Below, in pieces: positions 1-46,574 of a stretch of 46,574 bases of DNA. The stretch's first letter is position 1, and each line of letters opens with the position of its first letter. The translations under genes were made by a program, and so were the position numbers. Source of the stretch: Gemmatimonadales bacterium (GTDB lineage: Bacteria; Gemmatimonadota; Gemmatimonadetes; Longimicrobiales; Gaopeijiaceae); NCBI GenBank assembly GCA_007692665.1, contig REBP01000110.1, positions 1 through 46,574 of the forward strand, in the 5' to 3' direction. The notes beneath the pieces were generated by a model that saw only the letters and a program-made list of their open reading frames with translations, did no database searches and was not told the DNA's origin.

Positions 1-188
1 CGGTGGGGCGCCCCAAGGACGGGGACTGGCGGGCCGGCTACGCGCTCCTGACGATCGATACCGACAGCGTATCGGTCGAGCAGGTTCGGGTCGAGTACGA
101 TGTCGACCGGGCCGCCGCCGCCATCCGCGGCAGCACGCTGCCCGACGACTTCGCCGAGTACCTGGAGACGGGGGGGAAGCCGGGGTAG
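1..188 (+). CDS. Metallophosphoesterase family protein, C-terminal end (5' partial)
   Basis: The gene begins before the window; only about the last 62 codons are present, ending at TAG 186-188. The first visible residues, VGRPKDGDWRAGYALL, match the tail of YfcE/Ap4A-hydrolase-like metallophosphoesterases, where a GSVGxPRDGD segment precedes a closing beta-strand. It is followed by VRVEYDVDRAAAAIR, the usual 'RVxYDxxxAAxxI' helix of that family. The catalytic metal-binding motifs would lie upstream and are not visible. The GTG at position 3 is an internal valine codon in this reading, not a start. Substrate cannot be told from this fragment. The identification comes from remembered family sequence and is moderately secure. 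Confidence 0.6.
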   Translation, partial: VGRPKDGDWRAGYALLTIDTDSVSVEQVRVEYDVDRAAAAIRGSTLPDDFAEYLETGGKPG

Positions 189-355
189 CGCGGGGGGCGG
201 GGGCCGGCCGGCCGGTGGCGGTCCATCCCGACGGCCCGAGGCCATTGTTGCCGTCGTTGCGATGCCGGTGCATGTTGGCGGATCGCTGCCGCGCTGCCTT
301 GTGCTGACCCCGACGCGGTTGAAGAATCAGGGCGTTGCCAACCCGCGAAGGAACC

Positions 356-1540
356 ATGTCCCGAGATCTTCCGCTCCTTCCAACCTGTGGGTTCCTGGCG
401 CTTCTGACCGCATGCGGGGTTGGCACGGACAGCACGAACACCTCGCCCCATATCGAAGAACTCCCGCTGCTTTCGTATATCGAGGAACTCCGGATCGGGA
501 GTGTCGATGATCCGGATGAAGGGTTTTCGCGGATCGGGATGGTGGTGATGGGGGAGGATGGAACGCTGTACGTTCTCGAGAGCCAGGCTCGGGAGGTACG
601 GCTTTTCGGACCGAACGGCGAGCGTCGTGGCACTCGGGGTCGACCAGGCCAGGGGCCGGGCGAGTTCACGAGCCCGACCACCATCGGCCTGGTCGGCGAC
701 ACCCTCTGGGTGAGGGACGCCGGCAGGCAGCGCATCTCATGGTTCGATCGCGATGGCTCACTGGTGCACGAAACGCCCGGGGTAACCCTTGCCGTGGAAA
801 CCGATGTCCCGGAGATGGCGCTGAGCGTTGTCATCGGCGATCCACTGTCCGACGGCTTCGTGGGATCCGATCACCGCCGCGCCATGGCCGGTGGGGCGGT
901 CGATCGGCCGTTTCACGTCCCGATCGTCCGCTTTGATCGGCTGGGGGCCGTGGTGGATACGGTACGCTGGGACACGATCGACCCCGGTCCCACGGTTCGG
1001 ATCGGCGGGCGGGCAGTTCATCCGCCGCGGTTGCGCCCCCGAAGCCCCATGATCAGGCTCGTCGGGGACGAGCGAATTGAAGTCCACTGGTCCGACGGCA
1101 GCGGGATCCTGGAAAGCCTCGGGCTCAGCGCCTCGGGAGATACGGTCGCCGCGAGCACGATCCGGTATGAACCGATCCCGCTCCCGGCCCATGTGCGCGA
1201 CAGCCTGCTCGTCCTCCCTGAAGGAATGGGCAGTTTCTATGGTGTGAGCGATGCTGCCCTGGCCTCTGCCATGGCTTCCGGGCTGGACCTCCCCCACCAT
1301 CGTCCTCCCGTCCGCTCCACCTTCGTCGCCGCGGACCGCAGTGTCTGGATCGAGCTGAATGGCACGTCGCCGGAGTGGACCGAGTGGGCTGTCCTTGACC
1401 AGGACCTCGCGCCCCGCGGTCGTGTCACGCTTCCGCCTCGCATGACGCCCCGGTATATCGACGGGTCGACCCTCTGGATGGTCGAACTGGACGAACTGGA
1501 TGTACCCTGGCTGGTTCGACTCCGAGTGCAAGGACGTTGA
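356..1540 (+). CDS. Six-bladed beta-propeller lipoprotein
   Basis: 394 residues. ATG 356 is chosen because GAAGGA lies 4 nt upstream and it gives a clean signal peptide ending in the lipobox LLTAC (Cys about residue 20). An upstream in-frame TTG at 335 has no such support. The mature protein has recurring propeller strands (GTLYVLES, VRLFGPNGE, DTLWVRDAGRQRISWFD) and the RGRPGQGPGEF segment common in six-bladed propeller proteins of Gemmatimonadota and Bacteroidota. It should be anchored to a membrane by its lipid and face the periplasm or surface. Ligand or partner is unknown. A related lipoprotein lies at 33132-34409. It precedes sixA by 28 nt on the same strand, so the two may be co-transcribed. 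Confidence 0.8.
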   Translation: MSRDLPLLPTCGFLALLTACGVGTDSTNTSPHIEELPLLSYIEELRIGSVDDPDEGFSRIGMVVMGEDGTLYVLESQAREVRLFGPNGERRGTRGRPGQGPGEFTSPTTIGLVGDTLWVRDAGRQRISWFDRDGSLVHETPGVTLAVETDVPEMALSVVIGDPLSDGFVGSDHRRAMAGGAVDRPFHVPIVRFDRLGAVVDTVRWDTIDPGPTVRIGGRAVHPPRLRPRSPMIRLVGDERIEVHWSDGSGILESLGLSASGDTVAASTIRYEPIPLPAHVRDSLLVLPEGMGSFYGVSDAALASAMASGLDLPHHRPPVRSTFVAADRSVWIELNGTSPEWTEWAVLDQDLAPRGRVTLPPRMTPRYIDGSTLWMVELDELDVPWLVRLRVQGR

Positions 1541-1568
1541 CATCGTCCGACATTGAGGCCGAGCCCCG

Positions 1569-2081
1569 ATGAAGACGATCCACCTGCTCCGCCACGCGAA
1601 GTCCAGCTGGGCCGATCCCGACCTTGCGGATCGGGACCGGCCACTCGCGCTGCGAGGAAGGAAGGCCGTTCGAGCGATGGCCGCGCATTTCGGCGGAAGG
1701 GAGGTCCTTCCGGACCTCGTCCTCTGTTCCCCGGCTCGCCGGACCCGGGAGACGCTGGACGGAATCTCCGAGTCCCTTGGCGGAGCGTGGGTCGAGATCG
1801 ACGAGGGGCTCTACGGCGCCGACGCCCGGGGGATCCTGCACCGGATCCAGCGCCTGCCGCCGACGAGCGACTCGGTCCTGATCATCGGGCACAACCCGGC
1901 GCTCGAAGAGGTGGCCGAACTCCTTCTGGCCCCCGGGGGGCACGACGCCTCCCTCGATCGGATGCAGGAGAAGTACCCCACCGGTGCCCTCGCCACGTTC
2001 GTGGCTCCCGGCGCGTGGCGCGAAGTCGGGGAAGGCACCTGCGTTCTCCGCTCCTTCATTCGGCCCCGGGATCTGGAGTAG
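1569..2081 (+). CDS. sixA: SixA-type phosphohistidine phosphatase
   Basis: 170 residues, about the usual SixA length. The histidine phosphatase signature is complete: LLRHAKSSW at residues 6-14 (RHG-type phosphate-binding motif with the nucleophilic His), SPARRTRET, and GHNP with the second catalytic His. The family removes phosphate from phosphohistidine, classically on HPt domains of phosphorelays or on PTS proteins; the substrate here is unknown. No signal peptide, so cytoplasmic. ATG 1569 follows the propeller lipoprotein by 28 nt, and the SD signal is weak (GAGCCCCG). The gene converges on the glycosyltransferase operon. An HPt target is not in the window, though a histidine kinase and an orphan response regulator are. 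Confidence 0.88.
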   Translation: MKTIHLLRHAKSSWADPDLADRDRPLALRGRKAVRAMAAHFGGREVLPDLVLCSPARRTRETLDGISESLGGAWVEIDEGLYGADARGILHRIQRLPPTSDSVLIIGHNPALEEVAELLLAPGGHDASLDRMQEKYPTGALATFVAPGAWREVGEGTCVLRSFIRPRDLE

Positions 2082-2135
2082 TCCGTCGTTCCCAGGCGGG
2101 GCGGGCCTGTACTCGAATCGACCACCAGTATCGGC

Positions 2136-3197
2136 TCAGGCCTGCGGCGGATCCCCCTGCGGGGCGGGGTACAGGCCCTGCACATAGGTGTCCGGGACGA
2201 CCAGGAACCCCTCGTTGGCCAGCTGGTCCACCGAATGGAGTTCCCGGGCCGAAGGGGACCAGAGATCCAGGTCCGGATCGGCGCGGAGCGCCTCGAGGTA
2301 GCTTCGGTACTCCAGGGAGTCCCGGAAGAAGCTCCGCTCCGTGACGGCGGTTTCGGCGTACTCCGTGAATCCTTCCACGTACTTGAAGTGGAGGAGGGCA
2401 GCGGAGACATCGGCGACGCGTGCGCCGTGCACGTTGTGGGAGTTCACGAACCGGACACCGCGTCCCGGAAACTGAAGGGGATGCTTGGTCAGCATCGGCT
2501 GCACGCCGAAGCGCAGGTCACGGATTCCGCCGTACAGGACCTCGATCCGGTCGGTCGCCGTCCTGTTTCTTTCTCCATACTTCTTCCGGTAGGGCTGCCT
2601 GCTGATCGAGCTGAGATCATAGAAACGGTGCGTCTGCCGCCACGGCTCGGGCGCGCGAAGAAGCGGTCCCCTGGGAAACATGTCGAGGAGGTGGGCCACG
2701 ACGGCGGAGAAGCCCCCTCCGTTCAGGTAGGCGAGGAATGCGGGGAGTGGACACCGGTGGCGCAGCGGGTAGTCGAACAACTCGTCGATGTCGACACAGA
2801 GGACCCAGTTCGAGACGCCGTATCGGGAGACAAGACACCGCTTGGCGATCACCTTGTGATTCCGATAGGGCGCATGGGTGCGAAGCAGGGTCACGTCCGG
2901 CTGACCTGCCGCGCGGTCGACCGTTTCGTCGCGGGAGCCGTTGTCGAGGAGAACCATGTGCGAGGCCCCCAGCTGGCGGTAATGCTCCAGGAAGGTGTCG
3001 AGATAGACGGCGCCGTCCCGCACCATGCAGACGACAACGAGCTCTTCCTCGCCGACATCGACGCGGCGTGGTCCGCTCAGGTGCCGGATTCCGAGGGGGA
3101 AGATGCATTCGCGCAGCCACGGCTCGGGGGCACCCGGAGGCCGCCTCGGAAGCAGGGGCAGGTGGGAGGCCATGGAAATGGGCAGGCGAAACCTCAC
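2136..3197 (-). CDS. Family 2-like glycosyltransferase
   Basis: 353 residues, cytoplasmic or membrane-associated. It opens the catalytic domain with ELVVVCMVRDGAVYLDTFLEHYRQLG, then has LLDNGSRDET, the nucleotide-sugar-binding loop seen in Glyco_tranf_2_4/GT92-like enzymes. VLCVDIDELFDYP supplies a DxD-like metal site. It is expected to move a sugar from an NDP-sugar to an acceptor glycan or lipid; the acceptor cannot be read. It is the last gene of a three-gene minus-strand operon, 31 nt after the methyltransferase. ATG 3197 is used; a second ATG eight codons further in is possible. The C-terminal half carries Arg/Lys/aromatic segments (RKKYGERN) without a recognised domain. Confidence 0.8.
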   Translation of the reverse strand: MRFRLPISMASHLPLLPRRPPGAPEPWLRECIFPLGIRHLSGPRRVDVGEEELVVVCMVRDGAVYLDTFLEHYRQLGASHMVLLDNGSRDETVDRAAGQPDVTLLRTHAPYRNHKVIAKRCLVSRYGVSNWVLCVDIDELFDYPLRHRCPLPAFLAYLNGGGFSAVVAHLLDMFPRGPLLRAPEPWRQTHRFYDLSSISRQPYRKKYGERNRTATDRIEVLYGGIRDLRFGVQPMLTKHPLQFPGRGVRFVNSHNVHGARVADVSAALLHFKYVEGFTEYAETAVTERSFFRDSLEYRSYLEALRADPDLDLWSPSARELHSVDQLANEGFLVVPDTYVQGLYPAPQGDPPQA

Positions 3198-3228
3198 GAG
3201 GGGGACTCCGACAGCGGCGGGGGCCGAG

Positions 3229-3930
3229 TCACTTCACGATGACCGCCTGGAGGTTCGACGGCATCATGGAGTCGATTTCGCTGGTCTCGTCACGGACCTG
3301 AACGGTTTCGTACTGGCGAATCACGAAACGGTCGAGGTGCGGGATCGTGTGGAACATCAGCTCCAGGATGGGACGAAGCGGCGGCGAAATGTCACACTGG
3401 ATGTGAATCCGCTGGAGGAGGATCCCGATGGTCTCGAACGGCCCGGACGAGCCGCGGAGCAACTCGAATCCGCTCCATTTCTCGAAGAGCAGCTTCAGCC
3501 CGTACGGCGTGTAGTGGAAGAAGTCCTCCGGGCATTCGTGGAAGGAAAAGCACGCACTGCAGGAGACGATGAGCTTCCCGCCCGGCTGCAGGATGCGGTG
3601 CAGCTCGTCGATGAAGCGCTGCGGCTCCGCGATGTGCTCCAGCAGGCCACAGCAGACGATGATCGGGTAGCTCTCCGACTCGATGGCGGAGAGACCGTGA
3701 AACTGGCTGTCGACGAGCAGGTCCGGACGGTCCTCGGGTCGCTTGGAAACGATGAAGTGGTTCGGAAAATCCTCGAGACCCTCTTCGGGGTGGATGATGA
3801 GGGTTCGCTCCGTCGAGGCATACTCGCGCGTGAGCCGCTGAATGTTCTTTCGCGAGATCTTGGTCCGCGTGAATCGATGGCGGCTCAACCGATCCCATCG
3901 CGCCGACGCCCGCTGCTTCAGTGCATTCAT
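3229..3930 (-). CDS. Class I SAM-dependent methyltransferase (degenerate motif I)
   Basis: 233 residues. ATG 3930 overlaps the TGA of the upstream GMC oxidoreductase gene (ATGA at 3927-3930), so the two are probably translationally coupled; longer upstream frame in the same phase is antisense noise. The post-I and C-terminal parts are typical: IIVCCGLLEHI, ELHRILQPGGKLIVS, then FHYTPYGLKLLFEKWSGF, as in methyltransferases of polysaccharide clusters. The glycine-rich SAM loop normally written DxGxGxG is not visible; that position reads LIIHPEEGLEDF. The family often shows this variant, so activity is not excluded, but it is unconfirmed. Context suggests O- or N-methylation of a sugar. Confidence 0.75.
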   Translation of the reverse strand: MNALKQRASARWDRLSRHRFTRTKISRKNIQRLTREYASTERTLIIHPEEGLEDFPNHFIVSKRPEDRPDLLVDSQFHGLSAIESESYPIIVCCGLLEHIAEPQRFIDELHRILQPGGKLIVSCSACFSFHECPEDFFHYTPYGLKLLFEKWSGFELLRGSSGPFETIGILLQRIHIQCDISPPLRPILELMFHTIPHLDRFVIRQYETVQVRDETSEIDSMMPSNLQAVIVK

Positions 3931-5609
3931 CGTGAATCCGGGGGTTGGGGGGAGGTCATGTGTGCGGTCTTGTCGCGCCGGGAACCCCCTGCTCGGGAAG
4001 CGCCGGCATGGAACGTCCCGGCCAGGTGCTCCGCCAGTCGCACGGAGAGGGCCACGATGGTGAAGGTGGGGTTCGCACTCCCGCACGTCGGGAAGACGGA
4101 GGAGCCTGCGACGAAGACGTTGGGGCAGCCATGGATGCGGCCATCCGGGTCGACGACCGAGGTGGCCGGGTCCGTTCCCATGCGGGTTGTGCCCATGTGG
4201 TGCGAAGCCGGTTCCCGAATGGGCCAGCGCCCGGTGTCCGCCGGCAGCCCGGTCACGAGCTGACCCCACCGCTGGTGCTGAAGCTCGGCAGCGAGCGTGG
4301 CGTGGAGCTCCTGCATCGTGCTGCGATCCCGTTGCGAGGGAGCGTGGCGCACCTCGGGGAGCGGCGTTCCGAAGCCGTCGGTTCGCCTGCCCAGGGTGAC
4401 GCGGTTCTCGGCGTTCGGCTCCATTTCCATGAAGTTCCGGATGCGGAGCGTGTGGATCCAGGCGCCGCCGCGGCGATGAAGCCGGAGATGTCGCCACACC
4501 TCGCGCCGGTTGCGCCAGGCCAGCCCGAGGGTCGTCCCCGATGTCGTGGGCGAGGCCGGGTCTCCGCGTGCCCCCGGCGGCCGGGAACGGTGGACAAGCT
4601 GTCGCTTCAGTCGGCCGAGGCCGTCAAGCGCCAGTCGCACCTCCGGCATGTCGGACCAGTCGTGCACGGGGCGCAGCCGCAGATAGGAGTTCAGCAGCCC
4701 CCGCCCGTGCTGGAGCGACTCCGACAGTCGGAGCCCGAGAGAACCGAAGACGTCGCCGTGGGTGGCCCCGAAATAGGCAGGCTCGGCACGCACGCGTCGC
4801 CTCAGGACGACCACCCCGAAATCGCCTTTCGGATGGTTCATCAGGTAGCGGCCGACCTGATCCGCTTCGTTGCCGAGGCCCCGCCGCCCGGGATAGGTCG
4901 AAAGAAGCAGGAGGCGCGCGTTCTCGAGCCCGCCGCAGGCGAGCCCGAAGGCGCGTGCATGCACGCGGGTTTCGGCACCGGACGAGGAGCGAACGACCGC
5001 CGCCTCGGCCCGGCCGGTTGCCGGGTCGCCCTCCAGCCGGATGACGGTGGCATCCAGGCGCAGGTCCGCTTGACATCCGGAGAAGACCCCCGCCAGTTCC
5101 GGGCCGAATCGGAACGGCTCGCGCGGCGCGAGCATGGCCGTGGGCTGGAGCTGCCGCCACTGCGGCGCCAGGTCCCCCTGCGGTACCGCGGAGCGCCACC
5201 GTTCCGGCTCGAACATTTCGATGGGCGGAAAGCGGTACCGTTCGGCGGCGTGGGCATAGAAGGGCAGGAGGTGGTCGCGGTCGAACGGCCATCCGGAGAA
5301 GCGAACGGTGTTGCGGCGCTCGAAGTCGATGCGGTCGAGTGGGCTCGACAGTCCGGCCCAGGTCGCGGAGGCGCCCCCGAAAACCCGTTCCCGGCTCTGC
5401 GGTTCGATGGGGATGCCCTCCCAGTCGAGGTCACGAAGCGCGTCGGCAAAGTCCGTCGGATGACGCCGGCCGCTCTCGAGCACACAGATCCGCAGCTCCG
5501 GCGCCCGATCCGCGAGTTCCGCCGCAAGGGTCAACCCTGCCGGTCCGCTCCCGACGATGCAGACGTCGTAGGTGGAAGTCGCACGGTCGGTCGACTGGTC
5601 CAGGATCAT
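3927..5609 (-). CDS. GMC-family FAD-dependent oxidoreductase
   Basis: 560 residues from ATG 5609. The N-terminus has the FAD-binding Rossmann motif VCIVGSGPAGLTLAAELA (residues about 15-32), then GGASATWAGLSSPLDRIDFE, typical of the fructose/gluconate dehydrogenase-like GMC branch. GGLENARLLL is the second FAD motif. The C-terminal domain has HHMGTTRMGTDP and SANPTFTIVALSVRLAEHL, the conserved substrate and FAD region. It would oxidise an alcohol, often a sugar carbon. The first gene of an operon with a methyltransferase and glycosyltransferase, so its substrate is probably a saccharide or glycosylated metabolite. A longer start at ATG 5684 adds an Arg/Ser-rich tail with no signal-peptide character. 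No strong SD is seen at either start. Confidence 0.85.
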   Translation of the reverse strand: MILDQSTDRATSTYDVCIVGSGPAGLTLAAELADRAPELRICVLESGRRHPTDFADALRDLDWEGIPIEPQSRERVFGGASATWAGLSSPLDRIDFERRNTVRFSGWPFDRDHLLPFYAHAAERYRFPPIEMFEPERWRSAVPQGDLAPQWRQLQPTAMLAPREPFRFGPELAGVFSGCQADLRLDATVIRLEGDPATGRAEAAVVRSSSGAETRVHARAFGLACGGLENARLLLLSTYPGRRGLGNEADQVGRYLMNHPKGDFGVVVLRRRVRAEPAYFGATHGDVFGSLGLRLSESLQHGRGLLNSYLRLRPVHDWSDMPEVRLALDGLGRLKRQLVHRSRPPGARGDPASPTTSGTTLGLAWRNRREVWRHLRLHRRGGAWIHTLRIRNFMEMEPNAENRVTLGRRTDGFGTPLPEVRHAPSQRDRSTMQELHATLAAELQHQRWGQLVTGLPADTGRWPIREPASHHMGTTRMGTDPATSVVDPDGRIHGCPNVFVAGSSVFPTCGSANPTFTIVALSVRLAEHLAGTFHAGASRAGGSRRDKTAHMTSPQPPDSR

Positions 5610-5936
5610 TGGCCACCGTGAGGAGAAGCAGGACGGGCGGCGGCACGGCCGGGATGCGTGCGCGTCCAGGCGGGACGGGGTCATGAGGCAACGACCGCGG
5701 CCAAGGTAGGAACCCGTTCAGGTCCGGGCAAGCAGGCAGGTCGCGAGCGTGAGTGGCACGTCCCGTTCCCTTCGGAGATCAGCTTCGCATCCACCTGGCC
5801 CGGTGCGAGTTTGGCGTCTGAAGCTGCAGTGGGGCACTGGGGCCCCTCGCCGGTCCGGGTTTCGCCCTGCGCACCCGAGACTCGGCATCCGTCCGCACAG
5901 TCAGCTGCCACTTTCGAAACTGGAAGGAGAACGGTG
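5610..5936. other. Divergent intergenic region without a gene
   Basis: This 327-nt stretch separates the minus-strand GMC operon from the plus-strand gene at 5937. Apart from the candidate minus promoter at 5703-5731 and the SD AAGGAG just before 5937, no reading frame with protein-like composition, hairpin or repeat was seen. Short open frames here are Arg/Pro/Ser-rich and look like noise. Confidence 0.5.
5703..5731 (-). promoter_or_regulatory. Candidate promoter for the GMC/methyltransferase/glycosyltransferase operon
   Basis: On the minus strand TTGCCC (5731-5726) is followed after exactly 17 nt by TACCTT (5708-5703), matching TTGnnn-N17-TAnnnT. Transcription would begin near 5696, giving a leader of about 87 nt to ATG 5609 or 12 nt to ATG 5684. 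By eye only. Confidence 0.35.
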
Positions 5937-6305
5937 ATGTCCGATCTGCAGCCCGTTTTCGCCGCGTTGAGTTCCATCCTCCGGCCTTATGCCGCCACGC
6001 TGGACATGAAGACCGACAGCCCGACTGAACTGTACGTCGATACCCGTCATATCATGAAGAGCAAGAAGCCTCTGTTCTTTGGCGCTGTGCAGATCAGAAA
6101 GAACTACGTCGCGTTCCACTTCATGCCGATCTATCTTCAACCTGCCCTTCTCGACTCGGTGTCACCTGAGCTGCTGCGGCACATGCAGGGAAAATCCTGT
6201 TTCAACTTCACCGTGACCGACGAGCCGCTCTTCGGGGAGTTGGCTGCCCTGGTCGAGGCCGGCTACGCGAGCTACAGGGAGGAGGGCTATATTCGGAAGC
6301 ACTGA
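5937..6305 (+). CDS. Small conserved protein, YdhG/DUF1801-like
   Basis: 122 residues. ATG 5937 is preceded by GGAAGGAGA at 5922-5930, a strong SD at good spacing. The protein is soluble with no signal peptide. Segments such as LYVDTRHIMKSKKPLFFGAVQIRKNYVAFHF and IYLQPALL, then MQGKSCFNF and ALVEAGYASYREEGYI, resemble the small alpha/beta proteins grouped around DUF1801/YdhG (frataxin-like fold). That assignment rests on memory of family sequence and is tentative. No catalytic residues can be named. It is transcribed away from the GMC operon and is followed by about 450 nt of poorly coding sequence. Confidence 0.7.
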   Translation: MSDLQPVFAALSSILRPYAATLDMKTDSPTELYVDTRHIMKSKKPLFFGAVQIRKNYVAFHFMPIYLQPALLDSVSPELLRHMQGKSCFNFTVTDEPLFGELAALVEAGYASYREEGYIRKH

Positions 6306-6753
6306 CATGGGACGGCCCCAAGAGGGGAATGCGGATGGCACTGTGTGGGAGACAGGTCACGGCACGGTATGCTTCAAGGCACGAGTTGGCGGACTGTATC
6401 CGCGGTCATGGGACCTCAGGGGCCCCTCGCCCGAGCCTCGGAGCGGGATCCCGGCGGGCCGAGCGCTGAGTGCATGCGAGCTCGAGAGCAGGAAAGATCT
6501 GTGTCCATGCTCCTTGGTGGTTGTGTGCTCGCATGGGCACTGCGGCAGAGCAATCCGATGGAGGTGGCCTTCCGCTACCATGGCGCAATGTTCATGGCGA
6601 TGGGGGCAGGCTTCATCGTGGCGGTCGGAAGTCCATGAGTAGGACAGTCGCTCCGGAGCGATCGATGGTGCACAGATCAGGCGGACATGCGGGCGCGGCG
6701 AATGGGGTCCTCCTCGTCAGCCTGACGCTTCCCGTGGCGCCCTGGCGGGCCGG
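6306..6753. other. Gene-poor stretch
   Basis: About 450 nt between the small protein gene and the methyltransferase gene. The only protein-like content is the short hydrophobic frame at 6507-6638. The sequence GTCGCTCCGGAGCGATCG at about 6648-6665 contains a TCGCTCCGGAGCGA palindrome, a possible operator or hairpin, but no T-run follows. Nothing else was recognised. Confidence 0.4.
6507..6638 (+). CDS. Possible 43-residue membrane peptide
   Basis: From ATG 6507 this frame encodes a short hydrophobic protein: LLGGCVLAWALRQ, a polar link NPMEVAFRYHG, then AMFMAMGAGFIVAVG, which could be two short membrane spans. An AGGAAAG stretch lies about 10 nt upstream. The frame continues open upstream to 6345 with Arg/Gly-rich sequence that does not look coding. 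I do not recognise a family. It may be a genuine microprotein or the residue of a broken membrane protein gene. Confidence is low. Confidence 0.3.
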   Translation: MLLGGCVLAWALRQSNPMEVAFRYHGAMFMAMGAGFIVAVGSP

Positions 6754-7497
6754 GTGAGAGGGTCGAGTCCCAGGACCCGGGCTTCCGAGCAGCTCTACGA
6801 TCCGCGGTTCGTGGCCGGGCTGTTCAACGAAATGTCGGAGACCTACGGGACCGTCAACTACCTCTCTTCCTTCGGCTTCACCGAGCGCTGGCGGCGGGCA
6901 TGCGTGAACGGGGGGAAGCTCTCCCCCGGCATGCGTGTCTACGACCTGATGACGGGAATGGGCGAGTGCTGGGGATTCATTGCGGATGCACTCGAGGGCC
7001 AGGGCGAGCTCGTGGCCGTGGACATTTCCCCGGTGATGTGCCGGCGGGCCAGGGAGCGTCAGTCCGCCTTTGGCGGCCTTCCCATCGAGGTGATCGAGGG
7101 GGACGTGCTGGAGAACAGCCTGCCCGACGGGTCGGCGGATTCGGTCCTCTCCGCCTTCGGCCTCAAGACCTTTTCCGAGGCCCAGCGGCGCAGCCTGGCC
7201 TTCGAGATCGCGCGCATGCTCCGCCCAGGCGGGACGTTTTCCCTGCTGGAGGTCTCGGTGCCCCGGGGGCCGATCATGCGGGTTCCCTACATGGCGTACC
7301 TGAAGTACGCCATTCCTCTCCTGGGACGGGCCTTCCTCGGAAACCCCGAGAACTATCGGCTCCTGGGCGTCTACACCCATCGTTTCGGGGACTGTGGTAC
7401 CATGGCAGGTTACCTTCGTGAGGCCGGTCTCCAGGTTTCCGATGTTTCCCACTTCTTCGGGTGCGCTTCGAGCCTCCGGGGCGTGAAACCCTCGTAG
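6754..7497 (+). CDS. UbiE/MenG-like class I methyltransferase
   Basis: 247 residues from GTG 6754; the start is uncertain because no good SD is present. The opening FNEMSETYGTVNYLSSFGFTERWRR resembles the UbiE/COQ5 entry helix (FDxxAxxYDxxN). Motif I reads VYDLMTGMGECWG, a variant of DxGxGTG; post-I is LVAVDISPVMCRRAR, motif II ADSVLSAFGLKTF, motif III ARMLRPGGTFSLLEVSVP. It would transfer methyl from SAM, possibly to a lipid or quinone-like substrate, but lone UbiE-like genes often act on unknown small molecules. The C-terminal RVPYMAYLKYAIPLLGRAF is hydrophobic and may contact membrane. It is followed after 32 nt by the DUF1294 gene on the same strand. Confidence 0.8.
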   Translation: MRGSSPRTRASEQLYDPRFVAGLFNEMSETYGTVNYLSSFGFTERWRRACVNGGKLSPGMRVYDLMTGMGECWGFIADALEGQGELVAVDISPVMCRRARERQSAFGGLPIEVIEGDVLENSLPDGSADSVLSAFGLKTFSEAQRRSLAFEIARMLRPGGTFSLLEVSVPRGPIMRVPYMAYLKYAIPLLGRAFLGNPENYRLLGVYTHRFGDCGTMAGYLREAGLQVSDVSHFFGCASSLRGVKPS

Positions 7498-7529
7498 CTC
7501 GAGGGGCCCTCGAGAGGGGGAGCGCCCGG

Positions 7530-7934
7530 ATGCACGTTCCCGATGTCTGGAAGGTCCCTATGCCGATCGGTCGCAGGTCCCGGAATGCCGGGTTCAGGAC
7601 AGTCGCTGCCACCGCGGCGATCGGTTCGCTGGTCGCCGGCTGGATGGCCGACCTGGTTCCGGTATCCGTGCTGATGGCCTACTGCGTCCTGAGTTGTGCC
7701 GGCTTCGCGCTCTACCTCCATGACAAGCGTGCAGCTCGATCGGGAGCGATGCGCATGAGAGAACGAACCCTTCACGTGGTCGACCTGCTCGGCGGCTGGC
7801 CGGGAGGGCTGCTCGCGCAGGACCGCGTCCGGCACAAGACAGGCAAGGCGGCCTTCCAGCTCGTGTTCTGGATGACCGTCGCGGTCAACTGCGCAGTGCT
7901 CGCATGGCTGCTCCGGGCTGGGCACCTTGCCTGA
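7530..7934 (+). CDS. DUF1294 membrane protein
   Basis: 134 residues. ATG 7530 has AGAGGGGGAG upstream; ATG 7560, with GGAAGG upstream, is an equally good alternative. There are two N-terminal membrane spans (VAATAAIGSLVAGWMADLV, SVLMAYCVLSCAGFALYLHDKRAA) and one C-terminal span. The central YLHDKRAARSG...RERTLHVVDLLGGWPGGLLAQ...RHKTGKAAFQ is the DUF1294 signature. The family has no established function; it is often fused to cold-shock domains, which are absent here. The stop codon overlaps the alternative TTG start of the next small gene. Confidence 0.85.
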   Translation: MHVPDVWKVPMPIGRRSRNAGFRTVAATAAIGSLVAGWMADLVPVSVLMAYCVLSCAGFALYLHDKRAARSGAMRMRERTLHVVDLLGGWPGGLLAQDRVRHKTGKAAFQLVFWMTVAVNCAVLAWLLRAGHLA

Positions 7935-7956
7935 GTTTTGGCACGGGATCCCCGAG

Positions 7957-8121
7957 ATGGTGCAGATCCAGTCCCTGAACCATGAGTCGTTCTGGTATCG
8001 CCGCGCGCAGCTGAATACCTCGGTCGCGACCTTCTTCAACTTCGACTGGACCAACGGGATGGCGGAATGCTTCGTCTGCGATGGATGCGGATGCATCCAC
8101 TGGTTCCTGCCGGAGCGATGA
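7957..8121 (+). CDS. Small Cys-containing protein (54 aa), coupled to the CPBP protease
   Basis: From ATG 7957 the product has 54 residues; an upstream TTG at 7927 would give 64 residues and overlap the DUF1294 stop. Composition is clearly protein-like (NHESFWYRRAQLNTSVATFFNFDW) and ends with CFVCDGCGCIHWF, a CxxCxxCxC cluster that could bind one metal ion or form half of a zinc ribbon. The final TGA (8119-8121) overlaps the ATG of the CPBP protease gene (ATGA), indicating translational coupling. I do not recognise a named family; it recalls small zinc-ribbon proteins with a CxxCGxxxWF ending. Confidence 0.65.
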   Translation: MVQIQSLNHESFWYRRAQLNTSVATFFNFDWTNGMAECFVCDGCGCIHWFLPER

Positions 8122-8963
8122 CCCCGGTGGCACCGAGGCGCGCCTCCACAGGGGGCCGGAGGAGGATGCCCGCCCTGGCCCGGTATCTCCTGGTGACCTT
8201 CGGATGGACATGGACCGTCTGGTGGATCGCCGTGTTCGCTGGCCGGAGTCAGGTCGATCTGCCGCTCTCGCTGCTCTTCGTGACGGGTGGACTGGGTCCC
8301 GCGGTCGGAACGTTCTTCGTGGTCCGCACCATGGATCCCGCCTTTCGGCGAGAATTTGTCCGAAGGCTGTGGGATCCGAGGCGGATCTCGGCATCGTGGT
8401 GGCTCGCCCTGGCGGCGGTTTCCGTTGTCCCCGCCCTTGCAGGCTACCTGGCGGCGGCTGCCGCAGGTCACCCCCCGATCGCCACAACCGCGATCACGCC
8501 CGGAGCGGTCGCATTCACCATCGGTTTCGGCCTCGCTGCCGGAGCCGTCGAGGAGCCGGGTTGGCGGGGACTCGCGCTGGATCTCCTGCAGATCCGGATT
8601 TCCCCCGCCCTGGCTGCGATCCTTGTCGGGATCCCGTGGGCCCTGTGGCATCTCCCCCTGTTCTTCCTGGAGGGCACCTACCAGCATGCGCTGGGTCTGG
8701 GGTCCGCGCGGTTCTGGATGTTCAACCTGTTCCTGCTGCCGCTGAGCGTCCTCTACGCCTGGCTGTGCAACGGATCTCGCGGCAGCATCCTGATCGCCAT
8801 TCTGGCCCACGCGGGTACCAACGTTGCCGGAAGCCTGATCCCGCAGGATACGCTCTCGGACGCCTTCAGGATGATTGTCACCCTGCTCGGCGTTATCGTC
8901 GTCGTGTGGCTCACCCGGGGAGATCTCGGCCGTGCCTGCCAGGAGTCGGGATCCCCCGGGTGA
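8118..8963 (+). CDS. CPBP family intramembrane metalloprotease (CAAX/Abi-like)
   Basis: 281 residues, polytopic with about seven to eight membrane spans. ATG 8118 overlaps the upstream stop and follows CCGGAG. The Abi/CPBP motifs are present: EEPGWRG (EExxxR-type motif 1), WALWHLPLFF with the second-motif His, and ILAHAGTN with the third His. These side chains form the membrane-embedded metal site of glutamic-type intramembrane proteases. Family members process prenylated or anchored proteins, mature bacteriocins or give self-immunity; the substrate here is unknown. Coupling to the tiny Cys protein raises the possibility that the small protein is a partner or substrate, which is inference only. 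Confidence 0.85.
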   Translation: MTPVAPRRASTGGRRRMPALARYLLVTFGWTWTVWWIAVFAGRSQVDLPLSLLFVTGGLGPAVGTFFVVRTMDPAFRREFVRRLWDPRRISASWWLALAAVSVVPALAGYLAAAAAGHPPIATTAITPGAVAFTIGFGLAAGAVEEPGWRGLALDLLQIRISPALAAILVGIPWALWHLPLFFLEGTYQHALGLGSARFWMFNLFLLPLSVLYAWLCNGSRGSILIAILAHAGTNVAGSLIPQDTLSDAFRMIVTLLGVIVVVWLTRGDLGRACQESGSPG

Positions 8964-8999
8964 ACTCCCGGAGCGGAAGCAGCGGCGCGCGACTGCCGC

Positions 9000-9626
9000 G
9001 TGACTTCAGCGACACCCCACCACCCCCGAGGCCTCGTGAGTCCCACCACTGCCACATGCGCCCTGTGCGGCGAGATTGGCCAACAGCTGAACCCGCTGGT
9101 TCCCGACGAATTCCACCACGGGGTTCACCTGCACCTCCACTGCCTGAACTCGCCCGAGGGACGCGCGCGGGACCAGGCTCAGCGCGAGGCAGATCCGCAG
9201 TACGCACGCTACTCGATGCTGATCACGGTCGGACGCTCGGTGTCCTGCTCCCGCTGTGGGGCATCCGGGCGGCTGTCGCCCAAGGGCCATGGGATGGGCG
9301 CGGGTCGATGGGAGGAGAACTGCAGCACCTGCCATCGACATCGGGGCGGCCTCAACGCGTACCGGTCACCGGCGGAAGCCGCCCTGGTGCAGCAACTGCG
9401 AGTCCTGTGGCAGGGATTCAAGCTGGGTGAGGGCGTTCCCGGGATTCTCGAAGAGATCGCCGGACTCGACCACCTGGAACTGTCGGCCAGGACGTCGGCC
9501 GGGGAGGATGAGAGATGTCCTTGCGGCGGATCCCACTCCCTTGCCGCTCCTCCGCGGTGTGGTCAATGCAGGGAAGTGCTTCTCGAGTCCCCGTTTCACG
9601 TTGTCAATGCGTCGGGTCCAGCCTGA
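9000..9626 (+). CDS. Cysteine-rich (zinc-ribbon-like) protein of unknown function
   Basis: 208 residues from GTG 9000; GTG 9036 is an alternative. No signal peptide or membrane span. Cysteine pairs occur at CALCGE, CSRCGASG, CSTCHRH, CPCGG and CGQCREVLL, with His-rich EFHHGVHLHLHCLN between the first two, consistent with two or three zinc sites. The first CALCGE...HLHC pattern looks like an HNH/zinc-finger-type module but lacks a clear HNH nuclease signature. The C-terminal CPCGG...CGQC pair forms a possible separate ribbon. I do not recognise a family. It begins 37 nt after the CPBP gene, on the same strand. Confidence 0.65.
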   Translation: MTSATPHHPRGLVSPTTATCALCGEIGQQLNPLVPDEFHHGVHLHLHCLNSPEGRARDQAQREADPQYARYSMLITVGRSVSCSRCGASGRLSPKGHGMGAGRWEENCSTCHRHRGGLNAYRSPAEAALVQQLRVLWQGFKLGEGVPGILEEIAGLDHLELSARTSAGEDERCPCGGSHSLAAPPRCGQCREVLLESPFHVVNASGPA

Positions 9627-9663
9627 GCGGGACACCCGGGTTGCGCGTGCCGGCCCCGCGCGC

Positions 9664-9674
9664 GGTTAGCTTGC
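9664..9674 (+). promoter_or_regulatory. Candidate -10 element GGTTAGCTTGC
   Basis: GGTTAGCTTGC contains TAGCTT (TAnnnT) and lies about 32 nt before ATG 9705. Similar strings, GGGTAGCTTCC and GGTTAGGCTCC, lie upstream of the genes at 37451 and 41543. A TTG-type -35 is present only at a long spacing (TTGCGC, 20 nt), so this is a motif call rather than a full promoter. Confidence 0.25.
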
Positions 9675-9704
9675 AGGAAGGCCCTGCAACCCCCGAAGGA
9701 ATCG

Positions 9705-10226
9705 ATGTCCTTTCGCGTACTGTATTTCGTCTGCCTCTGCCTGCTCGCGTCAGCCTGCACCCCGGAGCCCCGGGTCGAGGGAGAAGCTCCGGAGGACACG
9801 GCGGGGAGCGCCGATTCGACCGACGAGATCCTGAGAGGCGCACGCGAGGTGCTCGTCGAGTATCTCGGCCACATCCGGGGCGGCCGGCATGAGGCAGCAC
9901 TGGCCCTCTACGGCGGCGACCCGGACGCGTTTCCCCGGCAGGCATGGTTCGGAACCGACACCCTCTCGGCAGAGCAGTTCCTGCGGGCAGCCTGCGCGGA
10001 CCGGATCCTCTTCTGCGATCTCGGCGTTCGCAGCGTCGTGGAGGCTCGGCTCATCGGGACGGACACCGTGCGCGTGGCAGTCGAGCTCGAAAACGGAGAC
10101 GGCACGCGCTTCGAGGCGCCGGCCGCGGGCGGCCAGCCGGGACCGGCAGACACGCTGTTCGAGTTCGACGTCCTGGCCCGGAACGGCACGTTCAGCGTGC
10201 TCAGCCTCCCGGTGTATCGACCGTAG
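9705..10226 (+). CDS. Lipoprotein of unknown function
   Basis: 173 residues. ATG 9705 follows CCGAAGGAATCG. The signal peptide ends in the lipobox LLASAC (Cys 18), followed by an acidic, Gly/Ser-rich linker. The mature domain begins ILRGAREVLVEYLGHIRGGRHEAALALYGG, which resembles the first helices of NTF2/SnoaL-like or DUF4878-type domains (a repeated unit with FxxALxxY). It ends with alternating beta strands (VRVAVELENGDG, TLFEFDVLARNGTFSVLSLPVY). Three internal Cys residues (CADRILFCD) may form a disulfide. Probably a periplasmic or surface lipoprotein; no function can be stated. Confidence 0.75.
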   Translation: MSFRVLYFVCLCLLASACTPEPRVEGEAPEDTAGSADSTDEILRGAREVLVEYLGHIRGGRHEAALALYGGDPDAFPRQAWFGTDTLSAEQFLRAACADRILFCDLGVRSVVEARLIGTDTVRVAVELENGDGTRFEAPAAGGQPGPADTLFEFDVLARNGTFSVLSLPVYRP

Positions 10227-10342
10227 GCCTCGTGGATTTCCGTCGTGAAGAGCGGGAGACCCCGGTTTCGTCAGTACGGGGGTATCAATCTGGCCGGACC
10301 ACCACGCAAGAAGGCCGGGGCCGGCGCGAACTGGCTCCGCCC

Positions 10343-10460
10343 TCAAGCCTGAAAGAGTTCGGTGTGGGTCCCGGTTCGGGCGAAGTAGATGTTGTCCCCC
10401 TCGATCCGGTAGACGAGAAGCCAGTCATCGGCCGGGTGGCTGCACGGTGAGCCATCATCA
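10343..10460 (-). pseudogene. Remnant of a YafQ/RelE-type toxin gene (C-terminal end only)
   Basis: The last 35 or so codons of this minus frame read ADDWLLVYRIEGD, then YFARTGTHTELFQA and stop. This matches the C-terminus of YafQ-type mRNA interferases, in which DWLLIYxI...RTGTHSDLF carries active-site residues. Upstream of SPCSHPADD the frame turns into Arg/Gly-rich noise, and no N-terminal half or DinJ-like antitoxin is seen. A full YafQ has about 90 residues, so most of the gene is gone. Read as an eroded toxin-antitoxin locus. Confidence 0.6.
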
Positions 10461-10596
10461 ACCCGCAGGTCCGCAGTGGAGGGAGCCCATGGAGCCCGAT
10501 GCCCGCCGCCGCCGGGGGAGCCGCGCTGGCAACCCTCTTCGGGTGAGCCGGCAGGGGCCGAGCCGGAGCTGCCGGGGCTCGGGACTCGCCCCCTCC

Positions 10597-10944
10597 TCAC
10601 TCCTCCGCAAGGAAGACCACCTCGCCCAGGAGGCCCGCGTTGTGCCGGACCAGTCTGGCGAGGAGGGGGGCCAGTGCCGCATCGGCCACGACGCCGGGCG
10701 CCTGGAGCCCCAGTCCCTCGATGAGCCCCAGGAGCCAGGCCTCCAGCCGGTCCCGCCGAAGCGGAGGCGTCACCAGGGGGGCGAACACCCGCCCCCGTGC
10801 GATCCCCTGCACGAAGGCCGGGTCCGACTCCCGCGGATGCACCCTCAGTAGGAGGATCGGCGCGCCCTCGCCCGCCCTCCGGTAGGGGACGGACGTGCCG
10901 TCCACCTCGATCTGCGCCCTCGTCACCCCGCCCAGTGCCTCCAT
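10597..10944 (-). CDS. Short hypothetical protein with alpha/beta-hydrolase-like start
   Basis: 115 residues, ATG 10944 to TGA 10597. The beginning QIEVDGTSVPYRRAGEGAPILLL resembles the first two strands of an alpha/beta hydrolase (xGxxVxYRxxGxGxPxLLLH). The remaining sequence has no GxSxG nucleophile elbow and no catalytic Asp/His pattern, and the protein is less than half the usual length. It ends LVRHNAGLLGEVVFLAEE. It could be a truncated hydrolase or a separate small family. Codon use looks normal. It lies between a toxin remnant and a divergent lipoprotein operon, in a region that appears to have been rearranged. Confidence 0.5.
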   Translation of the reverse strand: MEALGGVTRAQIEVDGTSVPYRRAGEGAPILLLRVHPRESDPAFVQGIARGRVFAPLVTPPLRRDRLEAWLLGLIEGLGLQAPGVVADAALAPLLARLVRHNAGLLGEVVFLAEE

Positions 10945-11057
10945 CGTGCGCTCCCGGGTTCCTGTCGTGGATCCTCACGCCCCCATCGGGGCGCCTTCTA
11001 GATTCGCGAGCCCCGATTACCGGAGCCGCCGACGGGAAGGCGCCTGCCCTCGGCCGG

Positions 11058-11070
11058 CGTTTAATCGGCC
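11058..11070 (+). promoter_or_regulatory. Shared upstream motif CGTTTAATCGGCC (copy 1)
   Basis: The 13-mer CGTTTAATCGGCC occurs here, about 100 nt upstream of ATG 11170, and again at 35348-35360, about 115 nt upstream of ATG 35475. It contains TTTAAT, five of six matches to TATAAT, so it may be a -10 element or a regulator site. No convincing -35 is seen at this copy. Confidence 0.35.
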
Positions 11071-11169
11071 CGTAACCGCATCCCCCGAAGCTGTCTTCAC
11101 GTGACGACCCGACGCCGGCAGCGCCGCCGCGGGCACGAACCTGAACTCGATCTTTCCGGAGGGATAACC

Positions 11170-12084
11170 ATGGAACGCAGGAACAGGCTTCACGCGATCA
11201 GGAACGCGAACTGGCACCGGATCGCGCGATCGGCCGATCACATCACGCTTGGGGCCCTGGCTGCCATGGCCACCGTCGTCCCGCTGGTGGTAGCTTCGGC
11301 CGGGCTAGCAGACGAGGCCGCCCACGTCCGGTACGGGGCGGAGGTCGCGGTGGGGCAGGGCGTGGCGCGGAGCTACGTGATCGTGAACGGCGGGGTGGTG
11401 GAGGAAGTGGGTGTGGCCCTGTCCGAGGGCGCGATGCACGGGCTGCCGCAGGTGGATGGGCACGGGGCGCACCCTGGGCACGAGGGGCACGGTGGGCGTG
11501 CAGGCGCCGAGGAAAACCACGAGGCGCCTCCGGGGCATGTGGAGTTCGTGCTCGCCATGCCCGCGGACCATGGGACGCCGTTCCGCTTCGTGGGGCTGGA
11601 CTGGAACCCGCTGGGGCATCCGCCGGAAGGGGTCTACGACGCCGCGCACTTCGACATCCACTTCTACACGATTTCGGAAGCCGAGCGGAACCTCATCGAC
11701 CCGGCGCACCCGGACTTCGCCCGGAAGGCGTCGCGGGTGCCGGACATGGCCGTGGCCCCGGACGGCTACCTGCCGCACCACGCCCTGGAGCAGGGGGAGC
11801 CGGCAATGTTCACCGTCCCGCGCATGGGGCTCCACTGGGTGAACCCGGCGGGGGCGGAGTTTGCCGGTGCGCCCTTCACGGCGGCCATGCTCTACGGGAG
11901 CTGGGACGGCGAGTTCATCTTCGTCGAGCCCATGGTGGCGCGGGACTTCCTGCTCCGGGACCCGGACCTGTCCATGCCGCTTTCCCGGCCCGCGAAGGGC
12001 TACGCACCCGGCGTTCTCCGGGTCTACCGGGATGCGGTGACGTCGGAGTACCGCATCGCGATCCGTGACCTGGAGACCCGCTGA
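11170..12084 (+). CDS. Secreted TTHB210-like (DUF5602) protein, copy 1
   Basis: 304 residues. ATG 11170 has GGAGGG at 11158-11163. An extended N-terminus precedes a hydrophobic signal (LGALAAMATVVPLVVASAG) with probable cleavage near LADEA; no lipobox Cys. The mature domain has the hallmark HGTPFRFVGLDWNPLGH, GVYDAAHFDIHFYTI, MGLHWVNPAGAEF and MLYGSWDGEFIFVEPM, conserved His/Asp-rich segments of TTHB210-like domains, which were first described as an anti-sigma-system component in Thermus. A His/Gly-rich insert (HGAHPGHEGHGG) could bind metal. The close paralog at 22646 shares all core blocks. It is followed 20 nt later by a lipoprotein gene. Biochemical role unknown. Confidence 0.8.
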   Translation: MERRNRLHAIRNANWHRIARSADHITLGALAAMATVVPLVVASAGLADEAAHVRYGAEVAVGQGVARSYVIVNGGVVEEVGVALSEGAMHGLPQVDGHGAHPGHEGHGGRAGAEENHEAPPGHVEFVLAMPADHGTPFRFVGLDWNPLGHPPEGVYDAAHFDIHFYTISEAERNLIDPAHPDFARKASRVPDMAVAPDGYLPHHALEQGEPAMFTVPRMGLHWVNPAGAEFAGAPFTAAMLYGSWDGEFIFVEPMVARDFLLRDPDLSMPLSRPAKGYAPGVLRVYRDAVTSEYRIAIRDLETR

Positions 12085-12103
12085 GGCGGGAAGGGAGACG
12101 CTG

Positions 12104-12835
12104 ATGATGACGCGACGTGTGACCCTGGCCCTGTGGGGGCTCGCCCTGGTGGGGATGGGCGGGATGGTGTCGGGCTGTGCCTCGAAGGGCAAGCTCGGCG
12201 AGTACGAATTCCGGGACCGGACGGTCTCGGTGGTGGCGCTCGGGAACCCCCGGCCCCAGGTGCTCACGAACCCGGAGCTGGAAGTGAACCTCTCGAACCC
12301 GCTCCAGGCGGCGCTCCGGATCGGGGCGGACGTCCTCAAGGAGGTGGAGGCCGCCCGGGCGCGCCCCCGCCTCGAGGCCGCGGCGACGAAGGCCGACGTG
12401 CAGGGGCGGATGATGGAGCAGGTGCTCCACGGCGTGGCCGCCGAACTGCGGGCGATACCGGTGCCCGCGGCCGACGCCAGGAGTGCGGAGTTCGAGGTGG
12501 AGGTGGTGCTCAAGCGGTACGGCATCGATGCCGACGGGTGGCTGAGCCCCGCCCACTTCTTCGTGGAGTCCGAGGTGGTGCTCCGGGAGGCGGCGACCGG
12601 CCGGCGGATCTGGAAGGGGAAGGTCACCGAGCGCGAGGCCGTGACCCCGCGCCTGCTCGGGATGCGGGGCACCGTGTGGGCCGAGGGCGAGATCGTGAAC
12701 GACGTGATCACGGCGGCGGGGCTGTCCTCGCTGTCGTCGGAGGCCATGGTGCACGCCCTGGAGGCGCTGGCCGACTTCTCGGGCGATGCCGTGCTGCGGA
12801 AGTTCAGGAGGGGACTGGAGGCGTCGAGGAGGTAG
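12104..12835 (+). CDS. Lipoprotein of unknown function
   Basis: 243 residues. ATG 12104 follows GGGAAGGGAGAC; lipobox VSGC (Cys near residue 26) ends the signal peptide. The mature part has EVNLSNPLQAALRIGADVLKEVEAARARPRL, a helical stretch, and then a beta-rich region AEFEVEVVLKRYGIDADGW...FFVESEVVLREAATGRRIWKGKV. This layout recalls outer-membrane assembly or curli-type accessory lipoproteins that pack a helix against a sheet, but I do not recognise a family. It is 20 nt downstream of the TTHB210-like gene, so the two are almost certainly one operon. Its 3' end overlaps the convergent methyltransferase gene by 32 nt. Confidence 0.75.
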   Translation: MMTRRVTLALWGLALVGMGGMVSGCASKGKLGEYEFRDRTVSVVALGNPRPQVLTNPELEVNLSNPLQAALRIGADVLKEVEAARARPRLEAAATKADVQGRMMEQVLHGVAAELRAIPVPAADARSAEFEVEVVLKRYGIDADGWLSPAHFFVESEVVLREAATGRRIWKGKVTEREAVTPRLLGMRGTVWAEGEIVNDVITAAGLSSLSSEAMVHALEALADFSGDAVLRKFRRGLEASRR

Positions 12836-13709
12836 ATTCGACGGCATCTCGAGCCGGCCGTCGGGCCAGGAAGAGCCCGTACCGCATGGCACCCACGCGG
12901 TAGGCCGCCCAGATCCGGAACACGGTGCGCGCGAAGACGCGGCTCCGGAACGCCGGGTCCCGGAGGAGCTTTCGAAGCTCCGGGTCCCGGCGCGCGGCCC
13001 GGGCCAGGCGCGAGGCCGACACCGACCAGGTGCGGCGCACGCGGTCGCTCAGGTCGTGGAACTCGAGGGGTTCAAGCCCGGCGTCTTCCATGAGAGCATG
13101 GGTCTCGGAGGCGGAGCCCATGCCCGGAAGCTCGCCCTCGATGCAGATGGGCTCCAGGAGAAACCGCCGGGCCAGCGGGCCGGGGGACTCGGAGGTGAGC
13201 CACACACACATGATGAGCCGACCCCCCGGCCGGAGCGTGCGTGACACCTGGCGGAAGAAGGCACGCTGGTCGGGCATGTGGGTCAGGCACTCGATGGCGA
13301 CGACGACATCGAAGGCCTCGCCCTCGAAGTCGTTGGCAAGCCAGTCGCCCTGGTGGAAGCGGAGGGAGGCGCCGGGGGGAAGGGCGTCCGGCGCGCTCCG
13401 CCGCGCGTGGTCCACCTGGGCCCGCGAGAGCGTGATGCCCTGGACCCGGGCGCCGTGCTCCAGGGCCAGGATCCGTGAGGTGGCGCCGTACCCGCACCCC
13501 ACGTCGCAGACCTCGGTGCCGGGGCCCACCCGGGCGAGTTCCGCCACCCGGTCCACCAGGCGGGCGGCGGCGTGCTGGGGATCGTCGTGGCGGCTCTCGA
13601 AAAGGCCGTGATGGAGATGCTCGCCCCACAGCTCCCGGTAGATCCGGTCGAGTTCGTCGTAGTGGCGTGCGACGTCGTCGGGCCGGGCGGGCCGGGGGGG
13701 CGTGATCAC
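12804..13709 (-). CDS. Tocopherol/sarcosine-type SAM methyltransferase
   Basis: 301 residues. The opening VARHYDELDRIYRELWGEHLHHGLFE is characteristic of the gamma-tocopherol/sarcosine-dimethylglycine/CFA-like methyltransferase group. Motif I is complete (VCDVGCGYGATSRILA), followed by VQGITLSRAQVDHAR, DVVVAIECLTHM and RTLRPGGRLIMCVW. It transfers methyl from SAM to a small molecule, commonly an amine or a quinone-like ring; substrate unknown. The C-terminal third is Arg-rich with a hydrophobic helix (RIWAAYRVGAMRYGLFLA). ATG 13709 is the first in frame; the upstream SD is not obvious. The gene converges with, and overlaps, the lipoprotein gene by 32 nt. Confidence 0.82.
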   Translation of the reverse strand: MITPPRPARPDDVARHYDELDRIYRELWGEHLHHGLFESRHDDPQHAAARLVDRVAELARVGPGTEVCDVGCGYGATSRILALEHGARVQGITLSRAQVDHARRSAPDALPPGASLRFHQGDWLANDFEGEAFDVVVAIECLTHMPDQRAFFRQVSRTLRPGGRLIMCVWLTSESPGPLARRFLLEPICIEGELPGMGSASETHALMEDAGLEPLEFHDLSDRVRRTWSVSASRLARAARRDPELRKLLRDPAFRSRVFARTVFRIWAAYRVGAMRYGLFLARRPARDAVESTSSTPPVPS

Positions 13710-13752
13710 CGGATCACCGCGGGGTCACGGGCGCCGAGTCACCGGAGCCGGT

Positions 13753-15849
13753 TCACCGGCCCCAGGTCCCCCGGAGGCCCACCTGCACGGAGCGCCCGGG
13801 ACCGGGTTCGAAGAACCGACCACCGAAGGCGTTCACCGCCACCGAGGCCGTGTGCATCTCGTCCAGGAGGTTGGTCACGGCAAACCAGGGCTCGAGCCCC
13901 GAACCGGTCCCTGTCCCGAGGGTCCACTGCGGCGCTGCCACCCGCAGGTCCCAGAGCGTGTGCGAGGGGGCGGTGGCGGTGTTCATGTCGTTCACGGGAA
14001 CGCCGTGGAGGTAGTTGCCTGCGAGTTCCACCCGTGCGCCCGCCGGGGTCCAGATCGTCGCGAGCCGGGCCCGGTGCGGGGCCACCCCTGGGATGCGGTT
14101 CCCGCCCAGGTCCTCCCCGTCCAGCTCGAAGGTGCGGAAGCGGGCGTCGGTCCAGGTGTAGGCGACCTCGGTGCGGAGCACCCCGGGAACCGGCCGGGCC
14201 GACAGCGTGGCCTCGAGGCCCTGGTGGTACGAGGACCCGGCGTTCCGGAAGAAGGTGCGCCCCGGCGCCTGCGGGACCTCGAAGGGCACGAGCTCGTTCT
14301 GGAGGTTCGTCCGGTAGGCCGTGAGCTCCCAGCTCGCGCGGCCGTCCACCGCTCCCCGGACCCCGAGCTCGCCCGAGTACCCCCGCTGCGGCTCCAGGTC
14401 GGGGTTGAAGCCGCCGGCCCCGTCGGGGCGGTTGGCGAGTTCGGTGGTGGACGGGGTCTCGAAAAAGCTTCCCACGGATGCGAAGAGGTGGGTCTCTCCG
14501 GCGAGGGGCAGGTGGATGCCGAGGGAGGGGCTGATCGCCGTCATGGTGCGGTCACCGGTGGCGTCGGCCTCGGTGGGCCCGCGATCGAAGCGGTCCTCGG
14601 CCGCGAAGGCGTGGTGGTCCCAGCGAAGTCCGCCCATGACCTCGCCGCGGGCGGCGGGGAGGGGGAGCGTGCCCTGGAGGAAGAGCCCGGTGCTCCGGAC
14701 CGTCTCCTTCTGGTCGAGGGTCAGGTTCCCCCGCTCGCCCATCTGGTTCTGGAAGTTGAGCCGCTCGTCCAGCTGAAGGTCGGCTTCGACCCCGGCCACC
14801 CACTGGAGGGCGCCCCATCCGGTGTCCACGGAGCGGCCGATCTGAGTGCGGAGCCCGAAGGCGTCCCGGTCCAGGTCGATGATGTCCGACGGGATGGGGT
14901 TCAGCACGTACCGTCCGATCCAGAACGCCGACAGGTCCAGGTCCCAGCCCTCGGTGGTGCCGGTCCAGCGGAGGCCCGCCTGCTGCTGGCTCACCTCCTT
15001 GCCGGCGCGCTGCACGGTGTTGAAGCCCCAGGCCGGCCGGGTGTCGAGCTCCCGCTGGGCCTCGGGGAGGGAGCCGGGGTTCTCGGCGTCCAGCTCCAGG
15101 AGGTTCAGCGTGAACGCCAGCGACCCCCCCGCCAGGGGGCGGAGGAAGCGGGCGTTCAGCCCGAGCCGGTCGGTCTGGCCGTAGGTGCCCTCGGCGCCGT
15201 CCTGCGGCCGGGACCGGTAGCCGTCCCAGGTCATGGAGGAGAGGGTGACCAGGTAGCCCGTCTCACCTGCGGTGCCCGATGCCGTGGCCTGGCCTCGCTG
15301 GAGCCCGTGGCTTCCACCCACCACCTCGGCCTCGAGGAGGACCGGGTTGACCGGGGGGCGGCGGGTCTGGAAGGAAAGGACCCCCCCCGAGGCGTTGCCG
15401 TAGAGGGCCGACGCGGGCCCGCGGAGTGCCTCCACGCGGCCGAGCGACCCGATATCGAGATGGTCGAGGGTGGACTGGCCGTCGGGGAGGGTCGCGGGAA
15501 TGCCGTCCACGATGACCCGGATCCCACGCACCCCGAACTGCGACCGCGCCCCGAAGCCCCGGATCGCCACCCGCTCGCCCACCGCCGGGTTGTAGCGGTT
15601 CTGCACCTGGACCCCGGGAAGCCCCTGGAGGGCCTCCTCCAGGAAGGCTCCGCTCCGGGCGCGGCGGAGGTCCTCCTCGCCCCGGATCGATACGGCCAGC
15701 GGCGCGTCGAGGAAGCGGAGCGGCGTGCGGAGGACGGTGACCTCCACCCCTTCCACGCGGATCGTGTCGGAGGGGGGCGCGGCCTGGGCCGACGAGAGGT
15801 CGGGGACGAGGAGCGCGAGGGCGAGGATCAGGGCGGCTGCGAGGCGCAT
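13753..15849 (-). CDS. TonB-dependent outer-membrane receptor
   Basis: 698 residues from ATG 15849, giving signal peptide MRLAAALILALALLVPDLSSAQA; an upstream ATG 15888 would add a non-signal tail. The plug domain spans roughly residues 30-165: RVEGVEVTVLR, LEEALQGLPGVQVQNR, ERVAIRGFGARSQFGVRGIRVIVDGIPATLPDGQ, EALRGPASALYGNASGGVLSF. The remaining 500 or so residues form a beta-barrel with regular strand pairs. The pattern is that of siderophore or metal-chelate receptors (FecA/FhuA-like), but the ligand cannot be read. The C-terminus is VQVGLRGTWGR, with Arg rather than the usual terminal aromatic residue. It lies downstream of the histidine kinase gene on the same strand with a 187-nt gap. 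Confidence 0.88.
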   Translation of the reverse strand: MRLAAALILALALLVPDLSSAQAAPPSDTIRVEGVEVTVLRTPLRFLDAPLAVSIRGEEDLRRARSGAFLEEALQGLPGVQVQNRYNPAVGERVAIRGFGARSQFGVRGIRVIVDGIPATLPDGQSTLDHLDIGSLGRVEALRGPASALYGNASGGVLSFQTRRPPVNPVLLEAEVVGGSHGLQRGQATASGTAGETGYLVTLSSMTWDGYRSRPQDGAEGTYGQTDRLGLNARFLRPLAGGSLAFTLNLLELDAENPGSLPEAQRELDTRPAWGFNTVQRAGKEVSQQQAGLRWTGTTEGWDLDLSAFWIGRYVLNPIPSDIIDLDRDAFGLRTQIGRSVDTGWGALQWVAGVEADLQLDERLNFQNQMGERGNLTLDQKETVRSTGLFLQGTLPLPAARGEVMGGLRWDHHAFAAEDRFDRGPTEADATGDRTMTAISPSLGIHLPLAGETHLFASVGSFFETPSTTELANRPDGAGGFNPDLEPQRGYSGELGVRGAVDGRASWELTAYRTNLQNELVPFEVPQAPGRTFFRNAGSSYHQGLEATLSARPVPGVLRTEVAYTWTDARFRTFELDGEDLGGNRIPGVAPHRARLATIWTPAGARVELAGNYLHGVPVNDMNTATAPSHTLWDLRVAAPQWTLGTGTGSGLEPWFAVTNLLDEMHTASVAVNAFGGRFFEPGPGRSVQVGLRGTWGR

Positions 15850-16036
15850 GGTGGAGGGGGGTGGCGAGGAGGTCAGGGCGGGTACCATGTGTCAGAACCC
15901 CGGGCTTTGCGGAAAGGTGCGCAGGGGGCGGCGGGCGTCCGGCAGGGTTCACGTGTCGCGCTCGTGAACCGCGCCATCGGCGGCTTCCCGGGGGCCTCCG
16001 TCCCGGAGGCGATGTCGAAGGGTCTCCGGCCCGCGT

Positions 16037-18052
16037 TCACCTTCGCTGCGTGCGCTCTCGCCTGCCTCTCCCCGGGGATTCACCGAAGGCTCCAGTGCGC
16101 GAATCCACGGCCGCTCGACCGGAGGTTGCCAGCGGAAGGGTGAAGTGGAAGCGGCTCCCCCGACCCGGTTCACTCTCCACCCAGATCCGGCCACCATGGG
16201 CCTCGACGATTCCCTTCGCGATGGCCAGACCGAGCCCGGCGCCTGCTCGCCCGGATCGCTCCGCCTGCCAGAAGGCGTCAAAGACGTGTGGCAGGTGTTC
16301 CAGGAGGATCCCGTGGCCCGTGTCCTCGACACTGACCTTCGCCTCGGCGTCCCCCATCCTCTCGCTGCGGAGCACGATCCGGCCCCCCTCCGGGGTGTGG
16401 TGGACCGCGTTGGAGATCAGGTTCGTGAAGACCTGCAGGATCCGCTCCCGATCGGCACGGACGTGGAGCGCGGGGGCCCTGGCGACCTGGATCGCCACCG
16501 AACGGGAGTCCGCGCGCGGCCTCAGGAAATCGCGTGCGGACTCCAGCAGGTCGGCCAGTCTGCAGGGCTGGGCATCCACGCTCAGTCCACCCCCCTGGAT
16601 TCGGGCCACGGCCAGAAGGTCCTCGACCAGCCTCTCCATCTGGGCGGACCCACGCTGGATCACCTCGAGCTGAGCCTGCCTTCTCTCGTCCGAGAGGTCC
16701 TCGGTGAAGAGCGCTGCTGCCAGGCGGATCGCGTTCAGCGGGTCTCGGAGGTCGTGGCTGACGATGGCCAGAACCCGGTCCCGCGCCGTGAGCGCACTGC
16801 ACGCCTCTGCGTACAGGCGACGGTTCTCGGCCTCGGAACGCTTTCGTTCGGTGACATCGGCAATCACGATGTTGACGCCGAAGATCTGGCCCGAGTCATC
16901 CGAGAGCGGCGAACAGCGGCCCACCCAGTGATGGGTCTTGCCGGGGGCGGCGGCGGTGCTGCCGCTCAGCTCCAGATCCTGGATCCCCTGGCCTGTCTCG
17001 AGAACACGGCGCAGGACCGGTTCCACCGTGTCTGCCAGGTCCGGGACCATCTCGCGTACGGTTCTCCCCAGGTGGTCCGCTGCGGGGATACCGTTGATTC
17101 TCGACATGCGCTCGTTGATCCGGGTGTAGCGCAGGTCGCGGTCAAGGACGCACAGGCCTACGGGCACGTCCGCGTAGATCGCCTCCATCTCGGCAAGATC
17201 ACGTCGAGCCTGGCGGTCGCTCCTGGCCATGCGGTTAAGAACGAAGGCGATCTGCTTCTCCGCCCGGTCGGCCTCGTGCCGTGCGGCCTCGAAGAAGTCC
17301 CGGTGCGTGGTCGCGAGATCCGCCTGGCGTCCCAGGAGGTCGAGGACACCCCGGACCGCCTGCAGCGGGCCCTCCAGGGCCTCGAACATTTCGTCCGGAG
17401 GGTGTTCGGCAGGCCCGTCCCGGGCTACGGCGGTCTCGATGGCGCGGGCGAGCGAGAGAACCCAACCCCAGGTATGAATGCTGGTGTGCTCGTTCGGGGT
17501 CGAGAAATCCAGCGCTCCGATGATCTCGCCGTTCACGAGAAGGGGCACGCCGATGCAGGTCCAGCCGAGGTAGCTCTCCTGGAAGTGCTCCGGCCCGATC
17601 AGGATGACCGGCTCGGCCGCGGCGAGGCAGGTGCCGACACCGTTGCAGCCGATGGCGCGCTCGCTCCAGGACGCCCCTGCGAAGAGGTTGGCGCTCCGGA
17701 GTTTCTCGTCCGGAATGTCCCCTCCCGACCAGAGGGAGAGGATCAGTCCATCCGCATCGGACAGCGCAAGGAGGTGGGGATGGGCGGCGAGAAGATCGTG
17801 CGCCTGTCGCAGGAGCGGCTCCGCGGCCTCCACCAGATGGCGCGACCGCTCCCGTGCGATCCGGAGACGCCTGGCTTCCGCGGGCTGGGGCTGGAGCCGG
17901 AAGGGACTGACGCCGTAGGCGCTGGAGCGTTGCCACGCCGCCAGCACGACGGGGCGCACACCGGGGGGAGACGGATCACCTGCCAGATACTGCTCGCGGG
18001 CACGAGCGAGGTCCTTCATGGGCCGTGCGGCCGGGAGGGTGGTCGCATCCAT
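16037..18052 (-). CDS. GAF-PAS sensor histidine kinase (AcoR-type GAF)
   Basis: 671 residues, no membrane span, so a cytoplasmic sensor. Residues 1-60 ([18 protein letters not shown]) and the GAF domain of about 70-215 ([51 protein letters not shown]) are of the type seen at the N-terminus of AcoR/DhaR activators. A PAS domain follows (about 295-410; [21 protein letters not shown]). HisKA has [13 protein letters not shown] with the phosphorylated His near residue 432. The ATPase domain shows [17 protein letters not shown] and GAGLGLAI. The pairing of an AcoR-like GAF with a kinase is unusual. No response regulator is adjacent. ATG 18052 is used; ATG 18019 is an alternative. The C-terminal 25 residues are an Arg-rich tail. 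Confidence 0.88.
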
Positions 18053-18100
18053 CGGACGCTACTCTATCAAGGTCAGATCAGCCGAGCACTGACTTCCCAC

Positions 18101-18127
18101 ATTATGCCCGATGGATCGGGGGAGCAA
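18101..18127 (-). promoter_or_regulatory. Candidate kinase promoter with a palindrome in the spacer
   Basis: On the minus strand TTGCTC (18127-18122) and CATAAT (18106-18101, five of six to TATAAT) are separated by 15 nt. The 14-bp perfect palindrome CCCGATGGATCGGG (18107-18120; arms CCCGAT/ATCGGG) fills the spacer. The -10 lies about 48 nt before ATG 18052. A dyad here is where a repressor or promoter-remodelling regulator would sit. Confidence 0.45.
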
Positions 18128-18265
18128 GACTCCTTGGGGAGACGTGCACATTCAGAGTCGGTACCCACATCTTCTGCTGCGAACGGTGCTGAGGCGGGGG
18201 GCCGTCCGGGTCAGGGCCCGGCTCTCCGGCGAGAGCGACCCGCGGAAAGGTGCGCGCTCCGGTCG

Positions 18266-19480
18266 TCAGTCCTTCAGTCCCGGCTCCCGTACCACCCGGA
18301 CTCCGGGAAGCTCGAGCGCCCACTCCGGACCGAAGGCACCGGCCGGGGTGAGGGTGCCGGCGCCCAGCGGATCTCCCTCCTTCCGGGCGGCGGCCTGTTT
18401 CAGGAGCTGTTCCAGGGCCCGGATCCCCCCCTCTGCCGTGAACCGGTAGGCCTCGGGAAACTCCAGCACCACCTCGGCGGCCCGGCCCCCTGCATCTTCC
18501 GCTCGCCCCCAGATCCGGCAACGGCCACGCGCCCGGGCCTCCGGGGAGGGTCCATCCGCCCCGCGGGTCACCAGCGAGCGCGCCAGGCGGCGCACGGGCG
18601 AGATGGAGAGGAGGGCCTGGAGTGCGGGAAGAACGACGGGAAGCGTCCGTGCCTGACGACGGGGCGTGGTCATGTAGCAGGTGATGTCGGGGATGCCGGT
18701 GGTCCGCCAGGCCGTGGCCAGGTCTCCCCAGGTAAACGGTGCCACCGACCGGCGTCCTCCCAGCTTTCCCGCCATGGGACCGTTGTCCTCCTCGGGACCC
18801 AGGTCCACCCAGCGGCGAAACTCCTTCCGCCCCGGGCTGGACCGAACCAGCCGTCCACCCCTCCGCACCCGGAGCCCATCGGGGAGTCCCTCGACGATGG
18901 TCTGGAGGGTGCCGGCGCTGGGGCGCCCCGGGGAGTGGAGTGCCAGCTCCAGGCGGAGTGCATCGGGGAGGACCCGGGCCACCAGTGCGGCGGCGGCGTC
19001 GGTGGGAATCACGTCCATCCCCACCCCGGGCATGAAGATGAGCCCCCGGTCCCGGGCCTGGTCGCTCAGCTCGAAGGCGGTCTCGAAGACCGGGACTTCC
19101 CCGGTGATGTCGAGGTAATGGGCGCGGGCCTCGAGGCAGCCCTCCATGAGGGGCCGGGCCGTTTTTCCGAAGGGCCCGGCAGCATTCAGAACCGCGGCCA
19201 CGCCCTCGAGACCACGGCGAATGTCCGGCCCCTCGTCCAGCGCGAAGGCCCGGATCCGGAGAGGCTCCGGGAGCTGGAAGCCCTTCTCCAGGACCTCGGC
19301 CCACTCGCGGAGTCTCCCCGCATCCCGACCGGCCAGGATGGGACGGTGACCACGACGCACGGCCTCGGCGGCCAGGAGCCTTCCGGTGAACCCGTAGGCG
19401 CCGTAGAGGAGCCAGGGGGCCCCATTCCCCGGCTGCTCCTGCTCGACCCCGGCCACGTCTTCCCTGTTGTCTCCGTTCAC
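18266..19480 (-). CDS. Saccharopine-dehydrogenase-like NAD(P)H-dependent reductase
   Basis: 404 residues from GTG 19480, selected because AGGAGG lies 6 nt upstream and nothing protein-like precedes it. The N-terminal Rossmann fold reads WLLYGAYGFTGRLLAAEAVRRG (GxxGFTG) and LAGRDAGRL. VVLNAAGPFGKTARPLMEGCLEARAHYLDITGE is the conserved central block of saccharopine dehydrogenase-like and trans-acting enoyl reductase proteins. MPGVGMDVIPTDAAAALVA follows. This group includes lipid-modifying reductases, so the partner may be a lipid or polyketide, but no such genes are adjacent. True lysine metabolism is unlikely. The gene is monocistronic by spacing. Confidence 0.85.
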   Translation of the reverse strand: MNGDNREDVAGVEQEQPGNGAPWLLYGAYGFTGRLLAAEAVRRGHRPILAGRDAGRLREWAEVLEKGFQLPEPLRIRAFALDEGPDIRRGLEGVAAVLNAAGPFGKTARPLMEGCLEARAHYLDITGEVPVFETAFELSDQARDRGLIFMPGVGMDVIPTDAAAALVARVLPDALRLELALHSPGRPSAGTLQTIVEGLPDGLRVRRGGRLVRSSPGRKEFRRWVDLGPEEDNGPMAGKLGGRRSVAPFTWGDLATAWRTTGIPDITCYMTTPRRQARTLPVVLPALQALLSISPVRRLARSLVTRGADGPSPEARARGRCRIWGRAEDAGGRAAEVVLEFPEAYRFTAEGGIRALEQLLKQAAARKEGDPLGAGTLTPAGAFGPEWALELPGVRVVREPGLKD

Positions 19481-19683
19481 CTCGAACCTCCTGACGTCAT
19501 CGGCTCCGGCGGACCATGGGTCAGCGACCGTCGTGGCCCGAACGAAGGCGCCCGGGGGGCCATGTGGAGTGCTGGTTCTCGGTTCTTCCGCATGTCTTCG
19601 TTCCCGGGATGTGCAGCAAGGCCATGGGCGAGTGCGCCTGGATTGGCATTGCAAGGGGCGTTCCTGCGTTCCTGCCGGCTCGC

Positions 19684-19708
19684 GCTCGTGCGCTCGTGCG
19701 CTCGTGCG
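19684..19708. repeat. 8-bp tandem repeat, three copies
   Basis: GCTCGTGC is repeated three times in a row within the noncoding region between the reductase and NTF2-like lipoprotein genes. The 289-nt region 19481-19769 shows no other structure. Confidence 0.7.
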
Positions 19709-19769
19709 TCCGCGAAAATGCCAACCGCGTCGCCCTGCCGGGCTCACGCGAAACGACTCAGCTTGCTGG

Positions 19770-20291
19770 CTACCTGGCCGCAGGCGCCGGAGATGAGGTG
19801 TGGCCGCCGACGAGCTTCCACGAACCCGCGCCTCGTTCCACGACGAGGTTGATGGCGCCTCCGAAGGAAAAGCTGCCCGCACCCGTTCCCACCATCGTGG
19901 TGAACGCCGCCCACGCGTGCGCGCCTCCTCCTCCCAGCGGGACTACCTCCAGGTTAGAAAGCTCCGTACGAAGGACAACATCGGCCGGAAATGCGTTCAG
20001 GCCGGCCAGGATCTCCTCGGCGCTCCGGTACCGGACCTCTCCGTCCTCGATCCAGACGAAGCGACCATCGTCGACGGAGGCGGCGCGGATGAAGTCGGCA
20101 TCCCGCGCATCCATGGCGGCCAGGTACTGATCCAGGAAGGCTGCGACTTCGGCCGCGGTTTCGTCGTGGGACGAAAGACCCGGGGTGGGGTCCGGTTCTG
20201 GAGCCGTGTCCGGAACGGGTGATGCGCAGGCTGCAGAAAGAAGCAGCAGCCCCCCCAGGATGATCAGGGGTCTGCTGGCCACGGTTCGCAT
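19770..20291 (-). CDS. NTF2/SnoaL-like (DUF4440-type) lipoprotein
   Basis: 173 residues from ATG 20291, with GAGGAG a few nt upstream. Signal peptide IILGGLLLLSAAC gives lipobox LSAAC. After a Pro/Glu-rich linker, ETAAEVAAFLDQYLAAMDARDADFIRAASVDDGRFVWIEDG and RSAEEILAGL follow, then paired strands ending INLVVERGAGSWKLVGGHTS. This is the cone-shaped NTF2-like fold of the DUF4440/SnoaL-like superfamily. Such domains bind small hydrophobic ligands or act as ketosteroid-isomerase-type enzymes; no catalytic set is evident. Anchored in a membrane by its lipid. No operon partner is evident: the next minus-strand gene downstream is 289 nt away. Confidence 0.82.
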   Translation of the reverse strand: MRTVASRPLIILGGLLLLSAACASPVPDTAPEPDPTPGLSSHDETAAEVAAFLDQYLAAMDARDADFIRAASVDDGRFVWIEDGEVRYRSAEEILAGLNAFPADVVLRTELSNLEVVPLGGGGAHAWAAFTTMVGTGAGSFSFGGAINLVVERGAGSWKLVGGHTSSPAPAAR

Positions 20292-20550
20292 GGGTGCTCC
20301 TCGGCTGTGGTCGTCATGGCTGTCGACCAGGGGCGATGCATCGGACCGGTACGTCCATTCGACAAGGGGAAGGACCATCCTGGCTCCGGTCAGACCCGGA
20401 GGCGGGCGAAGTCGTGCCGCAGGGTAGCTGCGGTCGTGATGTTCACGAAAATCGAGGGCCCGCGCCCCCCCGTCTCATCCGTCACCCTCCCGTCAACCGA
20501 CGAGATCCCCCACATCTGCGCTCGGCAGGCCAGTCCGGGCGGGATCGACG

Positions 20551-20835
20551 TCAGGGGACACCCTCGGCAAGCGTGCCTTCCCGAGGGAGGTTAGGGCGCA
20601 GGGTCAGGGTCGCCGCCGCCATCAGGAGGAGCAGGGTTCCCGGTACCGATGACCAGAGGTAGCTGTAGGGAACCGACATGAGGATGAGCAGCAGGACGTA
20701 GGTGAGGCCCGCAAGGCGGTTGGGCAGGATTCCGGATCCGGCGAGGCCTTTCCGGCGCCGGACCGTCTCCCCGCGGAAGAGGCCAGCGAGGAGGAGCACC
20801 AGGCCGATGTCAACCACCAGGGTCGCAAGAGTCAT
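20551..20835 (-). CDS. Small membrane protein (94 aa), related to the neighbouring C-terminus
   Basis: 94 residues from ATG 20835, which has GGGAGG about 5 nt upstream; longer upstream frame lacks membrane character. Predicted spans: LATLVVDIGLVLLLAGLF, LAGLTYVLLLILMSVPYSYLW and VPGTLLLLMAAATLTLRP, with an Arg/Lys-rich loop after the first. The last span matches the end of the neighbouring protein at 20989 (WGTLLLLMAVATVTLLLN), and the underlying DNA is also alike over about 50 bp. It may be a truncated duplicate or a partner subunit. I do not recognise a family. Confidence 0.65.
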   Translation of the reverse strand: MTLATLVVDIGLVLLLAGLFRGETVRRRKGLAGSGILPNRLAGLTYVLLLILMSVPYSYLWSSVPGTLLLLMAAATLTLRPNLPREGTLAEGVP

Positions 20836-20988
20836 CCGGTCCTCCCTGTGCCTTAGATGCGTGCATCGTGGGTTCCCGAACATCGCGATCAACCAAGGCA
20901 ACCTAGAGTCGTGAGCGGCGTCTGGCAACTCGGGCCCGAGCTTCCGGAAGTTGCGCTCACGGTCGAGTTTGGCAGGGGGAGATGGATG

Positions 20989-21831
20989 TCAGGAGGCAGC
21001 GTCGGGCAGCCTGGCTTCGCTCCGGACGTTCAGGAGCAGGGTCACCGTGGCGACCGCCATCAGGAGGAGGAGGGTGCCCCACACCGGCAGCTCACCGGGA
21101 CCTTCGACGAGCCCCCCTCGAACGGCCAGGAAGGAGTTGATGGAAAGGATCACCAGGTAAAGCGTGCCCTGGATCCCGGCGATGGCGGCGACGACCAGGC
21201 CCCAGTCCGATCGGCGCCAGAGCAGGATTCCGCCGCCGATGAGGGCCGGCACCATCAGGACCATGTCCAGCGCCGCCACGACCTGGAAGGCTTCGCGCTC
21301 CACCGGGAGCGGTTGTCCGGCAAAGACGTAGCCCGCCCAGAACACGACCCACACGAGCGCGAGGAGCCCACCGATGACGGCGTAGGCGGCCCCCAGGATG
21401 CGCACCGGTGCCCCGGGTGCCAGTGCGCCGGCAACCTGCTGCACCGGCAGGGTGCGGACCGCAACCACGAGCAGGATGCCGCTGACAACGAGGAGCGTGA
21501 CATAGATGAGAAAGAAGCTGTTCAGCGACGCGCCGACCAGGTAGAAGGCGTAGTTGTAGAGCGCGTAGCCGAGCATGCCCATCCACCCGAGCACGCCGAG
21601 CACGCTCCGGCGGGATGCGCCGAGGGTTGCCAGGCAGAGCAGGGGTACCGCGGCGACCAGCGTGATCCAGTCGTTTCCGAACCATGCTGCGCGGATCCAT
21701 TCCACATCCCGGTATTCCGACGGAAACGCCCGGCCGAGCGCGGCCTGGATTGCCATCAGGGCGGCGAGACCCCATGAAAGCTGGAAGAGGCGGCGCGCGG
21801 AGGGCTTGCCGGTACTCGTGGGCGTGAACAT
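20989..21831 (-). CDS. Polytopic membrane protein of unknown function
   Basis: 280 residues from ATG 21831. About eight hydrophobic spans: LFQLSWGLAALMAIQAALG, WITLVAAVPLLCLATLG, VLGVLGWMGMLGYALYNYAFYLVG, SFFLIYVTLLVVSGILLVVAV and so on. A conserved-looking YALYNYAFYLVGASLN block sits in span three. No transporter or enzyme motif was recognised. A candidate promoter ends about 7 nt before ATG 21831, so the mRNA may be leaderless, which explains the missing SD. The small downstream gene at 20551 shares its final span. It is divergent from the CIA30 gene across only 66 nt. Confidence 0.7.
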   Translation of the reverse strand: MFTPTSTGKPSARRLFQLSWGLAALMAIQAALGRAFPSEYRDVEWIRAAWFGNDWITLVAAVPLLCLATLGASRRSVLGVLGWMGMLGYALYNYAFYLVGASLNSFFLIYVTLLVVSGILLVVAVRTLPVQQVAGALAPGAPVRILGAAYAVIGGLLALVWVVFWAGYVFAGQPLPVEREAFQVVAALDMVLMVPALIGGGILLWRRSDWGLVVAAIAGIQGTLYLVILSINSFLAVRGGLVEGPGELPVWGTLLLLMAVATVTLLLNVRSEARLPDAAS

Positions 21832-21838
21832 GTTCGCG

Positions 21839-21867
21839 ACGGTAGTCCTGTCGGAATCATCCTGCAA
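21839..21867 (-). promoter_or_regulatory. Candidate promoter, leaderless arrangement
   Basis: On the minus strand TTGCAG (21867-21862) is followed after exactly 17 nt by TACCGT (21844-21839); ATG 21831 begins 7 nt further on, just where transcription would start. This suggests a leaderless transcript and supports that start codon. Confidence 0.4.
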
Positions 21868-21897
21868 CTCCGGGCGCGTGCAGCCCACTGCCAAGCC

Positions 21898-22434
21898 ATG
21901 GCCCCGACCTCGCAGGTTTCACCGCACCCCATTTCCTTTCCCGACCCCCTGTGGCGCGTCTTCAGTGACCGGGTCATGGGCGGGGTTTCCTCCGGAAGTA
22001 CCACGGTCGAGCACGTCCTGGGCCGGGAGGCCCTTCGCCTGCGGGGGACCGTGTCGCTGGAGAACGGCGGGGGTTTCATCCAGGTGGTTCGATCCCTCGT
22101 TCCGCCTGGGGGCCCGGCGTTCGATGCCACCGCCTGGGACGGGGTGGCCCTGGACATCGCCATTCTTGCTCCCGGCCCCTATGCGCTCCACCTCCGCACC
22201 ACCCGGACCCGGGCGCCCTGGCAGTTCTTTGCCGCCCCGCTTCCCGAGGCCGAGGGGTGGCAGCGCGTCTTCCTGCCCTGGTCGGCCTTTGCACCCCGGT
22301 CCCTTCGGGTGCCGCTGGATCCGGTGGGGCTGCGCCGCGTAGGGCTGGTCGCCACGGGCGCTGCCTTCGAGGCTGACCTCGCGCTGGCTTCCCTGGCGTT
22401 CTCTTCCGGACCTCCCGGCTCGGGCGTCACCTGA
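21898..22434 (+). CDS. CIA30 family protein
   Basis: 178 residues, no signal peptide. The conserved CIA30/NDUFAF1 core is clear: WRVFSDRVMGGVSSGSTTV near the N-terminus, LRLRGTVSLENGGGFIQVV, then the carbohydrate-binding-like jelly-roll strands YALHLRTTRTRAPWQFFAAPL and GWQRVFLPWSAFAP. In mitochondria the family aids complex I assembly; bacterial members are usually of unknown role, and a link to NADH dehydrogenase is not supported here because none is nearby. ATG 21898 lies 66 nt from the divergent membrane protein start. No strong SD was seen. Confidence 0.88.
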   Translation: MAPTSQVSPHPISFPDPLWRVFSDRVMGGVSSGSTTVEHVLGREALRLRGTVSLENGGGFIQVVRSLVPPGGPAFDATAWDGVALDIAILAPGPYALHLRTTRTRAPWQFFAAPLPEAEGWQRVFLPWSAFAPRSLRVPLDPVGLRRVGLVATGAAFEADLALASLAFSSGPPGSGVT

Positions 22435-22476
22435 CCCGGGCGCTCGAGCAGGCGAGGGCGCCCGAACAGATTTTCC

Positions 22477-22505
22477 TTGTCAATCGTGGCTCAGGAAGAA
22501 ATATT
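22477..22505 (+). promoter_or_regulatory. Candidate promoter for the second TTHB210-like gene
   Basis: TTGTCA (22477-22482, five of six to TTGACA) and AATATT (22500-22505) are 17 nt apart, in the most A+T-rich patch of this region. The start codon is 22646, giving a leader of about 135 nt. By-eye call. Confidence 0.4.
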
Positions 22506-22645
22506 GGCCATCGTGAAGGCGCTTGAAACGGTGTTTCTGAACGTTTTCACAAAGCAGAGCTGACGAGCCTTTCCGAGTCATCCGACCGTTGCGCGGTTCG
22601 CAGCCTGACGAACCACCATGTGCCCCCCTTCGCCCGGAGGTCATC

Positions 22646-23491
22646 ATGCTCCAGCGGTTGCCCCCTGTTTGGAAAGACGCGGCCTTCCTTGTCGTGGTCC
22701 CCGTTGTTCTTCTCGCTTCCGGATGCGGAGCGGATGCCGAGGCCGGAGCCGAGACGCCCCAGGCTTCCTCGCCAGAAGTGCGATACGGCCCGGCGGTCGA
22801 GGTCGAGGGCGGGGTGGTCCGAAGCTACGTGACGGAGGAGGGAGGTCGCGTCGTGGAGCTCGGCGTCGCAGTGGATGCGGGCGTGCTTCCGGCCCTCCCG
22901 GGTTCCCATGACCCGGGCGGGATCGTGACCCCCGACGGGCACAGCATCTTTGTCTGGGAGCTCCCACTTCCGGAGAACCATGGGACCCCCTTCGACCACG
23001 CCACACTGGACTGGGTCCCAGCCGGACACGAACCGCCCGGGGTCTACGACGTCCCCCACTTCGACGTCCACTTCTACACGATCACGACGGCGGAGCGGAT
23101 GGCCATCGTGCCCACGGGACCCGAGTTCGGTGAAAAAGCGGCGCGACATCCGGCCCCGGAACACATTCCCGCCGGGTACGTCGATCCGGGCATGCCCCCG
23201 GTGCCGCAGATGGGTGTCCACTGGGTCGACCTTTCGTCGCCGGAGCTCCGGCCCGAAGGCGCCGAGCCCTTCACCCGGACCTTCATCTACGGTTCCTGGG
23301 ATGGACGAATCACCTTTGTCGAGCCCATGGTCGCGCTGTCCTGGCTCGAGACCCGCCCGGACGAGACGATCCCGGTCGCAACGGCGGAGCGCTACGACCC
23401 GCCCGGCCTCTGGCCCGGCGCCTACCGGGTGTACTTCGACGCCGCCGCGGACCAGTACCGCGTGGCGCTCACCGACCTCGGCGAGCGCTGA
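22646..23491 (+). CDS. TTHB210-like (DUF5602) lipoprotein, copy 2
   Basis: 281 residues. ATG 22646 follows CGGAGG. Signal peptide ends VVLLASGC, a lipobox, so unlike copy 1 at 11170 this one is lipid anchored. Core blocks match copy 1: RYGPAVEVEGGVVRSYVTEEGG (copy 1 RYGAEVAVGQGVARSYV), ENHGTPFDHATLDWVPAGHEP, GVYDVPHFDVHFYTI, MGVHWVD, FIYGSWDGRITFVEPMVA, YRVYFDAAADQYRVALTDL. The His-rich insert of copy 1 is missing. The conserved His and Asp residues suggest a ligand or metal site but no activity is known to me. It stands alone, convergent with the MazE-type gene. Confidence 0.82.
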   Translation: MLQRLPPVWKDAAFLVVVPVVLLASGCGADAEAGAETPQASSPEVRYGPAVEVEGGVVRSYVTEEGGRVVELGVAVDAGVLPALPGSHDPGGIVTPDGHSIFVWELPLPENHGTPFDHATLDWVPAGHEPPGVYDVPHFDVHFYTITTAERMAIVPTGPEFGEKAARHPAPEHIPAGYVDPGMPPVPQMGVHWVDLSSPELRPEGAEPFTRTFIYGSWDGRITFVEPMVALSWLETRPDETIPVATAERYDPPGLWPGAYRVYFDAAADQYRVALTDLGER

Positions 23492-23517
23492 GACGTCGAC
23501 GCCCCCGATTGAAGAGG

Positions 23518-23610
23518 CTACCCGGCGAACATCTCGTTCAGCACCTCGAGGGAGGCGGACACGGCGGTGGCGTGCAGGCGTCCCAGTCTGGGACCGAGGC
23601 GTCCGCCCAT
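23518..23610 (-). pseudogene. Remnant of a MazF/PemK-type toxin gene
   Basis: In the minus frame ending at TAG 23518-23520 the sequence reads GPRLGRLHATAVSASLEVLNEMFAG. This resembles the last helix of MazF/PemK toxins (LGRVxxxxxxxVLEVLNEMF). The frame is open only back to a stop just above 23616. The MazE-type gene immediately upstream runs into the same DNA in another frame, straight after its expected EW ending. The simplest reading is one deletion that removed about three quarters of mazF and left its final 25-30 codons. Confidence 0.5.
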
Positions 23611-23846
23611 TCGGAGTCATCGAAGCGGGTCGGAGAAGGCTCTTCGAGGAGTCGGTCGTCACCCCTCCCGTGCGCATCAGCCGCCGCCTCGGCCCACCCG
23701 GCCCGCGGAGCCCGCGCCGCCTCGATGACGATGGCGCCGTCGACAACCCTGAGACGCACCTCGTCCTCGAGCCCCGACTGCTGAAGGAGCGGTTTCGGAA
23801 TCCTGACCCCTCGAGAGTCTCCGATCCTGATCAGCCGGGTCTTCAT
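23538..23846 (-). CDS. AbrB/MazE-type antitoxin, orphan
   Basis: 102 residues from ATG 23846, preceded by GAGGAGAGGGGG. The N-terminal swapped-hairpin DNA-binding domain is complete: MKTRLIRIGDSRGVRIPKPLLQQSGLEDEVRLRVVDGAIVIEAA. The second part AGWAEAAADAHGRGDDRLLEE...RFDDSEW is the toxin-binding tail of MazE. After EW, where MazE normally ends, the frame continues with VPDWDACTPPPCPPPSRC, which looks like out-of-frame toxin DNA. The protein could still bind DNA as an orphan repressor or neutralise a toxin elsewhere, but no intact partner is present. Confidence 0.8.
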   Translation of the reverse strand: MKTRLIRIGDSRGVRIPKPLLQQSGLEDEVRLRVVDGAIVIEAARAPRAGWAEAAADAHGRGDDRLLEEPSPTRFDDSEWADASVPDWDACTPPPCPPPSRC

Positions 23847-23935
23847 CCCCCTCTCCTCGGTGACTACATGGTAATTGCATGGACTACCGGTGAGCTTGCC
23901 CCCGAACAAGGGCCTCGCCCTGGGGCCGACACCAC

Positions 23936-25159
23936 CTACCTCCCCGCGAACACCACCACCCTCGCCACCTCGATCTCCACCGTTACCGCGTCGCCGGCCG
24001 ACGGCACCTCGCCCTCGATCATCACCTCGAAGACCGCGCCCCCAGCCGCCCCCTCGGCCGCCCCCTCCCCGCCGGGTCCATCCGCCCCACCGGTCCCCCG
24101 ACCCACCTCGACCCTCGCCACCGGCCGGGGCCCCGGGTAGCCCACGCCCACGACCCGCCCGGCCACGCGCACCGCGTGTCCCACCCGGGACTCGCCCCCG
24201 CCCTCCGGCACGATCCGCAGGGACCCGGGTGGGAACACGGCCACGCCGTCGCCTGCGGCAGCCTCTTCCGCATCACCCACTCCAGTCTCCTCCACCTCCA
24301 GCCGCACCGCCGCACCCCCCGGCGCCGCGCTCACCCACGCCCCCCCCGAGCGCCGCACCGGCAACTCGTTCCGGTAGCCCAGGAAGCGCGCCACTGCGAG
24401 GGATGCCGGGGCCCGGAAGAGTTCGGCAGGGGTGGCGAGCTGCGCGATCCCGCCGTCCATGACGATCCCGATCCGGTGGCCCAGCAACCCCGCTTCCTCG
24501 AGGTCGTGCGTGACCAGCACGATGCCCGGTCGGTAGCGCTCCTGAAGCCGCACGATGGCGTCGCGGACCTCGTGCCGGAGCCGGGGATCGAGCGACGACA
24601 GGGGCTCGTCCAGGAGGAGGAGGGTGGGGCGGGCCACCACGGCGCGGGCCAGGGCGACGCGGTGCCGCTGGCCTCCGGAGAGCGCGGCCGGCCCGCGGGA
24701 CCCGAGTTCCTCGAGCTGCACCGACCGGAGGACCTCGTGTACGCGTTCGCGAATCTCGGCTCGGCTAACCCCCCGGATCCGCAGGGGGAACGCCACGTTC
24801 TCCTCCACCGACAGGTGCGGAAAGAGGACCGGCGCCTGGTGCAGGTAGACCGCGCCCCGGCGCTCGGGGGGGGCATGGGTCACGTCCGCGCCCCCCACCT
24901 CGATCCGTCCACGGGCCAGCGGGGCGATGCCGGCCACGGCCCGGAGCAGCGTCGTCTTCCCCTCGCCCGAGGCCCCCACCAGCACGAGGCGCTCGCCAGC
25001 CTGCACCTCGAGGTCGATGCCGTCCAGCCCCGGGGCTCCGGGCGCCATGTCGCCCCCGAACGGGATGCGGGCTCCGGACATGCGGAGGGCCGGCACCGCG
25101 CGTTCCGCGGGTCCCGCAGGTGCGGTGTGGGGATCGTGGGGATGCGAAGGCCCGGTCAT
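23936..25159 (-). CDS. ABC transporter ATP-binding protein
   Basis: 407 residues from ATG 25159, which overlaps the preceding permease stop (ATGA). Walker A GASGEGKTT, Q-loop region YLHQAPVLFPHLSVEENV, signature LSGGQRHR, Walker B TLLLLDEPLSSLD and H-loop VTHD are all intact. A C-terminal extension of about 140 residues, Gly/Glu-rich with TOBE-like strands (VAVFPPGSLRIVPEGGG, ARVEVGRG), is typical of regulators of sugar, polyamine or iron importers. With two permeases it forms an importer of the Pot/Fbp/thiamine type. The 5' arm of the 407-residue protein has an N-terminal tail (HPHDPHTAPAGPAERA) before the ATPase fold. Confidence 0.88.
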   Translation of the reverse strand: MTGPSHPHDPHTAPAGPAERAVPALRMSGARIPFGGDMAPGAPGLDGIDLEVQAGERLVLVGASGEGKTTLLRAVAGIAPLARGRIEVGGADVTHAPPERRGAVYLHQAPVLFPHLSVEENVAFPLRIRGVSRAEIRERVHEVLRSVQLEELGSRGPAALSGGQRHRVALARAVVARPTLLLLDEPLSSLDPRLRHEVRDAIVRLQERYRPGIVLVTHDLEEAGLLGHRIGIVMDGGIAQLATPAELFRAPASLAVARFLGYRNELPVRRSGGAWVSAAPGGAAVRLEVEETGVGDAEEAAAGDGVAVFPPGSLRIVPEGGGESRVGHAVRVAGRVVGVGYPGPRPVARVEVGRGTGGADGPGGEGAAEGAAGGAVFEVMIEGEVPSAGDAVTVEIEVARVVVFAGR

Positions 25160-25950
25160 GCGACCACCACGGCGCGGTCCCTTAGCGCGAAGCCTGCCAG
25201 GGCCATGACTGCAAGGGGCGGCACCACGAGGAGGAGCGCCCCGGTGGCGGCCCGGGCATCCTGGCCGGCCTGGACGAGGGAGAGGACCTCGAGCGGGAGG
25301 GCGGGGACGACCCCCTGGCCCACGAGGAGCGTGAGCGGGACCTGGGCCCAGCTCACCAGGAACCCCAGCACGAAGCCCTCGATGAGGGGCCGGCGGAGGG
25401 CGGGGAGCGTCACGTGGACCAGGGTCTGCCGGGGGCTGGCGCCCAGGCTCCGGGCCTCGACCTCGAGGCGGTCGTCGTGCACCGCGAAGATCCCGAGGAA
25501 GAAGAGCGACACGTACCCGGCGGCGGGCACTAGGTGGGCCAGGAGCACGCCCGCGTGCGTCCCCCCGAGCCCCAGGCTCAGGAACGAGTACTGGAGGCCC
25601 ACGCCCACCGCCAGGGGCGGGGCCGCCACCGGGAGGAACGCGGCCCCGGCGGCCAGGTGCCGGCGCCACCCCCCGAGCCGGGCCATGGCGCGGCCGGCGG
25701 GGAACGCCACCGCCACGGCGAGGAGCCCGGTGCCCACCGCGAGCCCGAAGGAGCTGAGCGCCGCCGGCCCCAGGCGACCGCGCCCGCTGAGCAGGGCCGC
25801 CCAGTTCTCGAGGGTGAAGTCGGGGGGCAGCAGGTCGGGCCAGAACCACCCGCGGCCGAGCGACGCCGCCACAAGCACGGCGAACGGGAGGAGCGTCGTG
25901 AACGCGAGCACGGTGAAGAGCCCCCAGCGGAGCCCGCGGGGGCCGGTCAT
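25156..25950 (-). CDS. ABC transporter permease, subunit 2
   Basis: 264 residues, six membrane spans. The EAA loop is visible: EVEARSLGASPRQTLVHVTLPALRRPL. Start ATG 25950 overlaps the stop of permease 1 and its own stop overlaps the ATPase start, so all three are coupled. The N-terminal WGLFTVLAFTTLLPFAVLVAAS is typical of PotC/YnjC-like permeases. Substrate not readable; candidates are polyamine, thiamine, iron or phosphonate. High Ala/Leu/Gly content reflects membrane and base composition. Confidence 0.82.
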   Translation of the reverse strand: MTGPRGLRWGLFTVLAFTTLLPFAVLVAASLGRGWFWPDLLPPDFTLENWAALLSGRGRLGPAALSSFGLAVGTGLLAVAVAFPAGRAMARLGGWRRHLAAGAAFLPVAAPPLAVGVGLQYSFLSLGLGGTHAGVLLAHLVPAAGYVSLFFLGIFAVHDDRLEVEARSLGASPRQTLVHVTLPALRRPLIEGFVLGFLVSWAQVPLTLLVGQGVVPALPLEVLSLVQAGQDARAATGALLLVVPPLAVMALAGFALRDRAVVVA

Positions 25951-26849
25951 CGCTCGAGCACCTGCCACCGGGCGCGGAGGCGTTCGTGCAGGAGCACGGC
26001 CAGCGCCGCGAGGGCCAGCGCCACGAGCACCAGCACGAAGGCGTCGCCCCGCCGGGCCAGCGCCGGGTCCGTGTGCCGCTCCATGATCTGGAGCGGGAGG
26101 GCCAGCGGATCCGACGGCGCCAGGAGCACCGCCGCCTCCCAGCTCCCCGCCACGAAGGTGAAGACCGCCACCACCGCCGGGAGCATCCCCCGCCAGAGTA
26201 CGGGCCAGGTCACGTGGCGGAAGGTCGCGAGCGGCCCGGCGCCCAGCGTGCGCGCGGCCTCTTCCAGCTGCGTCCCCCGGGTGGCCAGGATCGAGAAGGC
26301 CACGAGGGCCAGGAAGGGGATCTCCTTCCAGGTAAGCGCCGCGATGAGCCCCACCCCCCACGGATCCGCCACCAGCGCCGGCATGTCGGCGGGCATGGAC
26401 ACGAGCCCCAGCTGGGCACCGGCCCGCGACAGGATCCCGCTCTGCCCCAGGATCAGGACCCCGCATACCGCCGCCACCAGGTGCGGGATCGGGAGGGGGA
26501 GGAGGGCCAGCACGCGGGCCGCGCCGTCCAGTCGCCCGCTTCCCCGAAACGCCACGGCCAGCGCCACCGCAACTGCCGTCGACAGCGCCGTCGAGGCGGC
26601 GGCGATCCAGAGGGTCCACGCGATCCCCGCGTGCACCCCGCCGTCGGCGAGCACCCGCATCCAGGGTGCCCCCGTGAGCCCCCGCGCCCCGGCCCCCGCG
26701 AGCCCCACCGACCCCGCCGCCGCGTACGCCACGCCCACCAGCACCGGCAGCGCCAGGAGCAGGGCGAACAGGAGCCCGGTGGAGGCCGGACGGCCGGGGG
26801 TGAAGCGGCGCATGGGGCCGGGAGGTGAGCCCGGGCGGGGCGATGCCAT
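25947..26849 (-). CDS. ABC transporter permease, subunit 1
   Basis: 300 residues from ATG 26849; ATG 26813 is an equally possible start. Six spans. The EAA motif reads LEEAARTLGAGPLATFRHVTWPVLWRGML. LLPLPIPHLVAAVCGVLIL precedes it. It is the first gene of a three-gene coupled importer operon (permease, permease, ATPase). No periplasmic binding-protein gene is present on either side, which is unusual for an importer; such an importer would need one encoded elsewhere. TAGGAT (26892-26897, minus) about 40 nt upstream may be its -10 element. The divergent neighbour is the arginine-deiminase-like gene, 138 nt away. Confidence 0.82.
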   Translation of the reverse strand: MASPRPGSPPGPMRRFTPGRPASTGLLFALLLALPVLVGVAYAAAGSVGLAGAGARGLTGAPWMRVLADGGVHAGIAWTLWIAAASTALSTAVAVALAVAFRGSGRLDGAARVLALLPLPIPHLVAAVCGVLILGQSGILSRAGAQLGLVSMPADMPALVADPWGVGLIAALTWKEIPFLALVAFSILATRGTQLEEAARTLGAGPLATFRHVTWPVLWRGMLPAVVAVFTFVAGSWEAAVLLAPSDPLALPLQIMERHTDPALARRGDAFVLVLVALALAALAVLLHERLRARWQVLER

Positions 26850-26987
26850 GGGTGCCGGGGTCAGGGTGCGAAGGGGTGTTCAAGGCCCCCCATCCTACCG
26901 CCTCGGCGGGAATCGGGCGATCCCGGCGCGGCGCGCCGCCCCTCCGGCCGCCTTGACCTCCGGCCCGTCCCGACGCCATTTGAATGC

Positions 26988-28325
26988 ATGACTCCCGAAC
27001 TTCCCGAGACGTCCGACCAGGCCCCGGCTCACGCCCCCGACGGCGCCCCGGTCCCTTCTCCCGACCACGCCCCGGCCCGCCCCCCCGTCCGCGTGGACTC
27101 CGAGATCGGGCGCCTCCGCCGGGTGCTCGTGCACGAACCCGGGCCCGAGGTCGACCAGATGGTGCCGGGCATGATGGAGGAGCTCCTCTTCGACGACATC
27201 CTCTTCGGTCCCGCCGCCCGCGACGAGCACCGCCGCTTCCGCCGCGTGCTGAGCCTCCTCGGCGTCGAGGTCCTCGAGGCCCAGGACCTGCTGGCCCAGG
27301 CGCTGGCCGACGCCGAGGGGCGGCGCTGGGTGGAAGGGAAGGTCTTTCCCGACCTGGATGCGGAGTTTCAGGACCGGTTCCGGGCGCTCGAGCCCGACGG
27401 TGCCGCACGGGCGCTGGTGGCCGGTGTGCGCCGGGCCGCAGTGCAGACGGCGGTCACGCTGGACGATCTCTTCGGCGTGCGGCCCCTCCCCAACTGGTGT
27501 TTCCAGCGCGACACGCAGGTGGTCCTCGGCGGCTCCGTGCACATCTCATCGATGGCCAGTGCCGCGCGCCGGCGGGAGGCGGTGCTGTCGAGGGCCATCT
27601 TCCGGTTTCACCCCGACCTCCGGGGGACCCCGATCCTCGAGGACCAGGGCGAGGTCCCCACGCGGGTGGTCCTCGAGGGGGGTGACGTCCTCGTGCTGTC
27701 TCCCGACATCGTCGCGGTGGGCGAGTCGGCCCGGACCTCGGGCGGCGGCCTGAGCGCGCTGATCGAACGGCTCCGCCGGGTGGAGGGCGGTCCGCGGTGG
27801 CTCCTCCGGGTGACGCTCCCGCGGGAACGCGCCTTCATGCACCTGGACACCCTCTTCACCCCGGTGGACGAGGACGTCTGCCTCGTGTACCCGCCCGTCA
27901 TCCTCCCCGACCGGCCGGGGAGCGCCCGGGTCACAGAGTACGACCTGCACGAGCGCCAGGCCACCCCGAGGGATGCCGGGGACCTCCTCGGTGCCCTCGC
28001 GGCGCGGGGGCTCTCCTACCGGGCCATCTCCTGCGGGGGTGCGGACCCGGTGGACCAGCAGCGGGAGCAGTGGACCGACGGCGCCAACGCGCTGGCGCTG
28101 GCACCCGGTGTGGCCGTGCTCTACGACCGGAACGTGCGCACCGCCGAGGCCATGAACGAGGCCGGTTTCCGCATCGTGCGGGCCGACGACCTCCTGCTGG
28201 GGAGCGCCGACGTGTCCCTCGACGCCGGCGAGAAGGTGTGCATCCTCACCCCCTCCAACGAGCTCTCCCGCGCGCGGGGCGGACCCCACTGCCTGACGCA
28301 TCCGCTCCTGCGCGACCCGGTGTGA
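26988..28325 (+). CDS. Arginine deiminase/amidinotransferase family enzyme
   Basis: 445 residues; an N-terminal Pro/Ala/Asp-rich tail of about 35 residues precedes the fold. The pentein active-site set is present: FQRDTQ (substrate-binding FxRD), EGGDVLVLS, FMHLDTLFT with catalytic His, and GGPHCLTHPLLRD with nucleophilic Cys at residue 435. The family hydrolyses arginine to citrulline and ammonia; related members act on other guanidines. It is a little longer than classical arginine deiminase (about 410 residues), and other arc pathway genes (arcB, arcC, arcD) are absent, so a different guanidino substrate is possible. ATG 26988 is close to TTGACC at 26953-26958. It is divergent from the ABC importer. 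Confidence 0.82.
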   Translation: MTPELPETSDQAPAHAPDGAPVPSPDHAPARPPVRVDSEIGRLRRVLVHEPGPEVDQMVPGMMEELLFDDILFGPAARDEHRRFRRVLSLLGVEVLEAQDLLAQALADAEGRRWVEGKVFPDLDAEFQDRFRALEPDGAARALVAGVRRAAVQTAVTLDDLFGVRPLPNWCFQRDTQVVLGGSVHISSMASAARRREAVLSRAIFRFHPDLRGTPILEDQGEVPTRVVLEGGDVLVLSPDIVAVGESARTSGGGLSALIERLRRVEGGPRWLLRVTLPRERAFMHLDTLFTPVDEDVCLVYPPVILPDRPGSARVTEYDLHERQATPRDAGDLLGALAARGLSYRAISCGGADPVDQQREQWTDGANALALAPGVAVLYDRNVRTAEAMNEAGFRIVRADDLLLGSADVSLDAGEKVCILTPSNELSRARGGPHCLTHPLLRDPV

Positions 28326-28445
28326 GGAGGCGGGGCGGGAGGCGGGCTGCGAGGCTCGCCCCGGCGGCTCGGCCGGGCGCTCCGTCGGCCGCCCGTCGCC
28401 CGCCTCCCGGCGCTCCGTCGGCCGCCCCCCGGCCGCTCGCCCTCG
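28326..28445. repeat. Low-complexity GC stretch with an 18-bp direct repeat
   Basis: Between the deiminase-like gene and the FKBP gene the sequence GGCGCTCCGTCGGCCGCC occurs near 28377 and again near 28409, within a very G+C-rich region. No hairpin followed by T-run is seen. Confidence 0.5.
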
Positions 28446-29087
28446 TCAGGCGTCCGGAGTTTCGTCCGGCGGCCCGTCGATGATCTCGCCCGGATCCTCC
28501 TCCGAGAACATGTCGTCATCCGGGGCCTGCAGGATCTCGATGAGCTTCACATCGAAGACCAGCATCCCTGCCGGTGCGCCCGGCCGCGACGCCGGGTCCC
28601 CGTAGGCGAGCTCCGCCGGGATCCAGAAGCGCCGCTCCTCGCCCTCGGTCATGAGCTGGAGCCCCTCGACCCACCCGGCGATGAGGCCGCCGGCGGGGAA
28701 GACCGCGGGCGCGCCCCCCACCACGGAGCTGTCGAACATCTCGCCGTTGGTCTGCCACCCCGTGTAATGCACCCGCACCATGTCGGTGGGTACCGGGCTG
28801 CGCTGGCCATCGCCGGGCTCCAGCACGACCCAGGCGAGCCCCGATGCCGAACGTTCCGCCCGGGACGGCGGCGCGTCCACATTGCTCGGTGCCCGGATCT
28901 GGCCGTCTACCGCCGCGTTGGGATCAAGCTCCATGCTCGTGGTGCGGTCGCACGCCACCAGGAGCGGGATGGCCAGGAAGGAGCCGGCCAGAAGCCGGAG
29001 GGCGGCGCGGAAGGGGCGGGGAGAGCGAGATGAAGCGGGAGCTCCGGGGAGGCCGAGGGCAGGCGAGGTGGAACGGGGTTCGGGCAT
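28446..29087 (-). CDS. FKBP-type peptidyl-prolyl isomerase lipoprotein
   Basis: 213 residues from ATG 29087. Signal peptide FLAIPLLVAC gives a lipobox, so the domain faces the periplasm. The FKBP domain runs from about residue 95 to 190: DMVRVHYTGWQTNGEMFDSSVVGGAPAVFPAGGLIAGWVEGLQLMTEGEERRFWIPAELAYG then GMLVFDVKLIEI. The conserved YTG, FDSS, GWxEGLQLM and VFDVKLIEI elements match FKBP catalytic clefts. It would catalyse proline isomerisation during folding of exported proteins. An acidic C-terminal tail (EEDPGEIIDGPPDE) follows. Upstream to 29548 lies noncoding repeat-containing DNA. Confidence 0.9.
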   Translation of the reverse strand: MPEPRSTSPALGLPGAPASSRSPRPFRAALRLLAGSFLAIPLLVACDRTTSMELDPNAAVDGQIRAPSNVDAPPSRAERSASGLAWVVLEPGDGQRSPVPTDMVRVHYTGWQTNGEMFDSSVVGGAPAVFPAGGLIAGWVEGLQLMTEGEERRFWIPAELAYGDPASRPGAPAGMLVFDVKLIEILQAPDDDMFSEEDPGEIIDGPPDETPDA

Positions 29088-29548
29088 GGGAGTCCGGAAG
29101 CTGGGGGGCTGGGGGGATGCGAACACGGCCGGGCATGTCCGGTGCGGAGTCGGACAGACCGTGTGCGGAACGGGCAAGCCGCCCGTCTGTGGAGCGCCGC
29201 TGCAACGCCTGCACCATGGGGGCGCGTGCCGCCGGGGTCAAGCGGGGCGGCACGGATGCGGGCGGGCAACGCGTCGGGGCCGATGCCCGGCGACAGCGCG
29301 CAGGACTTGGCCCGCCGGGGTTTCAGGCAGCTGCCGGAGGTGGGGAGGGCGACAGGGACGCTCTGAATCTGCCAATCGCAGTGTCCGACGGCCTCGTCGG
29401 CAATCGGAGGGGGACCTGACATCGCGAACTTGCCAATCCGCCAGCGGCCCCGATGCGATTGGCAGTTTCGCCGTGTCCTGGCGCCCAGTTTCTGCCACCG
29501 GTGGATTCGAAGTGCACGATTGGCAGGTTCGCTGGCCGCTTCACCCGG
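29088..29548. other. Noncoding region with inverted GCGAAnnTGCCAAT repeats
   Basis: This 461-nt stretch is flanked by two minus-strand genes. It holds no convincing gene; short open frames are Arg/Pro-rich noise. It contains four copies of a 16-17 bp motif in opposite orientations (29366-29532) and a perfect hairpin CCGACG-GCCT-CGTCGG at 29385-29400. Function unknown; candidates are operator sites, a small mobile repeat or a structured RNA. Confidence 0.6.
29366..29532. repeat. Four inverted copies of GCGAAnnTGCCAATCg
   Basis: Copy 1 (29366-29380) AATCTGCCAATCGCA and copy 2 (29424-29440) GCGAACTTGCCAATCCG are on the plus strand. Copy 3 (29455-29471) and copy 4 (29516-29532) are on the minus strand, reading GCGAAACTGCCAATCGC and GCGAACCTGCCAATCGT. 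Copies 2 and 3 face each other across about 14 nt and could pair as a hairpin; copies 1 and 4 form an outer inverted pair. Confidence 0.7.
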
Positions 29549-30172
29549 TCACTCCGCCCAGTGCACCCGCCACATGTGCTGTTCCAGCGTTTCGGGGCTG
29601 GCTGCGCAGGCCTCGAGCCAGTCCCGGATCTGGCCGCCGAGAAGGCGTCCCCACTCCCGCGCATCCTCGGCATCCAGGTAATGGAGGGCATGATGCGGAA
29701 ACCTTGGCTCCGGAGGGGTGCGGACGTGGTGGAGCAATATGGGAAGCCCCGCATCCCGTGTGAGTTGCCAGACCTCGTGCTCGAAGGAGTGCTGGGCCGC
29801 AACCTTGTCGTAGACCCGCTGCTGCTGGGCCTGGATCGCTTCGACACTCCCGGCGCTCGCGAACTGGTACCAGCTGAGGAGCGCGTCGTCGGCGTCCGAG
29901 ACCACGGGCCAGAACTCCCCGGGTTGGTTCGGAATGGCCGATGCCTTCGAGTTCACCCGGAACCAGAATCGAACCGGCCCGGCCGGTGTCCGGGCCGTGT
30001 ACCTGGAGGGCGCGCCCTTCGCGCGGGCCACGGAGGCGGGCGGGCTCGCCTCGGCGAATCCCGCATCGAAGTTCCGGTAGAATTCGGGGGCGTGGATCAA
30101 GGGTCGGGTCTCCCGGACGGAATGGCGGACGCAGGGGCAAAGGGGGCGTGGGGGCGGGGTCCACCTCCGCAT
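29549..30172 (-). CDS. Conserved-looking hypothetical protein
   Basis: 207 residues from ATG 30172; the true start could be further in, because the first 20 residues are Pro/Arg-rich. The body has good protein character: LIHAPEFYRNFDAGFAEAS, RYTARTPAGPVRFWFRVNSKASAIPNQPGEFWPVVSDADDALLSWYQFA, and a helical end AREWGRLLGGQIRDWLEACAASPETLEQHMW. No signal peptide and no membrane span. No family recognised; it is rich in aromatic residues and ends with charged helices. Part of the upstream region is noncoding up to the TonB-C-domain gene on the opposite strand. Confidence 0.6.
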   Translation of the reverse strand: MRRWTPPPRPLCPCVRHSVRETRPLIHAPEFYRNFDAGFAEASPPASVARAKGAPSRYTARTPAGPVRFWFRVNSKASAIPNQPGEFWPVVSDADDALLSWYQFASAGSVEAIQAQQQRVYDKVAAQHSFEHEVWQLTRDAGLPILLHHVRTPPEPRFPHHALHYLDAEDAREWGRLLGGQIRDWLEACAASPETLEQHMWRVHWAE

Positions 30173-30309
30173 CCCGGGTTCGGAAGTCTGCCGCATCTGC
30201 ACGCCGATGGCCAGTGGCCTCTCCGCCGCCCCCCGGGGAGGGCGCCCGACCGTCGCTTGCCCTCGCTTGCCCTGCGTGTTCCGCCGCATTAGTCTCGCCC
30301 CTCGACGCG

Positions 30310-31164
30310 ATGGGCGAGAAATCCATATGGATTCGAGCGATCAAGGTATGCCCGGGGGTGCACGTGCTGGGAAAATGGAACGGTAGGTCCCGTGGATGCG
30401 GTGGGTGGGGGGGCAGGGGCAGGGGCCCGGGCACGGTCCGGCTCACGCCAATTCTCGGCGCCATTCTCGCGCTGGGCCTCCTGGTCGGCTGCGCGAGTGC
30501 CGGGCCACCCCGCGGCTGGTCCGACGAACTCCTGAGCGCCTGGCAGCCACCTACCGGCCAGACATGCCACGCCAGTACGGAGCCCGCTGTGCTTCCCCCA
30601 CCGGAGGACGTGGTGGACCCCGCGGAAGTCGAGGCTGCCGTCCGGGAGGCACTTCCGGGGGTCGAGGGATATGTCCTCTTCTCCATCCAGCAGGACAGCA
30701 CGGGGGCGTGGGACCGCGTCGCCCCCATCGAGAGCGACCTCGAGCCGGGGCACCAGGACCGCCTGACCGAAGTCCTCCGCCCCCGCCTCTCCACCGTGCC
30801 CCTGCCGGGGCTGCGCCTTCGCATCGCGATGGCCGAAGAGGTGTCCGTGGCCGTGGGTCGCCAGCAGCACTGCCCTCCGATGGTCGAAAACCGCGGCAGT
30901 TATCAGCGTGAGCTCAATTTCCTTTGGGCGCTCCACCGGGTCGAAACCGAGGTGATGCTTGTGGCCATGGTCCTCGAGGACGGCACTCCGCGAGACATGA
31001 GGCTAACGCAGGGGTCGGGCAACCCTCAGCTGGATGCCGACATCCTCGAGAGCGTGACGCGCCTCCACTTTCATCCGGGCCTGCGGGATCGAATCGTGTG
31101 GGAGGCGTGGATCCGGATGCCGATCCGACTCCGGAACCCGTCCCGGAGGAGCCCGGGGGGATGA
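30310..31164 (+). CDS. Lipoprotein with TonB C-terminal-like domain
   Basis: 284 residues from ATG 30310; GTG 30364 is an alternative. A hydrophobic stretch ends in the lipobox ALGLLVGC. The middle region is Pro/Glu-rich. The C-terminal domain (about residues 210-275) LVAMVLEDGTPRDMRLTQGSGNPQLDADILESVTRLHFHPGL matches the TonB C-domain pattern (SG...LDxxAxxxVxxxxFxPA). Classical TonB has an inner-membrane anchor helix and a Pro-rich arm; here the anchor is a lipid, so it may not work as an energy transducer. It may instead bind a peptidoglycan or receptor target. Upstream of the Vgb-like gene by 89 nt. Confidence 0.7.
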   Translation: MGEKSIWIRAIKVCPGVHVLGKWNGRSRGCGGWGGRGRGPGTVRLTPILGAILALGLLVGCASAGPPRGWSDELLSAWQPPTGQTCHASTEPAVLPPPEDVVDPAEVEAAVREALPGVEGYVLFSIQQDSTGAWDRVAPIESDLEPGHQDRLTEVLRPRLSTVPLPGLRLRIAMAEEVSVAVGRQQHCPPMVENRGSYQRELNFLWALHRVETEVMLVAMVLEDGTPRDMRLTQGSGNPQLDADILESVTRLHFHPGLRDRIVWEAWIRMPIRLRNPSRRSPGG

Positions 31165-31253
31165 GTGCGGGAACCCGTCCGGACGAACCGGAGTAGAGGG
31201 GGACTGCCTGCTTCACACTTGAAACATTCGACCCGCCCCACCGGAGACATCCG

Positions 31254-32255
31254 ATGAAGTCCTCCGCCATGCTCGCCCTCACGGGCCTCGTCACGCTGTC
31301 GTTCCTCGCACCCACCCCGGCCGAGGCCCAGGTGCCCGCCGGCCAGGAGGACGTCCTGCGGGAGTGGGAAGTGGAGTTCGGCGGTCGTAGCCGCGACCCC
31401 TACGTGGCCCATGACGGGAAGGTCTGGTTCGTGGGCCAGGCCGGGAACTACATCGCCTGGTTCGACCCGTCCACCGAGGACTTCCGCCGGTACGAGATCG
31501 AGGAGGGGACGAACCCCCACAACCTCATCGTCGACGACGAGGGCATGGTCTGGTATGCGGGCAACCGGAACGGCCGCATCGGGAAGCTCGACCCCGAGAC
31601 CGGCGAGGCCGAGGTCTTCATGACCGGCGAGGCGCGGGATCCGCACACGCTGATCTTCGATGGCAACGGCAACATCTGGTTCACCTCCCAGCAGTCCAAC
31701 TACGTCGGCCGCATGGACATGGCAACCGGGGAGTACCGGATCATCGAGCCCCACGACGAGCGGAGCCGCCCCTACGGCATCGTCATGGACGAGGAGGGCC
31801 ACCCCTGGGTCGCCCTCTTCAACACGAACCAGGTGATCCGCATCCATCCCGAGACGATGGAGATCACCCGCTTCGAGAAGGCGACACCCGAGTCCCGCTC
31901 CCGGCGCATCGAGGTCACCTCCGACGGCCACGTCTGGTACGTGGACGAGCCCCGGGGCCAGCTCGGACGCATCAACATCGAGAGCCGCGAGGTCGCCGAG
32001 TTCCCCATGCCCGGCGGCGACGACTCCCGCCCCTACGCGCTCACGAAGGATGACCGCGAGGTCCTGTGGGTCTCCCAGACCGGGCCCGAGAAGCGTCTCG
32101 TGGCCTTCGATCCTCGGACCGAGAGCTTCCTCTCGGTGAACGAGGTGAGCCACAACATCCGGCACATGATGTTTGACCACGACACCCGGACGATGTGGTT
32201 CGGCACGGATGCGAACATGGTGGGCCGCATCCTGACGAGGACGCCGACCCCGTGA
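31254..32255 (+). CDS. Vgb/streptogramin-lyase-like secreted beta-propeller
   Basis: 333 residues. Signal peptide ends TPAEAQ. The seven-bladed propeller repeats are easily seen: GKVWFVGQAGNYIAWFDPSTEDF, GMVWYAGNRNGRIGKLDPETGEAEVF, GNIWFTSQQSNYVGRMDMATGEY, GHPWVALFNTNQVIRIHPETMEI, GHVWYVDEPRGQLGRINIESRE. These match virginiamycin B lyase-like proteins. In true Vgb a His-containing catalytic face opens the streptogramin ring; I cannot confirm it here, and most homologues are non-enzymatic. Its stop overlaps the GTG of the next gene (GTGA at 32252-32255), so they form a coupled pair. Periplasmic or secreted. Confidence 0.82.
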   Translation: MKSSAMLALTGLVTLSFLAPTPAEAQVPAGQEDVLREWEVEFGGRSRDPYVAHDGKVWFVGQAGNYIAWFDPSTEDFRRYEIEEGTNPHNLIVDDEGMVWYAGNRNGRIGKLDPETGEAEVFMTGEARDPHTLIFDGNGNIWFTSQQSNYVGRMDMATGEYRIIEPHDERSRPYGIVMDEEGHPWVALFNTNQVIRIHPETMEITRFEKATPESRSRRIEVTSDGHVWYVDEPRGQLGRINIESREVAEFPMPGGDDSRPYALTKDDREVLWVSQTGPEKRLVAFDPRTESFLSVNEVSHNIRHMMFDHDTRTMWFGTDANMVGRILTRTPTP

Positions 32256-33028
32256 ACCCTGCGGACCTCCGGCCGGGCGGGCGAACCTCCGAGCCCTCCC
32301 GGCCGGCGGCCGCCCGGCTGCCTTGGCTCGGCGGGGCGGTCCTGGCGGTCCTCGTGCTGGGGGCCGTCGGGGGAACCGGGGCGACCGGGGTGCCCGGGTC
32401 CACCGGAGCGTTCGGGTCCACCGGAGCGCTCGGGCTGACCGGCGCCCCGGCCCTCGCATCGGCCGCGCCCTCTTCGTTGACGGTGGCGTTCCACGGCCTG
32501 GGGTCCACCTTCCCGGACGGGGCGCCGGCCCGGGTGGCCGGTGGCTTCGGGGGAGACACCTGCCTTGCCTGCCACTGGGAGTTCGACGACGCGGAGGACG
32601 CGGTGGGCTCCCTCCAGGTGTCGGGGGTCCCGGAGGCGTGGAAGCCGGGCGAACGCTACACCCTCGACATCGAGGTGAAGCGCCCGGGCATGGTGGTGGG
32701 CGGGTTTCAGCTCGCCGCACGCTTCACTTCCGACACGACGCAGGCCGGCGCGTTCCGCATCCCCGAACAGGAGTCCGGGCGGATCGCGGTCCTCGACGAG
32801 GGTGGGCTCCTCTTTGCCCAGCACACGGAGGACGGGATCCCGGCGGAGAACGGGGCCGGGCGGGTCCGGTGGAGCGTGATCTGGGAGGCTCCGGACGAGG
32901 AGGCGCCCGGCAGGCCCATCCCCGGAACCGCCGAGGTGGTGCTGAACGTCTCGGCAGTGGCCGGCGACGGGGACCGTTCGCAGATGGGCGACTACGTCTA
33001 CAGCGCCGAGTTCCGAATCGCGCGCTGA
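32252..33028 (+). CDS. CxxCH-containing choice-of-anchor/Reeler-like protein
   Basis: 258 residues from GTG 32252, coupled to the Vgb-like gene. The N-terminal 60 residues contain a hydrophobic helix and eight Gly-X-Thr/X-like repeats (GSTGAFGSTGALGLTGAP) resembling collagen-type triplets, encoded by an 18-bp DNA repeat. GGDTCLACHWEFDD provides a CxxCH heme-binding motif. The C-terminal part GSLQVSGVPEAWKPGERYTLDIEVKRPGMVVGGFQLAARF and GDYVYSAEFRIAR is a Reeler/choice-of-anchor V-like beta-sandwich. If heme is attached, it would be a monoheme electron-transfer or sensor protein exported with the propeller. Function unproven. Confidence 0.7.
   Translation: MNPADLRPGGRTSEPSRPAAARLPWLGGAVLAVLVLGAVGGTGATGVPGSTGAFGSTGALGLTGAPALASAAPSSLTVAFHGLGSTFPDGAPARVAGGFGGDTCLACHWEFDDAEDAVGSLQVSGVPEAWKPGERYTLDIEVKRPGMVVGGFQLAARFTSDTTQAGAFRIPEQESGRIAVLDEGGLLFAQHTEDGIPAENGAGRVRWSVIWEAPDEEAPGRPIPGTAEVVLNVSAVAGDGDRSQMGDYVYSAEFRIAR
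32395..32446 (+). repeat. 18-bp tandem repeat (about 2.8 copies)
   Basis: Units of GGGTCCACCGGAGCGNTC repeat in tandem, and encode the Gly-Ser-Thr-Gly-Ala-type repeats in the N-terminal linker of the CxxCH protein. Tandem repeats of this kind can change copy number. Confidence 0.75.
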
Positions 33029-33131
33029 GTGACCGTATTCCGGCAACCTTCTGGCGTGAAAGCGCGTCGGATTCAGGTGGTTGACGCTGCCACCCCCGCA
33101 GTTGACGGTTTCCCCCCCCAGGAGCGCCATC

Positions 33132-34409
33132 GTGACCGCGGCCGTCCCCCCTCGTCGGGCCCCCCTTCATCGGGCCCCCCTTCGACCCGCACGCACCCGG
33201 CTCCCCGGACTGTCCCCCTTTCTCGCCACGGTGGGTCTGGCCGTTCTCGCTGGATGCGGGGGTGGCGACGCGGGGCCGGCGGAAGGGGAGCGGGTCCAGG
33301 TACGGGACAGCGCCGGGGTCCGGATCGTCGAATCCCGGGCACCGGCCTGGGGGAACGAGGACAACGTCGGGTGGACGGTGTCGCCCACGCCCACGGTCCA
33401 GATCGGGCTGGAAGACGGGGACCCCCGCTACGTGCTGAGCCGGGTGGCGGGGGCCGTGCGGACGCCGTCGGGGGAGATCGTCATTGGCGACGGCTTCACG
33501 AACCAGGTCCGGTTCTTCGATGCGGAGGGGCGCTTCGTGCGGGCGGTGGGCGGGGCCGGTTCGGGGCCGGGAGAGTTCGAGTACCTGCGCGAGCTTCTCC
33601 GCTGCGGCCCGAACTCGATCCACGCCTTCGACCTGAACTGGCAGCTGAAGGAGTTCAGCCTGGCGGGCGAGCTCCTCCGCGAGGTCCCGGTCCGGGTGCC
33701 CGGCACCATCCCGAGTCCCTACAGCCTCAACTGTTCGGTGGGGGGCGCCGTCGTCCTGGCGGGGTGGGGCGACCGGAGCGGCCCGCCGGCCCTCGGCTTC
33801 CACGCGGCCCTGTCCCCGGTCTGGCTCCTGGACGACCTCGGGGGGGAGCCGGTGGCCGAACTCGGAACATTCACGAGCAGCGAGCGCATCGGGATGCCCA
33901 CCGGGAGCAGCCCTCATCCCTTCGGCCGCCACGCCGTGCTGGCGGTGGGAGAGGACCGGGTCCACATCGGGACCTCCGAGAGCTTCGAGGTCCTGGTCTT
34001 TGACCACGCCGCCGAACTCCGCGCCATCTTCCGCGGACCGGCCCCTGACCTGGAGATCCGCCCCGAGCACCTGGCGCGCTACCGGGAGGAGGGGGAGTCC
34101 GCGGAGAATCCCGAGTTCCACGCGCGGATGGCCCGCCAGATGGCCGAGGCGGACATGCCCCCGTCCTTTCCCGCCTACGACCGCCTGGAACTCGACGACC
34201 AGGGGCACCTCTGGGTCCGGGAGTTCCGGAAGCCGGGCGAGGAAGGGCCGTTCTGGCACGTGTTCGACCCCGACGGCGCGCTCCTGGGGCGGGTGAGGAC
34301 CCCCGCCTCCATGGAGATCCTCGAGATCGGTGCCGACTGGGTGCTGGGGCTCCACCGCGATGCGCTGGGGGTGGAGAGCGTCCAGCTCCACGCGCTGGAC
34401 CGGCGGTAG
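33132..34409 (+). CDS. Six-bladed beta-propeller lipoprotein
   Basis: 425 residues from GTG 33132 (AGGAGCG upstream). Signal peptide GLAVLAGC is a lipobox. The propeller is complete: DSAGVRIVESRAPAW, YVLSRVAGAVRTPSGEIVIGDGFTNQVRFFDAEGRFVRAVGGAGSGPGEFEYLRELL, then WVREFRKPGEEGPFWHVFDPDG. It shares the xGSGPGEF segment with the protein at 356. An internal Arg/Glu-rich helix (AENPEFHARMARQMAEADM) sits between blades. Likely a periplasmic or surface sensor or binding scaffold; partner unknown. A 15-bp direct repeat (33155-33184) encodes the Arg-Ala-Pro-Leu repeats of the leader. Confidence 0.8.
   Translation: MTAAVPPRRAPLHRAPLRPARTRLPGLSPFLATVGLAVLAGCGGGDAGPAEGERVQVRDSAGVRIVESRAPAWGNEDNVGWTVSPTPTVQIGLEDGDPRYVLSRVAGAVRTPSGEIVIGDGFTNQVRFFDAEGRFVRAVGGAGSGPGEFEYLRELLRCGPNSIHAFDLNWQLKEFSLAGELLREVPVRVPGTIPSPYSLNCSVGGAVVLAGWGDRSGPPALGFHAALSPVWLLDDLGGEPVAELGTFTSSERIGMPTGSSPHPFGRHAVLAVGEDRVHIGTSESFEVLVFDHAAELRAIFRGPAPDLEIRPEHLARYREEGESAENPEFHARMARQMAEADMPPSFPAYDRLELDDQGHLWVREFRKPGEEGPFWHVFDPDGALLGRVRTPASMEILEIGADWVLGLHRDALGVESVQLHALDRR
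33155..33184 (+). repeat. 15-bp direct repeat in a leader region
   Basis: TCGGGCCCCCCTTCA is repeated head to tail in the first 20 codons of the propeller lipoprotein, where it encodes RAPLHRAPLRPA. Confidence 0.7.
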
Positions 34410-34469
34410 CAGGGCGTCACCCCCGGCTTCGGCGGCCCCCCCGCCTCGCTCACGGCGGCCCGCCCCCGC

Positions 34470-35228
34470 TCACGGCGGCCCCGGAATCCTCGACGGCGGG
34501 GTCTCGGCGCCCCAGGCACCCGGGATCGGCCCGCTCACCGGGCTCGACAGGTCGAACTCGATCATCCAGTCGTAGTCGCCGTCGTACGTCGTGCCGTAGC
34601 GGTAGAAGTTCCCCGGCTCGATCTCGATCCGCCACCCCACCGGCACCCCCGCCGCCTCGGTGCGCTCCGGCGACGCGAAGTCCTGCCGGGTCGCCGACCC
34701 GCCCATCATCGAGAAGCCCCCGTACCAGGTCCGCGTGCTCTCGGTGCCGTCGGGCTCCCGGTGATCGTGCCGGAGCTCGAGCCCCTCGTCCCGGCGCATC
34801 ACGTACCAGGTCCTCGAGCGGTCCCACTCCCCCGTCGCCTCCACCTCCACGTGGAACGGGATCCGCACCTCGCCCGGCTCGCAGTCCCGGAAATGCACGA
34901 GAAGCTCCTCGGTCCCGGTGAGCATGGCGTCACCCTCGGGCGTCAGCACGAGCCCGCCCGGAAACGCGCTTCCGCAGTGGAAGGCGAGGTTGTCGAGGAA
35001 GATGTCCTCCGGCGCCGCCACCGGGTCCGCCGGGGCCGGCGTCCGGTCCTGCGCGTCCTCCGCATCGCGGTCCACGCCGCATCCGGCGGTCAGCGCCAGC
35101 GTCATGGCGAGGGCCAGGGCAGGGCCGAACGAGGCGGAGCGTGCGATGCTGGCCGCGGCACTCGGGGAGGCGCCGGGGAACGCTCGCTCGGCGCCGTGGC
35201 GGGGCGGGTGGCCGTTCAGACTGGACAT
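34470..35228 (-). CDS. Lipoprotein of unknown function (DUF-like beta-rich domain)
   Basis: 252 residues from ATG 35228 (CGGAAG upstream). Lipobox LTAGC follows LALAMTLA. The mature part is beta-rich: FLDNLAFHCGSAFPGGLVLTPEGDAMLTGTEELLVHFRDCEPGEVRIPFHVE, TWYVMRRDEGLELRHDHREPDG, GWRIEIEPGNFYRYGTTYDGDYDWMIEFDLS. Two Cys (HCGSAF and FRDCEPG) may form a disulfide. The pattern of short strands with Tyr/Trp and Asp suggests a sandwich or lipocalin-like fold, but I know no family name. Divergent from the Ig-like/WD40-like lipoprotein gene across 246 nt that holds the motif at 35348 and the TGCCAA-type dyad at 35278. Confidence 0.75.
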   Translation of the reverse strand: MSSLNGHPPRHGAERAFPGASPSAAASIARSASFGPALALAMTLALTAGCGVDRDAEDAQDRTPAPADPVAAPEDIFLDNLAFHCGSAFPGGLVLTPEGDAMLTGTEELLVHFRDCEPGEVRIPFHVEVEATGEWDRSRTWYVMRRDEGLELRHDHREPDGTESTRTWYGGFSMMGGSATRQDFASPERTEAAGVPVGWRIEIEPGNFYRYGTTYDGDYDWMIEFDLSSPVSGPIPGAWGAETPPSRIPGPP

Positions 35229-35277
35229 GGGGCTTCCGGGATGCGGGGGATCCGAACCGGGGCGGCAGGGCCGCCCC

Positions 35278-35297
35278 GCGGAACTGCCAACATTGGC
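35278..35297. promoter_or_regulatory. Dyad GCGGAACTGCCAACATTGGC, similar to the 29.4-kb repeats
   Basis: GCGGAACTGCCAA resembles GCGAAACTGCCAATC of 29455-29471 (copy 3, minus strand). Here it ends in a short perfect dyad, GCCAA-CA-TTGGC. It lies between two divergent lipoprotein genes, where a shared operator would be expected. Confidence 0.35.
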
Positions 35298-35347
35298 GCT
35301 CCGGTCCCGCGGGGCAAACGTGGCCGTGACCCGGACCCGTCGGCGCC

Positions 35348-35360
35348 CGTTTAATCGGCC
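35348..35360 (+). promoter_or_regulatory. Shared upstream motif CGTTTAATCGGCC (copy 2)
   Basis: The 13-mer matches 11058-11070. Here GTGACC (35326-35331) precedes TTTAAT (35350-35355) by 18 nt, a plausible promoter for the gene at 35475 (leader about 110 nt). Confidence 0.4.
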
Positions 35361-35474
35361 TCCAGGACCTCTGCCCGATCCTCCCGGCACGTTGTCGCCC
35401 ACTCGACGGCGTTTCGCATGTCATCCACACCCGGGGAGCCAGGTCGGGGCCTCGAGCTGCAGGAGGGAACTTCC

Positions 35475-37262
35475 ATGTACCACGCAATGCATCGTCCACT
35501 CGCGACCCTGGCCGCAGCCGTGGCTGCGCTCGCAGCCCTCTCCGCCTGCGATACCCTCGACGCCACGGCGCCCGACGCTCCGGTGGCGACGGTGGAGGTC
35601 ACGGCCCCGTCGCAGTCCCTCGCCGTGGGAGACACGGTCCGCCTGGTGGCGGTGGCCTGGGGGAGCGGGGGCGTGCCGCTTTCCGGGCGGACCTTCGCGT
35701 GGAACTCGACAGACACGCTCCGTGCGGTCGTGGATGCGACGGGCCTGGTTCGGGCCCGGTCGGCCGGACCGGTGGTGATCCGGGCTTCCACCGGCGGTCG
35801 CTCGGGCCAGGCGCAGCTCCAGGTGACGCCCCCCCCGTCCCCGCCGGCGCCCACCCCGGTGCTGGCCCTGATGACCCCATCCGAGGTGCTGGAGCGCAGT
35901 GGCGACCTCCAGCTGGCGGTGGGTGGATCCGGGTTCCGGGCGGGCTCGCGCGTGCTCTGGAACGAGATCCCGCTGGTCACGACACGGGTCAGCGATTCCG
36001 TGCTGACCGCGGTGGTCCCGGCGGCCCTGACGGGGCATCCCCAGCAGGTCTCGGTCACGGTGGAGACGGTGCAGCCGTGGCCTCACACCGCGCGACCCCG
36101 GTCCGCAGCCCGGACCCTCCAGGTGCGTCCGCGACCGCTGGCGTCGCTCGACGTGACGCTGGCCGCCAACTACCTCTTCGTGGGCCAGGCCCTGGAGTAC
36201 CAGGTCAGGGTGCGAAACGACCTGGGAGAGGTGGTCCCTCCTCCGTCGTTCCAGTGGAACGTGGGGAACGCCGCGGTTCTGGACATGGACTGGATGGGAC
36301 AGCTCCGGGCGAAGACTCCCGGGCAGACGAGCGTCCGGTTCCAGGTGGGGGGACTGTTCTCCGACGTGCACCTGACGGTGGGCTACGCGCCCTTCCGTGA
36401 CCTGATCGTGGAGGCGCGCCCGCTGGGCGTGTCGGAGCTCTTCGTGCTCTCCATGGACTCCCCCCTGGGGCAGAGGGCGCGATTCGACCGAATCCTTCCC
36501 GTGGGGACCCGTTCCGCCGAGCCGGCGGTGAACCGGGCCGGCACCCGGATCGCGTTCAGCGGCACCGCCGACGACGGGAGCGTGAACATCTGGACGGTGA
36601 ACATGGACGGGAGCGGCCTCGTCCGTCTCACCTCCGACGCCCTTCGCGCCGACCAGCCGGCCTGGTCGCCCGACGGCACCCGCATCGCGTTCCGATCGTT
36701 CCGTTCGGGAACCCCCCGGATCTGGGTCATGAACGCCGACGGCTCGAACCCGGTACCGCTGCTGAACCCGGACTGGGCCCCGGCCCCCATGAACGAGACG
36801 CCGGTCTGGTCGCCCGACGGAACGAGGGTGGTCTTCAGCCGCAGCCACTCGATCCACGGCGGGGCCCAGAGCCTCATGTCGGTCCGGGTGAATGGCGGGC
36901 TCCCGGCGACCTCCATCGAGGAGGTGATCCACGTGCCCGGCCACGACGCCCTGCGTCCGACCTGGCATCCGGATGCCGATGTGCTGGCCTTCGAGCTTCG
37001 GAACCGGACGACGGGGGTGACGCAGGTCATGATGGCCTCGCCCACGACGGGGCAGCTCCTCCACCCCCTCTTCCCGCCGAGCCCGGGCGCGGAGCGACCT
37101 GCCCTCCTGGGGCAGGGCTGGATCGCCGTCATCGCGCCGCGCGGGTTGGGAGGTTCGACCGTCCCGACCCTTCGCATCCAGCAGTACAACGGAACCGGGG
37201 TCGCCCTTCCCATTCCGGCAGAGGTGGGGCGGATCGTGGGGGCGATGCTGGCGCTGCAGTAG
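35475..37262 (+). CDS. Lipoprotein with Ig-like domains and a TolB-like WD40 propeller
   Basis: 595 residues from ATG 35475, with AGGAGGG upstream. Signal peptide AALAALSAC is a lipobox. First half: bacterial Ig-like (BIG2/IPT-type) repeats, e.g. VTAPSQSLAVGDTVRLVAVAWGSGGVPLSGRTFAWNST and VAVGGSGFRAGSRVLWNEIPL. Second half: PD40/TolB-like propeller units, PAVNRAGTRIAFSGTADDG, QPAWSPDGTRIAFRSFRSGTPRIWVMNADGSNPVPLL, TPVWSPDGTRVVFSRSHS. TolB-like propellers in Tol-Pal proteins bind partners near the outer membrane. It precedes a large TonB receptor gene (189 nt gap), so a link to receptor function is plausible but unproven. Confidence 0.85.
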   Translation: MYHAMHRPLATLAAAVAALAALSACDTLDATAPDAPVATVEVTAPSQSLAVGDTVRLVAVAWGSGGVPLSGRTFAWNSTDTLRAVVDATGLVRARSAGPVVIRASTGGRSGQAQLQVTPPPSPPAPTPVLALMTPSEVLERSGDLQLAVGGSGFRAGSRVLWNEIPLVTTRVSDSVLTAVVPAALTGHPQQVSVTVETVQPWPHTARPRSAARTLQVRPRPLASLDVTLAANYLFVGQALEYQVRVRNDLGEVVPPPSFQWNVGNAAVLDMDWMGQLRAKTPGQTSVRFQVGGLFSDVHLTVGYAPFRDLIVEARPLGVSELFVLSMDSPLGQRARFDRILPVGTRSAEPAVNRAGTRIAFSGTADDGSVNIWTVNMDGSGLVRLTSDALRADQPAWSPDGTRIAFRSFRSGTPRIWVMNADGSNPVPLLNPDWAPAPMNETPVWSPDGTRVVFSRSHSIHGGAQSLMSVRVNGGLPATSIEEVIHVPGHDALRPTWHPDADVLAFELRNRTTGVTQVMMASPTTGQLLHPLFPPSPGAERPALLGQGWIAVIAPRGLGGSTVPTLRIQQYNGTGVALPIPAEVGRIVGAMLALQ

Positions 37263-37378
37263 GGGCAGGTGCCGAGCAGGCCAGGCGGCCAGGGTACCCC
37301 GGGGGAGAAGGTGTACCGAGTCGTTACAGGAGCGTCGTCTTTTCGTTGCAGGTTGATCCTCAAGCGTGACAGGGCGGC

Positions 37379-37389
37379 GGGTAGCTTCC
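37379..37389 (+). promoter_or_regulatory. Candidate -10 element GGGTAGCTTCC
   Basis: GGGTAGCTTCC (TAGCTT, TAnnnT) lies about 60 nt before ATG 37451, and resembles the elements near 9664 and 41459. No good -35 was found at standard spacing, so confidence is low. Confidence 0.25.
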
Positions 37390-37450
37390 GCGCAGTTCGT
37401 GGAAGGGTTCTTCACCACGCTTGCCCAAACCTGCAACAGGAAATCGGAAC

Positions 37451-40261
37451 ATGCCGCGCTCCCTCCGTTCCTTCGTACCTCCGCTCGGGCTGGGGCTCGC
37501 CCTCGTCCTGGCAGCATTTCCGGGCGCAGAATCGGCCGGGGCCCAGGCTCCGTCGGCGGGTGCCTCGGTGCAGGGAGCCTCCGGAGCGCCGGTCGCCCTC
37601 GGGTCCGTTTCGGGCCGGGTGGTGAACGTCCAGCTCGGGGCCTACCTCGAGGGCGCGGATGTCCGGATCGAGGAGCTTCGGCGGCAGACCACCACGAACC
37701 GGGAGGGGCGTTTCAGCTTTGGGGCCGTTCCCGCCGGAAGCTACAGCCTCGTCGTGACCTACCTGGGTCTTGATTCCCAGCGGATTCCGCTGACCGTCCG
37801 TTCCGGTGCGGGGGACCCGATCCTCGTGGAGCTGCGCTCGGCAGTCTTCCGCCTCGATGACATGGTCATTACCGGACAGATCGAGGGGCAGGCAGCCGCG
37901 ATCAACCTTCAGCGCTCTTCCGACAACCTCAAGACCATTGTTTCCCAGGATGCGCTGGGGCAGATCCAGGAAGGGAACATCGGCGATGCCCTTGGCCGGC
38001 TCCCGGGCCTTACCGTGGAGACGCGCGCCGGAGTACAGCGGACGGCCACGATTCGCGGTCTCGCGCCCCAGTACAACTCGGTCACGGTGGACGGCTTCAC
38101 GATGACCAACGTGGACGGCAACCGGGACATCGCGCTGGACTCCTACCCCTCCAACACCCTGTCCCGGGTGGAGGTGGTTCGTGCCGTGACCCCCGACATG
38201 CCTGGCGATGCCATCGGGGGAACGGTGAACCTCGTGACCCGGACCGCCTTCGACCGGAGCGGCCGCACCCTCAACGGCAATGTGGGCGGGACCTTCAACG
38301 AAAACCGGAACACCGGGAACCGGCAGCTCGAGTTCACATTGGGGGACCGCTTCGGACGCGACGGGAACCTCGGTGCCCTCTTCACCTTCTCGCACTTCCA
38401 GGATGTCCGGGGCTACGACGTCTCGAACATCGGCTATTCGGTAAGCGCCGACGACCAGTACACCATCACGAACAACCTCGTCTACGACCGCGACGAGAAG
38501 AAGGACAAGTACGGCATTGGCGCCAACCTGGACTTCCGCACTGCGGGCGGTGGTCACCTGTACGTGAAGGGGATGTACAACTACGACTACCGGTGGCTCC
38601 ACCGGCGGGGAACGAACTATCTGCCGGGCACGAACCGGGTCGACAACGTGACCTTCTACCGGGAGCCGAAGAACGTCTTCCAGATGTACATCGCCGGAGG
38701 AAGCCACGACGTGGGGGCGTGGGGGCTCGAGTACCGGGCGGCCTACTCGCGGGCAGACAAGACATATCCCGAGACCTTCCAGGTGACCCAGGGCTTCAAC
38801 AACGTGCAGCTGGCGGTGGATCGCTCCAACCCGAACTTCCCCGTGTTCTCCGTTACGAACGGGGTGGATGTGACCAATCCTGCCGGGTTGCAGCTCCGGA
38901 ACTTCCAGGTGACGCAGGCGCCCCGGGGCGAGGACGAGCTGGCCTTCGAGACCAGCATCAGGAGGGAACTGGCCCTCGCCGGGCTCCCCGCCTCGATTCG
39001 GGCCGGCGTGCGGTACACCACGAAGGAGGCATCGCAGGCACAGCCGGATTACGCACGTTTCACCGTGACGGGCCTGACGCCGGCAGCCCTGGCGGAGCAC
39101 TACAGCAATGACCGGTTCTTCCGGGCCTCCGACGGACGCGCGCGGCTCAGCCCCTTCTTCCCGGACCGGGACCTCTGGCTGGCGGCCTACCGCTCCGGCA
39201 CGGGCTTCACCGCCCAGGAGCCCTTCAGCACGCAGGGGCGGGCCAACACCGAGTGGTCCATCGGTGAGGACATCGCGTCGGCCTTCGCCATGGCCACGGT
39301 GGACCGGGGTCCGCTCCGGATCCTCGGCGGGCTTCGGGCGGAGCACACGCGGAACGACTCCCGGGCCAACGAGGTGGTGATCCAGCGGGTCGACGGCCAG
39401 GACCGGATCACGGCCATCAACCCCCAGGATGCGGCGGGGAGCTACACGAATCTCCTTCCCGGCGTCCACATGCGACTGGAGGTCCGCGAGGACATGGTGG
39501 TGCGCGCCTCGGCGAACCGGACGATCTCCCGGCCTCCTCCGGGAGACCTCATTCCCTCGCTCCAGGTGAACGCCCAGCTCACGCAGCCTGCGGTCATCAT
39601 CGGAAACCCCGACCTCGTGCCGGCCACCTCGACGAACCTCGACCTGAGCGCCGAACTCTACCTGGCCGGGCTCGGGCTGATCAGCGCCGGAGGATTCTAC
39701 AAGGCGGTGGACAACTTCGTGTTCAGCGAGCGGACGCGACTGAACGCAGGCCCCTTCGCAGGCTTCGACGAGGTTCGGCGGATCAATGGCGACGGCGGTA
39801 CCGTCATGGGCGTGGAGCTGAGCTGGGGCCAGCAGTTCTCCACCCTCCCCGGCGCCCTCGCGGGCTTCGGCGTGGAGAGCAACGCCACCTTCCTTCGCAC
39901 CGAGGGGACCTACCCCGGGCGGGAGGATGAGGCCCTTCCCCTCGCCCAGTCACCCTCCTGGATCGCCAACCTGGGCGTTGTCTACAACCAGGGGCGGTTC
40001 ACGGGCCGTGTGAGCGGCATGGCCCGTAGCGATCGGCTTCAGAGCGTCGGGGGCCGCGCCGCCCTGGATCGCTACAACGAAGCAGACCGCAACCTGGATT
40101 TCTCGGCGGAGTTCGCTGCACGGCGCGGGGTGAACCTCTTCTTTCACACCCGAAACCTGCTGGACGTCCCCACCATCGAATACCAGGGATCTCCGGAAAA
40201 CCCGGTCTCCACCTCGTACTATGGCCGGCAGTTCAACGCCGGCATGAGCCTGGCCTTCTGA
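37451..40261 (+). CDS. TonB-dependent receptor with CarboxypepD-regulatory-like N-domain
   Basis: 936 residues from ATG 37451. Signal peptide ends GAQAPSAG. Residues about 50-125 form a carboxypeptidase-regulatory-like beta-sandwich (VNVQLGAYLEGADVRIEELRRQTTTNREGRFSFGAVPAGSYSLVV). The plug follows: NLKTIVSQDALGQIQEGNIGDALGRLPGLTVETRAGVQRTATIRGLAPQYNSVTVDGFTMT...RVEVVRAVTPDMPGDAIGGTVNLVTR. The barrel ends QFNAGMSLAF with the canonical terminal Phe for outer-membrane insertion. This layout resembles receptors for larger nutrients (glycans, peptides or chelates) in Bacteroidota/Gemmatimonadota. Its stop overlaps the next ATG (TGATG at 40259-40263), so it is coupled to a metallophosphatase. Confidence 0.9.
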   Translation: MPRSLRSFVPPLGLGLALVLAAFPGAESAGAQAPSAGASVQGASGAPVALGSVSGRVVNVQLGAYLEGADVRIEELRRQTTTNREGRFSFGAVPAGSYSLVVTYLGLDSQRIPLTVRSGAGDPILVELRSAVFRLDDMVITGQIEGQAAAINLQRSSDNLKTIVSQDALGQIQEGNIGDALGRLPGLTVETRAGVQRTATIRGLAPQYNSVTVDGFTMTNVDGNRDIALDSYPSNTLSRVEVVRAVTPDMPGDAIGGTVNLVTRTAFDRSGRTLNGNVGGTFNENRNTGNRQLEFTLGDRFGRDGNLGALFTFSHFQDVRGYDVSNIGYSVSADDQYTITNNLVYDRDEKKDKYGIGANLDFRTAGGGHLYVKGMYNYDYRWLHRRGTNYLPGTNRVDNVTFYREPKNVFQMYIAGGSHDVGAWGLEYRAAYSRADKTYPETFQVTQGFNNVQLAVDRSNPNFPVFSVTNGVDVTNPAGLQLRNFQVTQAPRGEDELAFETSIRRELALAGLPASIRAGVRYTTKEASQAQPDYARFTVTGLTPAALAEHYSNDRFFRASDGRARLSPFFPDRDLWLAAYRSGTGFTAQEPFSTQGRANTEWSIGEDIASAFAMATVDRGPLRILGGLRAEHTRNDSRANEVVIQRVDGQDRITAINPQDAAGSYTNLLPGVHMRLEVREDMVVRASANRTISRPPPGDLIPSLQVNAQLTQPAVIIGNPDLVPATSTNLDLSAELYLAGLGLISAGGFYKAVDNFVFSERTRLNAGPFAGFDEVRRINGDGGTVMGVELSWGQQFSTLPGALAGFGVESNATFLRTEGTYPGREDEALPLAQSPSWIANLGVVYNQGRFTGRVSGMARSDRLQSVGGRAALDRYNEADRNLDFSAEFAARRGVNLFFHTRNLLDVPTIEYQGSPENPVSTSYYGRQFNAGMSLAF

Positions 40262-41298
40262 TGAGGGAAGCCCGGGTGGCACGGCGGGTGGCAGGGCGGC
40301 GGGCAGAGCGGGGCGCCCGAAACGGCCGGCTGCGATTCGTCCTTCTTGCCCCGCTCCTGGGCCTGATCCCCGCCTGGGGATGCTCCCCCGCCAGCGGTGT
40401 GGAGGCTCCGGACCTGCCGGCAGCGCCCCGGCTGGAGCGGGTCATCCTCCTCCACGACAACGACACCCACTTTCACGACAACCTTCGGAGCGAGGTTCTG
40501 GACTGGATCGATGCGCTCCGTGCCGGAGCCGACCCGGTGTATCTCCTGAGCGCCGGGGACATCGTGGTTCGGAACGAGGACCGGTGGCCCGCGGGGGCCG
40601 ACATGGCATGGTACGAGGCGGAAGGCCGGCGGATGATGGACCGGATGAACGTCCTGCGCTACGACCTGGCCACCTTCGGGAACCACGAGCTGGACCTCAA
40701 GTTCGCCGGGGGCCGAAACCTGACGCGGGAAGTGCTCGAGGAGGCCAGGTTCCCCTGGCTTGCGGCGAACCTGACCAGCGAGCCGGATCATCTCCCCGCC
40801 CACGAGCCCTTCCGGGTGCTGGGGGGCGGAGACGACGGCCCGAGCCTCGCGGTGCTGGGGCTCACGGTGATCAATTTCGACCCCCTCCCCGGCATGGAAC
40901 AGGAGGACTTCCACGAGGCCACGGCGCGCTACCTCCATCTGGCCGAGGGCCACGACGCCCTCGTGCTCCTCACCCATATCGGGATCCGGTACGAGATCGA
41001 GCTTGCCAACGCATTCCCGGAGATTTCCGTGATCCTGGGGGGGCACACGCACACCCTCCTCCCCGAGGCTCTCCACGTCAACGGGGTGCTCGTGGCCCAG
41101 GCCGGAGGCAACAGCCACATCCACGACGCGATGCGGGAGCCCTTCATGGGCGTGGCCGTCCTCGAGTTCGAGGATCGCCACCTCGTGCGGACGTGCGGAT
41201 GGGTGGTCCGGATCGGGCCGGACGGGGCGCGCCTCGCCGGAGACGTTGCCCCGCGGCGTGACTGGAGTCCCACCGACCCGCCGCGCTGCGCTGCCTGA
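40261..41298 (+). CDS. 5'-nucleotidase-like metallophosphatase, coupled to the TonB receptor
   Basis: 345 residues; ATG 40261 overlaps the receptor stop. A weak lipobox (LGLIPAWGC) follows a long basic N-terminus. All metallophosphoesterase motifs are present: LLHDNDTHFHDN, LSAGDIVV, TFGNHELD, LLTHIGIRYE and VILGGHTHTLLP. It therefore has the catalytic domain of the UshA/5'-nucleotidase superfamily, with two metal ions and His/Asp ligands, but lacks the C-terminal 5'-nucleotidase substrate-specificity domain. It would hydrolyse a phosphomonoester at the cell envelope, perhaps liberating phosphate or nucleoside from material bound or imported with the coupled receptor. Confidence 0.85.
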   Translation: MREARVARRVAGRRAERGARNGRLRFVLLAPLLGLIPAWGCSPASGVEAPDLPAAPRLERVILLHDNDTHFHDNLRSEVLDWIDALRAGADPVYLLSAGDIVVRNEDRWPAGADMAWYEAEGRRMMDRMNVLRYDLATFGNHELDLKFAGGRNLTREVLEEARFPWLAANLTSEPDHLPAHEPFRVLGGGDDGPSLAVLGLTVINFDPLPGMEQEDFHEATARYLHLAEGHDALVLLTHIGIRYEIELANAFPEISVILGGHTHTLLPEALHVNGVLVAQAGGNSHIHDAMREPFMGVAVLEFEDRHLVRTCGWVVRIGPDGARLAGDVAPRRDWSPTDPPRCAA

Positions 41299-41458
41299 AC
41301 CGGCCCTCTCGGGCAAGTCCATCCGTGGGACTGACCGGGGTGGCTGGGGAGTCGACCACCCTATCGGGAGTCAATTCACCAGGAACTTCCACGGGGAGGG
41401 CTCGATGGGAAGCTGACTACCCCCAGCCCCCCCGAAACGGAACCAAACCCCTCTCCCC

Positions 41459-41469
41459 GGTTAGGCTCC
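41459..41469 (+). promoter_or_regulatory. Candidate -10 element GGTTAGGCTCC
   Basis: GGTTAGGCTCC lies about 75 nt upstream of ATG 41543. An ECF-like GGAACC string precedes it by 17 nt (41439-41444), so an extracytoplasmic-function sigma factor promoter is one possibility. Confidence 0.25.
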
Positions 41470-41542
41470 ACCCTGACGCCCGACCCGGCGCACCTGGTCC
41501 CGCACGGCGACGAGGCCCCATCCCCCACTCCGGAAGGACCCC

Positions 41543-42199
41543 ATGACGAGCAGCTCCAACTCCATCGCTGACAACAGCATCGCCGGCACCCTCTCCCGCA
41601 GGCTCTCCCTCGCTCCGCGGCTCCCCGCCCTGGCCCTCGCCGCCTTCCTCGGCCTCGGGCTTGCTGCCTGTGGCGGCGACGGCGACCTGGATTCCCCCGC
41701 TGCGCAGGATCAGCAGGGGATGGAGCAGCCGATCCCCGGGCAGTCGCCCCAGGATCCCGCGGCCCAGATGGATCCCGCGGCCATGGCCCTCGTCATGGAA
41801 GCCCAGGAGATCCAGCAGCGGCTGGCCACCCTTGGAGAGCAGGTCATGGCGGACCCGGAGGTCGCCCAGCAGCTCGAGACGCTCCAGGAGCGCATCGAGA
41901 CCGCCATGCGTGAGGAGGCCCCAGAGCTCATCGACGAGATGCAGACCTTCCAGGCCGAACACGCTGCCGCCACGCAGGCCGGAGACCAGGAGCGCGCCCA
42001 GCAGATCGAGCTCGAGGCGCAGCAGGCGCAGGCCGAACTCCAGCGGGTGCAGCAGGTCGTGCTCGAGCGCCCGGCCATTGCCGCCGAGATCGAAGCCTTC
42101 GAGGAGACCCAGCGGGAGCGCATGATCGCCATCGATCCCGAGGCGGGAGAGCTGCTCGACCGCCTGGAGGAGATTCGCCTGGAACTCGGCATGCCGTGA
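41543..42199 (+). CDS. Coiled-coil lipoprotein
   Basis: 218 residues from ATG 41543 with GGAAGGACC upstream. Signal ends GLGLAAC (lipobox). After a short acidic linker the rest is one long helical region rich in Glu, Gln and Ala, with heptad-like patterns (EAQEIQQRLATLGEQVMADPEVAQQLETLQERIETAMREE; EQERAQQIELEAQQAQAELQRVQQVVLE). It resembles periplasmic coiled-coil proteins that bridge envelope layers or act as spacers. No catalytic motif. Not in an obvious operon; the next gene is convergent. Confidence 0.8.
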   Translation: MTSSSNSIADNSIAGTLSRRLSLAPRLPALALAAFLGLGLAACGGDGDLDSPAAQDQQGMEQPIPGQSPQDPAAQMDPAAMALVMEAQEIQQRLATLGEQVMADPEVAQQLETLQERIETAMREEAPELIDEMQTFQAEHAAATQAGDQERAQQIELEAQQAQAELQRVQQVVLERPAIAAEIEAFEETQRERMIAIDPEAGELLDRLEEIRLELGMP

Positions 42200-42259
42200 C
42201 GCACTCGGGCGCTTCCGGGTCCGCCACCGGCGCCACCGGCGCCACCGGGGGAGTCGACC

Positions 42260-42994
42260 CTACTCTTCCTCTTCCTCTTCCTCGTCCCGGGAGTGCGCGT
42301 AGGCCGCGATCTGCAGGCGGGAGTGCAGGGTGAGCTTCTCCATGATGTTTCGGAGGTGGCTCTTCACCGTGTGAACCGAGATGTGAAGGTCGTTGCCGAT
42401 GGCCTTGTTGCTCATCCCGTCGGCAATGAGCTTGATGACCTCCCGTTCCCGGGGGGTCATGCGCACCCCCTCGTTGTCCTTGGGCAGCCCGGTGGCCACC
42501 ACCTTCCTGGCGATCTCCGAGAAGAGCGAGGCTGTCATCTGGTCCGGGAGAACCTTGAGCCCGCGCGACACCGCCCGGATCGTGTTCAGGACGACGTTGA
42601 GGTCGGCATCCTTCATGATGAATCCGGAGACGCCGGCGCTCACGAATTCCTGGATTTCCTCGTCGGCCGGAAGGAGGTCCATGACGACGACTCGCGCTGT
42701 CGGATAGTCCTTCATGACCTCGCGTGCCACGCGCAGGCTGTCCCCGTTCTCGAGCCCCAGGTCGAGGAGGACCACGTCCGGGGTGGAAGCGGGGTGGAGG
42801 GAATCCTCGCCGCTCGGCGGCTCGGCCACGGCATGGATGTCTGCCGCCTCGTTCAGGATGGCGAGGAGCGCTTCACGGACCAGCCGGTTGTCCTCGATCA
42901 GGGCGACGTTGATCGTCTCGGGAGCCAGCGCGGTCGAGTCCGACGGCTGATCCCGGATGGCCTGGCTCGACGTCGTTCCGGGGTGAGACACCAT
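42260..42994 (-). CDS. LuxR-type response regulator with an altered receiver
   Basis: 244 residues from ATG 42994 (AAGGAT upstream). Receiver domain (about 28-145): acidic pocket ALIEDN, phosphoacceptor site VVLLDLGLENGD (Asp about 77), VVVMDLLPADE, GFIMKDA with the conserved Lys. The Thr/Ser that normally follows the fourth strand is Asp 106, which could change phosphorylation-driven switching. The C-terminal LuxR HTH is typical (MTPREREVIKLIADGMSNKAIGNDLHISVHTVKSHLRNIMEKL). The protein ends in seven Glu residues, encoded by (GAGGAA) repeats. No kinase gene is adjacent, so it is an orphan regulator. An N-terminal Ser/Thr/Pro tail precedes the receiver. Confidence 0.88.
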   Translation of the reverse strand: MVSHPGTTSSQAIRDQPSDSTALAPETINVALIEDNRLVREALLAILNEAADIHAVAEPPSGEDSLHPASTPDVVLLDLGLENGDSLRVAREVMKDYPTARVVVMDLLPADEEIQEFVSAGVSGFIMKDADLNVVLNTIRAVSRGLKVLPDQMTASLFSEIARKVVATGLPKDNEGVRMTPREREVIKLIADGMSNKAIGNDLHISVHTVKSHLRNIMEKLTLHSRLQIAAYAHSRDEEEEEEE

Positions 42995-43079
42995 TGGGAT
43001 CCTTCTGCGAGTCAGGGGGGAGGCCGGGGCGCAGGAGCCCCTCCGGGCATCGCCCGATCTTCGGAGAGGAAGCTCCCGA

Positions 43080-43108
43080 AGTATGATGGAATCCCGTCAC
43101 AAAGCCAA
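43080..43108 (-). promoter_or_regulatory. Candidate promoter for the response regulator
   Basis: TTGGCT (43108-43103, minus) is followed after 17 nt by CATACT (43085-43080). The leader would be about 80 nt and contains a perfect CGGGC-ATC-GCCCG hairpin (43044-43056). Confidence 0.4.
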
Positions 43109-43143
43109 CCGATCCGCGGGCGGCCGGCGTGTCGGCCCCTGTC

Positions 43144-43485
43144 TCAGGGGTCGGACGGCGCCGGCGTCTCCGGGTGCGAACCTCCCTGGATCAGGACCGG
43201 CCCGGTGACCACGAACGGAGCCTTGAGGCGGGTCAGTTCGGCCTCCAGCAGCCTGTTGATCCCGAGGTGCCGATCAGGAGTGTCGCAGACCACCAGGATG
43301 TGGGTCACGTCATCGACACTGACGAGTCGACTCTCCCACGTGCGCGAGACTCGGCGGGCCTGCGTGTGGCCGTCGTCCAGAAGGGTCAGCATCGGACCCA
43401 TGCGGTCACGGGCGATGGGAGGCGTGAGCGCGTAGCCGTAGGTCCAGATGGGGAGGCCCGGATTGCGCCCGGTGTCGGGGGTCAT
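43144..43485 (-). CDS. Hypothetical protein coupled to the AI-2E-type permease
   Basis: 113 residues. ATG 43485 overlaps the TGA of the permease gene (ATGA at 43482-43485), so it is very likely translated after it. The sequence TWESRLVSVDDVTHILVVCDTPDRHLGINRLLEAELTRLKAPFVVTGPVLIQGG looks like a small alpha/beta protein with a buried strand (THILVVCDTP). No signal peptide, no membrane span. I do not recognise the family. Its strict coupling to the permease suggests a functional partnership. Confidence 0.6.
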   Translation of the reverse strand: MTPDTGRNPGLPIWTYGYALTPPIARDRMGPMLTLLDDGHTQARRVSRTWESRLVSVDDVTHILVVCDTPDRHLGINRLLEAELTRLKAPFVVTGPVLIQGGSHPETPAPSDP

Positions 43486-44804
43486 GGCGACGCTCCGGCG
43501 TCGGCGTCGGGGTCGGCGGGGCCGCCGGGCGGTCCGCCGGGCGGTCCGGCGGCGGGCGCACCCAGTCGAGCGCTCATGGGCGCGGCATCATCCACCGGGG
43601 GGAGCCACCGCTGGAAGGCTTCGCCGTAGATCTGCCAGATCGTCACGAAGAGCGCCGCCACGATGGGTCCCACGATGAAGCCCACGGCGCCGAAGAGCAG
43701 GATGCCCCCGAGGGTGCTGAGCAGGATGAGGAGGTCCGACATCTGGGCGTCCCGCCCGATGAGCCTGGGCCGGAGGAAGTTGTCGATGCTGCTCACCACG
43801 ATGGCGCACCAGATCAGGAGCCCGATTCCCGCCGCCGCATCCCCCACCATGAACAGGTAGATCACCGCGGGAATCCAGATGAGGCTGGCCCCGATGGCGG
43901 GAATGATGGACAGGACAACCATGACCGTTCCCCAGAATGCGGGCCCGGGAACCCCGGCCACCCAGAAGGCCAGGCCGGCCACCCCTCCCTGGATCAGCCC
44001 GATGAGGAGGGAGCCCCGGATCGTGGCCCGGCTTACCGAGATGAAGCGCTCGAGGATCTCCTGCTTGTGCGCCGTATCGAGGGGGATGTAGCCGAGGATC
44101 GTCCGGAGGATGCCCGGTCCGCCCAGCAGGAAGTAGAAGAGGGCATATCCGAACACGAAGAGCTGCAGCAGCAGGCTGAGCGCCCCCCGGGTGGCGGCGG
44201 CCAGGACCCCCATGAGGGCCGGACCCGTTCGTCCCGCGGCCTCGCGGAGCTGTTCCGCGAGCGCGCCACCTTCCGGCATCAGGCGCCCGGCGAACGGGAT
44301 CCGCTCGATCCGCGCCTGCAGCTGGTCCATCCGGCCCTCGGACTGGAACCAGACCTCGGCACCCTGGCTGATCTGCACCCCTTCGGAGGCCACGAGGGTC
44401 ATGAATCCGGCGAGCGGAACCCCCACGACCACGAACAGGATCACGATGGTGAACGCCGCCGCCCGGCGCGCCCCCGAGCGAGCGCAGAGCCATTCGTAGA
44501 GCGGGTACGCGAGCCCGGCGAAGATCGCGCCGAGGAGGACCGCCAGCACGAACCGCTTGATGACGAAAAAGAAGAGGACCGAAACCCCGAGCGCCAGCAC
44601 GACGAGAAATATCTGCTGGAAGCGGAGGCGGAGGGCCCCCGGCGGAGCGCCCGCTTCGGCCGGGGTGGGCCGGGGCATGGCGGGGGGCATGGCGGGGTGG
44701 TCACGGGGAGGCGTGCCCGGGCCCTGGCCCCCTTCCGGCAGAGATGCGCCGGAGGAGCCCGGGCGCGGAGGCTCACCGGGGGATGCGGGGGGAACGGGGG
44801 TCAC
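43482..44804 (-). CDS. AI-2E family (PerM-type) transporter
   Basis: 440 residues from GTG 44804; the first 50 residues are Pro/Gly-rich and the real start may be ATG 44690 or 44678. About eight membrane spans. The family signatures are present: QIFLVVLALGVSVLFFFVIKRFVLAVLLGAIFAGLAYPLYEWL, GLIQGGVAGLAFWVAGVPGPAFWGTVMVVLSIIPAIGASLIWIPAVIYLF and DNFLRPRLIGRDAQMSDLLILLSTLGGILLFGAVGFIVGPIVAAL. Relatives move AI-2, ions or small metabolites; substrate not determinable. The C-terminal tail has a GPPGGPPGGPA repeat from a tandem DNA repeat at about 43516-43550. Confidence 0.88.
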   Translation of the reverse strand: MTPVPPASPGEPPRPGSSGASLPEGGQGPGTPPRDHPAMPPAMPRPTPAEAGAPPGALRLRFQQIFLVVLALGVSVLFFFVIKRFVLAVLLGAIFAGLAYPLYEWLCARSGARRAAAFTIVILFVVVGVPLAGFMTLVASEGVQISQGAEVWFQSEGRMDQLQARIERIPFAGRLMPEGGALAEQLREAAGRTGPALMGVLAAATRGALSLLLQLFVFGYALFYFLLGGPGILRTILGYIPLDTAHKQEILERFISVSRATIRGSLLIGLIQGGVAGLAFWVAGVPGPAFWGTVMVVLSIIPAIGASLIWIPAVIYLFMVGDAAAGIGLLIWCAIVVSSIDNFLRPRLIGRDAQMSDLLILLSTLGGILLFGAVGFIVGPIVAALFVTIWQIYGEAFQRWLPPVDDAAPMSARLGAPAAGPPGGPPGGPADPDADAGASP

Positions 44805-44881
44805 GATGGTTCTTGAACCCCGCCCATGACCGGAGCGTTCCTGACCGGACCGGACGTTTCCGACATGGGCGGGACCGAGGA

Positions 44882-45031
44882 TCAGAGGACTCGCCGACCG
44901 GAAATCACGCGGAGGAGCACCACGACGATGGCGATGACGAGAAGGATGTGGATGAGTCCGCCGGCGGAGAAGCCGCCGATGAAGCCGAGGGCCCAGAGAA
45001 TGATGAGAACCAGGACGAGCGTCGTAAGCAT
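44882..45031 (-). CDS. Lmo0937-like small membrane protein (49 aa)
   Basis: A 49-residue frame from ATG 45031 to TGA 44882-44884. It reads LTTLVLVLIILWALGFIGGF, SAGGLIHILLVIAIVVVLLRVISGRRVL: two membrane spans joined by a Gly-rich turn. The ILWALGFIGG...GGLIHILLVIAIVV pattern matches the Lmo0937/DUF5670 family of tiny membrane proteins, which are widespread and often found near stress or envelope genes; function unknown. It lies between the permease and the MCE locus on the same strand. SD is weak. Confidence 0.75.
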   Translation of the reverse strand: MLTTLVLVLIILWALGFIGGFSAGGLIHILLVIAIVVVLLRVISGRRVL

Positions 45032-45191
45032 GGTTGTCTCGCTGTGTCAGGGTGTGGATGGATGGTGTCAGGCTGCTCGAGGTCGTGCGGTCCGGAAACG
45101 TGGCCCACCTGGAAATCGTGGGGAACGGGGAAGAGTGCCCATCGTGAATGGATCGGATCTCGGCATCATGGCCGAACGCGCGAGAGGTCCC

Positions 45192-45881
45192 CTACGGCTG
45201 CGCGACCAGGTTCCCGGCCAGGTCGTCGGCCAGGCGCCGGAGCCCCTGGTCAAGAAGCCTCACCAGGCCGGCGAAGTCTCCGACGGTCCAGCCGTCCTCC
45301 CGGACCTCGGTGGTGCCCCGGGCGAGGAGGGATCCGTCCGAAGCCCGGAAGATCTCCCAGGTGGCCAGCAGGTGCGCCGCGCCCGCGCCACCTTCGATGT
45401 TCTCCGGCGCCGTCCCCTCGAAGCGGAGGATCTGGAGCTGGATGACCTGTTCCGGGGGTGTCCCTCCCGGCCACGGCGCCGTCACCACGCGATGCGTCGG
45501 GGCACGCGCCGCGAGGAGGCCGGCCACGTTCCGGTTGATGGCGCTGCCGAGATCCTCGCCCCACCGGTGATGTTCGGTGAACTCGACCTGATGTTCGCCC
45601 CGGCGGACCACGATGAACGGGGACGCCAGGTAGTCGGCGAGCCTCGGGAGGCGCAGTCCGACAACATGCGGACCGGCATCCGTCGCCGGACGGTCCGTCG
45701 CCGCGCGGTCCGCTGCCGCCCGGTCCGTCGCTGCGCGGTCCGCTGCCGCTGCGGACCCGCCGGACCCCAGCACGTAATGCTGCGGGGGGAGGGCGCCGCG
45801 GCTCAGGCTGAAGCATCCGCCCATGGAGAAGATGGCGGCGAAGATCAGAAGCCGGGTCATGTTTCGGGTCAGGTTCGGCAC
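45192..45881 (-). CDS. PqiC/ABC-type transport auxiliary lipoprotein
   Basis: 229 residues from GTG 45881, with GAGGAG 8 nt upstream inside the end of the MCE gene; ATG 45860 is an alternative. Lipobox SMGGC. After the leader come repeats DRAATDRAAADRAATDRPATD from a 15-bp DNA repeat. The domain is YVLGSGG at the start, then LRLPRLADYLASPFIVVRRGEHQVEFTEHHRWGEDLGSAINRNVAGLLAARAP, IQLQILRFEG and LATWEIFRASDGSLLARG, matching the auxiliary lipoprotein of PqiABC/MCE systems. It would sit at the outer membrane as part of a lipid conduit. The gene starts 4 nt after the MCE gene stop. Confidence 0.85.
   Translation of the reverse strand: MPNLTRNMTRLLIFAAIFSMGGCFSLSRGALPPQHYVLGSGGSAAAADRAATDRAAADRAATDRPATDAGPHVVGLRLPRLADYLASPFIVVRRGEHQVEFTEHHRWGEDLGSAINRNVAGLLAARAPTHRVVTAPWPGGTPPEQVIQLQILRFEGTAPENIEGGAGAAHLLATWEIFRASDGSLLARGTTEVREDGWTVGDFAGLVRLLDQGLRRLADDLAGNLVAQP
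45691..45750 (-). repeat. 15-bp tandem repeat, four copies
   Basis: CGGTCCGTCGCCGCG-type units alternate with CGGTCCGCTGCCGCC-type units (a 30-bp double repeat) and encode the Asp-Arg-Ala-Ala/Thr linker of the auxiliary lipoprotein. Copy number could vary between strains. Confidence 0.8.
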
Positions 45882-45885
45882 GGGG

Positions 45886-46574
45886 TCATCTCCTCGGCGG
45901 GCTGGTCCCGCGGATCAGCATGTCGGGGTTGCGTTCGAGGGTGATCACCAGGGTGCGAAGGGCGTCTGCCGCCTCCCTGAGGCTCGTGAGCGTCTGTTCC
46001 AGCCCGAACCCGATCCCCGAGTCCGTCGAGATGAGCCCCTGGGCATCCTCGATGGTCTTCCGGGCGGCCTGGAGGGTCAGGTTCGTCTCGGCCAGCGTTC
46101 CTTCCATGCCGGCCTGGAGCGGCCCGATGGCGTTGCCGAGGCGGTCGCTCAGCTCCTCGAACTCGACGAGGGTACGGTTGAACGACGCAGCCATTTCGGG
46201 GACCTGGTTGATGGCGGCCTGCAGCTCCGGGGAGCCCACGAGCCGCTCCACCGCCTGGGCCGACGCCACCACCGCCGCGTTCAGCCCCTGCATGTCGACC
46301 TCCTCGAGCATCTCGTTGACCCGGAAGAGGACCTGCAGCACGTCGGCCACGAGGCTTCCCGCCTCCGTGCCGAAGGCCGCGAGGAGTGACGGTGTGGTGG
46401 GGATCTCGGGGTACGGGCTCGTCCTGACCACCTGCGCGGGGGTTTCCCCGTCGGGTCGGAAGGTGAGCTCGATGTAGAGGATCCCGGTGACCAGGCTCTC
46501 CATCTGGAGCTGGGCCCGAAGCCCGTCGGCGATCTGGCTTCGGAGGACCTCGGCGTTGTCGAGCTGGAGGTAGT
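45886..46574 (-). CDS. MCE/MlaD-family lipid transport protein (5' partial)
   Basis: The 5' end lies beyond the window; about 228 C-terminal residues remain. Visible near the window edge are SQIADGLRAQLQMESLVTGILYIELTFRPDG, the conserved end of an MCE domain that forms the hydrophobic ring. The rest is a long helix-rich tail (LVADVLQVLFRVNEMLEEVDMQGLNAAVVASAQAVERLVGSPELQAAINQVPEMAASFNRTLVEFEELSDRL), as in MlaD/PqiB-type periplasmic tunnels. With the downstream PqiC-like lipoprotein it belongs to an ABC-type phospholipid transport system; its ATPase and permease genes would be further right. Its stop and the next start are 4 nt apart. Confidence 0.85.
   Translation of the reverse strand, partial: YLQLDNAEVLRSQIADGLRAQLQMESLVTGILYIELTFRPDGETPAQVVRTSPYPEIPTTPSLLAAFGTEAGSLVADVLQVLFRVNEMLEEVDMQGLNAAVVASAQAVERLVGSPELQAAINQVPEMAASFNRTLVEFEELSDRLGNAIGPLQAGMEGTLAETNLTLQAARKTIEDAQGLISTDSGIGFGLEQTLTSLREAADALRTLVITLERNPDMLIRGTSPPRR

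Follow-up and report, generated by a model that had tools for sequence, protein, structure and literature searches.

A dispersed intergenic element of six alternating half-sites, putatively protein-bound, in Gemmatimonadota genomes

The locus and its six half-sites

The window analyzed here is a stretch of 46,574 nucleotides from a Gemmatimonadales genome (assembly GCA_007692665.1, contig REBP01000110.1), which we refer to as G000. On its minus strand lie a gene for a lipoprotein-like FKBP-type peptidyl-prolyl isomerase (28446-29087; Pfam PF00254, E 9.3e-21) and a gene for an uncharacterized protein without a Pfam family (29549-30100). Between them we found an element of about 158 bp, whose core runs from the first to the last half-site (29369-29526). 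The FKBP gene, which is not thought to be part of it, lies 282 bp downstream of the core, whose other end is 22 bp from the stop codon of the uncharacterized gene, whose 3' end abuts it; the gene-free location given in an earlier note on this DNA is therefore correct for the core. No terminator-like site or promoter was found at this copy.

The element contains the 10-bp half-site CTGCCAAYSG six times, in alternating orientation (+-+-+-) and at offsets of 0, 25, 61, 87, 123, and 148, giving three inverted pairs with a 61-bp period per element of about 160 bp. The first pair is formed by half-site A+ (CTGCCAATCG, 29369-29378, plus strand) and the degenerate A- (29394-29403, minus strand; TCGTCGGCAA, read as TTGCCGACGA on the minus strand), which has four mismatches and is located where the 25-bp rule predicts. 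The second pair comprises B+ (TTGCCAATCC, 29430-29439, plus strand) and B- (CTGCCAATCG on the minus strand, 29456-29465), and the third a degenerate C+ (CTGCCACCGG, 29492-29501, plus strand) and C- (CTGCCAATCG on the minus strand, 29517-29526). These dyads are separated by spacer 1 (29404-29429), where the dyad is weak in the window genome and a strong palindrome in several other genomes, and by spacer 2 (29466-29491). The core is bordered by a left outer flank (29357-29368), the counterpart of a CTCGCGAnT flank in other copies, and by a right outer flank (29527-29538).

When trained on 13 copies that did not include the one in the window, a six-site score reached 74.7 bits at 29369; the next-best score elsewhere in the window was 4.5 bits and the top score over 100 mononucleotide shuffles was 14.8 bits, which argues that the element is not a product of chance. 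It is also matched by two models, R1 (a sequence-only model built from 15 copies) and R2, both of which had the window copy in their training sets. The isolated 15-mer, allowing up to three mismatches, is not enriched within the window (14 occurrences versus 11 expected in shuffles), and the interest of the locus consequently rests on the cluster.

The earlier note had described four copies of a 16-17 bp motif, two per orientation, and these are real (29363-29378 and 29424-29438 on the plus strand, 29457-29471 and 29518-29532 on the minus strand); three of the four are identical to GCGAAnnTGCCAATC, whereas the first, which is without the GCGAA prefix, deviates from it at two positions. The set was nevertheless incomplete, since there are six half-sites and the two degenerate ones had been overlooked. 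Likewise, the conserved part of the motif is the CTGCCAAYSG core, the GCGAA prefix not being general among copies, and the proposed hairpins (copies 2 and 3 as an inner pair, 1 and 4 as an outer pair) are just two among several pairings possible with six inverted sites. A short stem reported beside copy 1, CCGACG-GCCT-CGTCGG, is present at 29385-29400 but overlaps the degenerate second half-site. By inspection, no similar stem recurs at the same place in other copies, and it looks peculiar to the window copy.

Copies elsewhere in the genome

The element is not confined to this place, and G000 holds multiple further copies. A genome-wide search with TGCCAATCG gave 24 matches, mostly clustered inverted pairs on other contigs, and models R1 and R2 recovered 15 full-length copies plus partial ones. 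Such a motif search was proposed in the earlier note, which named many intergenic copies as the outcome pointing to an element. All full-length copies are intergenic except one (C103), which extends into the final bases of a reading frame. They lie between tandem, divergent, and convergent gene pairs, most of them within about 100 bp of a gene 3' end.

Identity between these copies is 77% in the half-sites, where the core TGCCA is almost invariant, and 38% (near background) in the DNA between sites, a contrast partly built in because the copies were recovered via their half-sites; the constant spacing of the half-sites was not imposed at the outset. There are no near-identical pairs of copies in G000, so recent transposition is not evident in this genome.

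The neighbors are functionally unrelated (FKBP, serpin, AccA, Omp85/CtaG, rhodanese, LysR, amidohydrolases), and no common neighbor gene was found across copies. The partial copies C72c and C107b and copy C140 are situated just upstream of class-V aminotransferase genes, an association that may be due to chance or to gene duplication carrying the element. The gene to the right of copy C42 (L103:1658-3796) encodes a thymidylate synthase of the ThyX type, into which an intein carrying an HNH endonuclease domain is inserted.

Recurrence in related genomes

The only other species of the genus in the genomes searched, G001, has two copies. One of them occupies the interval orthologous to that of G000 copy C34: the flanks align at 78.7% and 81%, but no alignment is obtained for the interval between them. 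The G001 copy nonetheless has the full set of six half-sites, with 77% identity, whereas identity in the inter-site DNA is 36% in one orientation and 45% in the other, as compared to 38 +/- 3% for shuffled sequences. This suggests that the half-sites have been retained at this interval, or the pair could represent independent gains in one tolerant interval. For the window locus, the corresponding interval could not be recovered from G001; in PLM2.Bin20, the neighbors of the arginine-deiminase-like gene are not those of the window locus.

Among 96 genomes of the family, a strict dyad pattern matched G000 alone, because the half-sites differ in other lineages. The architecture itself (156-161 bp, 61-bp period) recurs with lineage-specific half-sites in other genera and in a second family of the order. 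The complete genome G005, from another genus of the family, contains at least 42 distinct copies. Its main subfamily (35 copies of 160 bp, 85% mean identity, GTGCCAATCGTGCA at the ends) is often in tandem, several copies have repeated flanking DNA, and the two arms have their half-site regions in common and different loops. These near-identical and tandem copies look like the result of an expansion. The same genome also holds old, diverged single copies with other half-sites (ATCCCAACSG and relatives); over G005 as a whole, half-sites of the ATCCCA and GTGCCA types occur. A pattern search of G005 turned up no larger copy with the same ends: every clear pair of outer sites was separated by 146-147 bp, without a gene in between. 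By eye, the flanks showed no target-site duplication.

Convergent gene pairs make up 11 of the 23 element-bearing gaps in G005, as against two of the 31 gaps without an element in these stretches (Fisher p=0.0006). Overlap of the element with a predicted gene is seen at none of 43 further loci. Gene calls were made with a simple codon score trained on G000, and distances are therefore approximate.

In the second family, G047 and G041 have about 10 and four copies, respectively, with CCGCCA-type half-sites and spacers that are often strongly palindromic (e.g., GGGTGCGCCAGGCGCACCC). With an E cutoff of 0.01, model R2 has matches in 12 out of 39 genomes; as one G047 copy, one G108 copy, and several G005 copies were used in its training, the independent matches are G041, G043, and G045. 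The weakest of the 12 (G018, G051, G055, G083), checked by eye in part, are candidate matches. R2 gave no match in the 12 genomes of a third family, nor in G064, G096, and G113, which belong to the same genus as G005. Two G043 loci are plain 61-bp tandem arrays of at least 3.4 and 3.9 units running off their contigs, indicating that the number of units is usually, but not always, three. At an interval of G083 orthologous to that of one G005 copy the element is absent, as expected if it may spread. In this G083 interval (L227, G083:C1, ~1850-2890), a small gene-like stretch between near-identical direct repeats replaces it.

Double-stranded sites or RNA structure

RNA covariation was another check suggested in the earlier note, and compensatory changes are absent among the copies of the window genome. 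Half-site pairing within one G000 copy is no better than between different copies, and pairing of spacers within their own copy is not above pairing across copies. Taken over all lineages together, the hairpins A+/A-, B+/B-, and C+/C- exceed shuffles, and the mutually exclusive set A-/B+, B-/C+, and A+/C- does so similarly; this is expected when all six sites change together, and no single fold is picked out. Mismatches show a slight, non-significant excess of G-T over A-C (18 v 11, transcript orientation) and no clear strand polarity. The window element has no match in Rfam at gathering thresholds. Since the pairing tests, mismatch pattern, and Rfam search give no single RNA fold, we favor recognition of the half-sites in double-stranded DNA.

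The predicted folds of the window copy are strong (z -2.5 on one strand and -3.8 on the other), and the spacer palindromes of G047 and of the old G005 copies have some own-pair excess (p=0.012, 8 spacers). Within a copy, the two 12-bp outer flanks show more complementarity than flanks taken from different copies (permutation p=0.0004), possibly a terminal inverted repeat continuing outward.

What the element may be

Of the three readings proposed in the earlier note (operators for a multimeric regulator, a mobile repeat of small size, structured RNA), the second fits best, in the form of a dispersed, putatively mobile multi-copy element with putative protein-binding half-sites. Our preferred reading, to which we give a probability of about 0.5, is a REP/BIME- or MITE-like dispersed intergenic repeat whose half-sites would be bound by a lineage-specific protein encoded elsewhere. 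As judged from conservation and symmetry, each half-site would receive one subunit of this protein, and a symmetric complex could assemble on up to six half-sites per element. Protein and half-site would co-evolve, changing together in each lineage. The element would be carried in trans, and may have expanded in some lineages while scattered old copies were kept in others, mainly downstream of genes. We found no binding protein, transposase, or autonomous copy. Single queries of phage and of plasmid collections gave no match; pattern matches in viral contigs were at about chance level and without the six-site array.

An alternative is that the element is a host site that organizes or insulates the chromosome, in which case selection would have kept the six half-sites at the 3' ends of genes as a platform where a nucleoid or architectural protein docks, with mobility secondary or absent. 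Several observations are consistent with this: half-sites are conserved far above inter-site DNA even in old, single copies, a copy is retained at the orthologous G001 interval, placement is intergenic, at 3' ends, and between convergent genes, and G005 has diverged single copies alongside its expanded subfamily. However, the distribution is patchy, with G064, G096, G113, and the 12 third-family genomes lacking a detected copy, and the near-identical, tandem G005 copies resemble an expansion, so that we regard this alternative as rather unlikely. A broader version, in our opinion unlikely, would see an order-wide chromosome-organizing system of Gemmatimonadota, where a dedicated protein would act on six half-sites per element, preferring gene 3' ends and convergent genes, and would co-evolve with the half-site as a lineage-specific "address" while the 61-bp geometry stays unchanged.

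The strong predicted folds, the proximity to gene 3' ends, the palindromic spacers with their own-pair excess, and the slight G-T excess could be explained by a structured RNA or an array of 3'-UTR hairpins with a role in transcription termination or in the protection of mRNA ends. We consider this unlikely, as own-pair excess is lacking in both half-sites and spacers of the G000 copies, incompatible pairings score similarly across genomes, and there is neither an Rfam match nor a terminator-like site at the window copy. Operators of a transcription factor regulon would agree with the clustered dyad half-sites, with the position of C42 and the partial copies C72c, C107b, and C192 in divergent promoters, and with the three copies preceding class-V aminotransferase genes. 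Yet the other neighbors are unrelated, and many copies lie where there is no promoter for them to act on, at 3' ends or in convergent gaps, making this a very improbable reading. Finally, palindromic, extragenic, clustered inverted units are also what REPs and BIMEs present, and could point to repeats of the REPIN type that owe their mobility to a Y1 REP-associated tyrosine transposase (RAYT). This possibility, the most improbable of all, is already largely refuted: Y1_Tnp (PF01797) was found in none of eight genomes, including G000, G001, and G005, while control genomes were positive. In an alignment of the copies inspected by eye, no GTAG or CGTC tag was noticed at a fixed position beside the palindromes.

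Comparison with known repeat systems

REP, BIME, and REPIN repeats are found in enterobacteria and Pseudomonas (PMC3116915, PMC3733652). They resemble the present element in being small palindromic extragenic repeats of several inverted units each, clustered and dispersed, near gene ends and lineage-specific in sequence. Unlike them, our element has a fixed six-half-site array of about 160 bp with a 61-bp period, conserves 10-bp half-sites and not whole palindromes, and occurs in genomes in which, for the eight tested, the Y1/RAYT transposase is absent.

MITEs and the enterobacterial small mobile repeats RU-1, RU-2, and ERIC (PMC2759123, PMC2229807) are similarly non-coding, intergenic, multi-copy sequences of about 100-200 bp with terminal inverted sites and a patchy occurrence between species. 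In contrast to MITEs, the present family has internal half-sites on a strict 61-bp rhythm, its old copies have diverged everywhere but in the half-sites, and neither an autonomous partner (in the complete genome G005) nor, by eye in the G005 flanks, a target duplication was seen.

The direct and inverted sites at fixed spacing on either side of a center are also reminiscent of transposon ends, although our element has no cargo or transposase between its halves and measures about 160 bp in all. Ends of the Tn7/Mu-like type carry several transposase-binding sites each. Integron attC sites, too, have paired boxes within an imperfect inverted repeat and can occur in series; their box is RYYYAAC/GTTRRRY, which the half-site CTGCCAAYSG (taken from half-site frequencies) does not fit, and several tandem G005 copies repeat similar flanking DNA and not different cassettes. 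A CRISPR array, with direct repeats and unique spacers of ~26-72 nt, was rejected as well, since here the sites are inverted, 15-17 nt apart, and in three units per full element.

The element looks like an undescribed relative of bacterial REP/BIME-type repeats. We found no description of such a repeat, in Gemmatimonadota or otherwise, in the open-access papers that our literature search covered. Its unusual signature is that geometry is kept while sequence changes, the six-site, 61-bp layout holding across several genera and two families, which offers a direct handle for finding the protein that would read it. It would add a REP-like class for which no Y1 transposase has so far been found.

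These repeats may also matter for draft assemblies. Many copies are found no more than a few hundred bases from the end of a contig, namely C19, C107, and C125 of G000, C22, C27, and C97 of G047, C135 and C747 of G041, C354 and C367 of G043, C13 of G045, and C73 and C623 of G108. Assemblies may break beside copies, and copy numbers from draft genomes may be too low.

Weak R1 matches in the family (L115-L126) look like chance or coding DNA, except for L118 (G111:C5, ~1501-1660), in another genus of the family. At this locus, short palindromes of another type (CTGCCnnnnTGGCAG) are repeated in tandem; it has a low six-site score and may represent a separate repeat family.
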